Below are positions 1 through 64,000 of a stretch of 64,000 nucleotides of DNA, in pieces. Source of the DNA: Bdellovibrio sp. NC01 (GTDB lineage: Bacteria; Bdellovibrionota; Bdellovibrionia; Bdellovibrionales; Bdellovibrionaceae); the NCBI RefSeq assembly GCF_006874625.1, contig NZ_CP030034.1, positions 3,410,001 to 3,474,000 on the forward strand. Direction: 5' to 3'. The notes below the pieces were generated by a model. It did not search any database. It saw only the letters and a list, made by a program, of their open reading frames with translations, and had not been told where the DNA came from. The position numbers were made by a program, and so were the translations under genes. Each line of letters begins with the position of its first letter. The stretch's first letter is position 1.

Positions 1-121
1 GTGAGTTCCTGCCTTCAACGCGTCCTTCTGCAGGTGCGCCTGGGCGAGCTGGTTGGGCAGTTGCAATTTCCGCGAGTTTCATGCGCGGGCTTGCTGGAAG
101 AATGCCGCTGATTTTATCCAT
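1..121 (-). CDS. partial hypothetical protein (N-terminus only)
   Basis: An open frame enters from the left edge and its ATG is at 119-121. A strong ribosome binding site (GGAGG) lies just upstream on the minus strand. Only about 40 residues are visible, beginning MDKISGILPASPRM and rich in Ala, Pro and Arg. No domain can be named from this fragment. The start is well supported by the Shine-Dalgarno sequence; the function is unknown because the rest lies outside the window. Confidence 0.6.
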   Translation of the reverse strand, partial: MDKISGILPASPRMKLAEIATAQPARPGAPAEGRVEGRNS

Positions 122-217
122 TCCACACCTCCGTGTGTGTCTTTGCGAAAGCCATCCTAGCCTTCACAAACTACGTATCGGAATGGAACGTCTGAACTTG
201 AGACAATTTATCGGAAA

Positions 218-985
218 CTAGACTAAAGAATAGAAAAGCCACGGACTTGCAGGGTGACCCAACAGTCTTTCGCAGACTTTTTTTACTTCGGGATCTTCTT
301 CGCCTGCCCAGAATGTGCGGCCGATGATGAAGCTTAATGCAAACTCGCGCCAGTCTTTGAATTTCCCTGCGGCGATAGGTGCCATCTTTAAGATTTCAGC
401 CCACGCCTCGTCATCAGAAATGTAACCGGCAATATAACTTAAGCGAGTCAAATGAACCAAACGACCGATATCCCAGCCAAGAACGCCGCACTCCCCAACG
501 AAACGATCTGTTTTTTGCATCCATGTTGCAAGCAAAGCGTATTCGTCATCTTGCAACGCCATTTCTTGCTGATCGCCGAAGTCGAAAGTAAAAATCTGTT
601 TGAACTTTTCCAAAGAGACTTTATCCAAGCCACCCTTCGGAATCGTATTTTTTAAGACATTAAATTTTGTGCGATGACCTTGTTGGCGAATGTCTTCCAA
701 AGTTTTAAGCGCCGTTGTTTTATCAGCAACGCCCCAGAAATCGCGAAGGATTTCAATACAATCGCCGCGAATTTCTGAACCCCAGTTCAAATCCAAACGG
801 AAAAAGTATTCATCCATTTCTTTTAAAACTTGTTCTTTCGCGTCCGCAGTCAGTTCTTTTCCATCCTGCAGGTCGGAACCTATAATGTCATAAAGGTCAT
901 CCAAGACGTGGTTTTCTTCGATGAACACTGCGCCCATACACATCATTTGTTTTTCTAAATCTGTTTCTGGAAGTACGCGTTGCAC
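218..985 (-). CDS. DUF1266-like protein
   Basis: A 255-residue soluble protein without a signal peptide. The C-terminal half has the pattern I associate with DUF1266: a WDIGRLVHL segment, then an acidic helix with DEAW, then DWREFALSFIIGRTFW. These are aromatic-rich helices typical of that family, whose biochemical role is not established. The start is a GTG at 983-985 with AAAGGGG five bases upstream. It is divergent from the downstream plus-strand gene and appears to be a single transcription unit. The family call is from memory and moderately sure; no reaction can be assigned. Confidence 0.7.
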   Translation of the reverse strand: MQRVLPETDLEKQMMCMGAVFIEENHVLDDLYDIIGSDLQDGKELTADAKEQVLKEMDEYFFRLDLNWGSEIRGDCIEILRDFWGVADKTTALKTLEDIRQQGHRTKFNVLKNTIPKGGLDKVSLEKFKQIFTFDFGDQQEMALQDDEYALLATWMQKTDRFVGECGVLGWDIGRLVHLTRLSYIAGYISDDEAWAEILKMAPIAAGKFKDWREFALSFIIGRTFWAGEEDPEVKKVCERLLGHPASPWLFYSLV

Positions 986-1059
986 AGCAGCCCCTTTGAT
1001 TCCTTACGTTAATTCAATATCGTTTTCAGTGGATTTTCAATGTGTTAATCTCGAGGTCT

Positions 1060-1719
1060 ATGTTGAAGAAGTTCCTATTAGGCGCTGCCGCTCTTTTTTT
1101 GGTATTGGTTGGCTCTTTAATCCTGATGATGGGTTACGTCTTCAATCATCCTGATTCAATCTTTAATGCTTTCAATTCCGTGACGTCAAAACTCACACAA
1201 GGTGAGGCCTACGAAGAAAAAGAGGAATTTTTCTTACAAGGCATTCAAACCTTGCACATCACATCGGGGCGTTCGCACGTTCAAGTCCTGCCTTATGAAG
1301 GTTCAAGTTTAAAAATTGAACTGACTGGTAAAATTCCCCGCTTCGAGCATGGCCCGTTCATTGTTCAAGGTGGCGATCCAAGTAATTTGATTATTGAATT
1401 GCACGAACCGCTAGCAAGCAACTGGGTGCATATCAACATTAACGGCCACGAAAGCAGTTCTGTATCTGATTCGAACTTGCTTGCGAAAATCTATATTCCA
1501 AAATCTTTTGTTGCGCCGGTATCGATTGAAAATATCGAAGGTCCGGTAGAGGTTTTAGTACCAAAAGAAAAGATGTACGAGTTTGATTTGCAATCAGCGA
1601 CGGGAAAAATCGAAAACGAAACGATGGGAAAATCTGTCGAAGGAATCAATCCCGCGGAAGTGGGCAAGATTAAAATCGTGACCACTTCCGGGAATATCTC
1701 AATTAAGAATTCTTTTTAG
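1060..1719 (+). CDS. membrane-anchored DUF4097-like beta-helix protein
   Basis: Encodes about 219 residues: an N-terminal hydrophobic segment (roughly residues 5-25) followed by an exported domain made of short alternating strands, such as [13 protein letters not shown] and [13 protein letters not shown]. Repeated strand-Gly-strand units like these resemble the DUF4097 putative-adhesin fold. I chose the ATG at 1060, which has GAGG seven bases upstream, over an in-frame GTG at 1042. Its 3' end overlaps aspS on the opposite strand by 17 bp. Function unknown; the fold is an inference from the repeat pattern. Confidence 0.65.
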
Positions 1720-3520
1720 TCTCTTCCAAAGCTTTTTCAGCTAGCGGAGTTAAGCGCACGCCTACTTCCGTCAACTGATCGCGGTTCACTTCACTTGGGC
1801 AATCAGACATCAAGTCAGAAGCCTTCGCAGTTTTAGGGAATGCGATAACTTCACGGATCGCATCCGTTTCACAAAGAAGCATCACAAGACGGTCAAGACC
1901 CCAAGCGATACCACCATGCGGAGGTGTGCCGTATTTCAAAGCCTCCAAGAAGAAGCCGAATTTGTGTTTCGTTTCTTCTTCGCTCATGCCTAACAGGCGG
2001 AACATTGCTTGTTGAATTTCGTTACGATAGATACGGATAGAACCGCCACCCATTTCGTAACCGTTACAAACAAGGTCATAAGCTTTCGCCAAGATCTTGC
2101 CGTAAGCAGCTTCGTTGTTACCCAAAAGGTCACCAAAGAACTCATCTTTCGGAGATGTGAACGGATGATGACGAGCCACCCAACGTTTTTCGTCTGGTGA
2201 GTACTCTAGCAATGGGAAGTCCACAACCCACAAGAAGTTGTATTGGCTTGTGTTGATCAAGTTCAACTCTTTACCCAAGTGCATACGTAACGTCGACAAT
2301 GAAGCACATGCCACTTCGTAATCGTCAGCAACGATCAAAGCACAGTCGCCAGCGTTCGCACCGACGGCTTTAAACATCTCTGCCAATTTTTCAGGAGAGA
2401 AGAACTTAGCAACCGGTGAAGAGTATGTGCCGTCAGCTTCCGCTTTGATCCATACCAACCCTTTTGCGCCCGAACGTTTCGCCATGTCCGTCAATTTATC
2501 GAACTGACCACGAGAGTACGTGCCACCTTTAGGAACGGCAATACCACGAACGATTCCGCCACGGGCAAGAACGTCGTCGAAAACTTTAAAGCCTGAACCT
2601 GTCACAACAGATTTCAAATCTTTGATTTCCATACCGAAGCGCGTGTCTGGTTTATCATTACCGAAACGATCCATCGCCTCTTGGAAAGTCATGCGTGGAA
2701 TTTCTTTTACGTCGATGCCTTTGATTTCTTTCCAGATCTTACGCAAAAGTTTTTCGTTCATCGCCATAATGTCTTCTTGGTCGATGAAAGACATTTCCAT
2801 ATCGATTTGCGAAAACTCTGGTTGACGGTCTGCACGCAAATCTTCGTCACGGAAGCAACGAGCGATTTGGAAGTAACGGTCGTAACCACCGATCATCAAC
2901 AACTGTTTCAAAGTTTGTGGTGACTGAGGCAACGCATAGAACGTTCCTTGGTTCACACGTGAAGGCACAAGATAGTCACGCGCACCTTCTGGAGTCGATT
3001 TATAAAGAATCGGCGTTTCAACTTCCAAGAAACCATTGTCTGAAAGGAATGTACGAACGACTTGCGCCACTTTGTGACGAGTCATCAAGTGGTTTTGCAA
3101 ACGCGGCGTACGCAAATCCAAATAACGATATTTCAAACGCAACATTTCGTTAACGTTGTTATCGCCTGCTTGGAATGGCGGAACGGCTGATTCATTCAAA
3201 ATTTCACAGCGAGTGGCTTCAACTTCAACCTCGCCGGTTTTAATTTTGGCATTTTTCATACCGTCAGGACGAGCACGCACAACACCTTCAACCGCTAGAA
3301 CGAATTCACCGCGAAGATTTTTTGCTGCTGAAGTTTCATTTTTATTTGGATCCAAAACTACTTGAACGATCCCTTCACGGTCGCGCAAGTCGATGAATAC
3401 TAAGCTTCCATGGTCACGGCGAACATCCACCCAACCCATAAGAACAACTTTTTGACCTACATGCGCACTGCTTAATTTTCCGCAGTACTCTGACCTCTTT
3501 AACTGGCTGACAAATTTCAT
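1703..3520 (-). CDS. aspS: aspartate--tRNA ligase
   Basis: A class II aminoacyl-tRNA synthetase that charges tRNA-Asp (or tRNA-Asp and tRNA-Asn if non-discriminating, which I cannot decide here). At 605 residues it has normal bacterial length. Visible in order: an N-terminal OB-fold anticodon-binding domain ([20 protein letters not shown]), motif 2 ([18 protein letters not shown]), the bacterial GAD insertion, and motif 3 ([13 protein letters not shown]). The start has an AAAGG ribosome site. It is monocistronic, and its 3' end overlaps the neighbouring convergent gene. Confidence 0.97.
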
Positions 3521-3800
3521 TGGAGTACCTTTTTTGTGAAGGGATTTAACTAGTTGCTTATATTGTCATTTCACGGTCATACAGTCAAAAAGCATCTATT
3601 TATGCCAGCGAAAATTAAACTTTATAGTTTGAACTGGGGCCGCCTTGACAGATTGTTTGGACGACTCATTCTTACGGAGCAGCTGCTTCCAAAGTTGAAC
3701 TAGCCCTTGGGCTGAGAACGTTTGCCGCCATAAGGCTTTCTTTTCTTGTTCCAAAGGTTATAATTTTGCTTTTGGTCTTCAGCTGAAAGGACGTTTTCTC

Positions 3801-4106
3801 ATGCCTAAATTTACTATCGACCACCAAAGCTCTAAAAGCGCCCAAGAAGCTTACACAAAAATTAAAGAGTTCCTTGCGAATGACCAAGATATTCGTAAGT
3901 TCGATCCTAAGCTTGCATGTAACTTCAATGATGGCGCTATGAGTTGCAAAATGAACGGTTCGCAATTTAAGGCCGATATGAATGTGGCGGCATCTGGCGC
4001 GGGTAGCAAAGTCAGCGTGACTGTCGATTTGCCGCTGATGCTGACGCCATTTAAAGGCAAGATTACAGAAACTCTACAAAAGAAACTTTCTAAATATTTA
4101 GCGTAA
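3801..4106 (+). CDS. polyhydroxyalkanoate-system (PHA_gran_rgn-like) protein
   Basis: A 101-residue soluble protein. Its plan matches the small polyhydroxyalkanoic-acid system family: an N-terminal helix (SKSAQEAYTKIKEFLAND), a central beta region with SCKMNGSQFKADM, a hydrophobic segment DLPLMLTPFKGKI, and a Lys-rich C-terminal helix. That family is associated with PHA granules in other bacteria, but no PHA synthase is present here, so the role is uncertain. AAAGGACG upstream serves as ribosome site. It sits 22 bp ahead of the rpoH-type sigma factor and is probably co-transcribed with it. Confidence 0.65.
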   Translation: MPKFTIDHQSSKSAQEAYTKIKEFLANDQDIRKFDPKLACNFNDGAMSCKMNGSQFKADMNVAASGAGSKVSVTVDLPLMLTPFKGKITETLQKKLSKYLA

Positions 4107-4128
4107 TTACTCAGGATTAAAAACTTCA

Positions 4129-5238
4129 ATGGCAAAGACTAAGGCAAAGACTGAAACGAAAGCCCCTGCGAAGAAGGCCCCTGCAAAGACTTCTTCTAAA
4201 GGCAGCACTTTGTCTAAAAAAGAAAAGGCCAAAGTTGAAGTCAAACCCGTCGTTGCGGAAATTGTCGAAGACTCTTCAAACGAAACGAATCCTGATTTTT
4301 CAGGTGGCGAAGCTGAAAAAGCTTACGCGGTTCCACAAGAAGATTTCGGCGGTGATGTCATTGACGGTAAAGACGACAAACAAATCGTCGTCGCGGATTC
4401 TTCCAAAGCTCTAACGTCAGCTGATCCTTTAGTCATGTATCTGAACGAAATTCGTCGATACAAAGTTTTGACGAAGGAAGAAGAAACCGCTCTTGCTAAA
4501 AAATACTTTGAATCAAAAGATCCAGAAGCGGCACAAGCTTTAGTAAAAGCAAACTTACGCTTCGTCGTTAAAGTTGCGGCAGAGTATTCTAAATTCGGTG
4601 CAAAGATGATCGACCTTATCCAAGAAGGTAACGTCGGCCTCATGCACGCGGTTCGCGAATTTAATCCTTACAAAGGCGCACGTTTAATCACGTACGCCGT
4701 GTGGTGGATTCGCGGTTACATCCAAGAATATTTGATGCGCCAGTATTCAATGGTGCGTATCGGAACGACGCAAAATCAAAGAAAGCTTTTCTATCAATTG
4801 CAAAAAGAGAAAGAAGCTTTAGATGCCATGGGCATTGAACCCAGCACGGCTTTGATCAGCGATCGTTTGGGAATTCCCGAAGACGAAGTCCGCGACATGG
4901 CGATGCGTATGTCAGGTCGTGATGTCAGCCTGGATCGTCCTATCGATGATGAGTCAGGGACAAGCCTTGGTGATTTACAAAGAGATACATCCGATCAACC
5001 CTTGGATGAGCAACTTGCGAAACACGAGCAATTGAATTTGCTTAAACAAAAACTCGCAGAAATTCGCCCAGAACTTTCTGATCGTGAAAAAATCATTTTA
5101 GATGAACGTATCTTGAATGACGAACCGCTGACTCTGCAAGAGATCGGCGAAAAGTATGGCATTACTCGCGAAGCCGTTCGTCAGATGGAAGCTCGCGTTC
5201 TTAAAAAAATCAAAACTAAGATGGAATCGGAATCCTAA
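4129..5238 (+). CDS. rpoH: RNA polymerase sigma factor, RpoH (sigma-32) type
   Basis: A 369-residue group 3 sigma factor, likely for heat-shock or envelope-stress transcription. Residues 1 to about 95 are an unusual Lys/Ala/Thr-rich then acidic extension (PAKKAPAKTSSKG). The sigma core follows: region 1.2/2.1 (DPLVMYLNEIRRYKVLTKEEE), region 2.3-2.4 (ARLITYAVWWIRGYIQEYLM), an RpoH-box-like stretch (QRKLFYQLQKEKEAL) and the region 4 helix-turn-helix (LTLQEIGEKYGITREAVRQ). E. coli RpoH is about 284 residues, so the extra length is mainly the tail. Its stop overlaps the next minus-strand gene by 4 bp. Confidence 0.88.
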   Translation: MAKTKAKTETKAPAKKAPAKTSSKGSTLSKKEKAKVEVKPVVAEIVEDSSNETNPDFSGGEAEKAYAVPQEDFGGDVIDGKDDKQIVVADSSKALTSADPLVMYLNEIRRYKVLTKEEETALAKKYFESKDPEAAQALVKANLRFVVKVAAEYSKFGAKMIDLIQEGNVGLMHAVREFNPYKGARLITYAVWWIRGYIQEYLMRQYSMVRIGTTQNQRKLFYQLQKEKEALDAMGIEPSTALISDRLGIPEDEVRDMAMRMSGRDVSLDRPIDDESGTSLGDLQRDTSDQPLDEQLAKHEQLNLLKQKLAEIRPELSDREKIILDERILNDEPLTLQEIGEKYGITREAVRQMEARVLKKIKTKMESES

Positions 5239-5570
5239 TTTCTTTTAGGAACATCGAAGGGTTCCCCGACTCTATAGACTTCTTCTTCAGGTCTATCAGG
5301 CAATGAACGATCAATTGATTGTCCTTGCTGACAAGTTGAACTGTGCATTTCTAAGCGCGCAATATCATAGACGCGATAATTTTCTCCGTAATAAGAGCAG
5401 GCACGAATACTTGAACTTGTTGTTGAACTTGGCATGCGACTTTGCAGACCTTGATAAGTACGGATTTGCGGAACAGCGTGATAGTCGGAGTAATCTTTTT
5501 CGGCTCCTCGCAATAAGCGTGGCGCTAGAAGAAGCAAGATGCTGAGTAGAACTTCAAAGAACTTTCTCAT
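5235..5570 (-). CDS. small secreted protein, unknown function
   Basis: About 111 residues, with a signal peptide (MRKFFEVLLSILLLLAPRLLRGAE) and then a polar, Tyr- and Ser-rich mature region with two cysteines. I recognise no family. The start is taken as the ATG at 5568-5570 because GGAGG lies 5 bases upstream; an in-frame GTG two codons earlier overlaps that ribosome site. Its stop codon (TAG) overlaps the rpoH stop (TAA) on the other strand as a shared CTAA. Confidence 0.6.
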   Translation of the reverse strand: MRKFFEVLLSILLLLAPRLLRGAEKDYSDYHAVPQIRTYQGLQSRMPSSTTSSSIRACSYYGENYRVYDIARLEMHSSTCQQGQSIDRSLPDRPEEEVYRVGEPFDVPKRN

Positions 5571-5608
5571 ACACACCTCCGCAGTCTTTATTCTAACACG
5601 AGATGCAC

Positions 5609-5926
5609 CTAGAAAGAGAGTGCCATAAAGGCTTCCGCACGAACGTCTTTTTGAAACTGTCCAGTGACATCATCCATCGCAACTTTGCCGACGATTTTTA
5701 GTTCCTCGTCTTTTGACTTAATGCTATTCATCCACATCAGTTTGATCTCTTTAGAGTCATCTTGACCGTATGGTTTTGCATCGTGAATGATGACTTCGGC
5801 TCCAAGGTGCTCAACACCGACTTCTTTGAAGAACATCGCATAAGAGCCGTCTGCTGCTCCTGCTGTGCCTTTTAGAACCATAAATACGCCCATTGCCACT
5901 GTGATTAATTGGATTAGCTTTTTCAT
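5609..5926 (-). CDS. small secreted protein, unknown function
   Basis: About 105 residues. The N-terminus MKKLIQLITVAMGVFMVLKG followed by TAGAAD is a typical signal peptide with a likely cleavage after the Ala-rich stretch. The mature part is mixed alpha/beta with no motif I know. An upstream in-frame ATG at 5938 would add four residues; neither start has a good ribosome site, so the start is uncertain. It lies upstream of and in line with the preceding small secreted gene. Confidence 0.55.
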   Translation of the reverse strand: MKKLIQLITVAMGVFMVLKGTAGAADGSYAMFFKEVGVEHLGAEVIIHDAKPYGQDDSKEIKLMWMNSIKSKDEELKIVGKVAMDDVTGQFQKDVRAEAFMALSF

Positions 5927-6063
5927 GTATCTGATCATAAAGGGCGCAAAGGAAATGCTTCCACTCGTTTTTGTAGACCGTCACGACCATGCGTAAGAAG
6001 CTTGCAGAATAAAAATCTACCATTTTATCAAACCCAGCCTAAAATCTTACCAGAGGTTACGAG

Positions 6064-7938
6064 ATGAGAATGTTTTCGACTTTGAAAGAGGCAGAAGACT
6101 TTGTCTTCGCACAAATTGGTAAACGCATCGTAATGGCGACAGTATTGGGACTTGGAAAACCCAATCAGCTGATCAATGCCATTTACAATCGCGTGAAGAA
6201 AGATGCTTCGTCACAACTGACTATCTTCACCGCTTTGTCGCTTGATATTCCTGATCCGAAATCAGATTTAGAAAAAAGATTCGTCGATGTCTTTTATGAA
6301 AATCATTTTGGCGCCAATTATCCCCGCCTTGAATACGTAAAAGATTTAAGCGCGCACAAATTACCCAAAAATATTCGTGTGCATGAATTTTACTTCCAAG
6401 CGGGCACTCAATTACACAACGAGATCGCACAGCCCGACTACATCAGCTTAAATTATACCCATGTCGCACAAACTATTCTTGAAATGGGCATTAACGTCAT
6501 CGTGCAGTTAGTTGCGAAAAGTTCTGATGGTAAGAAATACAGCTTAAGCTGCAATCCCGATCTTACTTTGGATGTCGCAGATTTATTTAAAAAACACGAC
6601 AAACCTTTACTAGTCATCGGCGTGGTTCATCCGGATCTTCCCTATCTTGAGGGCGATGCCGAAGTTGATCCTGAGTTTTTTGGTGGAATTCTGGAATCTT
6701 CCGAAATCCAACAACGCTTGTTTGCTCCGCCGAAACTTCCCGTTGGTTTGGTGGATCATATGATTGGTTTTCACGCCAGCCGTTTGCTTAAAGATGATGG
6801 TACTTTGCAAATTGGAATCGGTTCCTTATCGGATGGCCTGGTTCATTCAACATTGCTGCGTCAGCACAACAATCAGGTTTATAAAGAAGCTGTTCGTCGC
6901 TATGAAGAACTTTTCTTTAAGCCTGAATCCATTGACCTTTACGACGAACCCTTCAAAGTTGGTCTTTACGGCACAAGCGAAATGTTGATGGATGGCTTCA
7001 TGCACTTACGCAAAGGTGGCGTATTAAAGCGCATGATTAAAGATCATGAAGAAAATGCCTCGCGCTATTTGCATGGCGCTTTCTTTTTGGGATCTGCGGA
7101 ATTTTATAAGTGGCTGCGCGAATTGGAAGGCGAAGACTTTGCTGGTCTTTCGATGACTCGGGTTTCAAAGGTAAATGATCTTTACGATCCGCATGAATTG
7201 GCTTTACGTCGCCAACGAAAGAATGCGCGTTTCTTTAATACGTGCATGACGATGAACTTACTGGGTGGTGCTGCCTCTGAAACTTTGAACAATGGTCAGG
7301 TCGTCAGTGGCGTGGGTGGACAATATAACTTTGTAGCGATGTCACATGAACTGCCTGATTCACATTCGGTGTTAATGCTTAAAAGTGCACGCACGAAAAA
7401 AGAAAAACGTACGTCCAACATCGTATGGAATAATGAACAAATCACAATTCCTCGCCATTTGCGCGACGTTGTTGTGACCGAATATGGTATTGCAGCCTTA
7501 AAGGGTCAAAGTGACGCGAATTGCATCAAACGAATTTTGGCGATCACTGATTCTGAATATCAAGACGAACTTTTGGATGAAGCAAAACATTACGGCAAGA
7601 TTGACAAGAATTATCAACTGCCACCCGAAGTGCGCAACAACACACCAGCTCGTTTAAAAGAATTCGCCAAGACTTTAGGTGCGCAGAAAGCTTTGCCACG
7701 CTTCCCCTTTGGTAGTGACTTTACTCTCGAAGAAGAAAACTTACAGGAAGGTTTGTTCTATCTTCAGAACAGCAGTCCTTCGCGCCTGTTTAAAACACTG
7801 CTAAAAGGCTTTGGTTCATCGAAAGAGGACTGGAATAAGGAAATGGTGCGGATGAAGTTAGATCATCCCAGCGGCCTTCAAGAGCACGTTTTTCAAAAAC
7901 TACTGAAAGGCGCTTTAACCGCAGCGAAAAAGAAATAA
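6064..7938 (+). CDS. acetyl-CoA hydrolase/CoA-transferase family protein
   Basis: A 624-residue protein of the class I CoA-transferase/acetyl-CoA hydrolase superfamily, expected to move CoA between acyl groups or to carboxylates such as acetate. The C-terminal domain shows the family pattern RDVVVTEYGIAALKGQSD, then an NCIKRILAITDSEYQDELL helix. The N-terminal half has a LGKPNQLINAIY start and an ELFF segment like the hydrolase N-domain. At 624 residues it exceeds common 430-550-residue members and carries an extra C-terminal stretch. The ATG has AGAGG seven bases upstream and a strong terminator follows. The substrate cannot be told from sequence. Confidence 0.82.
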   Translation: MRMFSTLKEAEDFVFAQIGKRIVMATVLGLGKPNQLINAIYNRVKKDASSQLTIFTALSLDIPDPKSDLEKRFVDVFYENHFGANYPRLEYVKDLSAHKLPKNIRVHEFYFQAGTQLHNEIAQPDYISLNYTHVAQTILEMGINVIVQLVAKSSDGKKYSLSCNPDLTLDVADLFKKHDKPLLVIGVVHPDLPYLEGDAEVDPEFFGGILESSEIQQRLFAPPKLPVGLVDHMIGFHASRLLKDDGTLQIGIGSLSDGLVHSTLLRQHNNQVYKEAVRRYEELFFKPESIDLYDEPFKVGLYGTSEMLMDGFMHLRKGGVLKRMIKDHEENASRYLHGAFFLGSAEFYKWLRELEGEDFAGLSMTRVSKVNDLYDPHELALRRQRKNARFFNTCMTMNLLGGAASETLNNGQVVSGVGGQYNFVAMSHELPDSHSVLMLKSARTKKEKRTSNIVWNNEQITIPRHLRDVVVTEYGIAALKGQSDANCIKRILAITDSEYQDELLDEAKHYGKIDKNYQLPPEVRNNTPARLKEFAKTLGAQKALPRFPFGSDFTLEEENLQEGLFYLQNSSPSRLFKTLLKGFGSSKEDWNKEMVRMKLDHPSGLQEHVFQKLLKGALTAAKKK

Positions 7939-7972
7939 AAAAAGGGAGCTTCATCAGCTCCCTTTTTCTTTT
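7939..7972 (+). terminator. intrinsic terminator
   Basis: Perfect hairpin AAAAAGGGAGCT, loop TCATC, AGCTCCCTTTTT, followed by more T. It lies between the CoA-hydrolase gene and the convergent fliA. Because it is A-rich on one side and T-rich on the other, it can act in both directions. Confidence 0.9.
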
Positions 7973-7988
7973 TAGATTTATTTGTTAA

Positions 7989-8774
7989 TTACGCGATCTC
8001 TAATTCACCAGCACCAATTGTCGCTGCTAGTTTGGCGCGAAGTCTTGCAACTGCCTGCGCGTGAAGTTGAGAAACACGTGATTCAGTGACACGAAGAACC
8101 TGACCGATCTCTTTCAAGTTCAAATCTTCGTAATAATACAAAGAAAGAACCAAACGTTGTCTTTCAGGAAGTTCTTCGATGGCTTGCGCAACAACTTCTT
8201 TGATGTTCTTAACGTTTAATTGATTGAAAGGGCTGTTCGTTCTTGAACCTTCCAAGATATCCATGATGGATTTCTTGTCAGTGTTACTGAATGTTGTCGC
8301 TTGGTCGATTGGCAACAAGCTGACCGGACGAACTTGATTCACAAGATCGTGGAACTCGTCGATAGAAACATTCAAAGCTTTCGCCACTTCTTCATCAGTT
8401 GGCGTACGGCCTAGATCTGCTTCCAATTGCACCATTGTTTTATCAAGCAATTTTGCCTTGTCACGAATTGAACGTGGAACCCAGTCTTGTGCACGAAGTT
8501 CGTCAAGAATGGCACCACGAATACGGAATTCAGCGTAAGTTTTAAACTTATTGTCGCGAGTGGAATCGTACTTCTCGATAGCATCCATCAAGCCGATAAC
8601 ACCAGCAGAGATCAAGTCATCAAGTTCAATATTCGAAGGAAGACGCACGGCAATCTTTTGTGCGATGAACTTAATAAGAGGAGCGTATTCTTTAATTAGA
8701 TCGTCTTTTTTTGTGGGCGCGAGCTGCTTAGGCTCATCTTTGTACTTCTTCAACAATGCCGCATTTTTCCCCAT
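7989..8774 (-). CDS. fliA: flagellar sigma factor sigma-28 (FliA)
   Basis: A 261-residue sigma-28 factor for late flagellar and motility genes. Region 2 reads ELDDLISAGVIGLMDAIEKYD, then FKTYAEFRIRGAILDEL with the AQDWVPRSIR segment diagnostic of FliA-type factors. Region 4 (LNLKEIGQVLRVTESRVSQLH) ends the protein. I start it at the ATG at 8772-8774, with AGGG upstream; a longer open frame reaches 8879 but would overlap flhG and adds no sigma sequence. Last gene of the fliL-fliA operon, 77 bp after flhG. Confidence 0.93.
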   Translation of the reverse strand: MGKNAALLKKYKDEPKQLAPTKKDDLIKEYAPLIKFIAQKIAVRLPSNIELDDLISAGVIGLMDAIEKYDSTRDNKFKTYAEFRIRGAILDELRAQDWVPRSIRDKAKLLDKTMVQLEADLGRTPTDEEVAKALNVSIDEFHDLVNQVRPVSLLPIDQATTFSNTDKKSIMDILEGSRTNSPFNQLNVKNIKEVVAQAIEELPERQRLVLSLYYYEDLNLKEIGQVLRVTESRVSQLHAQAVARLRAKLAATIGAGELEIA

Positions 8775-8851
8775 ATTTTTCCCTCGTAACCACAATGTTA
8801 ACAAACAGGTGTCTGTGCTGAAAGTCCAATTCTCTGGTTTATTCGTGCCAA

Positions 8852-9682
8852 CTACGCAGAGCCGACGACTTGATCCCAAAACATTTGCATACCGCCGCCA
8901 GCCTCAATCAGCTTCGAGGATTTCTCGATGTGATTAGAAATTTGACGAATGGCTTTTGCAGATTCGGCACCGATATCGTGTCTCACAATAAGACGCTGCA
9001 TTTGTGTTGCTTTTTTCAAAACGACGTCATTAGGAACTGAACCCCAGTAATCAAGACCAATGTATAGGAACTTGTTCACGACATCGTTAAAGCGTTGATA
9101 CAAACTAAGGCCTTCTTCTTCATCACGCACTTGATTGCAGATGATCGAGAAGCGATTCACTTTGTATTGCTTGTTCAAAACTTTGATCAAAGCATAAGCA
9201 TCTGCAAAACTCGCAGGGTCCGGAGTAATCACCACCGACACCGTTTGCGCTGCAGAGTTAAGGAACAAAACATTTTCCGCGATGCCTGGAGCGGTATCGA
9301 TTAACAAGTAATCATAACCCAAAGGCAATGAGCTAACGGCTTCCACCATCGCTCTTCTTTCGAAGTGATTCATGTGATTGAAATCAACCACACCACTGCC
9401 ACCCGGAATCAGATGGACGTCTTTAGACACTTCGACAAGGATTTCTTTCATCTCTTTACGGCCGGCAATAATGTCATGAATATTGCCCGTCGTTCTTACA
9501 CCGAAAAGAATATCGACGTTGGCCATCCCCAAATCGCCATCCAAGATCAAAACTTTTTTGCCTTTTTGTGCAAGGCTTAGCGCCAAGTTAGCAACCAAAG
9601 TCGTTTTACCAACGCCACCCTTGCCGGATGTCACGCTGATAGTTCTTGTGCGGTACATATCAAAAGAATTCATTCTTTTCAT
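8852..9682 (-). CDS. flhG: FlhG/YlxH MinD-like ATPase
   Basis: A 276-residue ParA/MinD-family ATPase that works with FlhF to set flagellar number and placement at the pole. The deviant Walker A (SVTSGKGGVGKTTLVANL) lies near residue 16. The Walker A' region follows (VLILDGDLGMANVDILFG), then Walker B (YDYLLIDTAPGIAENVLFL) and a switch segment (VVITPDPASFADAYALIK). Its start overlaps the flhF stop by 4 bp (ATGA), which implies translational coupling. An alternative start lies three codons downstream. Confidence 0.93.
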   Translation of the reverse strand: MKRMNSFDMYRTRTISVTSGKGGVGKTTLVANLALSLAQKGKKVLILDGDLGMANVDILFGVRTTGNIHDIIAGRKEMKEILVEVSKDVHLIPGGSGVVDFNHMNHFERRAMVEAVSSLPLGYDYLLIDTAPGIAENVLFLNSAAQTVSVVITPDPASFADAYALIKVLNKQYKVNRFSIICNQVRDEEEGLSLYQRFNDVVNKFLYIGLDYWGSVPNDVVLKKATQMQRLIVRHDIGAESAKAIRQISNHIEKSSKLIEAGGGMQMFWDQVVGSA

Positions 9683-11148
9683 ACTGCTTCAGAATCCTGT
9701 TGTCTTAATTGTGTAATTTTAAAAATCAAATCCAACAAACGTTCTTTTGTCGCAAATTCAAAGTCTTCAGGAACTCGCGAACCGATACCAAATGAATGCA
9801 ATGGAATATCAAAGCGCTTCATGAAGTTATAGATCGTGCCATGCTGTGATGACTCATCCAAACCAGAGAAGATAACGTCTTTATAATTCAACATTGAATA
9901 GCGACGACCCAATTCTGTAGCGTCAGCGTCTTTTGTATTCGCTGAAAGACACAAATGGATATTTGGATTCAAACCTTGTGGCGGCAAAAGACTGCGCATC
10001 ATTTGAATCTCGTCATTGTTTTTAAGGCTTAAACCTGTGAAGTCGACAAGAACGCAGTCCACATTCGCCAAGTAGCGCATCAAATTGTGCCAGTCATTCT
10101 GAGTACGAATCACTGAAAACGGTACATTCAAGATTTGCGCATAGATTTTCATTTGATCTGCAGCGCCCACTTTATAAGTGTCCGTTGTGAACAAGGCAAC
10201 TTTCTTACCTTCGCGCACAACCATGTTACTGGCCATTTTGATCATTGTTGATGTTTTGCCTGATCCTGCAGGACCAACAAAACAATGAATCTTGCCTGCT
10301 GTTGGATTACTCACTGTACGAGTCGCATCCAAAACATGACGAGCAACCCATGCTTCAACAAGAGCTTTGTTTTTTAATTTCAATGCCGGCAAAGTTTCTT
10401 GTGCTTGAGTCAAAATCTCTGCCGTAATTTCAGGAGCAACACCTGCGCCAGTCAATTTTGCAAACACGTTGCTCAAGTCATAAGAAATACCGAAGTCAGC
10501 GCCTGGATGTGTGCCCACGAAGTTTTGTGGCATCTGTTGGAACTGAGTAATAACTTGTTTCAACGTCGCGATCTCGTTTTGCAAAGCGCGGATAGCTTCT
10601 GATTCTGCCGCAGATGGAGCTGCTGGCTGAACCGCTTGCACCGGTCTTGCCGCTGGGGTCGCAGGTTTAACTGGTGCCGCTTGCGGAGCTTTACGTTGAC
10701 CTGTGAAAATCTCTTCTTGCTCTTGGAAAGCATGCAACGCCCGTTGCGCTGATGCTCTTACACGCTGTTCGGAAACTTGTTGTTGGCGAGCATAAGAATT
10801 TTCATCTTCTTCAATGTCGATATAACGACGTTGTGTGATTTGCGGCGGCGGTTGATTCTTTTGCGTATGCTTATCAACCATCTTAGCGATCAACTCTTTT
10901 TGTTGACGTGCAGACGTTTTCTGAAATCTTTGCAGATCTTGTTCACGCAAACGTGATTCCGCAAATTTCTTTTTCTGCAAAGTTTCTTCCGAAACTGCTG
11001 CTGTGATTTCAACACTGCCTTCACCAACAAGGCCGAAGCTCTTGTTATTGTCGCGAGCCGAAAGAATAATGGCGTCAGGACCCAATTGAGTCTTAACCAT
11101 TTCCAATGCTTCTTTCATTGTACGTGCTTCAAATTTCTTAACCTGCAT
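9679..11148 (-). CDS. flhF: flagellar biosynthesis GTPase FlhF
   Basis: A 489-residue SRP-type GTPase that recruits the flagellum to the pole. The N-terminal B domain (MQVKKFEARTMKEALEMVK) is followed by a long Gln/Ala/Pro-rich linker (about residues 75-190), then the N and G domains. G1 is GPAGSGKTSTMIK and the DTYKVGAADQ motif is present. G3 is VDFTGLS where FlhF usually has DTAGR, and the position of the TKLDE guanine-specificity motif reads SGLDE. The C-terminal VPEDFEFAT segment is canonical. It overlaps flhA by 11 bp and flhG by 4 bp. Confidence 0.93.
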   Translation of the reverse strand: MQVKKFEARTMKEALEMVKTQLGPDAIILSARDNNKSFGLVGEGSVEITAAVSEETLQKKKFAESRLREQDLQRFQKTSARQQKELIAKMVDKHTQKNQPPPQITQRRYIDIEEDENSYARQQQVSEQRVRASAQRALHAFQEQEEIFTGQRKAPQAAPVKPATPAARPVQAVQPAAPSAAESEAIRALQNEIATLKQVITQFQQMPQNFVGTHPGADFGISYDLSNVFAKLTGAGVAPEITAEILTQAQETLPALKLKNKALVEAWVARHVLDATRTVSNPTAGKIHCFVGPAGSGKTSTMIKMASNMVVREGKKVALFTTDTYKVGAADQMKIYAQILNVPFSVIRTQNDWHNLMRYLANVDCVLVDFTGLSLKNNDEIQMMRSLLPPQGLNPNIHLCLSANTKDADATELGRRYSMLNYKDVIFSGLDESSQHGTIYNFMKRFDIPLHSFGIGSRVPEDFEFATKERLLDLIFKITQLRQQDSEAV

Positions 11149-13237
11149 GGCTCATCTCCACAAGGGCAACTGATTGAACGTCCGCATCTGAAGTCAATTC
11201 ATTGTGTGAAAGGACAACAAGTTGCGGAATAAATCTTGAAGTTAATTTATATAAATGACGGCGCGAAGTCGGGCTTGTCAGCAAGATCGGCTGACTTGCA
11301 ATCTCTGGATGATTTTCCACGGCACGCGCGATTTCGTTGATCAAACGATGCGCAGTGTTTGGATCCATCACTAATTGCACGCCTTGTTCTGTTTGTAACA
11401 AAGAGTTCGCGATCAACTCTTCAATCACTGGATGCAAAGTCATCACAGGGATATTGCCTTGATCCGTTGTGTACTTAGCCGTGATACCACGAGCAAGGGC
11501 ACGACGAACAGCTTCCGTCAGAACCTCGATATCTTTTGTACGTGGCGCTTCGTCTGCCAACGATTCAAAGATCGTTAACAAGTTACGAACTGAAACTTGT
11601 TCTTTAAGCAAGCTTTGCATAACACGCACAACCGAACCCAATGGAAGAAGATCTGGGATAAGCTCTTCCACCACTTTTGGATGTGACTTCTTGAAGTTTT
11701 CGATAAGGCTTGAAGCCTCTTGACGCCCCAACAACTCATGCGCATGCGTGCGGATAAGTTCTGTAATATGTGTCGCCATAACTGTTGGAAGATCGACAAC
11801 TGTGTAACCGGCGAATTCGGCGTCTTCTCTGCGATTTGGAGAAATCCACATCGCATCCAAACCGAATGCAGGTTCTTTGGTCGGCGTTCCTTCGATAGAA
11901 TCAGAAACGTTACCTGGATCCATCGCAAGCAATGAATCAGGGCGAAGCATACCGCCACCCACTTTATTGCCTTTGATAAGCATACGGTATTCCCCCGGAG
12001 CCAACTGCAAGTTGTCGCGGATATGAATACTTGGAACCACGATACCCAAATCCAAAGCAAATTGCTTACGGATACTGACGATACGCTCAAGCAAGTCACC
12101 ACTTTGATCCGATTCAACGATACTGATCAACCCGTAACCAACTTCAAGCTCCAACATATCGACTGGAAGCATGGTTTCGATGTTTTCTTTTTTCGGAACG
12201 TTTGCAGCGGCTTCTGTTTTTCTTTTTTCAGCATCCGCAGTTTCTTGTTTGTAGCGTTTGATAACCCATGACATACCAACCAGCAAACCACCCATCATCA
12301 AGAATGGAACTGTCGGAAGACCTGGAACCAAGCCCATCAAGATCAAAACCGCACCAGAGATCATGACGGCACGAGGATTCAACAACAATTGACTTGTGAC
12401 CTCACCACCCATGTCTTTATCAGAATTCGAAGTACGAGTGACGATGATACCGGCAGCAGTAGAGATGATCAAAGCTGGGATCTGCGCAAGCAAACCATCA
12501 CCGATCGTCAACATCGTAAAGACTTTTGCAGCTTGTCCCGCATCCATCCCTTTTTGAATGATACCGATACCCAAACCACCGATAACGTTCACAAGAGTGA
12601 TGATGATACCCGCGATAGCATCACCACGTACGAACTTCGAGGCACCGTCCATCGCACCGTAAAAGTCAGCTTCTTGTTCAATCGCACGACGACGTTTACG
12701 AGCTTCAGCTTCTGTGATGTGACCTGAGTTCAACTCAGCATCAATCGACATTTGCTTACCTGGCATCGCATCCAAAGTGAAACGAGCAGCGACTTCAGCC
12801 ACACGGCCCGAACCTTTTGTGATTACCATGAAGTTGATCACGATAAGGATCAAGAACATGATGAAACCGATGACGTAGTTACCGCCGACAACGAAATTCG
12901 CGAATGATGCGATAACGTGACCGGCAGCAGCTTCACCCTCATGACCGTGAGTCAGGATCAAACGAGTCGTCGCTACGTTCAGTGACAGACGGAACAACGT
13001 CGTCATCAAAAGAAGCGAAGGGAATGAAGTGAAATCTAAAGCTTTTTGCGTATAGATACTAACTAGCAAGATCAAGATTGAAATCGCTAGAGAGAATGTC
13101 AGACCCAAGTCCAAAAGCAATGGCGGCAGCGGGATGATCATTACCGCTAAAATAGCTAAGACACCGAATGCAATTAGCAAGTCAGTGTTCTTAGTGTATT
13201 TCTCAAATCGTTTTAAGAACTGAAAAACTTCTTCCAT
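11138..13237 (-). CDS. flhA: flagellar export apparatus protein FlhA
   Basis: A 699-residue core component of the flagellar type III export gate. The N-terminal half carries about eight membrane segments and the conserved FHIPEP-type region (GFIMFLILIVINFMVITKGSGRVAEVAARFTLDAMPGKQ is split here only by description). The C-terminal cytosolic domain docks chaperone-substrate complexes and includes LLPLGSVVRVMQSLL and REASxL-like segments. Full family length. Its ATG shares one base with the flhB stop (TAATG), indicating coupled translation. Confidence 0.97.
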   Translation of the reverse strand: MEEVFQFLKRFEKYTKNTDLLIAFGVLAILAVMIIPLPPLLLDLGLTFSLAISILILLVSIYTQKALDFTSFPSLLLMTTLFRLSLNVATTRLILTHGHEGEAAAGHVIASFANFVVGGNYVIGFIMFLILIVINFMVITKGSGRVAEVAARFTLDAMPGKQMSIDAELNSGHITEAEARKRRRAIEQEADFYGAMDGASKFVRGDAIAGIIITLVNVIGGLGIGIIQKGMDAGQAAKVFTMLTIGDGLLAQIPALIISTAAGIIVTRTSNSDKDMGGEVTSQLLLNPRAVMISGAVLILMGLVPGLPTVPFLMMGGLLVGMSWVIKRYKQETADAEKRKTEAAANVPKKENIETMLPVDMLELEVGYGLISIVESDQSGDLLERIVSIRKQFALDLGIVVPSIHIRDNLQLAPGEYRMLIKGNKVGGGMLRPDSLLAMDPGNVSDSIEGTPTKEPAFGLDAMWISPNRREDAEFAGYTVVDLPTVMATHITELIRTHAHELLGRQEASSLIENFKKSHPKVVEELIPDLLPLGSVVRVMQSLLKEQVSVRNLLTIFESLADEAPRTKDIEVLTEAVRRALARGITAKYTTDQGNIPVMTLHPVIEELIANSLLQTEQGVQLVMDPNTAHRLINEIARAVENHPEIASQPILLTSPTSRRHLYKLTSRFIPQLVVLSHNELTSDADVQSVALVEMSHAG

Positions 13238-14295
13238 TATCTTTTCTTCCTACGCAGGCGGTAAACATAAGAAAGTACTTCCGCAACAGCCACGAACAAC
13301 TCACGCGGAATAACTTGGCCAATTTTCATTGTTTTAAAAATAGTACGTGCAAGAGGCTTGTTTTCTACGATTGGGATGTTGTGCTCTCTTGCGATTTGTT
13401 TGATATTTTCCGCTACACTGTCAGCGCCCATGGCGATCAACTGCGGAGCCGGAAGATTATCAGAATATTTTAAGCAAACTGCGATATGCGTTGGATTCGT
13501 GATGATGACGTCAGCTTTTGGAACTTCAGACATCATACGTTTACTAGCCATTTCACGTTGGATACGACGAATGCGCGATTTGATCATAGGATCACCCTCG
13601 CGCTGCTTGTGTTCTTCTTTGATTTCTTGTTTCGTCATCATCATTTTCTTCTCAAGATCCCAGCGCTGATAGAAATAATCAGCACCAGCAAGGACCAGCA
13701 TCACACCGCCCACGCCACCAAGAAGTTTTACGACAACCGCACCAAGATACGTAATGATCTGCTCTACAGAGTAAGTCATCATGTATGGAATTTGATGAAC
13801 TTCCCCGCGAAGCAACATGTAAAGAACCAAACCGATCGCTGCCATTTTTAGCAATGACTTCAATCCTTCAACCAACGAACGCATGCTGAAGATACGTTTC
13901 ATACCTTCAACTGGATTCATTTTTTCAAAGTTTGGAGACAATGCATCTTCAACTTGCAAGAAACCGATTTGCACAATCGACGAAGCGGCACCCAAAATAC
14001 CTGCGATACCAACAACGGGCATGATCAAGATAAACGCTTTTTCACCGTTCATGCGGAATGCTTCAGTGAATTTGCCTTCACGCACAAGGTGCACAAGATT
14101 TGGACCGAAAGAGTATTGGAAAAGTTCGTAGAAGTTTTTGAAAAAGAAACGACCCAAAACATAAACGGAGCCAGCCGCTGCAAGTAGAATTACTGCAGAC
14201 GCAAGCTCCTTTGAATGAGCAACGTTACCTTGCTTACGGAATTCTTCCCGTCTGGCGTCCGTTGCTTCTTCTGTCTTTTCGTTTTCTTCTGACAC
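13237..14295 (-). CDS. flhB: flagellar export apparatus protein FlhB
   Basis: A 352-residue export-gate protein that switches substrate specificity from rod/hook to filament. The N-terminus (SEENEKTEEATDARREEFRKQG) is typical, four membrane segments follow, and the C-terminal domain contains the autocleavage motif NPTH (VIITNPTHIAVCLKYS). It ends in a basic tail (RLRRKKR). The start is a GTG at 14293-14295 with GGAAGGAAC upstream. Overlaps flhA by one base. Confidence 0.96.
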   Translation of the reverse strand: MSEENEKTEEATDARREEFRKQGNVAHSKELASAVILLAAAGSVYVLGRFFFKNFYELFQYSFGPNLVHLVREGKFTEAFRMNGEKAFILIMPVVGIAGILGAASSIVQIGFLQVEDALSPNFEKMNPVEGMKRIFSMRSLVEGLKSLLKMAAIGLVLYMLLRGEVHQIPYMMTYSVEQIITYLGAVVVKLLGGVGGVMLVLAGADYFYQRWDLEKKMMMTKQEIKEEHKQREGDPMIKSRIRRIQREMASKRMMSEVPKADVIITNPTHIAVCLKYSDNLPAPQLIAMGADSVAENIKQIAREHNIPIVENKPLARTIFKTMKIGQVIPRELFVAVAEVLSYVYRLRRKKR

Positions 14296-14330
14296 TTCCG
14301 TTCCTTCCTAGAACTCGTGTTAGTAGTACT

Positions 14331-15110
14331 TTATAAGTGTTTCATCACGTCGAAGAGTTTTCCAGCCGTGACTTCAACAATTCCGTTCATCTCGCTTGTT
14401 AACAAAGGAAGACAGATGAAGACCACTGTCATCCCTAGCATAATGGTCACTGGCATACTTGTTACCAGGACGTTGATCTGGGGAACTGCTCTTCCCAAGA
14501 TGCCGAAAGCCAAATTGATCAAAAAGACCGTCACCAAAACTGGCGCGCACATTTTGATCGTCAGGATCATTGCCATTTGTCCAAACATCGCCATCTCTGC
14601 AAAAGGACCTACGTTTAACGACAATGAACTGACTGGAACTAACTGATAACTCGATACGATCGCATTAATCAGCATGTGATGACCGTTGATAGAAAGAAAA
14701 ACCAAAGTACCAACAGTCGAATAGAAACTTTCTAATGCGTTACCTTGTGAACCAAGCATTGGGTTGTACATCTGGCCTGCACCCAAACCAACGCTCATAG
14801 AGATCAAATCCCCTACCATTGAGACAACGAAGAAAAACAGTCTGGTTAAAAAACCCAGCGATAAACCGATGATCACTTCACGAATGGTTAAGCCAATGAT
14901 TTCATTAGAGATTGTAAGGTAGTTCACGTTGCCAATTCGGACCACCGGGAACACCAACATGCTTAATACGATCGAGAGTAAAAGTTTTACCGGAACGCTG
15001 ATTGAATTAGAGCCAAAGAATGCAGATGACACAATAAACGCAATCATGCGCAGAAGAATCAGCGCAAAAAGCAGAATTTGTGCTTCGGTCATCGCACTCC
15101 AGTTAATCAT
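14331..15110 (-). CDS. fliR: flagellar export apparatus protein FliR
   Basis: A 259-residue integral membrane protein of the flagellar export gate, with several hydrophobic helices and the conserved IGLSLGFLTRLFFFVVSMVG and GLGAGQMYNP segments of the family. Its ATG follows the fliQ stop codon immediately, with an AAGGGAA ribosome site inside the fliQ end. It forms the export core with FliP and FliQ, which are encoded directly upstream. Confidence 0.94.
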   Translation of the reverse strand: MINWSAMTEAQILLFALILLRMIAFIVSSAFFGSNSISVPVKLLLSIVLSMLVFPVVRIGNVNYLTISNEIIGLTIREVIIGLSLGFLTRLFFFVVSMVGDLISMSVGLGAGQMYNPMLGSQGNALESFYSTVGTLVFLSINGHHMLINAIVSSYQLVPVSSLSLNVGPFAEMAMFGQMAMILTIKMCAPVLVTVFLINLAFGILGRAVPQINVLVTSMPVTIMLGMTVVFICLPLLTSEMNGIVEVTAGKLFDVMKHL

Positions 15111-15383
15111 CTATTCCCTTACCATCACTGCGATATTATCGAACAAATTGACAGTGTACGTAGACATCACATCCATCATCCATGGGCCTGCCAGGACAAA
15201 CACGACAGCCACCACGATCATTTTTGGAATGAACGTCAAAGTCGCCTCATTGATTTGAGTCAACGCTTGGAAAATACTCACAGCCAAACCGACAACCAAT
15301 GTACTGATCAACAGCGGTGCCGCTAGCAATGCCGTTGTTCTTAGTGCGTCTTGACCTAATTTAATTACTAATTCTTCTGTCAT
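15111..15383 (-). CDS. fliQ: flagellar export apparatus protein FliQ
   Basis: A 90-residue membrane protein with two hydrophobic helices. The segments LVVGLAVSIFQALTQINEATL and MIVVAVVFVLAGPWMM match the FliQ/SctS family. Normal length is about 89 residues. The start has GAGG in good position. It lies between fliP (8 bp gap) and fliR (no gap). Confidence 0.95.
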   Translation of the reverse strand: MTEELVIKLGQDALRTTALLAAPLLISTLVVGLAVSIFQALTQINEATLTFIPKMIVVAVVFVLAGPWMMDVMSTYTVNLFDNIAVMVRE

Positions 15384-15391
15384 CTTTCACC

Positions 15392-16162
15392 TCACCCGAA
15401 ACTTTTCACCATCGAACCGATGAGCAAACCCCATCCGTCGACTAGGACGAAAAGCATAATCTTGAAGGGCAACGAAATCACAACTGGAGGAAGCATCATC
15501 ATACCCATCGCCATCAACACACTTGATGCCACGATGTCGATCACAAGGAACGGAAGGAAGATGATGAAGCCGATCTGGAAAGCCGTTTTTAATTCCGACA
15601 CCACAAAGGCTGGAACCAAAACCATCGTTGGAACTTCCGCACGAGTTTTTGGTTTATCAATTTTTGAAAGCTTAATAAACAACGCTAAATCAGAATCACG
15701 AGTTTGACCGAACATGAATTTACGCAAAGGACCCAACGTATTTTCAATCGCCACTTCCTGAGAAATTTTCCCAGCGATATAGGGCTGAATGCCGTTTTTG
15801 TTCATTTCGTTGAATGCCGGTTGCATCACAAAGAACGTAAGGAACAAAGACAGACCTACAAGCAATTGATTCGGTGGCATTTGTTGCACACCCATCGCTT
15901 GTCTTAGGAAAGACAGCACGATGATGATACGTGTGAAACCAGTCATCATGATCAAGATTGCCGGAGCTAACGTTAGCACCGTCATGATCAAAATCAATTT
16001 CACTGCATTCACAACTTCATTTGGATTGTCAGTCGTTTTGAAACCCAAGTTCACAGTCGGCAAAGTCACTTGCGCGAAGGCACTTGAACTGGCTAACAAA
16101 ACTAGTGGCAGAACGATCAGGCTCAAAAGCAGAGCCCATGTTGGCTTCTTCAACGCGCCCAC
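15392..16162 (-). CDS. fliP: flagellar export apparatus protein FliP
   Basis: A 256-residue membrane protein of the export gate. It has a cleavable-type signal peptide at the N-terminus (to about residue 31) and the family segments MTGFTRIIIVLSFLRQAMG and PPNQLLVGLSLFLTFFVM. The C-terminal part contains MGMMMLPPVVISLPFKIMLF, another family hallmark. The start is a GTG that overlaps the fliO stop (TAGTG), with GAGG upstream. Confidence 0.96.
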   Translation of the reverse strand: MGALKKPTWALLLSLIVLPLVLLASSSAFAQVTLPTVNLGFKTTDNPNEVVNAVKLILIMTVLTLAPAILIMMTGFTRIIIVLSFLRQAMGVQQMPPNQLLVGLSLFLTFFVMQPAFNEMNKNGIQPYIAGKISQEVAIENTLGPLRKFMFGQTRDSDLALFIKLSKIDKPKTRAEVPTMVLVPAFVVSELKTAFQIGFIIFLPFLVIDIVASSVLMAMGMMMLPPVVISLPFKIMLFVLVDGWGLLIGSMVKSFG

Positions 16163-16842
16163 TAGAATGACCTCATTCCCTTAAGACGTTTAGATACGAT
16201 GTCTTTAATACCGCTGATCGCGAATTCTTCATCGCTATCAAGCTCGTTCGATTTTCTTTTTGCTTTAGTTTCAGTCACAGCTTCATCTTCAGTTTCAGAG
16301 AAATCTGCTGTGCTCGCCTTAAAACCGCCTAGCACGTTACCGAAACTTTTTGGCGCTTCTTCTGGAACTTCATCGTCAAGCAAAGACAATGATTTGATCA
16401 TAGAGATATTGTGATCCGTGATACCAACCAAGATAGACTCGCCAGCAACACGAACGATCGCCAAACTTTTCTTAGGACCCAAGAAATGCTGTTGCAAAAT
16501 TTTGATTTGCGTTTGGTGTTTTTTAGATTTTGGCACTGAATACTTTTTCAAGAAGATATAAGCACCCGTACCTACAACACCTAACATCGAAAGCGTGAAA
16601 AGGATGCGGAACATACCGCCGCCTTCAGCCGATGCCTTTTTGTTTCCATCAAGGTTCAATGGAATTTCTGATTCTTTGCGATTATCGACCTTTGGTTTTT
16701 CGGCATCTGCCGTAACCGGAGTCGTCGCTTCAGCATGAGCAGAAGCTGAAGCAACAGCAGTTGCTTCAGTCGCAGGGGAAGCTTCTTCCGCAGCTTGAGC
16801 TGAAACTGAAATCACAAAAAGTAAAGGCAACAACCAACGCAT
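16162..16842 (-). CDS. fliO: flagellar biosynthesis protein FliO
   Basis: About 226 residues: a signal peptide or first hydrophobic segment (WLLPLLFVISVSAQAAE), an Ala/Thr/Glu-rich periplasmic stretch, one membrane helix (FRILFTLSMLGVVGTGAYIF), then a cytosolic region with QIKILQQHFLGPKKSLAIVRVAGE typical of FliO. FliO helps FliP assemble. The ATG at 16840-16842 has GAGG six bases upstream; a TTG two codons earlier is less likely. The position between fliN and fliP supports the call. Confidence 0.88.
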   Translation of the reverse strand: MRWLLPLLFVISVSAQAAEEASPATEATAVASASAHAEATTPVTADAEKPKVDNRKESEIPLNLDGNKKASAEGGGMFRILFTLSMLGVVGTGAYIFLKKYSVPKSKKHQTQIKILQQHFLGPKKSLAIVRVAGESILVGITDHNISMIKSLSLLDDEVPEEAPKSFGNVLGGFKASTADFSETEDEAVTETKAKRKSNELDSDEEFAISGIKDIVSKRLKGMRSF

Positions 16843-16855
16843 CCGCAACCTCTTA

Positions 16856-17233
16856 TTATTTTAATTGTTCTACGCGTTCAGCCGGTGAAATAACGTCAGT
16901 TAGACGAACACCGAATTTTTCATTGATAACTACGGCTTCACCGCGAGCGATCAATTTATCGTTGACGTAAACTTCCATGGGCTCACCCGCAAGCTTGCTC
17001 AACTCTATGACACTTCCTTGAGTCAAATTGAGTAATTCAGAAACAGGCATTTTTGTGCGGCCCAACTCAACTGTAACTTTTAAAGGAATATCCAAAATAA
17101 GGTTCAGGTTTCTGTCTTTTTGACCGTTACCTTCAATAGCTTTTTTTCCGCCAGATGCAGGAGCACCCGCTGCCATACCTGCAGCTTCTGCGACTAACTG
17201 ATCTGCCAAGTCGTCTAATTTATCGTCTGTCAT
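16856..17233 (-). CDS. fliN: flagellar motor switch protein FliN
   Basis: A 125-residue C-ring protein. The SpoA domain fills the C-terminal two thirds (LDIPLKVTVELGRTKMPVSE and LNLTQGSVIELSKLAGEP, then DKLIARGEAVVINEKFGVRL). FliN forms the base of the rotor and a docking site for export substrates. The ATG has a GGGGG ribosome site. It sits between fliM and fliO in the usual order. Confidence 0.96.
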   Translation of the reverse strand: MTDDKLDDLADQLVAEAAGMAAGAPASGGKKAIEGNGQKDRNLNLILDIPLKVTVELGRTKMPVSELLNLTQGSVIELSKLAGEPMEVYVNDKLIARGEAVVINEKFGVRLTDVISPAERVEQLK

Positions 17234-17248
17234 CTATTCCCCCCGCCC

Positions 17249-18256
17249 TTACTTTGTTACCGGGCGAGTTACTTGAACTGCCACAGTCCCGTGATGGATT
17301 CCGTAATAACCTTTGAATTTTTTTACATTTTCAATTTCAACGTCGAATTCCCCTGATGCATCTTGATCAAGTGGAATAACGTCGCCGACTTTCAAAGTCA
17401 TAAGGTCACGAAGTTTGATCTCGGTTTCACCAAGATTGACCTTAATTTCCATATCTGTTTCAAGAAGCTGTTCTTGAATGATAGATGTCCAAAGTCTTTT
17501 ATCTGTTTGATCAGATTCAACTTGGAAACCTGTTGAAAGTTTTTGCTTAATTGGTTCGATCGTTGCGTAAGGAATAACGATCGAGATTGTGCCCGATGCA
17601 TTTTCCAATTCAACGTCGAATGTAGACGCAATAACTACGTCTGTCGGAGGAACGATACCAACGAACTGAGGATTGACTTCAGTACGTACGAACGAACATC
17701 CAATTTTTTCGATAGAAGCCCATGCCGCTTCCATATCGTTGATCGCAAGACCCACGACTTTTTGCACGATTTGCAATTCAATCGGAGTAAAATCCTTACC
17801 GTCAATTTTCGTGTACGGACGGTCCGCACCACCGAAGAAAGAATCCACAAGGGCGTACGCCAATTTACTTTCAATTACGAATAAAGCGGAACCCCGTAGA
17901 TTACCGAAACGCAGAACGCTCATACATGTTGGCATCGGTAAAGTATTGATGAACTCACCGAATTTTAAGAATTCTGTACCTGTCAATGTGATCGATGCGA
18001 TCTTACGAAGCGCCGATGACAACGAGACACGGAATGCACGCATGAATTTTTCATAGATAACTTCAAGCTGCGGAAGGCGACCGCGAATAATACGGTCTTG
18101 GCTGGTTAAATCGTAAGAAACAATCTTACGATCGTCAGCCTTTGCACTACCTGCAGATTGCGTTTCTGCTTTGGGACTTTCGGAAGAGGCCACATCGCCG
18201 TCGGAAACCGCGGCTAACAGGGCATCTACTTCACTTTGCGAAAGAACCTGATTCAT
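17249..18256 (-). CDS. fliM: flagellar motor switch protein FliM
   Basis: A 335-residue rotor protein that binds phosphorylated CheY. The N-terminal CheY-binding motif is clear (LSQSEVDALLAAVSDGD). The middle domain carries TGTEFLKFGEFINTLPMPT, and the C-terminal SpoA domain (KVNLGETEIKLRDLMTLKVG) pairs with FliN. Normal length for the family. Second gene of the operon, 10 bp after fliL. Confidence 0.97.
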   Translation of the reverse strand: MNQVLSQSEVDALLAAVSDGDVASSESPKAETQSAGSAKADDRKIVSYDLTSQDRIIRGRLPQLEVIYEKFMRAFRVSLSSALRKIASITLTGTEFLKFGEFINTLPMPTCMSVLRFGNLRGSALFVIESKLAYALVDSFFGGADRPYTKIDGKDFTPIELQIVQKVVGLAINDMEAAWASIEKIGCSFVRTEVNPQFVGIVPPTDVVIASTFDVELENASGTISIVIPYATIEPIKQKLSTGFQVESDQTDKRLWTSIIQEQLLETDMEIKVNLGETEIKLRDLMTLKVGDVIPLDQDASGEFDVEIENVKKFKGYYGIHHGTVAVQVTRPVTK

Positions 18257-18265
18257 AGTCCTGCC

Positions 18266-18799
18266 TTAGTTATAGATAAACTCTGTGAAGAACACGTTTG
18301 AAATCTTCCCTTGCACAAGGAAAGAGTTAATTGTGTCTTTAATTTCATTTCTCAAATTGTCTTTTCCTTCGCGCGAAGAGACTTCTTCATAAGTCTTGCT
18401 TGAAAGAATGATGATGATGATGTCGCGGATCTGCGCTTTGCGCTTGTCGATCTCTTCCGCTGCATGGTCACCCTTGATTTCAAGTTCCATGTTAACTTTC
18501 GCAACCTTACGACCTTTAGAGCCCGCAAGATTTACGATGAAAGTTTCCAACGGCACAACCTTACCAACCACTTCTTTTTCTTCAGTGGCTTCTTTGTGTT
18601 GAGCTTCCGCTTCACCTTTAATAACTTGTTCGATTTTTGGTTCGGCAGCTTCTTTCTGTTTGCCTTTGTAAAGCATAAAGCCCACGCCAGCGACGATAAG
18701 CATGTTGATAACTGCCAATGCGATTAGAAGTATAGGCTTTTGTCCAGAGCCACCGCTCGGTGCTGGTGCTTCTGCTGCTGCCGCTTTTTCCTCAGCCAC
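18266..18799 (-). CDS. fliL: flagellar basal body-associated protein FliL
   Basis: A 177-residue single-pass membrane protein near the stator-rotor interface. A short Ala-rich cytosolic N-terminus is followed by one membrane helix (ILLIALAVINMLIVAGVGFML), a charged linker, and the periplasmic FliL domain (FIVNLAGSKGRKVAKVNMELE, then RKAQIRDIIIIILSSKTYEE). The start is a GTG at 18797-18799 with GGAGG at 18807-18811. First gene of the long flagellar operon, about 30 bases downstream of the predicted sigma-54 start site. Confidence 0.94.
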   Translation of the reverse strand: MAEEKAAAAEAPAPSGGSGQKPILLIALAVINMLIVAGVGFMLYKGKQKEAAEPKIEQVIKGEAEAQHKEATEEKEVVGKVVPLETFIVNLAGSKGRKVAKVNMELEIKGDHAAEEIDKRKAQIRDIIIIILSSKTYEEVSSREGKDNLRNEIKDTINSFLVQGKISNVFFTEFIYN

Positions 18800-18841
18800 T
18801 ATTCATCCTCCATGATGAAAGAGATCTCGGATTAATTATAA

Positions 18842-18856
18842 GCAACACAAATGCCA
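18842..18856 (-). promoter_or_regulatory. sigma-54-type promoter for the fliL-fliA operon
   Basis: Read on the minus strand the bases are TGGCATTTGTGTTGC. The sigma-54 consensus is TGGCAC, five bases, TTGC; GG and GC here have exactly the required spacing, with one mismatch (T for C at the sixth base). The predicted start is near 18830, which leaves a 30-base leader with GGAGG before fliL. Sigma-54 control of flagellar operons is common; the site itself is an inference from pattern. Confidence 0.65.
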
Positions 18857-18914
18857 ACAGGACCTTAGCCTGTGGTCTAGTGATGCGTTCCAACATATTT
18901 GAGATGAGGCAATT

Positions 18915-19098
18915 TTTTCCCCGGGGGAAAATGTTTCCATCCAAAAATTCTATGACGCTAGTCAAAGTTTTGGCGTCAGAAACACAGAAACAGTCCCATG
19001 ATCTTTGAAACGGGACTCCGCAGAATATTGACGAAACACTGCAAGAGGAGTGCCCTATGAGTGTAAAGAGATTCAACGAAACTCGACCTTAATCGAGT
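18915..19098 (+). promoter_or_regulatory. structured leader region upstream of the 98-aa gene
   Basis: This gene-free stretch holds several inverted repeats. One is TTTTCCCC-G-GGGGAAAA at 18915-18931. Then come TGACGC-N14-GCGTCA at 18953-18978, AGTCCC-N14-GGGACT at 18992-19017, and ACTCGA-CCTTAA-TCGAGT at 19081-19098, ending one base before an AGGAGG ribosome site. An 11-codon open frame with its own ribosome site runs 19057-19092 into the last hairpin loop. It looks like a regulated 5' leader; I recognise no riboswitch class. Confidence 0.4.
19057..19092 (+). CDS. possible 11-aa leader peptide (MSVKRFNETRP)
   Basis: An ATG preceded by AGAGGAG about seven bases upstream opens an 11-codon frame that stops with TAA inside the loop of the ACTCGA/TCGAGT hairpin. 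The next gene starts 18 bases later. A ribosome on this frame would cover the hairpin, as in leader-peptide control. It could equally be chance in a 36-base stretch. Confidence 0.3.
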   Translation: MSVKRFNETRP

Positions 19099-19110
19099 AG
19101 GAGGCTCCCT

Positions 19111-19407
19111 ATGGACATGCAAATGTTTGAAGGTAAATTCGGCGACATCAAAAGCGCGTTACAGAGTCAATTTCCTAGTATGAACATCTCTGAAGATGAG
19201 ATCAAAACTGCATTGCGAAGCCCAGATGACTTAATTCAACTGGTTTGCGATCGCACAGGTCTATCGAAAGATGAAGCCAGCAAAAAAGTTCACAGTGTTA
19301 TGGATTCACTTCATATCAGTGATGAAACTGCAAAAGGCTGGATGGCAAAACTATCCGAAAACGTTGAACATAAATACGGCGAGTTGAAAGATAAATTCCT
19401 TCACTAG
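19111..19407 (+). CDS. small helical protein, unknown function
   Basis: A 98-residue acidic, helix-rich cytosolic protein without signal peptide or membrane segment. The C-terminal part (SKDEASKKVHSVMDSLHISDE) has the amphipathic spacing of small CsbD-like or stress-type proteins, but I do not recognise a family with confidence. The start is clear (AGGAGG seven bases upstream). It is a single gene between a structured leader and a terminator shared with the lysR gene. Confidence 0.65.
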   Translation: MDMQMFEGKFGDIKSALQSQFPSMNISEDEIKTALRSPDDLIQLVCDRTGLSKDEASKKVHSVMDSLHISDETAKGWMAKLSENVEHKYGELKDKFLH

Positions 19408-19431
19408 TCGCAAAGTTCTTCGTTGGGTAAG

Positions 19432-19466
19432 AAAGAAAAAGAGGGGCCGCACTCCTCTTTTTCTTT
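19432..19466. terminator. bidirectional intrinsic terminator
   Basis: AAAGAAAAAGAGG, a 9-base loop, then CCTCTTTTTCTTT. A long stem with A and T runs on both flanks, between the convergent 98-aa gene and the lysR-type regulator. The end touches the regulator's stop codon. Confidence 0.8.
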
Positions 19467-20362
19467 TAGATTTCGTTACCAAATTCTTTCTTCAACTTCG
19501 CTGAAGCGATTTCCATGAAGGATTTTAATTTAGGGCTAACAAACTTTTGTGCGGGATAAACGAAGTGCAATGCTGCGGTCGTTGAACGCCACTCTGGCAA
19601 AATTCTAACAAGCTTTCCCGAATTCAATTCATCAGAACAGAAATGCAACGGAATGTAAGCAATCCCTTCATGCGCGACCGCCAAGTTTTTAACCGTCGTC
19701 AAATCATTCACAAGAACAGAGCCTGAAACCGGAACGTTCAGGGAACCCTTTGAATTCGTCATGCGCCATTCATCCATACCGACCGGAGTGAACTGCACAC
19801 ACGAGTGATGACGAAGTTCCCGTGGATGAGTAGGAGTGCCGTGCGCTTTTAAATATTTTGGTGAAGCGACCACGATGAAATAATCGCCACCGATTTTCTT
19901 CGCAATCAACGAAGAGTCTTGCAACTCTCCGGCACGAATCGCCAAGTCGACACTTTCACTTAGAAGATCCACGCGTCGCTCGGTCAGAATAAATTCGACA
20001 CGTACCTTGGGATATTTCTTTTTATATTCAGCGATAAGTTCCGCAATTAAAGCTCCACCGAATTCTTTAGGCGCGGTGACACGCAAAAGACCTTGTGGCT
20101 CCCCCTGCACGGCTGCGACTTCTGCTTCGGCCGCTTCAATCGCCTCAAAAGCCAATGTGCATTTTTTAAAATATTCCTGCCCCGCCGGAGTGATGTTCAA
20201 CTTACGAGTTGTTCGTTGAATCAAAGTCACACCCAAACGTTTTTCCAAAGATGAGACTTTGTAACTTGCCGTTGAGTTAGGAATTCCAAGTTTCTTTGCC
20301 GCTGCAGAGAAGCTTCCCGTCTGAACTACCTTAATGAATACCGCTACTTCGTTATAATCCAT
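19466..20362 (-). CDS. LysR-family transcriptional regulator
   Basis: A 298-residue LysR-type regulator. The N-terminal winged helix-turn-helix is plain (FIKVVQTGSFSAAAKKLGIP, then KVSSLEKRLGVTLIQRTTRK), followed by the periplasmic-binding-protein-like effector domain (GLLRVTAPKEFGGALIAELI). The start is the ATG at 20360-20362 (MDYNEVAVF); it has no Shine-Dalgarno, and a TATAAT lies six bases upstream of it, so the mRNA may be leaderless. Divergent from a yceI-like gene, its probable target. The effector is unknown. Confidence 0.9.
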   Translation of the reverse strand: MDYNEVAVFIKVVQTGSFSAAAKKLGIPNSTASYKVSSLEKRLGVTLIQRTTRKLNITPAGQEYFKKCTLAFEAIEAAEAEVAAVQGEPQGLLRVTAPKEFGGALIAELIAEYKKKYPKVRVEFILTERRVDLLSESVDLAIRAGELQDSSLIAKKIGGDYFIVVASPKYLKAHGTPTHPRELRHHSCVQFTPVGMDEWRMTNSKGSLNVPVSGSVLVNDLTTVKNLAVAHEGIAYIPLHFCSDELNSGKLVRILPEWRSTTAALHFVYPAQKFVSPKLKSFMEIASAKLKKEFGNEI

Positions 20363-20416
20363 GATGCTATTATACAATACATTGGATAATGATTCCAGTT
20401 TTTCCTATCTAATAAA

Positions 20417-20435
20417 TTATCAAAAGGCTCGATAA
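20417..20435. promoter_or_regulatory. candidate LysR-type operator
   Basis: Interrupted dyad TTATC-N9-GATAA in the lysR/yceI intergenic region. It contains the T-N11-A core expected of LysR-type binding sites (T at 20420, A at 20432). Its position between divergent genes fits dual control of the regulator and yceI. No binding evidence is available. Confidence 0.4.
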
Positions 20436-20497
20436 GCTGTGTATGTCTTCGGTTGAGGATTTAAACAAGATACTAAAACAATAAAATGGAGAACTTT

Positions 20498-21025
20498 ATG
20501 AGCACATATAACATCGACCCTTCCCACTCTTCAGCAAGCTTTTCAATCAAACACATGATGATTGCCAAAGTGCACGGCGCTTTCGAAAAAATGTCGGGCA
20601 AACTTGAATACGACGCAAAAAATCCACTGCAATCAAAAATTGACGTATCAATCGACGCAGCCAGCGTGAACACACGCGAAGCGCAACGTGATACACATCT
20701 TCGCAGCCCTGACTTCTTCGACGTGGAAAAATATCCAGCGATCACATTTAAATCAACGCGCATTGAAGGCGAAGCTGGCGACTTGAAAGTGATCGGCGAT
20801 TTGACAATTCATGGTGTGACATTGCCAGTGACCCTAGCGGTTGAAGGCCCAACGGATGAAATGAAAGATCCATGGGGCAATTTGAAAATTGGTGCTTCAG
20901 CAACGACGAAAATCAAACGCAAAGACTTTGGTTTAACATGGAATGCAGCACTTGAAGCCGGTGGCTTCCTTGTTGGTGACGACGTCACAGTGCAACTAGA
21001 TGTGCAATTCGTAAAACAAACTTAG
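20498..21025 (+). CDS. YceI-family protein (cytosolic form)
   Basis: A 175-residue YceI-like lipocalin-fold protein, a family that binds isoprenoid or other amphiphilic ligands. Family features: start YNIDPSHSSASFSIKHMM, then HLRSPDFFDVEKYPAITFKS, and the GDLTIHGVTLPVTL segment. There is no signal peptide, unlike E. coli YceI, so it probably acts in the cytosol. The start at 20498 has GGAG eight bases upstream; an ATG four codons earlier overlaps that site. Divergent from the LysR regulator. Confidence 0.9.
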   Translation: MSTYNIDPSHSSASFSIKHMMIAKVHGAFEKMSGKLEYDAKNPLQSKIDVSIDAASVNTREAQRDTHLRSPDFFDVEKYPAITFKSTRIEGEAGDLKVIGDLTIHGVTLPVTLAVEGPTDEMKDPWGNLKIGASATTKIKRKDFGLTWNAALEAGGFLVGDDVTVQLDVQFVKQT

Positions 21026-21056
21026 TCTAAAGTAAAAAACCTGATATCGTGCCGGT

Positions 21057-21905
21057 ATGAAACATGTGTTGATTACCGGCGCTTCTACTGGAATTGGTTT
21101 CGCACTTACTAAATCTTGCTTAGAACAAGGTTACACAGTGTGGGCTTGCGTTCGTAAACTTGAAGCACTCAAAGATCTTAAAGATAAATACCCTACTCTA
21201 CATGTCATTCGTATGGACGTGACTTCAAATGAAGAAGTCGTTGCCGCCGCGAATATTATTTCCCAACAAAGTGTTAAAGATTTCGTCTTGATCAACAATG
21301 CCGGCATCGCCTTGGGTGGTCCGATTGAAGCCATGAACTTAAAAGAATGGCGCAATCTTTTTGAAGTCAATGTCTTCGGCCTTCTGCAGGTGACTCAAGC
21401 CTTTCTTCCTTTGCTTCGTAAAACCAAAGGTCGCGTGATCAACATTGGCTCCATCAGTGGGCGAATGTCTTCGCCGTTTCTGGCTCCTTATACAAGTTCA
21501 AAACATGCCGTGCGTGCGATCTCGGATTCTCTTCGCCGCGAGTTGCGCTCGTTAGGTGTGAAAGTCATTTTGATTGAACCAGGTCCTATCAAAACAGATA
21601 TCTGGGATAAGTCCATCGCTCAGAGTGAAAAACTGGAAGCGCAACTGACGCCAGAACTTCAAGAAGTTTACGGTGATGCTATTAATAGCCTGAAATCTGC
21701 CGTCACAGATGTCGCAAAAAACGCGGTGCCCGTAAGCTATGTTACGAATAAAGTTTTGCAAGCGATCACTCTGCCAAATCCCTATCCTTACTATTTAATT
21801 GGTAAGAACATTCACTTCCAAGCGTGGCTGATGAAGCTGCTCCCGGTTCGTGTGGTAGATGCTATTTTCGCTCGTGGTTTTCGTTTCCAAAAAGCAAGAA
21901 AGTAG
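21057..21905 (+). CDS. short-chain dehydrogenase/reductase
   Basis: A 282-residue classical SDR with NAD(P)-binding motif TGASTGIG at the N-terminus, NNAG near residue 80, the catalytic Ser in IGSISGRMSS, and YxxxK (YTSSKHA). The C-terminal extension with basic and hydrophobic residues (FQAWLMKLLPVRVVDAIF) resembles membrane-associated SDRs that reduce retinol-like or steroid-like lipids. It follows yceI by 31 bp and may be its operon partner, suggesting lipid chemistry. The substrate is unknown. Confidence 0.9.
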   Translation: MKHVLITGASTGIGFALTKSCLEQGYTVWACVRKLEALKDLKDKYPTLHVIRMDVTSNEEVVAAANIISQQSVKDFVLINNAGIALGGPIEAMNLKEWRNLFEVNVFGLLQVTQAFLPLLRKTKGRVINIGSISGRMSSPFLAPYTSSKHAVRAISDSLRRELRSLGVKVILIEPGPIKTDIWDKSIAQSEKLEAQLTPELQEVYGDAINSLKSAVTDVAKNAVPVSYVTNKVLQAITLPNPYPYYLIGKNIHFQAWLMKLLPVRVVDAIFARGFRFQKARK

Positions 21906-22049
21906 CACCCTTCGGCTGCTGTAAAATCCTTAGACAGTGCTGTTCTTAGAAAACTTCCTTAAAAGGAAATTAACGGAACCCTGACAAAGCCATTTTGTGG
22001 CGGAACTTTTGCTCTAGAATCCACTGAATATAAAAAAGGTGAGATTTCT

Positions 22050-22214
22050 ATGGTAACAAAAGTCGTTATTTTGGCTTTGCTTCCTGCGATTGTAGGCTGG
22101 GTGGTGCTGTGGGCGTTGTGGTCGACACTGATGCCAAAGGCACTGCAATGCCGCGAAAAAAACGCGGAATGTGGAATCTTCGATCCAACAGAGGGTTTAA
22201 GTGGAATCCTCTAA
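22050..22214 (+). CDS. 54-aa single-span membrane peptide
   Basis: A small gene: ATG at 22050-22052, stop TAA at 22212-22214. The product has one hydrophobic helix (VVILALLPAIVGWVVLWALW) and a short polar tail with two cysteines (LQCREKNAEC). A ribosome-like GGTGAG lies about 8 bases upstream. Its last 14 bases overlap the GTG start of the phosphatidyltransferase gene, which suggests coupled translation and a partner role in the phospholipid operon. No family recognised. Confidence 0.55.
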   Translation: MVTKVVILALLPAIVGWVVLWALWSTLMPKALQCREKNAECGIFDPTEGLSGIL

Positions 22215-22851
22215 CGCCGCAAAACAATTATCATCAAGACGTGAGTTGAAAACGCGCGGTAAAGCGTGGGCTCAACAGTTGGCTTTGGCTGTGGCGAAAA
22301 CGAATGTCACGCCCAACCAGGTTTCTGTCTTGAGTGTTGTTTTCGCATTGGGCGGACTTGTCGCCTATATCGCAGCTCATTCGACTGCGAATTCTTGGCT
22401 TTTAATTTTTGCTATTGCTGGAATTCAATTACGTCTGTTGTGCAATCTTTTAGACGGCATGCTTGCGATTGAATATAAAAAGAAGTCTGCGGTTGGTGAT
22501 CTTTATAATGAGATTCCTGACCGTATCGCTGACGCGATCATTATCCTAGGTGCGGGTCTTTACTGCCAAGCTCATGATTTCGGAATGGCCTTGGCTGCGA
22601 CAAATATTTTTCTTGCGACAATGACTGCGTATATTCGCGCATTGGGCGCATCTTTAGGATTAGGCCATCAATTCTTGGGCCCTATGGCGAAACAACATCG
22701 CATGGCTTTGCTAACGATAGCGACTGCGATCGATATGATCTTCAATATCGATGCGGTCTACGTGGCATTATGGATTATGTTTGTAGGTTTATTAATAACA
22801 CTCGTTCGTCGTATCTCTTCCCACGCGCGCGCGCTTAAGGAGACAAAATGA
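22201..22851 (+). CDS. CDP-alcohol phosphatidyltransferase-family protein, variant active site
   Basis: A 216-residue membrane enzyme of the family that joins CDP-diacylglycerol to an alcohol. The canonical signature is DxxDGxxARx8GxxxDxxxD. Here it reads N82-LL-D85-G86-ML-A89-I90, eight residues, G99-DLY-N103-EIP-D107. Spacing is exact, but the first and third aspartates are Asn and the Arg is Ile. Several membrane helices surround it. The GTG start has GAGGG upstream and its end overlaps the CDP-DAG synthase gene by 4 bp. E. coli ynbA/ynbB is a comparable pair. The alcohol acceptor is unknown. Confidence 0.85.
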   Translation: MESSNAAKQLSSRRELKTRGKAWAQQLALAVAKTNVTPNQVSVLSVVFALGGLVAYIAAHSTANSWLLIFAIAGIQLRLLCNLLDGMLAIEYKKKSAVGDLYNEIPDRIADAIIILGAGLYCQAHDFGMALAATNIFLATMTAYIRALGASLGLGHQFLGPMAKQHRMALLTIATAIDMIFNIDAVYVALWIMFVGLLITLVRRISSHARALKETK

Positions 22852-23771
22852 ACTCATCAATTTCAATCGCATTGATTTCGATCTATTCATTATTGACGGT
22901 CCTCACTTCCGTATTCGGTTTGGTTCGTTGGATTAAAGGACCAGGCAAACTTATTTCAGAACTGATTGAGCGCACACTTTCATGGTGGGTGATGGTCACA
23001 GTTGCCGCTGTTGCTTTGTTCGTAAACGACATCTTAGCGACAGTAAGCCTTGCTGTACTTTCGATCTTTGCGTTCCGCGAGATCATCACGCAATACAACC
23101 TCAGCGAAAGCCACCAAAAAGTTTTGCGAATTTGTTACTGCGCGATTCCGATCCAATATCTTCTTGCTTACTACAATGAAACAACATTCTTCCTGACTTT
23201 TATTCCGGTGATGTTGTTCTTGGCTTTAAGCTTACGCAGTATCGTGTCTGGTTCTACTGAAAACGTCAGTCGCACGATGGGCGTGATTCACTGGTCGATG
23301 ATGATGACGGTGTTCAGCTTTTCGCACATTGCTTTGTTGTATTCGCACCACCAAGACTTCGTTCCACAAGAACAAAAATATCACTTAGTACTTTACCTTA
23401 TTCTTGCGACTGAAATTAACGACGTCTTCCAATTCACTTGGGGTAAGTTGTTCGGTAAAACAAAAGTGTGCCCAGAGATTTCTCCAAAGAAAACGGTGGA
23501 AGGCCTTATCGGCGGTGTTGCTTCAACAACAGCTTTGTCATATGCGATTTCTAACTTCATCGGTGTCACAGGCACTCAGGCCGCTGTTCTTGGTGCGTTG
23601 ATCGGTTTCACTGGATTCTTTGGTGATATCACATTCTCTGCTATCAAACGTGACTTGAACATTAAAGACCTTGGAAACTCAATCCCGGGTCACGGTGGCT
23701 TGTTAGACCGTGTGGATTCACTGGCACTAACTTCAATCGTTTTCTTTTACGCATTTAAATATTTGATTTAA
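22848..23771 (+). CDS. phosphatidate cytidylyltransferase (CDP-DAG synthase) family
   Basis: A 307-residue polytopic membrane enzyme that makes CDP-diacylglycerol from phosphatidate and CTP. The family signature lies near the C-terminus (SAIKRDLNIKDLGNSIPGHG, then GLLDRVDSL), with the metal-binding aspartates in place. The ISPKKTVEGLIGG segment is also typical. It overlaps the upstream transferase by ATGA. Because a housekeeping cdsA is expected elsewhere, this pair may serve a special phospholipid; that is inference. Confidence 0.92.
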   Translation: MNSSISIALISIYSLLTVLTSVFGLVRWIKGPGKLISELIERTLSWWVMVTVAAVALFVNDILATVSLAVLSIFAFREIITQYNLSESHQKVLRICYCAIPIQYLLAYYNETTFFLTFIPVMLFLALSLRSIVSGSTENVSRTMGVIHWSMMMTVFSFSHIALLYSHHQDFVPQEQKYHLVLYLILATEINDVFQFTWGKLFGKTKVCPEISPKKTVEGLIGGVASTTALSYAISNFIGVTGTQAAVLGALIGFTGFFGDITFSAIKRDLNIKDLGNSIPGHGGLLDRVDSLALTSIVFFYAFKYLI

Positions 23772-23781
23772 GGACAAGGCC

Positions 23782-24138
23782 ATGAACCAAACGATTCCAA
23801 TTATTTTGAATTTGATCGCTGCTCTTTTTGGTGCCGGTGGCCAGTACTTCTATAAAGTGGGCGCCTCTAAAATGAAAGAGGTTCCTCTTTACGCAAATTG
23901 GAACATCATGCTTGGAGTTTTAAGCTTTTGCGTAGTGATGGTTTTATTCGTCATCGCTTATCGCTTGGGTGGAAAGATTTCTGTCGTCTTCCCAATCTAC
24001 GCGACAACATTCTTGTGGGGCACATTCCTAGAGATGGTTATCGATAAACAAAACCTGAGCCTGCCACAATGGATCGGCACGGCTTTGGTTATTATCGGTA
24101 TTTCAGTGATCGCGATCTTTTCAAGACAAGTTGCCTAG
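23782..24138 (+). CDS. four-helix SMR/EamA-like small membrane protein
   Basis: A 118-residue protein with four hydrophobic segments, similar in plan to small multidrug resistance proteins and ArnE/ArnF-type lipid flippases (ending WIGTALVIIGISVIAIFSRQ). It follows the CDP-DAG synthase by 10 bp, so a role in moving a lipid or its head group across the membrane is plausible. Drug export cannot be excluded. The N-terminal helix keeps an acid-free GAGGQYFYKVG rather than the Glu of classical SMR pumps. Confidence 0.7.
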   Translation: MNQTIPIILNLIAALFGAGGQYFYKVGASKMKEVPLYANWNIMLGVLSFCVVMVLFVIAYRLGGKISVVFPIYATTFLWGTFLEMVIDKQNLSLPQWIGTALVIIGISVIAIFSRQVA

Positions 24139-24165
24139 CCGCCCCTGCTCGCGCGGCTGACCCCC

Positions 24166-25005
24166 TTAGTGAGTGCCTTCAGAAATAAACGGAGTGATCT
24201 CTGTTTGCAGCTGTTTCACCACGTCGGCATTTCCGGCAATGATTGAATTCTTATACGGGTTATACTCATCGCCTTTGTAGGTCTGAACTTTTCCGCCTGC
24301 TTCTTCAACTAATAAAATTCCCGCAGCGGCATCCCACGGTTGAATGTTTCTTTCCCAATAACCGTCGAAGACTCCGCGTGCGACTTGCGCAAGATCGTAA
24401 GCAGCAGCGCCTGGTCTGCGCACTCCACGACATTTGCGAACGATATTAGAAAAGATTTTTAATTGTTCAGAAATCACGTGCTCGTGTTCTGCGACAAAAC
24501 CTGTTGCAAGTAATGCATCTTTAAACTGCGAAGTTTTGCTGACACGCAAAGGGCGACCATTAACGAAAGCACCCTGCCCACGAATCGCTGTGTATGTTTC
24601 ATTCAACATCGGCACATCGATCACCGCCAGTTGAATTTTTCCATCGACTTCTAAGCCAATACTGATGCAGAAAATCGGAAAGCGATGAATATAATTAGTT
24701 GTTCCATCAAGCGGATCGATGATCCAACGGCCTTGTGGACCCGCAGGTTGCCACTGGACCTTAGCCCCAGCGGCATATGATTCTTCGCCCAAAAACTCGA
24801 TCGTCGGAAAATTTTTCTTAAGATGTTCCGCAATGACACGCTCGGATTCTTTGTCAGCTTCGCTCACCAAACCGGCTTGAAACTTCTCTTCGATGTGTTC
24901 TAAGTTCCCGAAATAATTGAGAAGCACTTGTCTGCTAAGGCTCGCGGCCTTAATGGCTGTACCTAAGACCTGCTGCCAATCCATTGATTTTACGCTGTTT
25001 TCCAT
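24166..25005 (-). CDS. suhB: inositol-monophosphatase family protein (SuhB-like)
   Basis: A 279-residue Mg-dependent phosphatase. Motifs in order: FLGEESYAAG, WIIDPLDGTTNYIHRFP (metal-binding DxxDGT), and the C-terminal WDAAAGILLVEEAGGKV. It is expected to hydrolyse inositol-1-phosphate or related sugar or nucleotide phosphates. I start it at the ATG at 25003-25005, preceded by AGGGG; the longer frame adds 13 unconserved residues. Convergent with the phospholipid operon, with no clear T-tract terminator between them. The symbol reflects family, not proven function. Confidence 0.88.
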   Translation of the reverse strand: MENSVKSMDWQQVLGTAIKAASLSRQVLLNYFGNLEHIEEKFQAGLVSEADKESERVIAEHLKKNFPTIEFLGEESYAAGAKVQWQPAGPQGRWIIDPLDGTTNYIHRFPIFCISIGLEVDGKIQLAVIDVPMLNETYTAIRGQGAFVNGRPLRVSKTSQFKDALLATGFVAEHEHVISEQLKIFSNIVRKCRGVRRPGAAAYDLAQVARGVFDGYWERNIQPWDAAAGILLVEEAGGKVQTYKGDEYNPYKNSIIAGNADVVKQLQTEITPFISEGTH

Positions 25006-25137
25006 GCTTTCCCCTAACGAAGACCGGTCCTGAACGTTGACCATTAACGTGAGTTAACGCTAACATGGATCTAAGGCCAAAGGAAGGGCCCGAAACTTAA
25101 GCATTCAAGCGAGTTTAAACTTATGAGGATTCAAAAA

Positions 25138-25950
25138 ATGGCTTCTAAGACAGATGTTGTCGTAAAACTAGTATTAGTTTTCTTTATCTCATTACTTTCT
25201 TTTTCGATCGGAACATTGGTCGGCAAAAAGTACAGTGACAACCAACATCAATTGGCACAATTAGAACCTCAAAAAGGCGAGAAAGCAGAACGTGAAGTAG
25301 CTTCTGTTCATGAAGGTGAAGAAGGTGCTGCAACTGCTGAACACGGCGAGAAAAAATCAGGCACAATGACTGATGCAGAAATCGCAAAGTTGGCTGAAGA
25401 ATTCGTAGCTGATGAAAACACTCCTGCAACTGAAGCCAAAGAAGGCGAACACGCTGAAACTGCTGCTGCTGAGCACGGTGAACACGGCGCTGAAAAAGCA
25501 GAGAAAGCTGAAACTAAAGCTGTAGCAACAACTGCTCACGGTAAAGAAAAAGCTGCTCCTGCGACGACTGCTAAACAAGAGCCTTCTGCAATGGCAAAAG
25601 AATTGGCTGCTGGTAAAACTCCAACAGCAACAGAGCACAAAGCGGCTCCAGCGACTAAAGAAGCACGCGTTCCTTCTTCTCTTCCAAAAGATGTTGCGCA
25701 ATACACTGTTGGTAAATTCACAGTGCAAGTTGCTTCTTACGCTGATGAAGCTGAAGCACAAAAATTTGCTTCTGATTTGAAAGACAAAGGTTACAGCGCA
25801 TTCTACGTACCAGCGACTGTTAAAGGTAAAACTTGGTTCCGCGTAAGCGTTGGTCAATTTGCAACTCCGAAAGAAGCTGCAAGCTACAGAACAGAACTTT
25901 TGAGCAAAGCTAAAGTAAGCTCTGCGATCGTTCAAAAAATCACTGAGTAA
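25138..25950 (+). CDS. SPOR-domain envelope protein
   Basis: About 270 residues: one N-terminal membrane anchor (VVVKLVLVFFISLLSFSIGT), a long low-complexity Ala/Glu/His/Lys linker (residues about 45-185) with repeats of GEH, AEK and ATT, then a C-terminal SPOR domain (KFTVQVASYADEAEAQKFAS to the end). SPOR domains bind denuded peptidoglycan at division or remodelling sites. The ATG at 25138 has GAGG nine bases upstream; an in-frame ATG at 25123 overlaps that region. A terminator follows. Confidence 0.85.
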   Translation: MASKTDVVVKLVLVFFISLLSFSIGTLVGKKYSDNQHQLAQLEPQKGEKAEREVASVHEGEEGAATAEHGEKKSGTMTDAEIAKLAEEFVADENTPATEAKEGEHAETAAAEHGEHGAEKAEKAETKAVATTAHGKEKAAPATTAKQEPSAMAKELAAGKTPTATEHKAAPATKEARVPSSLPKDVAQYTVGKFTVQVASYADEAEAQKFASDLKDKGYSAFYVPATVKGKTWFRVSVGQFATPKEAASYRTELLSKAKVSSAIVQKITE

Positions 25951-25990
25951 TCTAACGGATAGACTTCCTAAAACGTTAGTCCTCAAAAAG

Positions 25991-26024
25991 AAAAAGCCAA
26001 GTCACACGACTTGGCTTTTTTTAT
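25991..26024. terminator. bidirectional intrinsic terminator
   Basis: AAAAAGCCAAGTC, loop ACAC, GACTTGGCTTTTT, between the SPOR gene and the convergent beta-barrel gene. The T run overlaps the beta-barrel stop codon. Confidence 0.9.
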
Positions 26025-26656
26025 TTCAACTTATAAGAAAATCCCACGCGCAGAACGCCGCTCGGAATCGGGTTTGGATCGAAGTCACTGGCAAACAGTG
26101 CGCGTCCTTCAAGAGCTGCCACTAAAGCCCAAGTATGATTTAGATTATATCCTGCAGAAGCACCGAGCTTTAATGCCGATATCACTTTGTAACCACCATC
26201 ATCGGTTTGCGAAGCACCCATCAAAGTGGTTTTGATTTCTTCGTTATAGGCCCCAAGACCCAAGCCGCCATAAATAGACATGAAACCCTCAGGCGCTTCA
26301 CTTTGCACAAAATGCCACTCGCCCCACAAGAGCATTTCTTGATGAGTTAGATTCACACCACTTGTGCTGTTGCCAGAGTCTTGTGTGTAACGAGAATATT
26401 CGATCAATGCCGCTAAGTTTTTCTTCTTTAGCGCAAATGCGAAATTCATAAAGTTGTGAGTTTCAAATTCTTGGTTTTCGTTGCGCTCGTAACGCATTTC
26501 CACACCCAAAGGATACACTTGCAAATCAACCGGTGCTTCGGGCGGCGATGGCATTTTCAGCTTAGATGTTGGCGGCGCTTCCGCTCTGCCAGCCGCTGGT
26601 TGTGCATAAGATTGTGTAGAAATAAGAAGTGCCAATAACAAAGCAAGCTTTTTCAT
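26021..26656 (-). CDS. secreted outer-membrane beta-barrel-like protein
   Basis: A 211-residue protein with a signal peptide (MKKLALLLALLISTQSYAQ), a Pro-rich stretch, then alternating amphipathic strands such as FMSIYGGLGLGAYNEE and KLGASAGYNLNHTWALVAAL. It ends VLRVGFSYKLK, consistent with a small outer-membrane barrel like OmpW/OmpA-type proteins, though no exact family is recognised. Four bases after the upstream lipoprotein gene on the same strand, so probably co-transcribed with it. Confidence 0.65.
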   Translation of the reverse strand: MKKLALLLALLISTQSYAQPAAGRAEAPPTSKLKMPSPPEAPVDLQVYPLGVEMRYERNENQEFETHNFMNFAFALKKKNLAALIEYSRYTQDSGNSTSGVNLTHQEMLLWGEWHFVQSEAPEGFMSIYGGLGLGAYNEEIKTTLMGASQTDDGGYKVISALKLGASAGYNLNHTWALVAALEGRALFASDFDPNPIPSGVLRVGFSYKLK

Positions 26657-26660
26657 AAGC

Positions 26661-27998
26661 TTACTCCGTCACAACTTTCCAAGATGAGTCAACTTGTTTG
26701 CAGGTTTTCTTTTTACCGTCGATGATGCCGCCCGAATTATTTTGGACAAGTGCTAGGTACTCGCACTCGGACTGTTGCAACTCGCCCATCGACTCCGTCA
26801 AACCATCAAGTAGTTTTGCAGAGTTATAGAAATTTTCGTTATCAGCAGCAGCCAAACCCGCACGCACTGACGGCAGAGTTTTCACCAACCATTTACCCAC
26901 TTGTAAACGGGCGTCGGCTTCGCTTAAGTTGCGCGCTTCTTTTGTGATATCAGAAAGTCTTTTCAACACGCGTGAGTATTGCGTCCCTAACGTGTAAGCG
27001 TAACCAATCAAGTTGCTGTTCAATTCGATGCTGTCGCCGCTGTTGACCATGAAAAACGAAACGTCTCTGCGAACATTGAGTTCACTTGGCATTGTGTGCA
27101 CAAGATCTGCGTTTTTAACTTCCAAACTGCGAACTGATTTTTGCGAAGGCAAAGAGGCCGCGATAAAATCAGGATTGCCCGTGTACATCCAACCCCAGAA
27201 ATCCGCAAAACCTTCGTTCAAGCCACGCATCAAAGCTGTGTGATAAGCTTCCTGTAGTTCATCTTTATCCAACGATCTGAAATCAGAACGTGCTTCCAAA
27301 CGACCAATGGGTGCCGGAGTCGCGTCAGCAGTGTGTTTGTCATCTGCTGAAATTCCTGAAGCCTGCAAAAACAAATTACGATCGTGCACTGATGCTTCTT
27401 CGTTCAAACCTTTAAGAACTAATTTATAAAACAAAGAATGGAAATGTTCGTGCGCAAGAATTCCGCCATTCGCTGCAATCGGAAGATCCGGTTGCGTGTA
27501 GGGAACGAAAAGCATTGAATCTGTTTTGCCATCATAGAAAGCGTTATTACTCATTCCGCCTTTAACGCGCACACCGATACCGACATCACGAGGCCACTTA
27601 TTCACATCACCCGCACCAACCTCGGCATCCAAAGCCGCAAGTCTTTGCATGTGCGCATAGATCACCACCATTTGCTGAGACAAATCATTGCCCGGCACAT
27701 AGTTGCCATCAGTATTGCGAATAAAACGACCCTTTGGAGCGGAGCCATTCAGGTGATTGTTGATAATGCGTGGACTAAAAAAGAAACGAACAAATTTTCC
27801 CGAAACTTCTTGAAGATTGGAAAGGCCGATAAGGTCAATAAACTGCAAAGAGTAGCTATTTTTGGAGCTGGCATCATTCATGGGAGCTAGGACTTTTACG
27901 TCGCCCGAAGTCGACGCAGAGTCAGGATTGGCAGAGCAGGCTCCGAGAGTCGTCGCCATCAAAATTGCTGCTGTGATTCGCTGAAAATCGAACTTCAC
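26661..27998 (-). CDS. lipoprotein with HExxH zinc-metallopeptidase motif
   Basis: A 445-residue protein. A GTG start at 27996-27998 has AGAGG upstream and gives a lipoprotein signal ending LGAC (Cys21). Near the middle lies HEHFH (residues 183-187), a zinc-binding HExxH, followed 75 residues later by NEGFADFWGW (E262), which could supply the third ligand of a gluzincin. No pro-domain or known family is recognised, so the protease call rests on these motifs. A longer open frame upstream would lose the lipobox context. Confidence 0.7.
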   Translation of the reverse strand: MKFDFQRITAAILMATTLGACSANPDSASTSGDVKVLAPMNDASSKNSYSLQFIDLIGLSNLQEVSGKFVRFFFSPRIINNHLNGSAPKGRFIRNTDGNYVPGNDLSQQMVVIYAHMQRLAALDAEVGAGDVNKWPRDVGIGVRVKGGMSNNAFYDGKTDSMLFVPYTQPDLPIAANGGILAHEHFHSLFYKLVLKGLNEEASVHDRNLFLQASGISADDKHTADATPAPIGRLEARSDFRSLDKDELQEAYHTALMRGLNEGFADFWGWMYTGNPDFIAASLPSQKSVRSLEVKNADLVHTMPSELNVRRDVSFFMVNSGDSIELNSNLIGYAYTLGTQYSRVLKRLSDITKEARNLSEADARLQVGKWLVKTLPSVRAGLAAADNENFYNSAKLLDGLTESMGELQQSECEYLALVQNNSGGIIDGKKKTCKQVDSSWKVVTE

Positions 27999-28170
27999 AA
28001 AATCCTCTCGACACACTATAACCGGGAGGGCTCCAACAGCCCCTTGACTAAACGCGTTATAGTTGTAGTCGAGTTCGGGCAAAATCTCAATGAAAACTTA
28101 GGGATAGGCAAACTTTGTCAATCCTACCAAAGTTTCGACAGAGGGGCCAACTGCCACGAGGGGGAAGTTA

Positions 28171-30465
28171 ATGGATGTACTTGAATTTGTTACGAAAAAT
28201 ATGAACCCTCCCCAAAAGGAAGCGATCGAGACCCTGAACGGTCCCCTTCTTATCTTGGCAGGCGCTGGCTCTGGTAAGACCCGCGTACTTACTCACCGTA
28301 TGGCAAATATCATTGGCCAGGGGGCTGCGGCTCCAGACGGTATCCTTTGCGTGACCTTTACAAATAAGGCCGCCAAAGAGATGGAGCACCGTATTTACAA
28401 GATCTTGAACGACATGGGCGTGATGATCCGCGAGCAATTGTGGATCAATACATTCCATAGTTTCTGCGTGCGCGTTTTGCGCAGTCACATCACTTTGCTT
28501 GATTATAAGCCGTTCTTCACGATCTACGATTCTTCAGATCAGTTGAGCCAAATCAAAAAAGTCATGACGGCGTTGGATATCAACGACAAGATGTATCCCG
28601 CAAAAAATTTCCAAGCACGCATCAGCAACGCAAAGATGTTGGGTCTGACTCCAGAAGGTTTAGAAAAATCATCGAAGCGCTTGATGGATCAGAAGACTGT
28701 CGAAGTTTATAAAAAATATGAACTCGAGATGAAACGTGCGAACAGTTTGGATTTCGACGATCTTCTGATGAAGACTTACGATCTATTCCGCATGTATCCA
28801 GACATCTTGAAAATGTATCAAGAAAAATTCCAATACATCATGGTGGATGAGTATCAAGATACCAACCACATCCAATATCTTTTGGTGCAAATGCTGGCGA
28901 AAGCACATCGCAACTTATGCGTTGTCGGTGACGAAGATCAGTCGATCTATAGCTGGCGTGGTGCTGACATCAAAAACATTTTGGATTTTGAAAAAGACTT
29001 CCCTGAAGCTGTTGTCGTGAAATTGGAAGAAAACTATCGCTCTTCTAAAAACATCGTCAACGCTGCGACGGCGGTGATCAAAAACAACTCGCAAAGAAAA
29101 GACAAAACTCTTTTCACTTCAAATCCAGAAGGCGATCTGATCCAAGTTCGCGAAGAACGTAACGAATACGACGAAGCAAAATTCGTCGCTAAAACAATTC
29201 AAACGATGATGAATGAGGGCGAAGGTTCTTACAATGACTACGCCGTCTTCTATCGTACCAATGCGCAATCACGCGTGCTTGAAGAACAACTTCGCACCTT
29301 GGCGATTCCTTATCGCCTGGTGGGCGGCGTGCGTTTCTATGAACGCATGGAAATCAAAGACGTTCTGTCTTTCATGAAGCTTGCTGTGAACCCGGCAGAC
29401 GATATTGCGTTGAAACGTATTATCAATGTTCCTGCTCGCGGTATCGGTAAAACAACGATCGATAAGATCGAAGAGTTTTCCGCGCAAAATGGTTTGACGA
29501 TGTACTTGGGCACGCAAAAAGCAATTGAAGCGAAAATCTTCAACGCTGGTACAACTGGAAAACTGCGTCGTTTCTTAGACATGATGGATGCTTTGCAAGG
29601 CGATGCCACGTCATTCAAGTTGACTGACTTCTATCACATCGTTTTGGATCGCACTGAATATCTTCAGGCGTTGAAGAAAGATGAATCACCAGAAGCGCAA
29701 GCACGTATCGAGAACTTAGAAGAACTCGACAACGCTATCGCACAATTCGCGAAAGAACGTGGCGAAGAATCCACTTTGACAAGCTTCTTGGAAGAGATGG
29801 CTTTAGTCAGTGACGTTGATTCTTTGGATCAGGAACAGAACTCTGTGACGTTAATGACTTTGCATATTTCCAAAGGTTTGGAATATCCGTATGTGTTCGT
29901 CGTGGGCATGGAAGAAAACCTTTTCCCAAGCGGTCGTGCGGCTGAATCTGAAAGCGAAGAAGACATTGAAGAGGAACGTCGTCTGGCTTACGTGGGCATG
30001 ACTCGCGCTCGTCAAAAATTGTGGCTGACTTTCACAAAGATGCGTCGAGTTTGGGGCCAAGAGCAATTCAATCCGCAATCTCGCTTCATTAAAGAGATTC
30101 CATCAGCGCTTATGCACTTCACTTCAGCGGCAGCGGATTCTCCGCGCTTTGTGAATCGTTATGGTTCTACAGGCAGTGTTGGTGATCACTATGAATCGTC
30201 ATGGGGATCTTCGGCAACGGGCCGAAATAAAGCGCGCAGTGGCGGTCATGATGATTTCGATTCACAAGACTTCCCAGATTACGAAAGCACTGGAGCAGGT
30301 TCTGGCACATACAACAAGGGCATGCGTGTACGCCATCCGACGTTTGGTGTGGGAACTGTTTACGCAACAGAAGGTGCTGGCGATAACTTGAAAGTCAGCG
30401 TGATGTTCACGGATAACACTGTGAAAAAGTTTGTCGTGAAATACGCACGTCTTGAAAGAGTGTAA
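28171..30465 (+). CDS. pcrA: UvrD/PcrA-family DNA helicase
   Basis: A 764-residue superfamily 1A helicase for repair and replication-conflict resolution. Motifs: Q/I region with AGAGSGKTRVLTHR (Walker A), MVDEYQDTNHIQYLL (motif II), GDEDQSIYSWRGAD (III), EENYRSSKNIVNAA (IV), VTLMTLHISKGLEYPYVFVVG (V), and RRLAYVGMTRARQKL (VI). The C-terminal Tudor-like module (MRVRHPTFGVGTV) is the PcrA/UvrD type that contacts RNA polymerase. The start has GGGGGA upstream. Either symbol, uvrD or pcrA, would fit. Confidence 0.93.
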   Translation: MDVLEFVTKNMNPPQKEAIETLNGPLLILAGAGSGKTRVLTHRMANIIGQGAAAPDGILCVTFTNKAAKEMEHRIYKILNDMGVMIREQLWINTFHSFCVRVLRSHITLLDYKPFFTIYDSSDQLSQIKKVMTALDINDKMYPAKNFQARISNAKMLGLTPEGLEKSSKRLMDQKTVEVYKKYELEMKRANSLDFDDLLMKTYDLFRMYPDILKMYQEKFQYIMVDEYQDTNHIQYLLVQMLAKAHRNLCVVGDEDQSIYSWRGADIKNILDFEKDFPEAVVVKLEENYRSSKNIVNAATAVIKNNSQRKDKTLFTSNPEGDLIQVREERNEYDEAKFVAKTIQTMMNEGEGSYNDYAVFYRTNAQSRVLEEQLRTLAIPYRLVGGVRFYERMEIKDVLSFMKLAVNPADDIALKRIINVPARGIGKTTIDKIEEFSAQNGLTMYLGTQKAIEAKIFNAGTTGKLRRFLDMMDALQGDATSFKLTDFYHIVLDRTEYLQALKKDESPEAQARIENLEELDNAIAQFAKERGEESTLTSFLEEMALVSDVDSLDQEQNSVTLMTLHISKGLEYPYVFVVGMEENLFPSGRAAESESEEDIEEERRLAYVGMTRARQKLWLTFTKMRRVWGQEQFNPQSRFIKEIPSALMHFTSAAADSPRFVNRYGSTGSVGDHYESSWGSSATGRNKARSGGHDDFDSQDFPDYESTGAGSGTYNKGMRVRHPTFGVGTVYATEGAGDNLKVSVMFTDNTVKKFVVKYARLERV

Positions 30466-30484
30466 GCCGAATCTTTCGGCTTAC
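30462..30484. terminator. hairpin between convergent genes
   Basis: GTAAGCCGA, loop ATCTT, TCGGCTTAC, a 9-bp stem that contains the helicase stop codon. It has no good T run, so it may work with Rho or only as an mRNA 3' structure. Confidence 0.5.
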
Positions 30485-31779
30485 TACTTAATGACCGTCA
30501 CGTCTGAAAGAACCCTTTTCAGATTTGATCTGGGAACCCAGTAATAACCTTTGTCATTTTCCAGTGGAGATGAATCGTCGAATTTGTCTCCCCAGCTATT
30601 TCTTAATAGATATTCGCACTGTTTTGTTTGCGCATTATATCTTCGACCCACGATTGAAGAGGCGTGCGACTGACTTTCGGCTTCTTCATCACCTAAAACC
30701 TTCATGTCATAACCAATGCCCGCAATTGACTTATTGTCTAAGGCGCTGTCGACCATTTTCAAAGCCTCTTGCGCGGTCTTTTCGTTCCTTACCACAACTT
30801 CAATCGCCTCGATGCCTTTCATCGAGACTCGCTTGCCTTCGCAGTTTTTATCGGCAAGCTTCACCATGACTTGGCTATAGTCAGTCTCGTAAGCCGTTTG
30901 CAAAATATCGCGAAGTGGAAGCGCTGGGAAACGTGCGAAGCTTGCTTTGTAGGCGCCGAACTGACACATCTGCGGATCTTTTTCCATTTGATATTTCAAA
31001 CGGTCTAACTCATCTAAAGATGTTTTAAGACTGCTCATTGTCGTTTCATCGGATGGAAGATCTTTTTCCAAACACACGCCTTTAGCGGTTTGATAGTTGA
31101 TCGCTTCCGTCGTTAAACCACCGTCGCTGGATGTCTCGAGCGTAAAACGATTTTTCTTAAGCAGCTCTCCGGCTTCCATCGCTTTTTTTAACTTCTCACC
31201 AAGAATCGTTGGATCTTTTTGGTTAAAACCAAAGGCAATGTCAGTCGCGGATACACGTTTCTTTAATTTATGGGAAATAAGATCGGCCGCTGTAAAGGCA
31301 TAACACCAACCCACCTCACCTTGATTGCGTGCCTTTCCTAAAGAGTCATCGCGGTTGTCTTTAGCGGTGCATGCTTTTTCGCGTGCGCTCGAGTCTTTGG
31401 ACTGTTTGATTAAATCGCGCACCTTAGCGTCGTTGGGGCCCTTGCCCAGAATTTTTGCAAGGCTTTCGAAGTCGCTTTCCTGCTGATCAAGACTGCGATC
31501 TTGGTAGTCTCTGCGAATGACGTCTTCCAGATTTTTTTGCCAGTTGGCTAAATTGCCTTTTACAACTAGGCGCTCCATGGATGAGTTTCCTAGATTCTGA
31601 ACTTGTTGCGGACATTCTTTAACCATCTGCCACAAAGTGCCTTGCGCACTAGGTTCACCTTTCACAAGGTCCGACAAGAAACTCGAAGGCATCGTTGTAC
31701 ATGGTGATGATGTGACTGAAGCTCCCGCATAAACAGTAGAAACGAACAACAATCCGGCGAATGAAAGCAAAAAGCGCAT
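30484..31779 (-). CDS. secreted papain-like (C1 family) cysteine protease
   Basis: A 431-residue exported protein with signal peptide (MRFLLSFAGLLFVSTVYAGA). The papain fold is recognisable by NQGEVGWCYAFTAADLIS, with oxyanion Gln153 and nucleophile Cys159, then HASSIVGRR (His372) and RNSWGDKFD (Asn394). The large gap between Cys and His, about 213 residues against about 134 in papain, indicates insertions. A predator could use it on prey protein, but that is inference. Single gene. Confidence 0.78.
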   Translation of the reverse strand: MRFLLSFAGLLFVSTVYAGASVTSSPCTTMPSSFLSDLVKGEPSAQGTLWQMVKECPQQVQNLGNSSMERLVVKGNLANWQKNLEDVIRRDYQDRSLDQQESDFESLAKILGKGPNDAKVRDLIKQSKDSSAREKACTAKDNRDDSLGKARNQGEVGWCYAFTAADLISHKLKKRVSATDIAFGFNQKDPTILGEKLKKAMEAGELLKKNRFTLETSSDGGLTTEAINYQTAKGVCLEKDLPSDETTMSSLKTSLDELDRLKYQMEKDPQMCQFGAYKASFARFPALPLRDILQTAYETDYSQVMVKLADKNCEGKRVSMKGIEAIEVVVRNEKTAQEALKMVDSALDNKSIAGIGYDMKVLGDEEAESQSHASSIVGRRYNAQTKQCEYLLRNSWGDKFDDSSPLENDKGYYWVPRSNLKRVLSDVTVIK

Positions 31780-31950
31780 ACTCCTAGATTACATGACCCG
31801 GAATTTCATGAAAAGACCGCACCCGACCTTTTTGAGTTCATGGAAACAATAAGGAGTTAGTGCGCCTCGCAATAATGTCTGAATATGAGATTGACTAGAC
31901 CTCTAAACCTGAGAAAAAATTTTGGCGGTCTAAACAAAAGGAGACTCTTC

Positions 31951-32568
31951 ATGAATAAGTTGATCGTATCTTTGGCTACTTTGGTGTTGTCTGTATCTGT
32001 AGCTCACGCAAAATCTAAATCTACTGGCACTGTTGTAGCTAAAAACTCACCAACAGCTGAAAGAAGCTATGCTTCTTCTGAAAACTTCTTTTCAGGTGGC
32101 TCAGGCAGCCAACACGAGTTCACAACTATTCTTACTCGTGGTGTTTTGACTTCAGAAAAAGCATGTAAAGACTGCGACACTGCGACAGTGATCGACGTTG
32201 GTGCTTCTTACTCTCACTACTTGAAAGATGGTTTCCAAGTTGGTGGCGAAGCTCGTATTCAACTTCTTCCAAAAGAAGTAACTGGTGGCGACAGCGCAAC
32301 TTTGATCGACCTATTGGCTGTTGGTACTTACAACTTCCAATCTGATCTTAAAAATGCATTCTTCGCGAAATTGGGTTTGGGTCTTTACGGTCTTCTTAAA
32401 GACAACCGTGATGGCGGCGAAGAAAAATTCGGTTTTTTCTTGAGCGCGGGTAAACGTTTCGCTTTGTGGAACAACGTTAGCTACTCTCCAGAGTTCCGTT
32501 TGGTTAAAAAAGGCGACATCGACATGGGTATCGAAGTTGCTGTATTGAACTTCTCTGTTATCTGGTAG
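31951..32568 (+). CDS. secreted outer-membrane beta-barrel-like protein
   Basis: A 205-residue protein with signal peptide (NKLIVSLATLVLSVSVAHA) and strand-rich mature part (DVGASYSHYLKDGFQVGGEA, FFAKLGLGLYGLLKD), ending SPEFRLVKKG...NFSVIW, with the terminal aromatic of outer-membrane proteins. The ATG at 31951 has GGAG eight bases upstream; the longer frame to 31885 is not supported. A strong terminator follows. Confidence 0.7.
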   Translation: MNKLIVSLATLVLSVSVAHAKSKSTGTVVAKNSPTAERSYASSENFFSGGSGSQHEFTTILTRGVLTSEKACKDCDTATVIDVGASYSHYLKDGFQVGGEARIQLLPKEVTGGDSATLIDLLAVGTYNFQSDLKNAFFAKLGLGLYGLLKDNRDGGEEKFGFFLSAGKRFALWNNVSYSPEFRLVKKGDIDMGIEVAVLNFSVIW

Positions 32569-32591
32569 TTTTCAATAGCAAAAGATTTCTG

Positions 32592-32622
32592 AAAAAGGGC
32601 TGCTCCATGCAGCCCTTTTTTG
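32592..32622 (+). terminator. intrinsic terminator
   Basis: AAAAAGGGCTGC, loop TCCAT, GCAGCCCTTTTTT. It ends only 14 bases before the next start codon on the same strand. Confidence 0.9.
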
Positions 32623-32635
32623 TTACGCTTTTAAT

Positions 32636-33106
32636 ATGAAAACACTCAAAGTATTATTCGCAGCAATTTTATTCGTGATCCCTGCCCTTTCATTCGCAGC
32701 GCCTGTGCCAAAAGGCTTTTCTAAAGTCGGCATCAAAGCGATCCAAGAAGACGACGTAAAATTCACGTACATGTCAAACGACGGCGAGATTCGCTTGAAC
32801 TGCGCCCACGTTTACGACAGACCCGATGCATGGGACTGGGACGTATGGTGTGGCAAAGGCACAAACATGCTTAGAGTTTTCCGTGTGCACTTCCTGGCAC
32901 AACAATTCTATTCAGCAAAGGCCGACAAATCTGCGATCGAAATTTTGTATTGGGTTACAGACCGTGACCAAGTTCCAACAAAAATGTTTTCTTCAACAAC
33001 AACGTGGTTGCAATTCAAAGGCAAAGTTCTGCCAGAGAAATTGGAATTCTCTCAAGGTGTAGAAAACGATTATGCGTATCTGACTTTGGAATTTACTCCG
33101 CACTAG
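32636..33106 (+). CDS. small secreted protein, unknown function
   Basis: A 156-residue protein with signal peptide (MKTLKVLFAAILFVIPALSFA) and a Trp- and Tyr-rich mature domain with two cysteines (NCAHVYDRPDAWDWDVWCG). No family recognised. There is no ribosome site: the ATG follows the T run of the upstream terminator by 14 bases, so it may be leaderless or depend on read-through. Its stop overlaps kamA by 4 bp. Confidence 0.65.
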   Translation: MKTLKVLFAAILFVIPALSFAAPVPKGFSKVGIKAIQEDDVKFTYMSNDGEIRLNCAHVYDRPDAWDWDVWCGKGTNMLRVFRVHFLAQQFYSAKADKSAIEILYWVTDRDQVPTKMFSSTTTWLQFKGKVLPEKLEFSQGVENDYAYLTLEFTPH

Positions 33107-34293
33107 ATTGACGGAGTTTTGCCTTTCTTCAATTGGGCCCATTCTGATTCGTAAGGGCCCACGAAAGGTTTTTTGATTTTATCTGGCGATGGACTTACGT
33201 ATTCCGCATCGACGCCGTCCCAGCCTGTAAATTTACGAACAGTGCCTTCATGCGCTGTTTGGAAATTCGGAACCAAATAAGTTTTGCCACCGCCATTTGG
33301 AATATCCAAAGACAAATTCGGCATCGCTAAGCCCGACAAATGCCCCCACAACTCTTTTTGAATTTCTAAAGAGTCTTCCACAGAAGTTCTTAAATGATCC
33401 GTGCCCATCGAAGGATCGCACTGGAACATGTAATAAGGCTTCACGCGCAAATACAACAAACGACGATTCAAGGCTTGTACAAGTGCTGGATGATTGTTGA
33501 TACCATTTAATAGCACCATCTGATTCATCACCGGCACACCGTTATCCACCAAACGCTCTAAACCTTCAGCGGCTTCGGCAGTTAATTCATTCGGGTGATT
33601 AAAGTGTGACATCACGAACACTGGTTTGTGCTTTTTCAAAATCTTCACCAGATCATCAGTGATACGCATAGGACATACCACCGGCATGCGGGAACCGATG
33701 CGAATGATCTCGACATGATCAATGGCGCGCAGATCACCCAACACACGATCAAGCTGATTATCACCAACCGTCAGTGGATCACCACCTGACAAAATAACTT
33801 CGCGAATACCTGGATGAGCTTTGATGTAAGCAATCGCTTGTTCGTATTCTTCGTTACGAATGAAGGCTTGTTCTTGGCCTGTGAAATGTTTGCGTGTGCA
33901 GAAACGGCAATACACGCTGCAAATATCAGTAATCAAAAATAAAACGCGATCTGAATAACGATGAATTAAACGCGGAGCCGCTTTGTTTTGAATCTCGCCC
34001 AAAGGATCAAGCATCTGTTGTGCACCATCTTCGATCTCGTGCTTTTGGGGCATCAAGATCTGACGAATCGATTCACCTGGGCCACCCGCAAGACTTGCGT
34101 AGTACGGAGTCGTGCGAATATTGAAAAGCTCTTTACCTTCACTGAAGGCCGCTTGTTCGTCGCTGCTTAATTCAAAATGTTTTGCAAAATCCTGTTGAGT
34201 CTTCAACGAATGACGTAACTGCCACGTCCAATTATTCCAATCGGCTTCGGCAATGTGTTCTGGTTTGGGACTCTTCGGGAAATGAAACTTCAT
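33103..34293 (-). CDS. kamA: lysine 2,3-aminomutase family radical SAM protein
   Basis: A 396-residue radical SAM/PLP enzyme that interconverts L-lysine and beta-lysine. The cluster motif is CSVYCRFC (Cx3Cx2C). QCDPSMGTDHLR and SLDIPNGGGKTYL carry the two aspartates used for lysine recognition and the PLP lysine of known KamA enzymes, which favours lysine over glutamate as substrate. EpmB-type proteins that modify EF-P are shorter relatives; length here favours KamA. Its own promoter region is upstream. Convergent overlap of 4 bp with the small secreted gene. Confidence 0.87.
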   Translation of the reverse strand: MKFHFPKSPKPEHIAEADWNNWTWQLRHSLKTQQDFAKHFELSSDEQAAFSEGKELFNIRTTPYYASLAGGPGESIRQILMPQKHEIEDGAQQMLDPLGEIQNKAAPRLIHRYSDRVLFLITDICSVYCRFCTRKHFTGQEQAFIRNEEYEQAIAYIKAHPGIREVILSGGDPLTVGDNQLDRVLGDLRAIDHVEIIRIGSRMPVVCPMRITDDLVKILKKHKPVFVMSHFNHPNELTAEAAEGLERLVDNGVPVMNQMVLLNGINNHPALVQALNRRLLYLRVKPYYMFQCDPSMGTDHLRTSVEDSLEIQKELWGHLSGLAMPNLSLDIPNGGGKTYLVPNFQTAHEGTVRKFTGWDGVDAEYVSPSPDKIKKPFVGPYESEWAQLKKGKTPSI

Positions 34294-34605
34294 CGCGGTG
34301 GTTATCCTTCATTTTGTGGCTTGCAGGCAAGCAGAAGGTGCCCAAAAGAGTCCTTTTCACGTGCCACCGCCCATAGACGCCCGTGATGACCTAAGTCATT
34401 GAAATTAATGCATTAAAATCCAGTCTCAGAGCGGGGCAATAGAAGTTCGACAAGCCGGCTTTGCCAGGAAACTCTTCTCAACATGAGAACTCTTAACGAA
34501 TTCCATCGTTTACGACGGCTGGCACGACAGGCCTGTTCTGGCCCGGCCTTCGCTTTACATCACTGTAGATAAAAGGGTCTGGAAGACCTATTAACAGGAG
34601 GACTT
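34294..34605. other. gene-free region with inverted repeats
   Basis: About 310 bases between kamA and the 443-aa secreted protein. It contains TTCTCA-ACA-TGAGAA (34475-34489), a GGTCT-GGA-AGACC hairpin just before the next ribosome site, and a GC-rich block around 34505-34555. A 29-codon frame (34483-34572, Arg-rich) has no convincing ribosome site. It may be a structured leader or a small RNA; nothing definite can be named. Confidence 0.35.
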
Positions 34606-35937
34606 ATGAAAACTTTCACTTACGCTCAGAAAAAATGGGCAATGGCATCAGCACTACTGCTGGTACTTGGTTTTAATGTATCTTTTAATTCTCACAATGG
34701 TGGACTTGCATCGGCGGAACTTGCTTCCGAATCAGAAGATGTAATCACTAGTAAAATCACAACAGCTAAAGGTGTTGCTGACGTTACATACATTAAAGCA
34801 GGTGATAAGAAAGTCCTGGCTTTACTTCCTAAATATGTTGAAGGCAAAGGTTTCTGCGAAGATTGCGAACGCGATCAATTCGTATTGAAAGACGTCACTT
34901 TCGATAAAAATACAAAAGACATCGATGCACTTAACGTTGCAGTGATGGCAAAAATTGAAGAACAAAAAGAAAAACCGGTTGTAAAAGCTGACGAAGAAAA
35001 ACCGGAAAAACCAGAAGAAAAAGTAAAACCGAAAGCAAAAGCTACTTTCACTGAAAAGGCTTTGAAAAAGTGCGGTAAAGAAAAAGACGCAGAGTCTATG
35101 GACTGCCGTATTAACGAAATCACTTCAGTATTGAGCGATGAAAAAGCAAATCAAAAAGAAGTCGCTGAGTTCTACGGTAAATACGTACAACAACAACTTG
35201 CTCAAGCTATCGCAAGCAACGACTCTTCAGAAAACCAATCTGCATTGGATTCTTTGACAGCAATTCAAGATGCAATGGTGACTGAAAAAGGTTGGGTAGA
35301 CCTTCGTAAACGCATGGGTCTTACACTTGCGGCTTCAATTGGTTACGCAGGTAACACGGTCAAAACGTTCTATACAAACTGGCAAACGGCTTTGAATACG
35401 AACGATTTGAATGCTTCTAACCAATGGATGAAAATGTACCAACAAGGTATCAACCAAGTTTACTCTGCGAAAAACAACTTCGCGAGCATGCAAACAGGTT
35501 GGGCGAATCAGTCATTGTCAGAGCAATCAATCTCTTACGCTGACTTGAATGGTGTTGTGTGGTCATACTCAAACCCAGCAGATCAAATCTTGAATTCTTT
35601 GATCTCTGCTCCGCAAAACTTCAACTTCGTGAACGGTCAATTGATCACGACAGGTGTGGTAACTCAACCAGGCACAACTCTTCCTGGTCAAATTACTGTA
35701 CCGAATGCAGGAGTAGGCACTCAACCACAACTTCCAGGCACATCAGTTGGTCCAACTATGCCAGGCAGTATTGATCCAACTCTTGTAGCTCCACGCTTGG
35801 CTCCAGGTCGCGGTGTAGGTCAACAAACTCAAGTTGTAACTCCAACACTTGTACCAAGCACTGCAATTCCAGGTGCAACTTCAACAAGTAACACGAACAA
35901 CGTGCAATACATCATGGTTCCAGTTGGTCGCCGATAA
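34606..35937 (+). CDS. secreted low-complexity protein, unknown function
   Basis: A 443-residue exported protein. The N-terminal hydrophobic segment (WAMASALLLVLGFNVSF) is a signal peptide or anchor. A Lys/Glu/Pro-rich stretch (EKPVVKADEEKPEKPEEKVK) follows, then a helical domain of about 170 residues (residues 150-310) with two Cys, and a C-terminal Gly/Pro/Thr-rich tail (PGTTLPGQITVPNAGVG) ending in VPVGRR. The start has AGGAGG. No family recognised. A strong terminator follows. Confidence 0.7.
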   Translation: MKTFTYAQKKWAMASALLLVLGFNVSFNSHNGGLASAELASESEDVITSKITTAKGVADVTYIKAGDKKVLALLPKYVEGKGFCEDCERDQFVLKDVTFDKNTKDIDALNVAVMAKIEEQKEKPVVKADEEKPEKPEEKVKPKAKATFTEKALKKCGKEKDAESMDCRINEITSVLSDEKANQKEVAEFYGKYVQQQLAQAIASNDSSENQSALDSLTAIQDAMVTEKGWVDLRKRMGLTLAASIGYAGNTVKTFYTNWQTALNTNDLNASNQWMKMYQQGINQVYSAKNNFASMQTGWANQSLSEQSISYADLNGVVWSYSNPADQILNSLISAPQNFNFVNGQLITTGVVTQPGTTLPGQITVPNAGVGTQPQLPGTSVGPTMPGSIDPTLVAPRLAPGRGVGQQTQVVTPTLVPSTAIPGATSTSNTNNVQYIMVPVGRR

Positions 35938-35975
35938 CCAGAACCGCAGTGAAATATATTAGTTCCCAATCCTCC

Positions 35976-36004
35976 ACGGGCCCACGACGGGCCCGTTTTT
36001 TTTG
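35976..36004 (+). terminator. intrinsic terminator
   Basis: ACGGGCCC, loop ACGAC, GGGCCCGT followed by eight or more T. A clear factor-independent terminator for the 443-aa gene. Confidence 0.92.
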
Positions 36005-36142
36005 TTAAGATTTTCACTAAGTGCTCCAGAAACTCTCCAAGCGAATATAGTGCTTCTGACGCTGTCTCAAACTAAGACTGAAATTCAACTCATGATGTTT
36101 TCCTGCCGATAAATTGAAGGCTACTATCGAGGGGGAAAAACC

Positions 36143-37699
36143 ATGTTCAGAATTTTTGGTGCATCAGCACTGGTGCTGCTTTTTTCTTCTATTTCATTCG
36201 CACAAAATCTGACTGAAAGAGCCCTCTTTGCTCGTTGTTATTCCCATTTAACAGGCAAACCAGTTCCACTCAATAGTTCAAGTATGGCCGACGTTAAAGC
36301 CGGTCTTAAAAAAGGCATCGTTGCGTGTAACGAGCTTCTGGATAAAGCAGTGCTTGATCCAACGTCAGGTTATTTAACGAATAAAAATGATTCTGAAGCT
36401 CGTGCGATTCTTGCGAATCTTACGAGCTTTCATAGAAGCTGGTTCACTGCAAACACAGTTGAACAAATTCAAGATAACAACAACGAAACCTCAAATGGCA
36501 CTGGTGATATTTACGATTCGACAGAACCTGCATTGTTCATCAGTCGCGCTGTGCTTTCTAGTACAGGACGCTATTCAGATATCGTGACTTCACCAACCGG
36601 CGTGCACGGTCTGCGCGAAGACCAACCGATGGGTGCAAAGATCGGCGTGAATTGGGCGGTGAATTTTCCGGGTCGTCGTATCTATGGTAACAATGGCGAA
36701 TTGAACGTGAACAAGTTTGCGTTCATGCCGACAGTTGGTAACTTCACGACGAATATCACAACGACGGCTTCAAGTTTTGCGATCTTTCCAAAAATTGAAG
36801 TGGGTGATCTTGTGGGTGTGCGCTTGAAAAACACAAGTGATACAGCCGTTGCTAACAACGTGACGTTAGCAGCATTCACAGATCAACGTGGTAACAACGT
36901 TCCAGGCTTAAATTATATGTTCGATATCAACACCGGCTTGGGCGGTGGTATTTTAGGTACGCCCGTTTATATCATGATGAACTTCGGTCATGGCAAAGGC
37001 ACGATCATGAATGGTGCTTTGAAAGTTCCGCGTCGTTGGTCACAAACGAATATGCAAACTTTCATGTGTGCGACTCTTCCCGCTTTGCGTGAATCCGATG
37101 TCATGCAATATGTTGTGGGTAATTCTTCAACGCCATTTAGAAATGCTAGCAGCTGTGTGATGTGCCACGCGAATTTAGATCCGATGGGTTACACGCTTCG
37201 TAACGTCGTGACGACGAACTCGGATTTCGCACGCTTAACTGACGTCTCTCCAGAGACAACTAAAACTTCCACTTTGATGGCGACATTCAGTGTGAATCAA
37301 GGTTCGGTCACTGGCTGGCCATCAGAAACAGTTCCTAATTTCCACCGTCAAACACCGTCGGGTCGCGTGTACTTTAGATCTTTCGCAACGGGTGCGTTGG
37401 TAGATCAAAATGTTGCAAACGTTGCTGGCGTAGGTGCTGCGTTCGCCGCGACTGATGACTTCTATCAGTGTGCCGCAAAAAGATATTTTGAATACTTCAC
37501 TGGCATTACCGTTTCTTTGTACGACCGTACTGATCCACGCAATGCCACTTTGAATAAACAGCTTTCCGAAGAGTCGGTGAAAGACCGCAAGTTCGTTGAA
37601 GATCTTGGCGCCGGTCTAAGAGCGGATCAATCCGTAAGAAATATGATTAAAAAGATTATGAATTCTGACTATTACCGTGCGGCGAACTATCGTCCTTAA
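36143..37699 (+). CDS. secreted protein with CxxCH motif, DUF1588-like
   Basis: A 518-residue exported protein with signal peptide (MFRIFGASALVLLFSSISFA). Near residue 338 lies SCVMCHANLDPMGYTLRNV, a CxxCH (C338, C341, H342) in the DPxGxxL context seen in DUF1588-type domains that accompany DUF1501 partners in planctomycetes and myxobacteria. Covalent heme binding is possible but not shown. GAGGGGG ribosome site. First gene of a three-gene operon with a Tat-exported DUF1501-like protein and a lipoprotein. Confidence 0.75.
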   Translation: MFRIFGASALVLLFSSISFAQNLTERALFARCYSHLTGKPVPLNSSSMADVKAGLKKGIVACNELLDKAVLDPTSGYLTNKNDSEARAILANLTSFHRSWFTANTVEQIQDNNNETSNGTGDIYDSTEPALFISRAVLSSTGRYSDIVTSPTGVHGLREDQPMGAKIGVNWAVNFPGRRIYGNNGELNVNKFAFMPTVGNFTTNITTTASSFAIFPKIEVGDLVGVRLKNTSDTAVANNVTLAAFTDQRGNNVPGLNYMFDINTGLGGGILGTPVYIMMNFGHGKGTIMNGALKVPRRWSQTNMQTFMCATLPALRESDVMQYVVGNSSTPFRNASSCVMCHANLDPMGYTLRNVVTTNSDFARLTDVSPETTKTSTLMATFSVNQGSVTGWPSETVPNFHRQTPSGRVYFRSFATGALVDQNVANVAGVGAAFAATDDFYQCAAKRYFEYFTGITVSLYDRTDPRNATLNKQLSEESVKDRKFVEDLGAGLRADQSVRNMIKKIMNSDYYRAANYRP

Positions 37700-37712
37700 T
37701 GAGAGGCTTTGT

Positions 37713-39407
37713 ATGTCTGATAGCGAAAATAAATTCGATCGTAGACAGTTTTTACAAGGTGGCTTGATTGCCGGCGGTTCGTTTTTAACGCCAACACCGA
37801 TTGAAAGACTTTTGAATGTCATGGCGAATGGCTTTATTCGTCAAGCCCATGCGGAAACAGTCGCAGGTGAAGGCATTCGTAATTACGTGAATGTGATGAT
37901 GATCGGAGCTCCGTATCGTTATGCTTTCGATCACTGGATTGCGCCGAATAAAAGCGATCCCACTCCAGCATTCAATCCAATGGTTGCAACGAAGTTCGTT
38001 AATTCGAATGGACGTGCATCAGGAGTCACTTATTCCACTTTCGAATATAACGGTGTGATGGTTCCACACATGTTCAGTCATACGGTTTTCACATCCGCAA
38101 ATGCGAATCGTCCATTGACTGATCTTCTTAAAAACATGTTGGTTATTCGTGGTTACGGCTCGGGCCTTGATGGTCATCCTTTCAACGCCAGTGCTCAACA
38201 GACACCGGTCGGTGGTGTGTCGTCGATTGGCGGCTTAGCAGCCGATAGTTCCACGAAAACTTTCGAGGCTGTGCAATGGCCTGATCGCGGTGACTTCGGT
38301 AACTTCGTTTCTTTGCATGGCAAGGCTATGAACAAATTAACGGGTTCGCCCTTGTTAAATTTAATGCAAGGTTTTGCGGCGCCAGATCCAGGTCGCGTTG
38401 CCGGTCGCAACGTGAAGACTCGTAATATCGCCGCGTATGAATTGGCACAAGCCCGCCTGTCGGCTTATGCAAAATCAGATCGCTCGGGTTCCGCAGTAGT
38501 AAAAAAGAATTTAGATAATGCAGCGAAACTGATGAAGGCTGGGGTCAGTGACATCAACTCTTACTGGGCACCAGCAGTCGCTCGTTATAATCAGGTGATT
38601 TTAACCAGCATGCGCCAATCAGGTCTTCCTGGAATCAGTGACCTGGGATTGTTTTCGCAGGAAAATGCATTATGGAAATTGCACGTTGCCAGCGGCAATC
38701 GCGGCATGGTGCTTTCAAAAGATTTCGATCTTCGCAATAGCATGAGCCAAACAACAGGTCCCGGTTCATGGGCTGAAAGTTTAGCGTTAGCAGAGTATGT
38801 TTTAACTAAAGGCCTTGTGACTTCGATCGATATTCAAATGGGTGAAGTTCCAGGCGTCATGCTACAAGAACAAAACACAGGAGGCGCAGTAGCACATCAC
38901 TTGATTCACGACATGCATGAATCTGGTGGTATGGCAGGTCTGTTCTATACGACAGCTTTATTCCGTGCCTTCGCTGCAGGATTGTTAGAATTAACTGATA
39001 AATTAAAAGCGGCACAAGTAAATGGTAAAGACGTTTGGTCTGAAACCGTTGTGCAATTGATGTCTGATTTTGGTCGAAGTGCACGCTCTGACGGTTCGGG
39101 CAGTGACCACGGTTTCAATCAAATGGTGACGAGTGTTTTCTCGGGTGCCTTTACGAATGGTCCACATTGTGTGGGTAACATTTATCAAAGTGGCCCTGGT
39201 GGCGGCTATCAAGGGACTCAAGGTTTGGGTGCGCCTATTGATGGTTACAATCAAAACGGCAGACCGACTCCGACAATGGCGGCGTCAACGGTTGCAGAAC
39301 TTTTGCGTGCGCCAAAAAATCCTTATCAGAATTTGGCGAAGCCATTGGCTTCTTTGACTGGCGAAAAACTTATTATTAACTTCCCAGCGAAAACGGTGAA
39401 TTCGTGA
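37713..39407 (+). CDS. Tat-exported DUF1501-like protein
   Basis: A 564-residue protein of the alkaline-phosphatase/sulfatase-like superfamily. The Tat signal is DRRQFLQGGLIAGGSF, near the N-terminus. In the C-terminal half, QLMSDFGRSARSDGSGSDHG matches the metal-site region of DUF1501 proteins (usual form E/DFGR...GxDH). The ATG at 37713 has GAGAGG upstream; the frame continues to 37677 but without support. Probably acts in the periplasm with the CxxCH protein encoded upstream. Reaction unknown. Confidence 0.78.
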   Translation: MSDSENKFDRRQFLQGGLIAGGSFLTPTPIERLLNVMANGFIRQAHAETVAGEGIRNYVNVMMIGAPYRYAFDHWIAPNKSDPTPAFNPMVATKFVNSNGRASGVTYSTFEYNGVMVPHMFSHTVFTSANANRPLTDLLKNMLVIRGYGSGLDGHPFNASAQQTPVGGVSSIGGLAADSSTKTFEAVQWPDRGDFGNFVSLHGKAMNKLTGSPLLNLMQGFAAPDPGRVAGRNVKTRNIAAYELAQARLSAYAKSDRSGSAVVKKNLDNAAKLMKAGVSDINSYWAPAVARYNQVILTSMRQSGLPGISDLGLFSQENALWKLHVASGNRGMVLSKDFDLRNSMSQTTGPGSWAESLALAEYVLTKGLVTSIDIQMGEVPGVMLQEQNTGGAVAHHLIHDMHESGGMAGLFYTTALFRAFAAGLLELTDKLKAAQVNGKDVWSETVVQLMSDFGRSARSDGSGSDHGFNQMVTSVFSGAFTNGPHCVGNIYQSGPGGGYQGTQGLGAPIDGYNQNGRPTPTMAASTVAELLRAPKNPYQNLAKPLASLTGEKLIINFPAKTVNS

Positions 39408-40093
39408 CGAAAAATTCAAAAAGATTATTCGGCGGCATCATCATTGGTTTGATTTTGACTCAGTTCTATCAAAACTGTTCGCAATTGGGCGGATTTGAAG
39501 CCATTGATTCATCGGCAAACTCGTTGTCGATGGGTTCGAATGATTTAAATCATCCATCGCAACAAGAAGCTGTCTTGCCCACGCAACGTGTGCAGATGGT
39601 TAATAAAAATTATGTCGCCGCTTTGTTCAGAGAAGTCTTTACGTCCACAACAACACCCGTTCCAAACCTTGAAGGTCTGATTAATCAATGGGTGTTCTTT
39701 AAGGGCTCTCAATACGGCCAAGGTTGCGATCCTTACAGTTCTTATTCGGGATTTGATTGTGGTGGCTCTATTGCCAATGCGAATTTGCCATATCAATCTG
39801 AAGACAACACGGTTCGACAGTCTTTCAACGTCCAAGCGTGCGAAAATATCTTAGGTGTCGATCAAGGTGTTACCGCTGTCTTAGAAAAAGTGATACATTC
39901 AACGGCACCGACAGCGTCTGCGGTTGGACAAATTTATGAATTGTTCTATCGCGGTGACGATGCGCCAGCATTAGTTGTGAGTTCTTTATTAGAGCTCGAC
40001 AAGTCGCTTGCTGCAAATGGTGAAACTGTGATGAATCGTTGGCGTGCGGTGATTTTGCAAGTCTGCGAATCGCCGGGATGGCAATTACAATAA
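39404..40093 (+). CDS. putative lipoprotein of the DUF1501-type operon
   Basis: A 229-residue exported protein. The N-terminus (RLFGGIIIGLILTQFYQNCS) is a hydrophobic signal ending at a Cys, which suggests lipidation although the lipobox (FYQNC) is atypical. The mature part has Cys pairs (YGQGCDPYSSYSGFDCGGS) and no known domain. The GTG start overlaps the previous stop (GTGA), so translation is coupled. Third gene of the operon, followed by a terminator. Confidence 0.7.
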   Translation: MTKNSKRLFGGIIIGLILTQFYQNCSQLGGFEAIDSSANSLSMGSNDLNHPSQQEAVLPTQRVQMVNKNYVAALFREVFTSTTTPVPNLEGLINQWVFFKGSQYGQGCDPYSSYSGFDCGGSIANANLPYQSEDNTVRQSFNVQACENILGVDQGVTAVLEKVIHSTAPTASAVGQIYELFYRGDDAPALVVSSLLELDKSLAANGETVMNRWRAVILQVCESPGWQLQ

Positions 40094-40101
40094 TTCCAAA
40101 T

Positions 40102-40136
40102 AAAAAAGGCCGCTCATTGAAGCGGCCTTTTTCTTT
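40102..40136. terminator. bidirectional intrinsic terminator
   Basis: AAAAAAGGCCGCT, loop CATTGA, AGCGGCCTTTTT, with T run on one side and A run on the other, between convergent genes. Confidence 0.9.
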
Positions 40137-40137
40137 T

Positions 40138-40512
40138 TTATCTCATCCAAATTTTCACATTCACTGGCATTCCCGGAGGTGCCGAGCGTGCATACAAGCG
40201 GATCCATCGTACTTGACGTGAACCAAAGTAAACCGCTTTCATCTCGCCCGCTTCATAGTGACCATCAAGACCGTCTACTTCTTTACCCCACAAGAACAAA
40301 GAAATTGTATCGATGCGATCGATATATCCTGCTCCACTCATTTGCACACGCATTTCAGAATATGTTCCGGGATTGTGAACAAGAATATCACGATATGCAG
40401 GCGAATCTTCTGTCGTCGTATATGAAACGACCTGAGTCCAATAATCTTCAGACGCTTTCGCAGTACCAGAAACCAGAACCGTAGCAAACAGAGCAAGAAT
40501 CAATTTTTTCAC
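40138..40512 (-). CDS. small secreted protein, unknown function
   Basis: A 124-residue exported protein with signal peptide (KKLILALFATVLVSGTAKAS). The mature part is strand-rich (DSPAYRDILVHNPGTYSEMR, VKIWMR at the end) and resembles a small beta-sandwich. No family recognised. The start is a GTG at 40510-40512 with AGGAGAG upstream. Eight bases downstream of the lipoprotein gene in the same direction, so probably one operon. Confidence 0.65.
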   Translation of the reverse strand: MKKLILALFATVLVSGTAKASEDYWTQVVSYTTTEDSPAYRDILVHNPGTYSEMRVQMSGAGYIDRIDTISLFLWGKEVDGLDGHYEAGEMKAVYFGSRQVRWIRLYARSAPPGMPVNVKIWMR

Positions 40513-40520
40513 GATCTCTC

Positions 40521-41210
40521 CTAGAGTCTTTGATAGGCAAATGAATGAACTCTGATTAATGAATCTTCGCTGTAAAGCCCTAAAGCTCCCGCTTGATCAT
40601 ACAAAGAGTCAGGCATTTGCCCACTTTGATAATCGATAATTTCTTGTCCGTTCTTATACACTTGAAAACGTTTTCCTTCCTTTACAATGATGAAAGTAGC
40701 GCGTTCGCCAATTTTCATTTCACTGGCTTCATCAGTTTTCAGGAAGTGCTGGCCTACGTCTTCAAACGCGCGGCCGATCTCGACACCGGTATTTGGCTTT
40801 AACAAAAAATAATTGGCAGTCTTATCATTCGGGCCGTTCTGCACGTAGTTTCCAAAGAACCAGAAAACTTCCCAATCATTTGGAGTCGATGAGCGCAACT
40901 GCTTCGCGGTCGTCACTTCGATCTTCACAGCGTAATCCGTCAGCGGAACATCCAAACTGTCTTTCAACAATAAAAGAGTCGCAAAAGTCTGCGCCGAAGT
41001 CAGAGCTTGCTGCGGTTGATAGATCAAATCACCACTACCATCAGGGTTGAAAAGAACTTTTCCACCGCCATCGTATTGAATTTTCCAATGATAAGGAGTC
41101 AACGGGACTTGTTTCATCTGAAAGGTTCTTGTTAACGAACCAGAACGCGGCTTTTTATGGATGCAGCCAGAGGCGAACAACAAAGGAAGAAGCAGAAAAA
41201 GATATTTCAT
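40521..41210 (-). CDS. lipoprotein with DUF1080/LamG-like domain
   Basis: A 229-residue lipoprotein. The signal ends in LFASGC with the lipidated Cys at position 16. The rest is a jelly-roll-like domain: DYAVKIEVTT, WEVFWFFGNYV, NYFLLKPNTGVEIG, GKRFQVYKNGQEIIDYQ, and ALGLYSEDSLIRVHSFAY, the order of strands seen in DUF1080/concanavalin-like folds that bind or cleave glycans. No catalytic residues can be named. In an operon with the next small secreted gene. Confidence 0.7.
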   Translation of the reverse strand: MKYLFLLLPLLFASGCIHKKPRSGSLTRTFQMKQVPLTPYHWKIQYDGGGKVLFNPDGSGDLIYQPQQALTSAQTFATLLLLKDSLDVPLTDYAVKIEVTTAKQLRSSTPNDWEVFWFFGNYVQNGPNDKTANYFLLKPNTGVEIGRAFEDVGQHFLKTDEASEMKIGERATFIIVKEGKRFQVYKNGQEIIDYQSGQMPDSLYDQAGALGLYSEDSLIRVHSFAYQRL

Positions 41211-41261
41211 GCATTCAGTGTAAGAACAGATCGCGATTTGCGCAAAAAGATATCATTTGGA

Positions 41262-41293
41262 TAAAAAAAATCCCCCGGGATTGCTCCCGGGGG
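41262..41293 (-). terminator. intrinsic terminator for the porin-like gene
   Basis: On the minus strand CCCCCGGGA-GCAA-TCCCGGGGG is followed by A and eight T. Nine GC-rich base pairs; a strong terminator about 70 bases after the porin-like gene. Confidence 0.88.
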
Positions 41294-41364
41294 CCCTGCT
41301 CACCACCAAACAAGATGTAAAATTAAGTCATCAAGCTGTCGTACAAAGTGCAATCAAGTTGTTA

Positions 41365-42783
41365 TCAAAAGCTGATGGCGGCTTTACTTGCAAATCCAAA
41401 TGTAAAATCACTGCTCAAGTTACCGTCTGTGCCTGTACCATTTTTCCAAGCATCACCCGGGAAGAGCAAGCCGATTTGATTCACCCACTGAATGCGATCA
41501 CTCGGTTTGTAAACCAACTCGATATCCCATTCTAGGCCCAAATCTTTTTTTGCATCAACAGAATTTTTCACTGTGTTCAACAATTGCGCATAAACGAGCG
41601 TGTTCTTCAAATCGAATTTGTCATTCCATGCGTAGTTCACTGTCGGCGCGATGTAAACTGCGTTGCTCACAGATTCGTCATCCGCAGAGTTTCCAACGTT
41701 CAAAGTTGCACCGTTTGAACCCGTTGTTGGTTTCACCGTGTTTGTTTGAAGGAAATCTGGTCCACCACCCAAACGGTGGTTGAACAACAACATACCCACT
41801 TCATAGTTACGATCGAAAGCGAAACCACCGAAGTTTGTTGAATCGTCATCACCAGTCGCCATACCCATTTTCACAGTCCAATCCCATTTAGATTGTTGGC
41901 GTGGGAAATACAATTCAGCAGCGATACCATAACCACCCAAGCGGATGTCATCGCCGAAAGAAGTCACAAGACCTGTTTCACCTTGCAAGAATGAAGCTTC
42001 CAATTTGAAACCGAAGCTGTCCCAACCGCGACCCAACACGAAGCTTGTTGTTGTTTCATTCAATGCATTCGGAGCGGCACCTGAAGCACCGTAAGCCGCA
42101 ATTTGGCTTGCAGAATAGTCAAGTGCGTTCGCCGCACCTTTCTTTTGCTCCATATACACACCGATCAATGATTTGTTTTCAGTGTTTTCGTATTGAAGTT
42201 GCACACCCAATGTGCTGATTGTGCCACCTTGACCGAAATCAGTTGATTGTTGGCGACCCAACATCGGCATAATGAACCAGTCACCGACAACGATTTTGTA
42301 AGCGATCAAATCACGAGTGTCATACCAGTGATCGAACATGCCTTTACCTGCATTGTAAGTCATGCCCAAACCGAATTCCCAAGGAACACGACCGACCATC
42401 AAAGCGCCGTACTCTTGATTCACAGTCAAATAAAGTTGGCTGACGCGAATTGAAGATGTGCCTTGATTTTGTGAGTTCACAACAGGCGAACTATCATTCA
42501 GACCCCAGATTTCACCCAACTGAGAGTTGTTGTAGAATGAGTTCGTCAAGATATCGAATTTTGAATTGATGTTCACACCATCAGCCGCGATGATTTTTGG
42601 GCTTAGGTACAAAGAGTTCAAACCATAAGCTTTTCTTTGCGGAGGCGTACCCAAAGAAGGTTTATCAACTTCTGTCCATTCAGCGCGATAACCACCGCTC
42701 CAGTCCAACGCCATCGCACCCGCAGTGCTAGACATCAATGCAATGGAAAGACCCAAAACTTTGATCAAATTTTTGTTCAACAT
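41365..42783 (-). CDS. porin-like outer-membrane protein
   Basis: A 472-residue exported protein with signal peptide (LIKVLGLSIALMSSTAGAMA) and long runs of alternating strands with Gly/Tyr/Trp turns (ALMVGRVPWEFGLGMTYNAG, RLGGYGIAAELYFPRQ in nearby form). The C-terminal residue is Phe, a sorting signal for outer-membrane barrels. Length suits a 16-18-strand barrel. The start has AAGGGAAC upstream. It follows the GroES-domain gene by 9 bp and may share its transcript. Substrate unknown. Confidence 0.78.
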   Translation of the reverse strand: MLNKNLIKVLGLSIALMSSTAGAMALDWSGGYRAEWTEVDKPSLGTPPQRKAYGLNSLYLSPKIIAADGVNINSKFDILTNSFYNNSQLGEIWGLNDSSPVVNSQNQGTSSIRVSQLYLTVNQEYGALMVGRVPWEFGLGMTYNAGKGMFDHWYDTRDLIAYKIVVGDWFIMPMLGRQQSTDFGQGGTISTLGVQLQYENTENKSLIGVYMEQKKGAANALDYSASQIAAYGASGAAPNALNETTTSFVLGRGWDSFGFKLEASFLQGETGLVTSFGDDIRLGGYGIAAELYFPRQQSKWDWTVKMGMATGDDDSTNFGGFAFDRNYEVGMLLFNHRLGGGPDFLQTNTVKPTTGSNGATLNVGNSADDESVSNAVYIAPTVNYAWNDKFDLKNTLVYAQLLNTVKNSVDAKKDLGLEWDIELVYKPSDRIQWVNQIGLLFPGDAWKNGTGTDGNLSSDFTFGFASKAAISF

Positions 42784-42792
42784 TGTGTTCCC

Positions 42793-43428
42793 TTATTTCG
42801 CAACCACGCCCATCACGTCGCCTTCGCGAATGATGATCAGGTCTTCATTTTGAATTTTAATTTTTGAGCCCGCGTATTCAGAAAAAACAACTTTATCGCC
42901 AACGGCTACGTCCATCGGACGAAGGTGACCTTTCTTACTTACGTGACCGCGGCCAACTGCCACAACAGTGCCTTCCAAATTGCCAGAAGTATCAGCGACA
43001 GTGTCTGGAATATACAAACCACCAGCAGTCATTCTTTCTGCACCAGAAACTTGCACGATCATGCGGTCATCTAGTGGAGTTACAAATTGACTCAAATCCA
43101 AAGCTTTCTTTGGCGCCGCTGGCTTCAACAAATGTTGAGCTGCAGGCTTTGCAACTGCTTTCGCAGGAGCTTTTGTTTGAGTTTTCTTCGCTGACTTAAC
43201 CGGAGTCGCTTTTTTAACAGCTTTTTTCGCTGGCGCAGATTTTTTAGCAGCAGTTTTAGCTTTCGCTTTCACCGGAGCTTTTTTCTTCGCTACGACTTTT
43301 GGTTTTGCTTTTGGAGATGTTTTCTTTTTCGGAGCGGCCTTAGCTGTAGTTTTAGCTGTTTTTTTTACTGAGGCCTTCTTTGGAGAAGCTTTTTTGGTTT
43401 GCTTAGCAGAAGATTTCTTCTTAGCCAC
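42793..43428 (-). CDS. GroES-domain protein with histone-H1-like N-terminal tail
   Basis: A 211-residue protein. Residues about 1-105 are Lys/Ala/Pro repeats (AKKKAPVKAKAKTAAKKSAP), like eukaryotic histone H1 tails and bacterial nucleoid proteins. The C-terminal 95 residues form a complete Cpn10 domain: FVTPLDDRMIVQVSGAE, mobile loop MTAGGLYIPDTV, GTVVAVGRG, and DKVVFSEYAGSKIKI. The start is a GTG at 43426-43428 with AAAGGA upstream. Classical GroES is about 97 residues, so the tail is an addition. No groEL is adjacent. Divergent from the class A PBP. Confidence 0.9.
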   Translation of the reverse strand: MAKKKSSAKQTKKASPKKASVKKTAKTTAKAAPKKKTSPKAKPKVVAKKKAPVKAKAKTAAKKSAPAKKAVKKATPVKSAKKTQTKAPAKAVAKPAAQHLLKPAAPKKALDLSQFVTPLDDRMIVQVSGAERMTAGGLYIPDTVADTSGNLEGTVVAVGRGHVSKKGHLRPMDVAVGDKVVFSEYAGSKIKIQNEDLIIIREGDVMGVVAK

Positions 43429-43495
43429 AAACGATCCTTTCAATCAACTGCATCTGAGCTTTGCTTCAGAGACAATTTCGTACTACGCTACATGT

Positions 43496-45808
43496 ATGTT
43501 GCGACCACGATTAAAGACCATTTTAATTTGTTTTACAATCCTTGTGACGCTTGTAATCATCACGGGGCTTGGCATTGGTGTCTACTCTTACTTCTCTCTG
43601 GAAAAAGAGATGACTCAAAAACTTGAGTCGAAAAAGTTTCTTATTCCGACGGAATATTACGCGGCTCCGGCGTCTTTCACTGCTCACACATTCACAAAAA
43701 TCGACGATCTTGAAGCGATGTTTGTGAAGGATTCCTTCCGCAAGCGCACTTACGATCAACGCCTTCTTCCAGGGGATTATTTCATTGCAACTCGAGAAGA
43801 ATGCAGTGCGCGTTTGCAAGTTCCACTGAATGAAGAACAAGAATCTTGCTTTGGATGGGTGAATAAAGATGTGGACACCGCCCACATTGATCAGTCGATT
43901 CAAGTTATCGTCCTGCAAAAGGACAATTTAATCTCGCAAGTGTTCCAAGGCTCCCCTTTCCATGAAGTTCCTAGTTTGAATGGTGAAGCATCGTTACTTG
44001 CTCAATATATCGGCAACGAACCGTTGATGCAAAAACCGGTCACTTTGGGCGAAGTTCCACCAATGTGCTCAAATGCGATCATGTCCATCGAAGACGCACA
44101 ATTTCTTGAGCATGGTGGCGTCAGTTATAAGGGTATTTTCCGCGCCTTGCTTAAAAACTTAACTCACGGAAGAACAGCGCAAGGTGGAAGTACGATCACT
44201 CAGCAATTAGTGAAAAACTACTTCTTAAGCAGCGAAAGAACGATCAAAAGAAAATTTAATGAATTCATCATGTCGATTCTTTTAGAATCGCGCTTCAGTA
44301 AAGATGAAATCTTAGAAACTTATCTGAACATCATCTATATGGGCCAAAACGGATCGTTCCAAATCCGTGGTTATGGTGCGGCCGCTCGTTATTACTTCAA
44401 CAAAGACGTCACAGAATTGGACCTCAGTGATTGTTCATTGCTTGCAGCGATCGTTAACAGCCCAGGTCTTTATAATCCCTTCAAAAAACCTGTAAATGCA
44501 GTCAACAGAAGACATCTTGTCCTTGAAAAGATGAAAGGTCTTGAGTTCATCACTGCGGAACAAGCTGACGTTGCCGATCGCGTTCCACTGCCAAGTGCTC
44601 CGGTTGTTCTTGCGACCGAAACAGCGCCTTACTATTTGGATGCCGTTCGTAAACAGATGGAGACTTTAAAAATTTCTCCGGAAGGTATGAAGATCTACAC
44701 TGCTTTAGATCTCCAAGCCCAGCAAGTGGCGCAAGAAGCTTTGCGTGGCCAGCTTGATAACCTTGAGAAAAACAACAAGTACATCAAAGGTCTGAAAGAA
44801 AAAGGCAATACTCTTGAAGGCAGCGTTTTAGTTGGCGACAACAAAACGGGTTTAGTGAGTGTCGTGGTTGGTGGTCGCAACTATCGTATGACGCAATTTA
44901 ATCGCGCGATTGATGGCCATCGCCAAGTGGGTTCCATCATGAAGCCGTTCGTTTATTTGACGGCTTTGATGAATGAAACTCCGGAAGGCAAACCGTATAC
45001 ACCGATCACTTTGTTGAAAGACGAAAAATTCACAACAAAGTACGAAGGCCAGTCATGGTCGCCTGATAATTACGGCAAACAATACTTCGGAACTGTGCCG
45101 ATGTTCTTTGCTTTGAAAAATTCATTGAATGCGGCTACGGCCTCTTTAGGGATTGCTGTTGGGCTTGGAAATATTGTCGATATCGCTCACAAAATGGGTG
45201 TGGATTCTGAATTGAAATCTTTCCCTTCAGTGACTTTGGGTGCGTTTGAAATGTATCCGAAAGAAGTTCTGCAAAGTTATATGACGCTTGCAAATTTGGG
45301 TAAGAAAAATCAAATTTCGTTCATCCGCAAAGTTTTGAATGGTGAAAATGTCGAAGTCTTTGTTCATGATCCAAAAGGTGAACAAGTTGAAGACCCAGCA
45401 ACGGTTGCAAGCCTGGTCAGCATGATGAAACAAACGGTGCTTTCGGGCACAGCTCGCTCTGTCACGTTAAGTGGCTTCTTGAATCCCGCTGCAGGTAAAA
45501 CAGGTACGACGTCAGATAATAAAGATGCGTGGTTCGGTGGTTTCACTCCGTACATGACGACTGTTGTGTGGGTTGGTTACGATAACAATCTTTCACATCG
45601 CTTAACCGGAACAAGTGGTCCACTTCCTGTGTGGATCAACTTCATGAAAAAAGTGGGCGTGCGCTATCCTGCCGACGACTTCCCATGGCCCGAAGGCACA
45701 GAGAAAGTGACTCTTGATGAAGCCACTCTGCAAGCACTCGGTGCCATCAAAGGCCCGAACGATCCAAAATCTGTTGAATTGATATTTAGAAAAGGAACTG
45801 AGCCTTAG
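43496..45808 (+). CDS. class A penicillin-binding protein (PBP1B-like)
   Basis: A 770-residue bifunctional peptidoglycan synthase. One membrane anchor (TILICFTILVTLVIITGLGI) precedes a GT51 glycosyltransferase domain (SIEDAQFLEHGGVSYKGIFR, TAQGGSTITQQLVKN, ILETYLNIIYMGQ). A transpeptidase domain follows with SxxK (VGSIMKPFVYL) and KTGTTSDNKDAWF. The N-terminal PBP1B-type linker (LLPGDYFIATREEC) supports mrcB rather than mrcA affinity. I start it at the ATG at 43496, where the anchor begins; the frame extends 34 codons further into the divergent GroES gene. Confidence 0.93.
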   Translation: MLRPRLKTILICFTILVTLVIITGLGIGVYSYFSLEKEMTQKLESKKFLIPTEYYAAPASFTAHTFTKIDDLEAMFVKDSFRKRTYDQRLLPGDYFIATREECSARLQVPLNEEQESCFGWVNKDVDTAHIDQSIQVIVLQKDNLISQVFQGSPFHEVPSLNGEASLLAQYIGNEPLMQKPVTLGEVPPMCSNAIMSIEDAQFLEHGGVSYKGIFRALLKNLTHGRTAQGGSTITQQLVKNYFLSSERTIKRKFNEFIMSILLESRFSKDEILETYLNIIYMGQNGSFQIRGYGAAARYYFNKDVTELDLSDCSLLAAIVNSPGLYNPFKKPVNAVNRRHLVLEKMKGLEFITAEQADVADRVPLPSAPVVLATETAPYYLDAVRKQMETLKISPEGMKIYTALDLQAQQVAQEALRGQLDNLEKNNKYIKGLKEKGNTLEGSVLVGDNKTGLVSVVVGGRNYRMTQFNRAIDGHRQVGSIMKPFVYLTALMNETPEGKPYTPITLLKDEKFTTKYEGQSWSPDNYGKQYFGTVPMFFALKNSLNAATASLGIAVGLGNIVDIAHKMGVDSELKSFPSVTLGAFEMYPKEVLQSYMTLANLGKKNQISFIRKVLNGENVEVFVHDPKGEQVEDPATVASLVSMMKQTVLSGTARSVTLSGFLNPAAGKTGTTSDNKDAWFGGFTPYMTTVVWVGYDNNLSHRLTGTSGPLPVWINFMKKVGVRYPADDFPWPEGTEKVTLDEATLQALGAIKGPNDPKSVELIFRKGTEP

Positions 45809-45846
45809 GCTCAGTTCGCTTGTCTGCACTCCGACTTCGTCGGAGT
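45796..45846 (+). terminator. two tandem perfect hairpins after the PBP gene
   Basis: AACTGAGCC-TTA-GGCTCAGTT (45796-45816, spanning the stop codon) and ACTCCGAC-TTC-GTCGGAGT (45828-45846, with a CTTCGG tetraloop). Neither has a T run of normal length, so they may stop transcription weakly or protect the 3' end of the mRNA. Confidence 0.45.
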
Positions 45847-45870
45847 AGTTTGCCTTTTATTCTCGGAGAT

Positions 45871-46851
45871 TTAAAGTTTGATCTCTAAGCCTTCGTGCGC
45901 GAAGTCCCAGATGATTTGCTGAATCGACTCTTTGTTTTCAGAAGCCTTGGCCATCAACGATTCGTAGTACTCTTTCGTTTGGCGTTTCAACTCCATCACG
46001 TGTTCAGATCTTGCACCTGGATCGTGATGGGCAAATAAAACTTGGCCAATCTTTTCACGCAACGCAATTTCAAGTCCAACTTGAGCAGCGCTGTGACCCC
46101 AATTTGCTTTTTCAGCCAACTCAGGCAACGTGTACTGCGCATCGAAATACATCACATCGACATTTTGATACAACGGCAAATCAGGTCCCAATTCTTCAGG
46201 AGTCACGCGCGTACCTTCCGTATCCACACAGTGTGCATACGTCTTGCCGCCCGCTTCAACTTTAAAACCCCAACATGGATCTGGATGATCAAGTTGATAA
46301 GGAGTGATTGTGAAATCATCGACTTTGATGGGTTTACGAGGCTCTAAAACGTGAAAGTGAATTTTCGCTTTCAACGCTTCATACGGCACCGGGAAGTAAG
46401 GCTTTTTGAAAATGCCACGAATCAACTGCTCAAGATCCTCTTGAACCGCGTAATAGTGAATCTCGCTGCCAGGAATAAAATGTGGCGTAAAGAATGGCAA
46501 ACCGATCACATGATCCCAATGGAAATGAGTCATGAAAATATGGAAAGGCCCTTTTGCACGACCCGCCGTTCCTGACATGATCGACTCACTAAAAGTTCGG
46601 ATACCGCTGCCACCATCAATCAGGATTTGCGATTTTCCGCTGCGAACTTCCACACACGTAGTGGCAGTCCCGTAACCACCGACAACAGGCTCTTCAACGC
46701 TTTTGATATATTTTGAAACCTGAGAAAGGTCACGATAGCCCATCGAGAAGAAGTTTCTTAAAACTCCTTCAATATGATATGTCCATTCCGTCGGTGTTGG
46801 TGCTGAAGGAAGTGATCCCCTCACGCCCCAGAATTTTATAGTGAGAGACAT
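45871..46851 (-). CDS. MBL-fold metal-dependent hydrolase
   Basis: A 326-residue metallo-beta-lactamase-fold enzyme. The signature THFHWDHVIGLPFF supplies the HxHxDH metal site; FWGVRGSLPSAP at the start and AHCVDTEGTRVTPEELG, DAQYTLPELAEKANWGHS further on match the RNase Z/cyclic-nucleotide phosphodiesterase-like subgroup. It starts at the ATG at 46849-46851; a longer frame runs into the ferredoxin gene. Follows that gene by about 50 bp, so co-transcription is likely. Substrate unknown; a Zn- or Fe-dependent phosphodiesterase is a reasonable guess. Confidence 0.85.
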   Translation of the reverse strand: MSLTIKFWGVRGSLPSAPTPTEWTYHIEGVLRNFFSMGYRDLSQVSKYIKSVEEPVVGGYGTATTCVEVRSGKSQILIDGGSGIRTFSESIMSGTAGRAKGPFHIFMTHFHWDHVIGLPFFTPHFIPGSEIHYYAVQEDLEQLIRGIFKKPYFPVPYEALKAKIHFHVLEPRKPIKVDDFTITPYQLDHPDPCWGFKVEAGGKTYAHCVDTEGTRVTPEELGPDLPLYQNVDVMYFDAQYTLPELAEKANWGHSAAQVGLEIALREKIGQVLFAHHDPGARSEHVMELKRQTKEYYESLMAKASENKESIQQIIWDFAHEGLEIKL

Positions 46852-46900
46852 AGAGAGCTTAGGATACCGTCGAAAATATATGTTTCCAAACAGATATTTT

Positions 46901-47170
46901 TTAGCGAGCAACTTTGTCGTAATTTGCGACAACAAGCTCCGACCTAGGTACGGCCTGACAAGTGCGAACGACGTTTTTCTCATCTTTGTCTTCAGGAACG
47001 TCGCCACCGACGTCGCCGAACTCTATCACCGCGAGACAACTGCGGCAGTTCCCTTCAAGACAAGAGTAGGGAGGATTGATACGCGCAATCAGAGCTAAAT
47101 CAAGCAGACTTCTTCCCTCTTCTGCTTCAACTGTTGTCTCTTGATTGTTGAGTATAAACTTCACCTGCAT
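46901..47170 (-). CDS. [2Fe-2S] ferredoxin
   Basis: An 89-residue plant-type ferredoxin. The cluster ligands are visible as CLEGNCRSC (Cx4Cx2C) and a later VRTCQA. The N-terminal strands (MQVKFILNNQETTVEAEEG) and the SLLDLALIARI helix are typical. It carries electrons for an unknown partner. Upstream of the MBL hydrolase on the same strand; the ribosome site is weak. Confidence 0.88.
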   Translation of the reverse strand: MQVKFILNNQETTVEAEEGRSLLDLALIARINPPYSCLEGNCRSCLAVIEFGDVGGDVPEDKDEKNVVRTCQAVPRSELVVANYDKVAR

Positions 47171-47361
47171 ACGATTATCACAGCATCGAACATCTGTAGG
47201 CTCAATCGAAAATATTTAAACTCTTCCATAATTATCCTTCTGTCTAAAGTTTGAACGAGCCTGTGATTTCTTCTCTGCCGGTGCCGAGGAATGTCGGTAA
47301 TACCATTTTTCTGATATTTAATGACCGTTTAAAAATGCCGGAAATTCTTGTCGGAGAAAAG

Positions 47362-49311
47362 ATGCTTAAACGTTATCTTACGTTATCATTGTCTGCGGGT
47401 TTAATTATTGGATCTACTTTGCCAGCACATGCGGGCGGTTTAGAATTTCTTGAACCAGCGAAACTCGCACAAAAAGTTAAAAACTTAATCGCCAAGCAGA
47501 AAATCGGAGCAACGGTAAATATCGTCGACGCCGAAGTCTTCGACGGACTTTCAGCGGCATTGAAATACAAAATGCAGTCGGAACCTTCCTATGTGGACGG
47601 CTATTATACACGTCTTGATAAATACACTCTGGACGTTGACGCAAACCCGGGTGACTTCATTGATGGCAATGATTTACCTCTTGGATTTAGCATTGATCAT
47701 CAATCGGAAATCATCTTTGCTCGTCAGTTTAAAAAACAATCTGAATCTTTGACGGCCCTTCCCTACACTCCTAAAAATCTGCCGTTATCGGCGGAACAGG
47801 CCATTAAAAATTTAAATCCTGGCGACTTCGTAGCGATTACCGGCAAACTTTCCTTGGTCTTGTCACTCAATGGCAGTGCGCCTTTGACGGCGATTGGCAA
47901 TGCTTCGGGCTCTACTCACGTTTATATTTCGGGTGAGTTTTTGATTCATACTTTCCGTATGCCCAACAACAAACTTCGTCTGAAGTTGATCGCCATTCGC
48001 GGCAAAGGTGGCGGTGCCGATGCGGGCGTCACAATGGATAACTTTAAGATTGTGGGCTTCAAATGGGCGGATCACAGAATTAAAAGCTGGATCAACTTAG
48101 ATCCTTTGAACTTAGGTATCAATAAAGACGCGAACAACCTATTCATGCTTGATTACGTCTTCGACTTGAATAACGCGCAAGCAGCACAAGCCTTCGACAA
48201 CCTGATTCACAAGAAAACACGCTTTAGTGAATTGGCCTTTATCAATCCCATCAGCAATAGCGACGCCGTCAAAGAAGACGTCTTAACGGATCTGACTGAC
48301 GTTGAATCCATCACTGCTGAAGACCATGGTTTGCAACCTTCACAACGTCGCATCGACCGTGTTTTTAAAGGTTCAAATGATTCGATCAGCAGTGGTTCTT
48401 CATTCAAATTCGGCTTGAACGTCCTACGCTTCGAGGCGGGTTCCACATATGCACAAAATAAAGTTGTACATATTGATCGCGATGAAGTTGAACAGAAGTA
48501 CATCCTTGATAGCTTCCAAACTTCGAAGAAAGTAAACGCTATCTTTGGCTTGTTTGGTGACTCATCAAAAATCTTTACGAACATGCTGTTCTCTTCTGAC
48601 GACACGTGGAAGCCCCTTGATTTCGTGGCTTTAACATTGGGTCGTGAATTGAAAATGAAAAACGTCTCGCAACGTGATTTCAGAAAAATTCAAGAACACG
48701 TGCGCGAAGTTATTCCAGCTTCTCAATATGCAAAAATTGATTGGAAGAATTGGGATTTCTCGAAGGGCCAACGCGTGAATGGCTACTTTAAAAATGAAAT
48801 CTTCTTTCACCCCGACAGTCTTCGTTATATGCCAAGCCTGGATTATCAAATGGCGTACAGTCGTTTGTATAACTTCATTAAAGAGCGCGGTTATCCTCGC
48901 GTCCCGCCACATGAAACATCTGTGTACGGCGATGACCAACATGGCTTTGAACGCTATGAAGCTGACATCAGTTACATCGCGCGCAGCTTGGCGATCGTGT
49001 TTAATCCGGGCGAAACATCAGAGCGCCGTTATCAACAGTTCAAGCTGCTCAAAGACTTCCCATTATGGCAAGAATACGGTGGCGCCTTCTTGTTATCACT
49101 GGTTCCACAAGACAAGCTTGCGACATTGATTTCCTACGAAATGACTTTCTCTGCAAAAGGTGTTGAGACGATTTCGTTTAAATTCGGAAACTTCGCTCAA
49201 GAAGAGCTTTATAAATCGCTGATGTACATCCAACAGATCATCACCGACCGCTCTTTTGACCTCCGTTTATATACAGATGAAAACGGCGAATTTACGGTCA
49301 AACAAAAGTAA
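47362..49311 (+). CDS. large secreted protein, unknown function
   Basis: A 649-residue exported protein with signal peptide (KRYLTLSLSAGLIIGSTLPAHA). The mature part is rich in strands and Lys/Asp; one segment (AGVTMDNFKIVGFKWADHR) and a C-terminal helical region (PHETSVYGDDQHGFERYEAD) stand out, but I recognise no domain. I use the ATG at 47362, with GGAG eight bases upstream, rather than the longer frame at 47251. A terminator follows. Single gene. Confidence 0.68.
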   Translation: MLKRYLTLSLSAGLIIGSTLPAHAGGLEFLEPAKLAQKVKNLIAKQKIGATVNIVDAEVFDGLSAALKYKMQSEPSYVDGYYTRLDKYTLDVDANPGDFIDGNDLPLGFSIDHQSEIIFARQFKKQSESLTALPYTPKNLPLSAEQAIKNLNPGDFVAITGKLSLVLSLNGSAPLTAIGNASGSTHVYISGEFLIHTFRMPNNKLRLKLIAIRGKGGGADAGVTMDNFKIVGFKWADHRIKSWINLDPLNLGINKDANNLFMLDYVFDLNNAQAAQAFDNLIHKKTRFSELAFINPISNSDAVKEDVLTDLTDVESITAEDHGLQPSQRRIDRVFKGSNDSISSGSSFKFGLNVLRFEAGSTYAQNKVVHIDRDEVEQKYILDSFQTSKKVNAIFGLFGDSSKIFTNMLFSSDDTWKPLDFVALTLGRELKMKNVSQRDFRKIQEHVREVIPASQYAKIDWKNWDFSKGQRVNGYFKNEIFFHPDSLRYMPSLDYQMAYSRLYNFIKERGYPRVPPHETSVYGDDQHGFERYEADISYIARSLAIVFNPGETSERRYQQFKLLKDFPLWQEYGGAFLLSLVPQDKLATLISYEMTFSAKGVETISFKFGNFAQEELYKSLMYIQQIITDRSFDLRLYTDENGEFTVKQK

Positions 49312-49323
49312 TCCAACATTAGT

Positions 49324-49350
49324 AGGGCTCCTATCGGGGCCCTTTTTTTA
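49324..49350 (+). terminator. intrinsic terminator
   Basis: AGGGCTCC-TATC-GGGGCCCT (one T:G mismatch in the stem) followed by seven T. Separates the 649-aa gene from the peptide cluster. Confidence 0.82.
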
Positions 49351-49478
49351 TCCTGCGCGAGGACATTTTCGCCCTCAAAAGACCCCATCAACCCTTAAAC
49401 AAGGCTGTAAAAAGTGCATTTTGACCCCAGAAAACCGTGAGTTTTTGATGGTTTAGGGCGGTTTTAAGCGGTTTTCAG

Positions 49479-49494
49479 TGGCCCGTCATTTGCA
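49479..49494 (+). promoter_or_regulatory. sigma-54-type promoter for the radical SAM peptide cluster
   Basis: TGGCCCGTCATTTGCA. Compared with TGGCAC-N5-TTGC it has the exact GG/GC spacing and one mismatch (C for A at the fifth base). The predicted start is near 49505, about 24 bases before the maturase ATG. Upstream lie the direct repeats GCGGTTTTAA and GCGGTTTTCA (about 49458-49477) and an AAACC...GGTTT dyad (about 49432-49454), where an activator could bind. The operon's last gene encodes a sigma-54 activator, so control may be autogenous. Pattern-based. Confidence 0.65.
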
Positions 49495-49528
49495 CACATG
49501 TGGGTGTTGGTGACGAAGGGAAACCAGA

Positions 49529-50848
49529 ATGCAATTGCGTAGGCACAAAGACATTATTGCCATTAAAACAGGTGTTGAATCAGCACCGGTGGCTTTTCAC
49601 GCGCGCAATCTGGAAGTTGCTCAGGTTTCTGAAGAAGCTTGGGCGTCTATGGCCCCGACAACTTTCGATAACGGATTCGTGATGAACATGGAACCCAACG
49701 AAGCTGGCGTCAACGCTGAAGCCTTGGGTTCTCTTGAAGGATGGAATGAAGAAATCAATCCATCAGCACAAACTCCAAACGCGAAATTTAAAATTCGTGC
49801 GCTAACTATCAACGTAACGCAAATCTGCAACTTGCACTGTACATACTGCGCTGCTGGTGGTGACGGCACTTACGGCGATCCGATTGCTAAGATTTCTATC
49901 GAAAAAACTTTGCCGCAAATTCAATACTTCATGAATAAACTTGCAGAGGGTGAAAGTTTCTCGATCACGTTCTTGGGTGGCGAACCTTTGCTTTACCCTG
50001 AAGCGATCAAAATCATCGCTGACTATGTGAATGAGATCGCGGCGACAAAAAATCTAAAATCATTTTTCAACGTCATCACGAATGCGACTTTAGTGAACGA
50101 CAAGATCCTTGATATTTTAACTGCGATCAAAACTTCGATCACAGTAAGTATCGACGGTCCTCCAGAAACTCACGATTTGGCTCGTCCACAAAAGAATGGC
50201 CAAGGTTCTGGTAAAGCGACGGTTGAAGGTCTTAAAAAGATTCTGGCACATAAATCAGAACTTGGCAGAATCCTTCTTCACGCCGTTTTCAGCCGCACGA
50301 ATTTGGAAGTCGAAAAAGCTTACCGTTTCTTTTCTGAATTCAATGCTGACGCTTACGAATTCACTTTCGACGTGACAGAAGCGGCATCTGAAGCGAATCA
50401 AAAATTCATCAGCGAGATGTCGAAAGTCGCGGCTTTGGCTTACGACCGCGGCGGCGAAACTGAATTACGCAAAATCACAATGTTCGATGGCTACTTTTCA
50501 GCCTTGGACGAACAACGCAGAAGTGAAAACTACTGCGGTACTGGTAAGTCTTTGTTGTCGTTGGATTCAAACAGCAAGCTTTACTCTTGCCCACTTGAAG
50601 TAGGTAAGAAAAACGAAATGCTTGGCGATGTTGAGAATTTGAATACAGCGCTTGAAAGCTTACAAAGCCCACTTATTGAAAAGAACAAGTGTCAAACTTG
50701 TTGGGCGCGTTTCTTGTGCGGTGGCGGATGCCTTTTTGTGCATAAGTCACTGACAGGAGACAAACACAAAAAGCACGTCAGCTTTTGTGAAAGAACTAGA
50801 TCTTTAATTGCACTTACGATTTTATACTATGAGAGAAGCAGAGGTTAA
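49529..50848 (+). CDS. radical SAM/SPASM peptide-modifying enzyme
   Basis: A 439-residue radical SAM protein. Residues 1-90 form an N-terminal extension that could bind a leader peptide. The radical SAM cluster motif is C100-NLH-C104-TY-C107 (CxxxCxxC), followed by the SAM-binding GGEP (about residues 150-153). The C-terminal SPASM domain has seven cysteines (C336, C354, C388, C391, C397, C401, C420) for two auxiliary clusters. Enzymes of this plan cross-link or epimerise ribosomal peptides. GAAGGGAAACC precedes the ATG. One base separates its stop from a 34-codon peptide gene. Confidence 0.88.
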   Translation: MQLRRHKDIIAIKTGVESAPVAFHARNLEVAQVSEEAWASMAPTTFDNGFVMNMEPNEAGVNAEALGSLEGWNEEINPSAQTPNAKFKIRALTINVTQICNLHCTYCAAGGDGTYGDPIAKISIEKTLPQIQYFMNKLAEGESFSITFLGGEPLLYPEAIKIIADYVNEIAATKNLKSFFNVITNATLVNDKILDILTAIKTSITVSIDGPPETHDLARPQKNGQGSGKATVEGLKKILAHKSELGRILLHAVFSRTNLEVEKAYRFFSEFNADAYEFTFDVTEAASEANQKFISEMSKVAALAYDRGGETELRKITMFDGYFSALDEQRRSENYCGTGKSLLSLDSNSKLYSCPLEVGKKNEMLGDVENLNTALESLQSPLIEKNKCQTCWARFLCGGGCLFVHKSLTGDKHKKHVSFCERTRSLIALTILYYERSRG

Positions 50849-50849
50849 C

Positions 50850-50954
50850 ATGACTCAATCAGACACTAAACACATCAAAAAAGTAGCTCCAAAGAAAACA
50901 GAGCCAACTTCAAAAGCGATGCAACCAGGTTGCGTTCCTTTAACTGGCACGTAG
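50850..50954 (+). CDS. 34-aa peptide, likely precursor of a radical SAM-modified product
   Basis: ATG at 50850-50852, TAG at 50952-50954, with AGAGG six bases upstream at the end of the maturase gene; the spacing from its stop is one base. The first 23 residues are polar and Lys-rich (MTQSDTKHIKKVAPKKTEPT, then SKA), like a leader. The last part, MQPGCVPLTGT, has a single Cys28 and is a plausible core. The size, place and sequence style match RiPP precursors, but I recognise no known precursor family, and no export or protease gene lies next to it. Confidence 0.7.
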   Translation: MTQSDTKHIKKVAPKKTEPTSKAMQPGCVPLTGT

Positions 50955-50976
50955 TCTTTAGAAAGTAAATATTTGT

Positions 50977-52857
50977 ATGTCTCTCCCTCCCTCCCTTAGA
51001 GACAAAACAGAAACTGGCGGCAGCTTCAAACATGCTCCTGCTATTGCATTGAGGATTTTATTAGCCTCAGTGATCGCTTTCTTTTTGTCTCAGATTAAGT
51101 TGGATTACATCGAGGGATTCCTTTATGACCTTCGCGTGCGCACGAAAGCGCGTGAAGTCACTTCCGGAAAAATAGACCTGGTTATCTTAGACTCTGAAGG
51201 AGTTAAGAAACTTAAAAGCGATCTGACAGCTTCAATGCTAACAGAGCTAGTTGATAAGATCGCGCAACAAGGTCCACGCTACATTCTTTTAGATTTACGC
51301 ACTGAAGACATTAAAGGGACAGACGCTGAAAAAGCAGCTTTTGCTGACTTAGCTGCACGCACTCCTGGTTTGTTTGTCGCAAGCGATGATTTGGTTCTTG
51401 AAGGCCAAGCGCCACCAAGTCTGCCCCCGCCATTTGAAAAAATCCAATTGGCGTCAGCTCCGAAAACTTCTGATTTGAAAATCTATGCGAAAGACAATGT
51501 CACTCGTCGCATGTTGGTTTCTTATCAAAAACAACCTTTGTTCCATGCGAAGGTGGCTGCGACTTACAATCCGCAAGTCAGCGATCTTTCGGCAATCAAA
51601 GGTCAATTTGAGTTCGCAAGTTCGCAGCAGACTTATATCGACTTCCACCCGACTGGCACTTATCCACGCCATTCATTCGCAGACGTTTTAGCGTCGTTGG
51701 TTCCTGCGGGCACGATGTTCGATAAAATCGTGATCGTTGGTCAAGACACGGGACAAACTGCAAAAGATTACGTTTTGACTCCGTATTCGCGTGAAATCAT
51801 GGCGATGCCAACGGCAGAACTGCAAGCGAACATGTTCGATACAATGATTTTGAACTCTTCACCTGTTCTTGCGCCGAAATGGCTGAACGGTTTGTTGATT
51901 CTTTTGATTTCGATTTTAACAATTCACGTCGTCCTAACAATGAAGCCTACAAAGGGTTTGATGCTTTTGGGTATCACCGTCGCAGGCTTCACGTTGCTTT
52001 GTTACTTTGCGTTCTGGCCATTTGGTTTATGGATCACAATGGCGGCTCCGCTACTAACGATCTTCTTATGTTATTACTTCTTTATTCCGTACCGCTTGAT
52101 CGTCGAAAATCGTCGCAGCTGGGAATACTATCAAAAGAATAAACTTTTAAGCCAAGTTGAAGAGTTGAAAACGAACTTTATCTCGATGATGTCGCATGAC
52201 TTGAAAACGCCGATTGCGCGCATTCAAGGGATGACGGATGTGATCTTGACTGATTCTACACAGATCAGCTCGCAACAGCGTGAAGCCGTTGATACGATCA
52301 AACATTCGGCTGACGACTTATTAAAATTTATCAGCGCTATTCTTAATTATGGCCGTATCGAAAGTGAAGGCGTTCAACTTCATTTACAAAGCCGTGACAT
52401 CAACAATCTTCTTCAGGAAGTCATTCGTAAGCATGAATTCCTGGCGAAGGTAAAACGCATTCAAATCGTATCTGAATTGGAGCCAATGTTCCCAATTCCA
52501 ATGGATGCGGACTTGATGAAACAAGTCCTTTCGAACCTGGTAGAGAACGCGATTAAGTACTCTCCGGAAGACACAAAAATCATGGTAAGCAGCGAGGAAG
52601 CGGAAGGCCGCGTGGTCATCCAAGTGGCCGATCAGGGCCCTGGTATTCCTCAGGATGAACTTGCCAACATTTTCATGAAATTTTTTAGAAGTAAGAACGC
52701 TAAGTCCTCTCCTATTAAGGGATCAGGGTTGGGATTGTACTTGGCTAAATATTTTACAGAACTGCACAAGGGAAACATCTCCGTAGAATCTAATTATGGA
52801 AATGGATCCACTTTTACGGTAGAACTGCCAATCGAGCAGGGGGGTATTCATGCTTAA
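50977..52857 (+). CDS. CHASE2-domain sensor histidine kinase
   Basis: A 626-residue membrane kinase. An N-terminal helix (ALRILLASVIAFFLSQ) is followed by an extracytoplasmic CHASE2 domain (DLRVRTKARE, YILLDLRTEDIKG, SFADVLASLVPAG). Three membrane helices (about residues 305-375), a HisKA domain with the phosphorylated His407 (MMSHDLKTPIARI) and an HATPase domain (NLVENAIKYSP, GPGIPQDE, GSGLGLYLAKY) complete it. It starts 22 bp after the peptide gene and overlaps the regulator gene by 8 bp. The ligand is unknown; the modified peptide is a candidate. Confidence 0.92.
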   Translation: MSLPPSLRDKTETGGSFKHAPAIALRILLASVIAFFLSQIKLDYIEGFLYDLRVRTKAREVTSGKIDLVILDSEGVKKLKSDLTASMLTELVDKIAQQGPRYILLDLRTEDIKGTDAEKAAFADLAARTPGLFVASDDLVLEGQAPPSLPPPFEKIQLASAPKTSDLKIYAKDNVTRRMLVSYQKQPLFHAKVAATYNPQVSDLSAIKGQFEFASSQQTYIDFHPTGTYPRHSFADVLASLVPAGTMFDKIVIVGQDTGQTAKDYVLTPYSREIMAMPTAELQANMFDTMILNSSPVLAPKWLNGLLILLISILTIHVVLTMKPTKGLMLLGITVAGFTLLCYFAFWPFGLWITMAAPLLTIFLCYYFFIPYRLIVENRRSWEYYQKNKLLSQVEELKTNFISMMSHDLKTPIARIQGMTDVILTDSTQISSQQREAVDTIKHSADDLLKFISAILNYGRIESEGVQLHLQSRDINNLLQEVIRKHEFLAKVKRIQIVSELEPMFPIPMDADLMKQVLSNLVENAIKYSPEDTKIMVSSEEAEGRVVIQVADQGPGIPQDELANIFMKFFRSKNAKSSPIKGSGLGLYLAKYFTELHKGNISVESNYGNGSTFTVELPIEQGGIHA

Positions 52858-54382
52858 GGTTTTAGTTGTAGACGACGATCAAGGTCTAAGACTTTCCGTA
52901 AAATCAGCCTTAGCTGTCACTCAACGTTTTGAAATCGATGAGGCCTTCGATGGCGTAAATGCGATGGAAAAAATCAAAGCTGGTGATAAGAACTACGACG
53001 TAGTTATTCTTGATGTCGACATGCCTCGCATGAATGGCCTAGAAGCTCTTCGCCAAATCAAAGAATTCAATCCAGGTATCATCGTCATCATCATGACTGC
53101 CCACGCAACGTTGAACGACGCGATTCAAGCAGTTAAAGATGGCGCTTACAACTACCTTGCGAAACCAGTTGCTGGTGATGACTTGCTTGCTTTGATCGAC
53201 AAAGCAGTGAACGCTCACAACTTGATTTCGAATATCGCAGCCTCTGCTCCAGTGATGGTTGAAGCCGGTCGCAAGATCATCGGCCACACTTCGCAAATGC
53301 AGAAAGTGTTCAACATCATCCACCGCCTTGCCAAAGTAGATACTCCGGTTTTAATCCGCGGTTCTTCAGGTACAGGTAAAGAGTTGGTTGCGAAAGCAAT
53401 CCACTTCAACTCTGCCCGCAAAGATGAAAAATTCGTTGCGATCAACTGCTCTGCGATTCCAGAAAACCTTTTTGAATCTGAATTGTTTGGTCACGAAAAG
53501 GGCTCGTTCACGGGCGCTGATCAACGTAAAATCGGTAAGTTCCAATTCGCAGAAGGCGGCACTTTGTTCTTGGACGAAGTGGGTGATATGCCTCAGTTGA
53601 TGCAAGTTAAAATCTTGCGCGTTCTTCAAGAAAAAGTATTTACACCAGTTGGTTCAAACCGTGAGTTCCCAACAAACGTGCGTATCATCGCTGCGACAAA
53701 TCGTCCTTTGGAAGATATGATCAAAGCTGGTTCATTCCGCGAAGACTTGTTCTATCGTTTGAACGTCGTACCTATATTCTTGCCAGCATTGGCTGAACGC
53801 AAAGACGACATGGAGCACATGGTGAACATCTTTATCAAGAAGTTCAATCAAGCTCATGGCAAACGTATCAACGGTATTGCTCCAGACGCGATGGCGGTTT
53901 TGAAAAAGCATTCTTGGCCTGGTAACATCCGTGAACTTGAAAACGTGATTGAACACGCATTCGTTCTTGAGATGGGCAACATCATCACAATCGCTTCACT
54001 TCCTGAATCATTGTTGATCGCGACAGGCACAAACTTGATCGAAGTTCCTTCTGTTATGGAAACGGCTTCTTCAGTTGCTACCGCAGGCGTATCGGCAGCA
54101 GTTCAAGCGCATTCAAGCCTTGGTGATGATGAAGATTCTGATTTAGGTGGAGACGACAGCGATCTTGACGGTGAAGAAATCGTTCCATTCACAGGCTCTG
54201 CTGAAAGCTTGGACTTCAACGCTCAAAAAGAAGCTTTTGAAAAAGAATTTATCATCAAAGCTTTGAAGACGTTCCGTGGTCGCATCAACCAAACGGCGCT
54301 TCACGCGAACATTCCTAAGAAGACTCTTCTTAGAAAGATCGAAAAATACGGTATCAACGCAAAAGACTACGTTGGTCAGTAA
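52850..54382 (+). CDS. NtrC-family sigma-54-dependent response regulator
   Basis: A 510-residue activator. Receiver domain with phospho-acceptor D55 (VVILDVDMPRMNG); AAA+ domain with Walker A GSSGTGKELVAKA, the sigma-54-contact loop GSFTGA (S replaces the usual A), and Walker B GGTLFLDEVGDMPQ. An acidic linker (DDEDSDLGGDDSDLDGEE) and a Fis-type DNA-binding domain at the end (INQTALHANIPKKTLLRKI) complete it. It overlaps the kinase gene by 8 bp, so the two form a cognate pair. It probably activates the sigma-54-type promoter of its own operon. Confidence 0.94.
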   Translation: MLKVLVVDDDQGLRLSVKSALAVTQRFEIDEAFDGVNAMEKIKAGDKNYDVVILDVDMPRMNGLEALRQIKEFNPGIIVIIMTAHATLNDAIQAVKDGAYNYLAKPVAGDDLLALIDKAVNAHNLISNIAASAPVMVEAGRKIIGHTSQMQKVFNIIHRLAKVDTPVLIRGSSGTGKELVAKAIHFNSARKDEKFVAINCSAIPENLFESELFGHEKGSFTGADQRKIGKFQFAEGGTLFLDEVGDMPQLMQVKILRVLQEKVFTPVGSNREFPTNVRIIAATNRPLEDMIKAGSFREDLFYRLNVVPIFLPALAERKDDMEHMVNIFIKKFNQAHGKRINGIAPDAMAVLKKHSWPGNIRELENVIEHAFVLEMGNIITIASLPESLLIATGTNLIEVPSVMETASSVATAGVSAAVQAHSSLGDDEDSDLGGDDSDLDGEEIVPFTGSAESLDFNAQKEAFEKEFIIKALKTFRGRINQTALHANIPKKTLLRKIEKYGINAKDYVGQ

Positions 54383-54407
54383 TCTCGCGATAAGAAATTT
54401 TGAAATT

Positions 54408-54440
54408 AAAAAGCCCTGGCGAAAACCAGGGCTTTTTTGT
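54408..54440. terminator. bidirectional intrinsic terminator
   Basis: AAAAAGCCCTGG, loop CGAAAA, CCAGGGCTTTTTT, between the regulator gene and the convergent secreted-protein gene. Closes the peptide cluster. Confidence 0.9.
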
Positions 54441-54442
54441 TT

Positions 54443-54925
54443 TTAAAAACGCGCGCATTTTTCAAGCGCCGTTGGGATCGTCACGAAGTACGTGTTCGTT
54501 TGCAGCAAAATCAAACGCACACGGAAGGTTTCAAATTTTCCGTTCAAAGAAGTCTCTGTCATTTTTGCGGTTGTGAAGCCATACGCAGTGATGCCGTTAT
54601 CGGATTTGCTTTCCGCGTGACATGAAATCAGCCACTCGTCTGTTTGACCGAGCTCACAATCTTTTCTGCTCCATTTATATTCAAACGTGTCGCCTAATTT
54701 TCTAAGGTCTTCGCTTTGCATTTTTAAAAATGGAATTGAACTTTCACCCACAGTTTCCATTTGTGGCATGTACGAGTAGCCCGTCGGATTTTCAACGTGC
54801 ATGATCACCTCGTTTTCGTTCCACGAAATCTGCACTTGTGATTCGTGCAAATTAGGATGGCAAGCGATGCCCTTAGCAAATGTATGAAGTGGCAATAAAA
54901 AAAGTAGCGCTCCTAAAAATTTCAT
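54443..54925 (-). CDS. small secreted protein, unknown function
   Basis: A 160-residue exported protein with signal peptide (KFLGALLFLLPLHTFA). The mature part has Cys residues (ACHPNLHES, KDCELGQ, SCHAESK) and beta-strand character. No family recognised. The ATG at 54923-54925 has GAGG upstream; an earlier ATG at 54946 adds seven residues. Single gene, convergent with the peptide cluster. Confidence 0.63.
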   Translation of the reverse strand: MKFLGALLFLLPLHTFAKGIACHPNLHESQVQISWNENEVIMHVENPTGYSYMPQMETVGESSIPFLKMQSEDLRKLGDTFEYKWSRKDCELGQTDEWLISCHAESKSDNGITAYGFTTAKMTETSLNGKFETFRVRLILLQTNTYFVTIPTALEKCARF

Positions 54926-55161
54926 AAAGACCTCTTTAAGATCCATTGTCCCGTAGGGTTTGCGGGGAAATGCAAGAAAAACTCTGCGACTATTTTTACT
55001 TTTCCGCTGCGCTTCTAGTTTTGTAATTCAATAATTCGCTCCATATCTAGTGATGCATATTTTTTAAGCAAAAGATTTTTGAAAGTTGCTCTGTGTTCGC
55101 GTTGACTCAGGTTCTGTGAATCTGTAGTTTCAGCTCCTCGTCACAGGGGAAATAAAAACAC

Positions 55162-55740
55162 ATGACTATGAACCCGTTGCCTCCACAGGCATACACAAAG
55201 GACATTCTGTTGAAGGCCTATCAATGGCTTATGGGACAGAATTCCTCTATCAAGGAGATCGCGACGACTCCTGATATTCTAGTCAGTCTTTATTTGAAAG
55301 CGACTCGCGACGGCGATTCAGCCCTTGAACGTCCCAGCATCCAGAACTTCAAGAATGAACTTAAGAGCTTAGCAGGAATGATGGGTGAATTAGATCGCCC
55401 CGCTTCAGGCGCTGTGTCTGCGGGTCCCGCTCAGCCTGTTTACCAAGCTCCGCCGCCACCGCCAACGCAAGCTCCGGTGACTCATGTTCCACCGCAACAA
55501 GCTCACGTTCCGCAGCCGGTTCATGTTCCCCAAGTTACGCCAACACAGACGCAGGTTTCGTATACCGAAAAAACGGTTACAGCGATGACTCGCCCGACAA
55601 ACCTTTTAGAGGCTTTGGACTGCGGCTCTCAGCAGATGATTCAGGAAGTCAAAGAGGAGTTTAACCTCAGTTCTGACCTGGAAGTTGTGCGTATGTTGAT
55701 TAAAATCGGCTATGTGAAATCCAAAGGCATGCTGAAATAG
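55162..55740 (+). CDS. two-domain protein with Pro-rich linker, unknown function
   Basis: A 192-residue soluble protein. The N-terminal helical domain (residues 1-80, KDILLKAYQWLMGQNSSIKE) and a C-terminal helical domain (residues 145-192, LLEALDCGSQQMIQEVKEEF) are joined by a Pro/Gln/His/Val linker containing five consecutive prolines and repeated HVP units. The C-terminal ELSSDLEVVRMLIKIGYV-like end suggests a short helix-turn-helix or oligomer module. AGGGGA precedes the ATG. It lies 60 bp upstream of lspA. Confidence 0.65.
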   Translation: MTMNPLPPQAYTKDILLKAYQWLMGQNSSIKEIATTPDILVSLYLKATRDGDSALERPSIQNFKNELKSLAGMMGELDRPASGAVSAGPAQPVYQAPPPPPTQAPVTHVPPQQAHVPQPVHVPQVTPTQTQVSYTEKTVTAMTRPTNLLEALDCGSQQMIQEVKEEFNLSSDLEVVRMLIKIGYVKSKGMLK

Positions 55741-55800
55741 CTTAAATCCTTCAGGATTCTCGGCTATAGTGAGTTTTCTAATTCGTAAAGGCACGACTTC

Positions 55801-56307
55801 ATGAAGAAAAAGTACATCTGGCTTTTGGCTATCGCTGGTTTTTTGATCGCTCTAGATCAAGGCGTAAAAATGTTCATTCACACTCACTTCCATTTGGGTG
55901 AGTCAGTTTCTGTGATCCCTAATTTCTTTAACTTAACTTACGTAAGAAACTTCGGCGCAGCGTTTGGATTCTTGGCAGAAAGCCATCCTTCATTCCGCGA
56001 GTTGTTCTTCTTATCTATGCCACCGATTGCCCTGGTCATTATCTTGGGTATCTTGCGTGGAGTGAAAGACGAAGACACAAAACAAATCATCGCGCTTTCA
56101 AGCATCTTCGGTGGCGCGATCGGAAACTACATCGATCGTTTGCGTTTCCGCTATGTGATCGACTTCTTGGATTTCCATCTTTATGGCCGCTGGAGCTGGC
56201 CTGCATTCAACATCGCTGATATGGCGATCGTTGGCGGGGTTGGTTTATTGCTGCTGTTGATGCTGATCGAAAATAAGAAAAAAGAAAAATCAGAAAGTGC
56301 TACTTAG
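55801..56307 (+). CDS. lspA: signal peptidase II (lipoprotein signal peptidase)
   Basis: A 168-residue, four-span membrane aspartyl protease that cleaves prolipoprotein signal peptides after lipidation. Family features: LDQGVKMFI, LTYVRNFGAAFGFL, then GNYIDRLRFRYVIDFLDF and WPAFNIADMAIVGG, which carry the two catalytic aspartates. Normal length. The many lipoproteins in this window would depend on it. lgt lies about 7 kb away. A terminator follows. Confidence 0.96.
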   Translation: MKKKYIWLLAIAGFLIALDQGVKMFIHTHFHLGESVSVIPNFFNLTYVRNFGAAFGFLAESHPSFRELFFLSMPPIALVIILGILRGVKDEDTKQIIALSSIFGGAIGNYIDRLRFRYVIDFLDFHLYGRWSWPAFNIADMAIVGGVGLLLLLMLIENKKKEKSESAT

Positions 56308-56316
56308 CACGTAAAG

Positions 56317-56346
56317 AAAAAGGCACCCACGAGGTGCCTTTTTTAT
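56317..56346. terminator. bidirectional intrinsic terminator
   Basis: AAAAAGGCACC, loop CACGA, GGTGCCTTTTTT, between lspA and the convergent RegA-like regulator; the T run overlaps the regulator stop codon. Confidence 0.9.
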
Positions 56347-56867
56347 TTCGGAACGTTCTTACGCAATTTACGCTGTAAGCTTTGACGATGCAGACCCAAC
56401 TTTTTCGCGGCCTGTGTGATGTTGCCATCGGAAGTTTGCAGAACGTAATCGATGTATTCCCGCTCCATGCGCGCTAAAGAAATCTCGGATTCTTTATTTA
56501 CGTCAACAGATGCTTCATCGACTGCGAAGGCTTTCACGATCATATCTGGCGTTACAGGCTTGGTTAAAAAGTTTTCCGCACCTAACTGCATAGCTTTAAC
56601 GGCAGAAGCGACACTGCCAAAGCCGCTCATCAAGACAATGCGAATGCCAGGGAATCTTTTCTTAAGATTGTCGATAATATCAAGACCACTTTCATTGCCG
56701 ATACGCAGATCCAGCAATGCTCCGTCAGCCGTTTGAATCGTGGCTAAATCTGGCAAGGCGGCAAAAGCTTGCACTTCAAAACCGCGCTCGCTAAGTTCCT
56801 CTTGCAAAACTTCGCGCAGGCGTTTGTCGTCTTCAACTAAAAGAAGCTTTTTAACTGCAATTTTCAT
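56343..56867 (-). CDS. RegA/PrrA/ActR-type response regulator
   Basis: A 174-residue regulator with a receiver domain (LLVEDDKRLREVLQEELSER, phospho-acceptor in GALLDLRIGNESG) and a compact Fis-type DNA-binding end (MEREYIDYVLQTSDGNITQA, AKKLGLHRQSLQRKLRK). This plan matches RegA/PrrA/ActR redox regulators and their single-domain DNA binding. Its ATG overlaps the kinase stop by 4 bp (ATGA). The two genes form a cognate pair. Confidence 0.88.
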   Translation of the reverse strand: MKIAVKKLLLVEDDKRLREVLQEELSERGFEVQAFAALPDLATIQTADGALLDLRIGNESGLDIIDNLKKRFPGIRIVLMSGFGSVASAVKAMQLGAENFLTKPVTPDMIVKAFAVDEASVDVNKESEISLARMEREYIDYVLQTSDGNITQAAKKLGLHRQSLQRKLRKNVPK

Positions 56868-58138
56868 AGTGCACTTCCTGCAGGAATCGTAAGTCTTGCG
56901 GTGGCGCCTCGGCCCGACTGATTGTTGTACAAGCGAAACTCCCCGCCCAAAGATTGTGCCATCATTTGCGCTGAATACACGCCCAAACCATTGCCACCAA
57001 CTTTGTCTGTCGCAAAAGGCTCACCTAAACGCGATAAAATTTCTTTCGACAAACCTTTACCTGCATCAATCACTTCTAAGACAGCCAGAGAATCTTGTTT
57101 GTAAAGACGCAAGGAAATCTGCACTTCATTTTGTGACGAGGCTTCAAAGGCGTTATCAAGCATGTCGAACAAGCTTTGCGCAAAAGCCAGAACTTGAATC
57201 TGACAGAACAAATCTTCGTCACTAAAATGAGTTTCGATGTTTACTTCGGGATGATCTTGCTTCCAAGCACGCAAAACGTCCGTCACTAAAGTTTGCACTT
57301 TGGTATTTTGTGGTTCGGCCGCCGTCGAATTCGAAAACACTTCCGCCATGTGACGGAAGACTGAAACGCATTCCTGCAACGAACTTTGCGCTTCCACTAA
57401 TTCATTTTGAATTTCTTCCGTCAAAGATTTGCGTTGCGCGCGATTCAAACGCAATTGCAAAGCATTTAGCGGAGTCGCCAGCTGATGAGAAAATCCCGCC
57501 GTCAACGCGCCTAAAGCTTTCAAACGATCGGCTTTACTTTGACGTTCTTGCAGTTCACGAATGCGCTCTTCTTGTTTTTGCAAAAGACCCGAGAACAAGT
57601 GCGCGACGAACCACGAAATAATCACGACCGACCATTGCGCCATGAAGTCGAAATACATTTCGCGATTATCAACGTTCAATGTGATGGAAGAGTCCTGATA
57701 TGTTTCGAATTGCAAAATACTCAGTAGGGCCAGAACGACAACAATGAAAACGCCGCTGAGCGTACTTCTTAAAAGCATACCGCCTAAGAAAGCATGAACC
57801 GCTAAAATGAAAATTAATGGATTGTTCGCTGATCCGCACACGAACAACAGCGCGGTTACCGTTAACAAGTCGACCGTTAGCTGTGCGAACAACAGTCGAT
57901 CTTCTTTTACTAAAGATGTGTTCTTGCTCCAAATACCTTCAGTCAATCCGTTGAATAATGCGAGCAATGCAATCACGCACATGAAGAACGGCATCTGATT
58001 TTTTTGCAAATACCCAACTTGCAACAACGGCACGACACCGAAAATCATTCCGATGATGGCCATCCAACGAAAGCGAACTAAACCTTGAATACGCGTCGCT
58101 GATTCAGGCCAAAATATTCTAAAAAACTGTGTCGTCAT
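56864..58138 (-). CDS. RegB/PrrB-like redox sensor kinase
   Basis: About 424 residues with six membrane segments, then HisKA/HATPase domains. After the membrane segments, VCGSANNPLIFILAVHAFLG resembles the quinone-sensing GGxxNPF region of RegB. The H-box reads SHQLATPLNALQL, close to RegB's HELGTPL; the ATP-binding part has DNAFEASSQNEVQ and GGNGLGVYSAQMM. I start it at the ATG at 58136-58138; a longer frame reaches 58225. The ribosome site is weak, so the start is uncertain. It pairs with the RegA-like gene. Confidence 0.85.
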   Translation of the reverse strand: MTTQFFRIFWPESATRIQGLVRFRWMAIIGMIFGVVPLLQVGYLQKNQMPFFMCVIALLALFNGLTEGIWSKNTSLVKEDRLLFAQLTVDLLTVTALLFVCGSANNPLIFILAVHAFLGGMLLRSTLSGVFIVVVLALLSILQFETYQDSSITLNVDNREMYFDFMAQWSVVIISWFVAHLFSGLLQKQEERIRELQERQSKADRLKALGALTAGFSHQLATPLNALQLRLNRAQRKSLTEEIQNELVEAQSSLQECVSVFRHMAEVFSNSTAAEPQNTKVQTLVTDVLRAWKQDHPEVNIETHFSDEDLFCQIQVLAFAQSLFDMLDNAFEASSQNEVQISLRLYKQDSLAVLEVIDAGKGLSKEILSRLGEPFATDKVGGNGLGVYSAQMMAQSLGGEFRLYNNQSGRGATARLTIPAGSAL

Positions 58139-58235
58139 GCCCACTTCATAGTCGACGTGGTTTGCGCTCGCAAGGAAGTCTTCACCCTGCAACCGGAAGT
58201 TGCTTACGCGCTGTCCCCAATCCATTTAATGTTGT

Positions 58236-58250
58236 TGCAAGTAACTTGCA
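58236..58250. promoter_or_regulatory. perfect palindrome TGCAAGT-A-ACTTGCA in a divergent intergenic region
   Basis: A 7-1-7 perfect inverted repeat about 90 bases upstream of the outer-membrane protein gene and about 100 bases upstream of the divergent sensor kinase. It looks like a dimeric repressor operator. Given the metal-type transporter operon, a Zur- or other metalloregulator site is possible, but it does not match the enterobacterial Zur box I know. Confidence 0.45.
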
Positions 58251-58337
58251 TTTAACTTATTTAGATCTAACTAGCTTACAAATCAGACTTATACTTCGGC
58301 CTCGCCGAGGTTGGAACTTAACCTTACGGAAACTACG

Positions 58338-59402
58338 ATGACTAAGATACTTGCTGCCCTAGTCCTTCTTCTGTCTGCGGAATCTGCTCTTGCACAAAGC
58401 CAGGCGCCCATTCTGCAAAACCTTAACTTCTCTGCCGCGATTGATGCTGTTGCTCCACTGGATTTAGATAATTCAGACAACAATCAGTTAGAAATTCGTT
58501 CTGCTGAATTCATGCTTTATGGCGCGGTTGATCCTTACTTTGATGCGGTTATCAACTTTGCGGCCCACAACGAAGATGGCGAATACAAAGCGGAACTTCA
58601 TGAAGGTTATATCGGTTCGACGAAACTTTTTAACGGTTTCCGTTTTAAAGCCGGGACGTTCTTCTTAGGAGTCGGTCGCTTGAATCAATTCCATCAACAT
58701 GACTGGCCGTTTATTTCTGCGCCTCGCGTGCAAAAAGAATTCTTCGCGGAAGAAGGCATTCACGATACGGGCTTAGAGATGAGTTATCTTCTGCCAACAG
58801 ACAGTTACTGGGACATCACAGTCGGTGTGACAAACGGCTATCAATGGGGCGAAGACAGTCCTCGTGAAAAACCACGTGTACCAGTTCACTATATTCATCC
58901 TGTTACTTTCATCGACTTAGGCGCCAACAACGGTTTGCAAATTGGTGGTACATATTTAGGTCGCACGGATTCAACGGGTCTACAAACGCAACTAGGTGGC
59001 TTGGATTTCGTCTACAAACAAAAAGAAGGCAAATTCAATCGCTGGTTCTTCCAATCTGAAATCTGGTACCAAAATCAAAACAGCCCTGACACAGATCGCA
59101 GCGAAAAAATCGGTGCGTATATTTATCCAGAGTATGGTTTTAGCGAAAACTGGTCACTGGGTTTGCGTATGGATGCGTTCTCTGATTTATCTCAAAATTT
59201 CGAAGGCACAAACGACAGACAGAAAAATCTCGACTATGCTTTTGTTCCAACGCTGACTTTCAAAACCAGCGAATTTGCAACTTGGCGCGTGGCTTATACT
59301 CACGAGGTGTTAAACCAAGCGCAAATGGCAGATCAAATTGATAGAAAAATCGAATTGCAATTTATCGCGATCCTGGGCGCTCACCCAGCACACGCATTCT
59401 AG
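58338..59402 (+). CDS. outer-membrane barrel protein of a metal-uptake operon
   Basis: A 354-residue exported protein with signal peptide (KILAALVLLLSAESALAQ) and strand pattern of a porin (FMLYGAVDPYFDAVINFAAH, GGLDFVYKQKEGKFNRWFFQ, SLGLRMDAFSDLSQ). The C-terminus carries His (GAHPAHAF) and ends in Phe. It lies 9 bp before the substrate-binding protein of a metal-type ABC transporter, so it probably lets the same metal through the outer membrane. The ATG at 58338 starts the signal peptide; the ribosome site is weak. Confidence 0.75.
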   Translation: MTKILAALVLLLSAESALAQSQAPILQNLNFSAAIDAVAPLDLDNSDNNQLEIRSAEFMLYGAVDPYFDAVINFAAHNEDGEYKAELHEGYIGSTKLFNGFRFKAGTFFLGVGRLNQFHQHDWPFISAPRVQKEFFAEEGIHDTGLEMSYLLPTDSYWDITVGVTNGYQWGEDSPREKPRVPVHYIHPVTFIDLGANNGLQIGGTYLGRTDSTGLQTQLGGLDFVYKQKEGKFNRWFFQSEIWYQNQNSPDTDRSEKIGAYIYPEYGFSENWSLGLRMDAFSDLSQNFEGTNDRQKNLDYAFVPTLTFKTSEFATWRVAYTHEVLNQAQMADQIDRKIELQFIAILGAHPAHAF

Positions 59403-59411
59403 AGGTGAAAA

Positions 59412-60287
59412 ATGAAATCGTTGTTATTAACTTTCTGTCTTTTTCTTTCTGTAAATGCATTTGCTAAAATCAAAGTCGTTGCGACCTTGCCTGACGTTGC
59501 TGAGGTCGTAAAAGCTGTTGGCGGTGATGAAGTTGAAGTTTCAACTCTTCTGTCAGGCAGCGAAGACCCTCACTATTCAGATGCTCGTCCCGATTATATT
59601 TTAAAAGTGCGCAAAGCTGATGTCGTATGCGCAGTTGGTTTGGATTTGGAAATCGGTTGGTTGCCTAAGGTTGTCGACAAATCTGGTAACGCCAAAGTGC
59701 AACCAGGTGGCACTGGTTTTTGCGAGTTAGGTCGCAGTGTAAAGCCGCTTGAAATTCCAGTGGGTGTTGTCGATCGTTCGCTTGGCGATGTACATCCACA
59801 TGGCAACCCCCATTTTGGCTTAGACCCTTTGAAATTGGCGGAGTCAGGAGCTGAGGTCGTAAAAGTTCTTTCTGCGACAGAGCCAGCAAAGGCAGACTAC
59901 TTCCAGAAAAATTATGATACTTTCCGCAAACAAATGAACGATCTGCACGCTGCGATTGAAAAGAAAATCAAGAAAGTCAAAATGATGGAGTATCACAAAG
60001 AGTTCACATACTTCTTTGCGACCTACGGAATTTCTTCAGCCGGTTCATTGGAAGAAAAGCCCGGCATGCCACCTTCAGCAGCACGAATTGCGCAAGCCGC
60101 CCAAGCTGCGAAGGCCGCGGGTGTGAAAGTCTTGTTTGCGACAGCGTCAGCTCCGCATGCGACACTTGAAAGATTCCGTGAACTTTCTGGAATTCCAGTC
60201 GTGACTGTTCCTTCTTACGTTCAAACGTCAGGCGATGCTAAAACAATTGAGGGTTTGCAAAATCTGTTGGTAAAATCCATTCCATAA
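59412..60287 (+). CDS. znuA: metal ABC transporter substrate-binding protein (ZnuA-like)
   Basis: A 291-residue periplasmic binding protein of the cluster A-I (TroA/ZnuA) type. Signal peptide (KSLLLTFCLFLSVNAFA), then VVATLPDVAEVVKAVGG and the metal ligands in GSEDPHYSDARP, VHPHGNPHFGLDPLK and the later EYHKEFTYFFATYG. The His-rich DVHPHGNPHF loop is short but favours zinc; manganese is possible. GAGG upstream. Operon with the ATPase (9 bp) and permease. Confidence 0.85.
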   Translation: MKSLLLTFCLFLSVNAFAKIKVVATLPDVAEVVKAVGGDEVEVSTLLSGSEDPHYSDARPDYILKVRKADVVCAVGLDLEIGWLPKVVDKSGNAKVQPGGTGFCELGRSVKPLEIPVGVVDRSLGDVHPHGNPHFGLDPLKLAESGAEVVKVLSATEPAKADYFQKNYDTFRKQMNDLHAAIEKKIKKVKMMEYHKEFTYFFATYGISSAGSLEEKPGMPPSAARIAQAAQAAKAAGVKVLFATASAPHATLERFRELSGIPVVTVPSYVQTSGDAKTIEGLQNLLVKSIP

Positions 60288-60296
60288 GGATGTCCT

Positions 60297-60866
60297 ATGG
60301 AAAAACTTCTTGAGGTTCGTAATTTACAAGCATTCAGCCGTGAAGGCCGAGCCCTCTCCCCGATTGTGAATTTTGAACTTCAAGAAGGCGAAGTGCTTTT
60401 TCTGCGCGGAGAAAACGGCGCAGGTAAAAGCACGATTATGAAGACTCTTTTAGGTCTTCATAAAAGCTTTGCTGGTGACTACGAAATTCTTCCTGCCTTT
60501 AATGACGTCGCCTATCTTCCCCAACTTGGAAATTTAAACTTTCATCTGCCGCTGACGTTGTCAGATATGTTGATGAATGAAGACGTCACGTCCCCTTTAC
60601 TTAAAGGTCTTGATCTGAATAAAAAATGGAATACTGCAAGCGGTGGTGAACGCCAGAAGGTTTTATTCACTTCGGCTTTGTTACGTAAGCCCCGCATTCT
60701 GTTTTTAGACGAACCGTTCAATCACGTTGATAAGGAAGCTGGCGAACTGCTTGAACACAGTCTAAGTCAGTATCTGCGCGAAAATCCGAAAAGCGCGATG
60801 GTCTTAATCTCGCATCGATCATTGATCCAAGATTGGCCAAAAATTCGCTACGTGGAGATTCGCTAA
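60297..60866 (+). CDS. znuC: metal ABC transporter ATPase (ZnuC-like, short)
   Basis: A 189-residue ABC ATPase. Walker A GENGAGKSTIMK, Q-loop YLPQLGNLNF, signature ASGGERQKV, Walker B RILFLDEPFNHVD, and H-loop LISHRS are all present, so it is probably active. It is much shorter than typical ZnuC (about 250 residues); the C-terminal accessory part is missing and the nucleotide-binding core is compact. Its stop overlaps the permease ATG (TAATG). Energises transport with the neighbouring permease and binding protein. Confidence 0.83.
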   Translation: MEKLLEVRNLQAFSREGRALSPIVNFELQEGEVLFLRGENGAGKSTIMKTLLGLHKSFAGDYEILPAFNDVAYLPQLGNLNFHLPLTLSDMLMNEDVTSPLLKGLDLNKKWNTASGGERQKVLFTSALLRKPRILFLDEPFNHVDKEAGELLEHSLSQYLRENPKSAMVLISHRSLIQDWPKIRYVEIR

Positions 60867-61678
60867 TGACTGCTTTCTTAGAACTTCTGCAAATATATAA
60901 GTGGTCTTTGCCTTCGTCGATCGTGATGGCAGCAGCTTTAGCACTCGTGGGTGCGCAATGGACCGCACGTGAAAAAAGCGCACAAGTATTCGTGTTGGGC
61001 CAAGGGTCTTCATTAGGTATCGTATTAGGCCTGGTCGCAAATATCTTAATGGGCACGGATTTTCATTGGCTCAGTTTATTATTCGGTCTGACTCTAGGGT
61101 GGTTGACGCTGGTGATTTCTGATTTTGCGATTGAAAAGAAATCTGATCGCAATCACATCTATCTGACTTTGTTCGTTTTCTTTTTAGCCTTAACTTATTT
61201 GATGACGGCGATCACTCCTTCGTTGGAATCGCACATGGCAGCTGCCTACTTCGGCGATCTTGCAGTGATGAGTGATGCCACAGGGCAGTTGGCTTTGGTG
61301 GCGGCAGCCCTGTTCACTGGTTTTGTATTAACTTACTGGAGACAGCTTACACACATCTCTTTTGAGTTAGTGAATCAAAGCCTTATTCATCGCAGTTGGA
61401 AGAATCGCATCTTTGATGTCGGTACACTTTTGCTTACTACTTTAGCGATTCAAGGCATGGGATACTTGTTCACAATTGGTTCTTTATTTATCTCGACAAG
61501 TTTTGCATCAAATAAAGCGCGCAACCTGAAACGCTATACAGTAGGGGTTTTCCTGATTTCAACCCTGGGCTGCTTCTTAGGATTTTGCTTATCGCTGCTA
61601 TCCACGAACTTACCCACAGTACCGTGCGTTTTGATTGGTCAAATTATCGTAGGATTTATTGTTAGATTCGGGCTGTAA
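60866..61678 (+). CDS. znuB: metal ABC transporter permease (ZnuB-like)
   Basis: A 270-residue membrane permease with about eight hydrophobic helices (SSIVMAAALALVGAQWTA, GIVLGLVANILMG, LLTTLAIQGMGYLFTIGS, TLGCFLGFCLSLL), the plan of the ABC-3 family. The ATG shares one base with the ATPase stop, with GGAG upstream; the longer frame at 60833 lies inside the ATPase gene. Last gene of the metal-uptake operon. Confidence 0.83.
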   Translation: MTAFLELLQIYKWSLPSSIVMAAALALVGAQWTAREKSAQVFVLGQGSSLGIVLGLVANILMGTDFHWLSLLFGLTLGWLTLVISDFAIEKKSDRNHIYLTLFVFFLALTYLMTAITPSLESHMAAAYFGDLAVMSDATGQLALVAAALFTGFVLTYWRQLTHISFELVNQSLIHRSWKNRIFDVGTLLLTTLAIQGMGYLFTIGSLFISTSFASNKARNLKRYTVGVFLISTLGCFLGFCLSLLSTNLPTVPCVLIGQIIVGFIVRFGL

Positions 61679-61686
61679 TGCCCGAA

Positions 61687-62139
61687 TTAAACGAAGAAAT
61701 AATGGAATGATGGCTGAGCTTCGCGCTTTTGACCGTCAATATTGAACAGACAAATCACTTCGCTACGAATACCTTTTTTCACGTTGAATACAGTTAGATC
61801 CGCATTTTCGATGATCTGATGAAGACCACGACCCGCGCCGCCTTTTTGCGTATTCAAGCTGCCCGCTGTTCCGTTATAACAAGTCATCAAGTAATCAACG
61901 ATGATGTCTTTTGTTAGCGAGCCGAACGGATCGACAACTGAAACTGCCAGCAATACCCCGTCACTGCCATAACAAAGCTGCGACTGTTGGTGCGTATCCA
62001 ATTGAATTTCATTTTTACGAGTCAGATGATTAAATAACGACTTACCTTGCGCATCCGTTGGGGCATCGTAAATCGCGTTCATTAACATCTCTTCTGTCAC
62101 GGTGTTCACACGATCTAGAACAGTACTGCGTACACCCAT
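61687..62139 (-). CDS. C-terminal HATPase-like part of a split gene
   Basis: A 150-residue segment that continues the upstream cNMP/receiver-like frame after a one-base shift. It has an N-box-like VTEEMLMNAIYDAP and a G-box-like GGAGRGLHQIIENADLTVFNV, as in GHKL (anti-sigma/histidine kinase) ATPase domains. An ATG at 62137-62139 lies directly in the A8 tract, with no Shine-Dalgarno. With one A fewer the two frames join as a single protein, so this is probably the end of the upstream gene (62042-63118). Confidence 0.6.
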   Translation of the reverse strand: MGVRSTVLDRVNTVTEEMLMNAIYDAPTDAQGKSLFNHLTRKNEIQLDTHQQSQLCYGSDGVLLAVSVVDPFGSLTKDIIVDYLMTCYNGTAGSLNTQKGGAGRGLHQIIENADLTVFNVKKGIRSEVICLFNIDGQKREAQPSFHYFFV

Positions 62140-63118
62140 TTTTTTTGAAATAGGCAACCATGTCATCGCGAAGTTGTTCACGCTGAGAAGAATGAGAAAC
62201 CGTTTTCTTTTGAACTTCCACACCCCACGTTAGGTATTTTTCAACCCCGAAGATGTTTTTATTCAGAAGCTTGCCCAACGCCGTTAAGACATAACGAATT
62301 GTCGCATTCTTATCTTCCGCATCGCGAGAGATAATATGTTCAACAAAGCGATTGTGCTCAAGAACTTGCAAGTTTCCTTGCACGTCTTTGCTAGTCAAAA
62401 GAACCGCGTGTGGCGCAAGCTTACCGTCATGAACCTCTTTAAGGACTTCGACGCAGCTATCTTCCGCCAACACGATATCGTATTTATTATTTTTTAAGAA
62501 TTCACGAGCCGCTTCCGCGTCACCCGCAAGATCCAATTGCACACCGGTACCGCCCAAGGCCATACGCACTGGCAATTGTTGTTTTTTATCTGGCTCTACC
62601 AAAAGAACGCGACCGCCACGACCTTCAGTCAAAGCTTTTTGCGCTTCATGAAGTTCGCGATTCAAGATTTCAAATAAGCGTGCTTTTTCATTCGTCTTCA
62701 TCAGACGTTCCGTCAAGATGAAGCAATAAATTTGGTAAAGAAGAGCTTGAAAACGATCTTTATCTTTTGGATGAACGTGGGCGAAATCTTCAGAACGAAT
62801 CGCAAAGCACTCGACATCAGTTAAAGCTTTTACGGTTGTTGAAGTGGGATTTTTTGTAATCACACTCATCTCGCCGAAAACTTCACCTGGATGTTCAAAG
62901 GTTGCTAGGATTTCGCCGGCCAAAGATATTTCAACTTTTCCGCTTCGTAAAAAATAAAGCGAATCGTTTTTTTGGCCTTCTTTAAGAATGAAATCACCAG
63001 CTTTAAAGCTGGCAGAATGAATCATGGCAGAAACTTGCAGCAACAAATCTTCACTGAAGGATTTGAAAAAAGAGTGTCCTTTGATTTCCTTAGCAATCTC
63101 GGCCGGGTGCAGTCTCAT
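62042..63118 (-). CDS. cyclic-nucleotide-binding and receiver-like protein, frame broken at A8
   Basis: About 358 residues as read. A cNMP-binding domain comes first (MIHSASFKAGDFILKEGQKN, LYFLRSGKVEISLAGEI, GEVFGEMSVI), then a degenerate receiver-like domain (GGRVLLVEPDKKQQLPVRM) without clear phospho-acceptor geometry. After VAYFKKN the frame runs into a short Cys/Arg-rich tail that looks artificial, while the minus-1-base frame continues as an HATPase domain. The shift lies in eight A (62139-62146, T on the plus strand). The start is uncertain; MRLHPAEIAKEI at 63118 is preferred over 63190. Divergent from lgt. Confidence 0.65.
   Translation of the reverse strand: MRLHPAEIAKEIKGHSFFKSFSEDLLLQVSAMIHSASFKAGDFILKEGQKNDSLYFLRSGKVEISLAGEILATFEHPGEVFGEMSVITKNPTSTTVKALTDVECFAIRSEDFAHVHPKDKDRFQALLYQIYCFILTERLMKTNEKARLFEILNRELHEAQKALTEGRGGRVLLVEPDKKQQLPVRMALGGTGVQLDLAGDAEAAREFLKNNKYDIVLAEDSCVEVLKEVHDGKLAPHAVLLTSKDVQGNLQVLEHNRFVEHIISRDAEDKNATIRYVLTALGKLLNKNIFGVEKYLTWGVEVQKKTVSHSSQREQLRDDMVAYFKKNGCTQYCSRSCEHRDRRDVNERDLRCPNGCAR
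62139..62146 (-). other. A8 homopolymer at the frame break
   Basis: Eight consecutive A on the minus strand (TTC AAA AAA AAT GGG in the upstream frame). Loss of one A, by polymerase slippage or sequence error, gives TTC AAA AAA ATG GGT and joins the receiver-like and HATPase parts without a stop. Confidence 0.7.
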
Positions 63119-63225
63119 ATAGGACCAATTATGTAGTGATACAGCTATGCTTGGGTAGATAGCTCTTGAATATTTCTGGGAATCTAACAAAAATTAAGTC
63201 TATCGTCCGTGTTTAAGGAGGACGT

Positions 63226-63996
63226 TTGCTTCCGCTGATTCACGTCACTTCCGGCGTTTCAATTCCGAGCTATTACCTTGTCCTCAGTGTTGTGGTCATG
63301 GCTTGTCTTTTTTGGATTACTCATCGAGCGAAGAAGTACAATTTATCTCACGCGATCACGCTCGACTTAAGTCTGATAATTATGGTTTCCGGCTTCATCG
63401 GCGCGCGCCTTATGCACGTGTTTTACGAGAACCTGACGTACTACCAAGAAGACTACATGCGCATCTTGTACTTCTGGGATGGCGGCTTCGTTTACTTCGG
63501 TGGCGCGATCTTAGCGGCCGCTTTATGCGTGTTGTTTCTTGAAATCAAAGCTCCGAAAGATACTGAAAGGTATTTGGATTTATTTGCACCCGTCACAGCA
63601 TTTGCTTACGGCTTTGGTCGCTTAGGTTGTTTGCTTGCGGGCTGTTGTTACGGAAAATATTGCGAGCTTCCTTGGGCCATCAGTGGTCGTCACCCGACCC
63701 AAGTATATGCCTTCTTGTGGGAAATGGGTGTCGTCTGCATTTTGATGGGTGTTGAGTCTATTGGTGCGAATCATCGTCGCCCGAAATCTTTGGGCGATGC
63801 CGGATCTGTTTTTTATTTATGGATGATCCTTCACGGCATCGGCAGACTTTTGATGGAGGCCTTCCGTGAAGATTTCCGCGGACCTTCATTGGGCATTTCT
63901 ATTTCAAGCTGGATTAGTATTGCGCTGATCGCTTTAGGCTTGCTGCTATTGTTGCGCCGGAAGCCAACACGTCGGGGCATGGCATTGTTGTCCTAG
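63226..63996 (+). CDS. lgt: prolipoprotein diacylglyceryl transferase
   Basis: A 256-residue membrane enzyme that transfers diacylglycerol to the Cys of prolipoproteins, the first step of lipoprotein maturation. Family features: VSGFIGARLMHVFYE, the invariant GRLGCLLAGCCYGKYCELPW, and HPTQVYAFLWE. The start is TTG with GGAGG six bases upstream. It ends at 63996, just before the window edge. It works ahead of lspA and serves the many lipoproteins seen here. Confidence 0.95.
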   Translation: MLPLIHVTSGVSIPSYYLVLSVVVMACLFWITHRAKKYNLSHAITLDLSLIIMVSGFIGARLMHVFYENLTYYQEDYMRILYFWDGGFVYFGGAILAAALCVLFLEIKAPKDTERYLDLFAPVTAFAYGFGRLGCLLAGCCYGKYCELPWAISGRHPTQVYAFLWEMGVVCILMGVESIGANHRRPKSLGDAGSVFYLWMILHGIGRLLMEAFREDFRGPSLGISISSWISIALIALGLLLLLRRKPTRRGMALLS

Positions 63997-64000
63997 TTGG

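Follow-up and report, generated by a model that had tools for sequence, protein, structure and literature searches.

A single-cysteine peptide gene between a radical SAM maturase and a CHASE2 kinase as the predicted precursor of a RiPP family in Bdellovibrionales

A 34-codon open reading frame (50850–50954, + strand) in the window, the whole stretch of 64,000 nucleotides analysed here (genome G000, 3.98 Mb, single contig), is, on comparative sequence evidence, a real gene and encodes the precursor peptide for a family of radical-SAM RiPPs in Bdellovibrionales. It translates to MTQSDTKHIKKVAPKKTEPTSKAMQPGCVPLTGT, followed by a stop codon. That the gene is real and has a dedicated maturation enzyme is close to certain, and the enzyme encoded just upstream almost certainly alters the peptide chemically. 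The overall reading that we consider probable is that this adjacent maturase, with RRE, radical SAM and SPASM parts, modifies the precursor, likely by forming a thioether, and that the product signals to the CHASE2 kinase encoded downstream in a sigma54 loop. Leader recognition, the thioether, cleavage and export, and sensing by the kinase are the parts of this explanation that we infer.

Thioether-forming radical SAM RiPPs are already known, and SCIFF-derived ranthipeptides have been reported in quorum sensing in work cited in PMC8326336. Literature searches returned no paper describing the present precursor/maturase family, and what appears new is its unusual sigma54/CHASE2 setting and its near-universal presence in a predatory lineage. 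If the reading holds, nearly every Bdellovibrio, including G005, makes a modified peptide that is unnamed in current protein-family libraries, and a single-Cys C-x-P family would join the radical SAM RiPPs. Because the precursor gene always adjoins a membrane sensor gene, the arrangement suggests a modified peptide with a dedicated sensor kinase and sigma54 activator, and hence an undescribed peptide signal in predatory bacteria. This would provide a ligand candidate for the CHASE2 kinase and an entry to the cell-cell or life-cycle signalling of these organisms.

The precursor gene and its distribution

The frame had been proposed as a likely RiPP precursor in the first-pass annotation, and this is now strongly supported by a conserved leader and core, strict linkage to the maturase, tandem copies and selection on the coding sequence. 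As that annotation stated, the frame starts one base past the maturase stop, the TAA at 50846–50848, and is preceded by its own ribosome binding site, AGAGG at 50840–50844 (+), although the spacing to the ATG is five bases and not the six given there. The description of the peptide was likewise borne out, with six Lys within residues 1–22 of the leader-like N-terminus and a core, MQPGCVPLTGT (50919–50951, +), that spans residues 24–34 of the 34 and contains the single Cys28 (codon 50931–50933), followed by Val-Pro. The leader motif is HIKKVAP (50871–50891, +), the consensus being HIKK(V/I)KP in Bdellovibrio, with close variants in the other precursors. A short conserved frame with separable leader and core thus adjoins a maturase gene, as expected of a RiPP precursor.

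The maturase was collected at 78 distinct loci drawn from two genome collections, and at all 76 with enough downstream contig a short frame lies in the gap that separates the maturase gene from that of a CHASE2 histidine kinase. Comparison of 21 precursor pairs gave a pN/pS of 0.32, indicating purifying selection, and differences at codon positions 1, 2 and 3 numbered 151, 121 and 340, respectively. An absence of synonymous bias, or a frame disrupted in close relatives, had been named beforehand as findings that would speak against the gene, and both are contradicted by these values and by the counterparts at 76 of 76 loci. When 140 genomes were searched in six frames with a precursor profile, matches were obtained in 44, at the maturase-kinase operon only (the alignment behind this profile included one row with an N-terminal Met absent from the genome, which affects that profile alone). 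Taken together, locus conservation, pN/pS, codon-position bias, operon-only profile matches and tandem copies rule out a fortuitous frame, and a purely translational leader becomes very improbable. We accordingly give almost no weight to reading the ORF as a uORF, a regulatory leader whose translation would couple that of maturase and kinase, or as a chance frame. It is indeed short, placed between two genes and terminated 22 bases ahead of the kinase start, but two separate motifs in it are conserved at the amino-acid level, it strictly accompanies the maturase, it is duplicated in tandem, and the spacing from maturase stop to kinase start varies from 40 to 355 bases.

Tandem precursor genes with different cores after one maturase were seen in L083 and G259, the latter with two adjacent profile matches (G259:C37:14481-14685).

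Alignment of 75 non-redundant precursors, 27–106 aa in length, showed which residues are conserved in the C-terminal region besides the leader motif. A Cys is present there in every peptide and is the sole Cys in 73 of them. Pro stands at +2 from this Cys in 68 peptides, and 74 have it at either +1 or +2; the only precursor without this Pro is that of L166 (GCEIVYT). Gly is common around the Cys (at -3 in 45/75 and at -1 in 44/75), and 3–12 residues follow it. The suggestion that the C-terminal 11 residues and Cys28 would stay fixed therefore stands for the Cys but not for the block, which the core alignment rules out, since only Cys and Pro are conserved. The precursor falls into no family of NCBIfam or Pfam, and none of six precursors tested matched an NCBIfam model.

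Counting weaker matches, 48 of 60 relatives have an orthologue of the maturase. At a profile cutoff of 1e-60, the 291 genomes searched from the phylum included 58 with the enzyme, and every one of these belongs to family f1, f4 or f10 within the order of the window. In the contig collection, maturase identity was at least 34% within the group and at most 30% in other phyla. Carriers include B. bacteriovorus kdesi (L094) and G005, whose precursor (L183) reads MTQQTHIKKIKPLKPKPSSTTKLAGPGGGTGEGCIPVR. The sole within-group record named as another phylum is L093 (CALQIT020000002.1), a contig titled as a Streptomyces griseus MAG; its operon is of the Bdellovibrionaceae type, and the record appears to be misnamed.

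The operon and the possible role of the peptide

Maturase, precursor, CHASE2 kinase and regulator would be transcribed as a single unit from a sigma54 promoter that is probably switched on by the unit's own regulator. A sigma54-type -24/-12 promoter, TGGCCCGTCATTTGC, can be read at 49479–49493 (+), and alignment of upstream regions revealed a conserved element, ctgtaaaaagtgcattttgaccccag, at 49405–49430 (+), which is a putative response-regulator binding site. Across 74 loci, TGG-N8-YYGC occurred within 150 bp upstream of the maturase at 58, compared with 1 on the reverse strand and 1.7 expected from shuffles. Hairpins resembling intrinsic terminators close the upstream gene and separate it from the operon (49324–49343, +) and mark the operon end (54408–54437, +); both are consensus matches only, and such sites were no more numerous than in shuffles. 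The 626-aa sensor histidine kinase (50977–52857, +; CHASE2-HisKA-HATPase, PF05226/PF00512/PF02518) has an orthologue downstream of the precursor at 76 of 76 loci. It is followed by a 510-aa NtrC-type sigma54-activating response regulator (52850–54382, +; PF00158) with an 8-base overlap with the kinase stop, and regulator identity was 60–93% among the related loci tested. The -24/-12 element together with the PF00158 protein points to a sigma54-dependent operon with its own NtrC-type activator.

The element TAGTTNCCTTTTGNYCC of Bdellovibrio was confined to the operon in eight of nine genomes, while G015 has one extra site with one mismatch. In a blind palindrome search upstream of 102 operons the best-ranked motif was GTGTCA-N3-TGACAC, which occurs mainly in family f4 and upstream of the -24 box, in operons with or without a maturase (upstream regions of L042, L048, L054, L110, L112, L114, L115, L166, L190-L192, L197 and L198). 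Exact copies occur in nine f4 genomes and, in eight of these, as a single copy at the maturase/kinase operon. Both sequences are candidate binding sites of the operon's own NtrC-type regulator. Genome-wide in the window's genome, further AGTNNCNTTTTGNCCC sites amounted to one-mismatch matches at reversed-control level, the window's own element being spaced differently. Two extra palindromes in G055 had no sigma54 box nearby, and for this reason no regulon is claimed. At G055:C26:9639-9653 (L212) the palindrome precedes the gene of a small protein that is predicted to be secreted and ends in CGNGGGNCTTC, again with no sigma54 box. Ahead of the operon (47251-49311), the window encodes a protein of 686 aa whose start resembles a signal peptide and which matched neither Pfam nor NCBIfam; relatives of it precede the operon in several Bdellovibrio, though not in all.

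CHASE2 is expected to lie outside the cytoplasm, and to our knowledge few ligands have been assigned to this extracytoplasmic sensor domain. A functional hint that the first-pass annotation had not linked to the peptide comes from its surroundings: the CHASE2 kinase encoded downstream, the sigma54 promoter and the sigma54 activator that belongs to the operon. The modified peptide, or a C-terminal piece of it, would most likely serve as signal or effector for the co-transcribed kinase, directly or indirectly, which would create a dedicated feedback loop. Sensing of the peptide by the CHASE2 kinase is in itself a serious possibility that we rate somewhat below even. We hold more tentatively still the specific version in which a thioether-closed peptide is the specific ligand of the kinase in a sigma54-driven autoinduction loop, general in predatory Bdellovibrio and relatives, that arose when a RiPP cassette came to lie between a kinase-regulator pair and its sigma54 promoter.

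Alternatively, the peptide could be the output of the system rather than its input, with the kinase sensing envelope state, prey or a small molecule and the regulator turning on a peptide whose role lies elsewhere, for instance in metabolism, in predation or as an antimicrobial. We regard this as rather unlikely. It agrees with the putative regulator site being found at the maturase operon only in almost every genome tested, so that the operon looks like the dedicated target of the regulator. It also agrees with a kinase-regulator pair that is older or more widespread than the cassette: the pair occurs in many genomes without maturase or precursor, which implies that the kinase has or had another input. 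L093 and L164, however, keep maturase, precursor and kinase together although other genes follow the kinase in place of the NtrC-type regulator, and near-universal vertical retention within the family would be unusual for an antimicrobial.

Co-variation of core and sensor also argues, weakly, against the output role and for sensing by CHASE2. In rank-based partial Mantel tests on 64 loci, whose significance is overstated on related sequences, core divergence correlated with CHASE2 divergence once the distances of kinase and maturase were accounted for (r 0.25, p 0.001), and a repeat with 31 disjoint pairs gave r 0.28 and p 0.063. The corresponding values on 64 loci were r -0.23 for core and RRE and r 0.07 (p 0.19) for leader and CHASE2. 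Leader and RRE divergence gave r 0.29 (p < 0.001) in a Mantel test on 64 loci and r 0.00 with the 31 disjoint pairs.

On a tree of the kinase N-terminal region, maturase gains and losses numbered 6 compared with 23.7 for shuffled labels, which indicates that the cassette has mostly been passed on together with the kinase. The maturase-precursor-kinase locus has no conserved gene for a protease or an exporter, a point against the overall reading given the expected position of CHASE2 outside the cytoplasm. Where the cassette is missing, several genomes have a sigma54 box immediately ahead of the kinase, and others have it ahead of a short Lys-rich ORF without Cys. The latter arrangement was seen in L052, L053 and L074 (families f5/f8, no maturase), in which a sigma54 box and a ribosome site precede an ORF of 25–31 aa and then the CHASE2 kinase; the encoded peptides are MEFKSKIKKEAVKKPKGMISTSPSEYF (L052, -126..-42 from the kinase), MKSLKKKLRKSTPVSKIAFSGLKAD (L053, -124..-46) and MKLTVSVLNKVKKGASRKIKTKATSKPHDIT (L074, -125..-29), possibly representing an unmodified ancestral or parallel peptide. 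One clear loss of the maturase was noted in the window's own family, at L045 (G029), where the place of the precursor (-167..-38 from the kinase) is taken by a 42-aa Cys-less ORF with KPPF repeats, MKKMNQENQAPSFAQSWNGNGKPPFNLDPNGNGGGGTKPPFT.

Streptococcal RaS-RiPP systems use cytoplasmic Rgg receptors and unmodified pheromones. Placed under Rgg/SHP control, they are described in PMC13361665 as radical SAM RiPPs tied to dedicated signalling regulators, a coupling that the Bdellovibrionales operon resembles. The latter differs in having a membrane CHASE2 kinase and a sigma54 activator.

The maturase and the predicted modification

The maturase gene (49529–50848, +) encodes a 439-aa radical SAM/SPASM protein with an RRE-like N-terminal domain, as judged from Pfam, NCBIfam, alignment and an AlphaFold2 model (mean pLDDT 89). 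Pfam returned Radical_SAM, and the protein has the CxxxCxxC motif at residues 100–107 and SPASM-region Cys at 336, 354, 388, 391, 397, 401 and 420, a set that includes CxxCxxxxxCxxxC and thereby places it among radical SAM/SPASM proteins; all of these Cys are invariant in an alignment of 29 diverse homologues. The solved structure closest to the model is CteB (Foldseek TM 0.79; VIA-align Z 35.6 over residues 7–438), and profile comparison to CteB gave an E of 9e-48. Since most of the remaining matches begin only around residue 84, it is chiefly CteB (and TigE) that has the N-terminal part in common with the maturase, and this part is predicted to correspond to the leader-binding RRE of CteB described in PMC8326336.

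The maturase reached the cutoff of no NCBIfam model. The best model was PapB (NF047865; 181.5 bits, E 2.4e-53, cutoff 340), followed by the Nif11-like peptide maturase model (TIGR04064; 177.8 bits compared with a cutoff of 518.7, aligned from residue 28), and PapB, QhpD and SCIFF were among the best four. Membership in three described groups was rejected. The SCIFF enzyme CteB (ScfB; PDB 5wgg, 5why; TIGR03974) shares the N-terminal RRE, radical SAM core and SPASM domain over the whole length, and SCIFF is widespread and vertically kept rather than sporadic, as is the Bdellovibrionales family. Its peptides, however, have six Cys in about 45 residues whereas the precursors studied here have one (73/75), its operon setting is unlike the sigma54/CHASE2 two-component neighbourhood, and the model scored 132.9 bits against a cutoff of 425. 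PapB, the freyrasin enzyme, illustrates the expected product type, a Cys thioether, and joins Cys-X3-Asp/Glu pairs (PMC9413430). Such pairs are missing from the Bdellovibrionales precursors, Asp/Glu standing at +4 of the Cys in only 3 of 75, so that both membership in this type and its chemistry as a general rule can be set aside. The Nif11 type, the second-best match, differs in its precursors: those of Bdellovibrionales have a short HIKK leader in 27–106 aa, and the six searched against NCBIfam returned no match.

In the mechanism proposed here, the RRE domain of the maturase would hold the HIKK(V/I)KP leader while the enzyme takes a hydrogen near the invariant C-terminal Cys, and one Cys-to-carbon thioether, with an expected mass change of -2 Da, would most likely form within the G-x-G-C-x-P region. 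A thioether at the single Cys is consistent with the invariance of this residue, with CteB as nearest structure and with PapB and SCIFF among the nearest sequence families, and we judge it the likelier outcome. A bond from the Cys sulfur to an alpha carbon would make the product a sactipeptide, and one to a beta or gamma carbon a ranthipeptide, the two styles named in the first-pass annotation. Aromatic residues near the C terminus are rare (11/75), which argues against cyclophane chemistry.

A different radical SAM change, in which the conserved Pro or a nearby Gly, Ile or Val is altered (by hydroxylation, epimerisation, desaturation or another bond) and the Cys acts as H-atom donor or as a metal or redox site, is unlikely. 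It would account for the conservation of Pro at +2, which nearly equals that of Cys, and for the want of a conserved sulfur acceptor, since none of the residues that might take the sulfur is constant enough to be singled out. SPASM enzymes also make many product types. Of the Pro, Gly and Thr residues that the first-pass annotation had offered as alternative targets, Thr is not conserved. Against it, the Cys is the sole invariant residue, and CteB, the nearest solved relative, is a Cys thioether former, as are the enzymes of the PapB, QhpD and SCIFF models.

Two maturases, those of L044 and L122, have an N-terminal domain that fails the family profile, and their leaders alone are without any HIKK-type motif.
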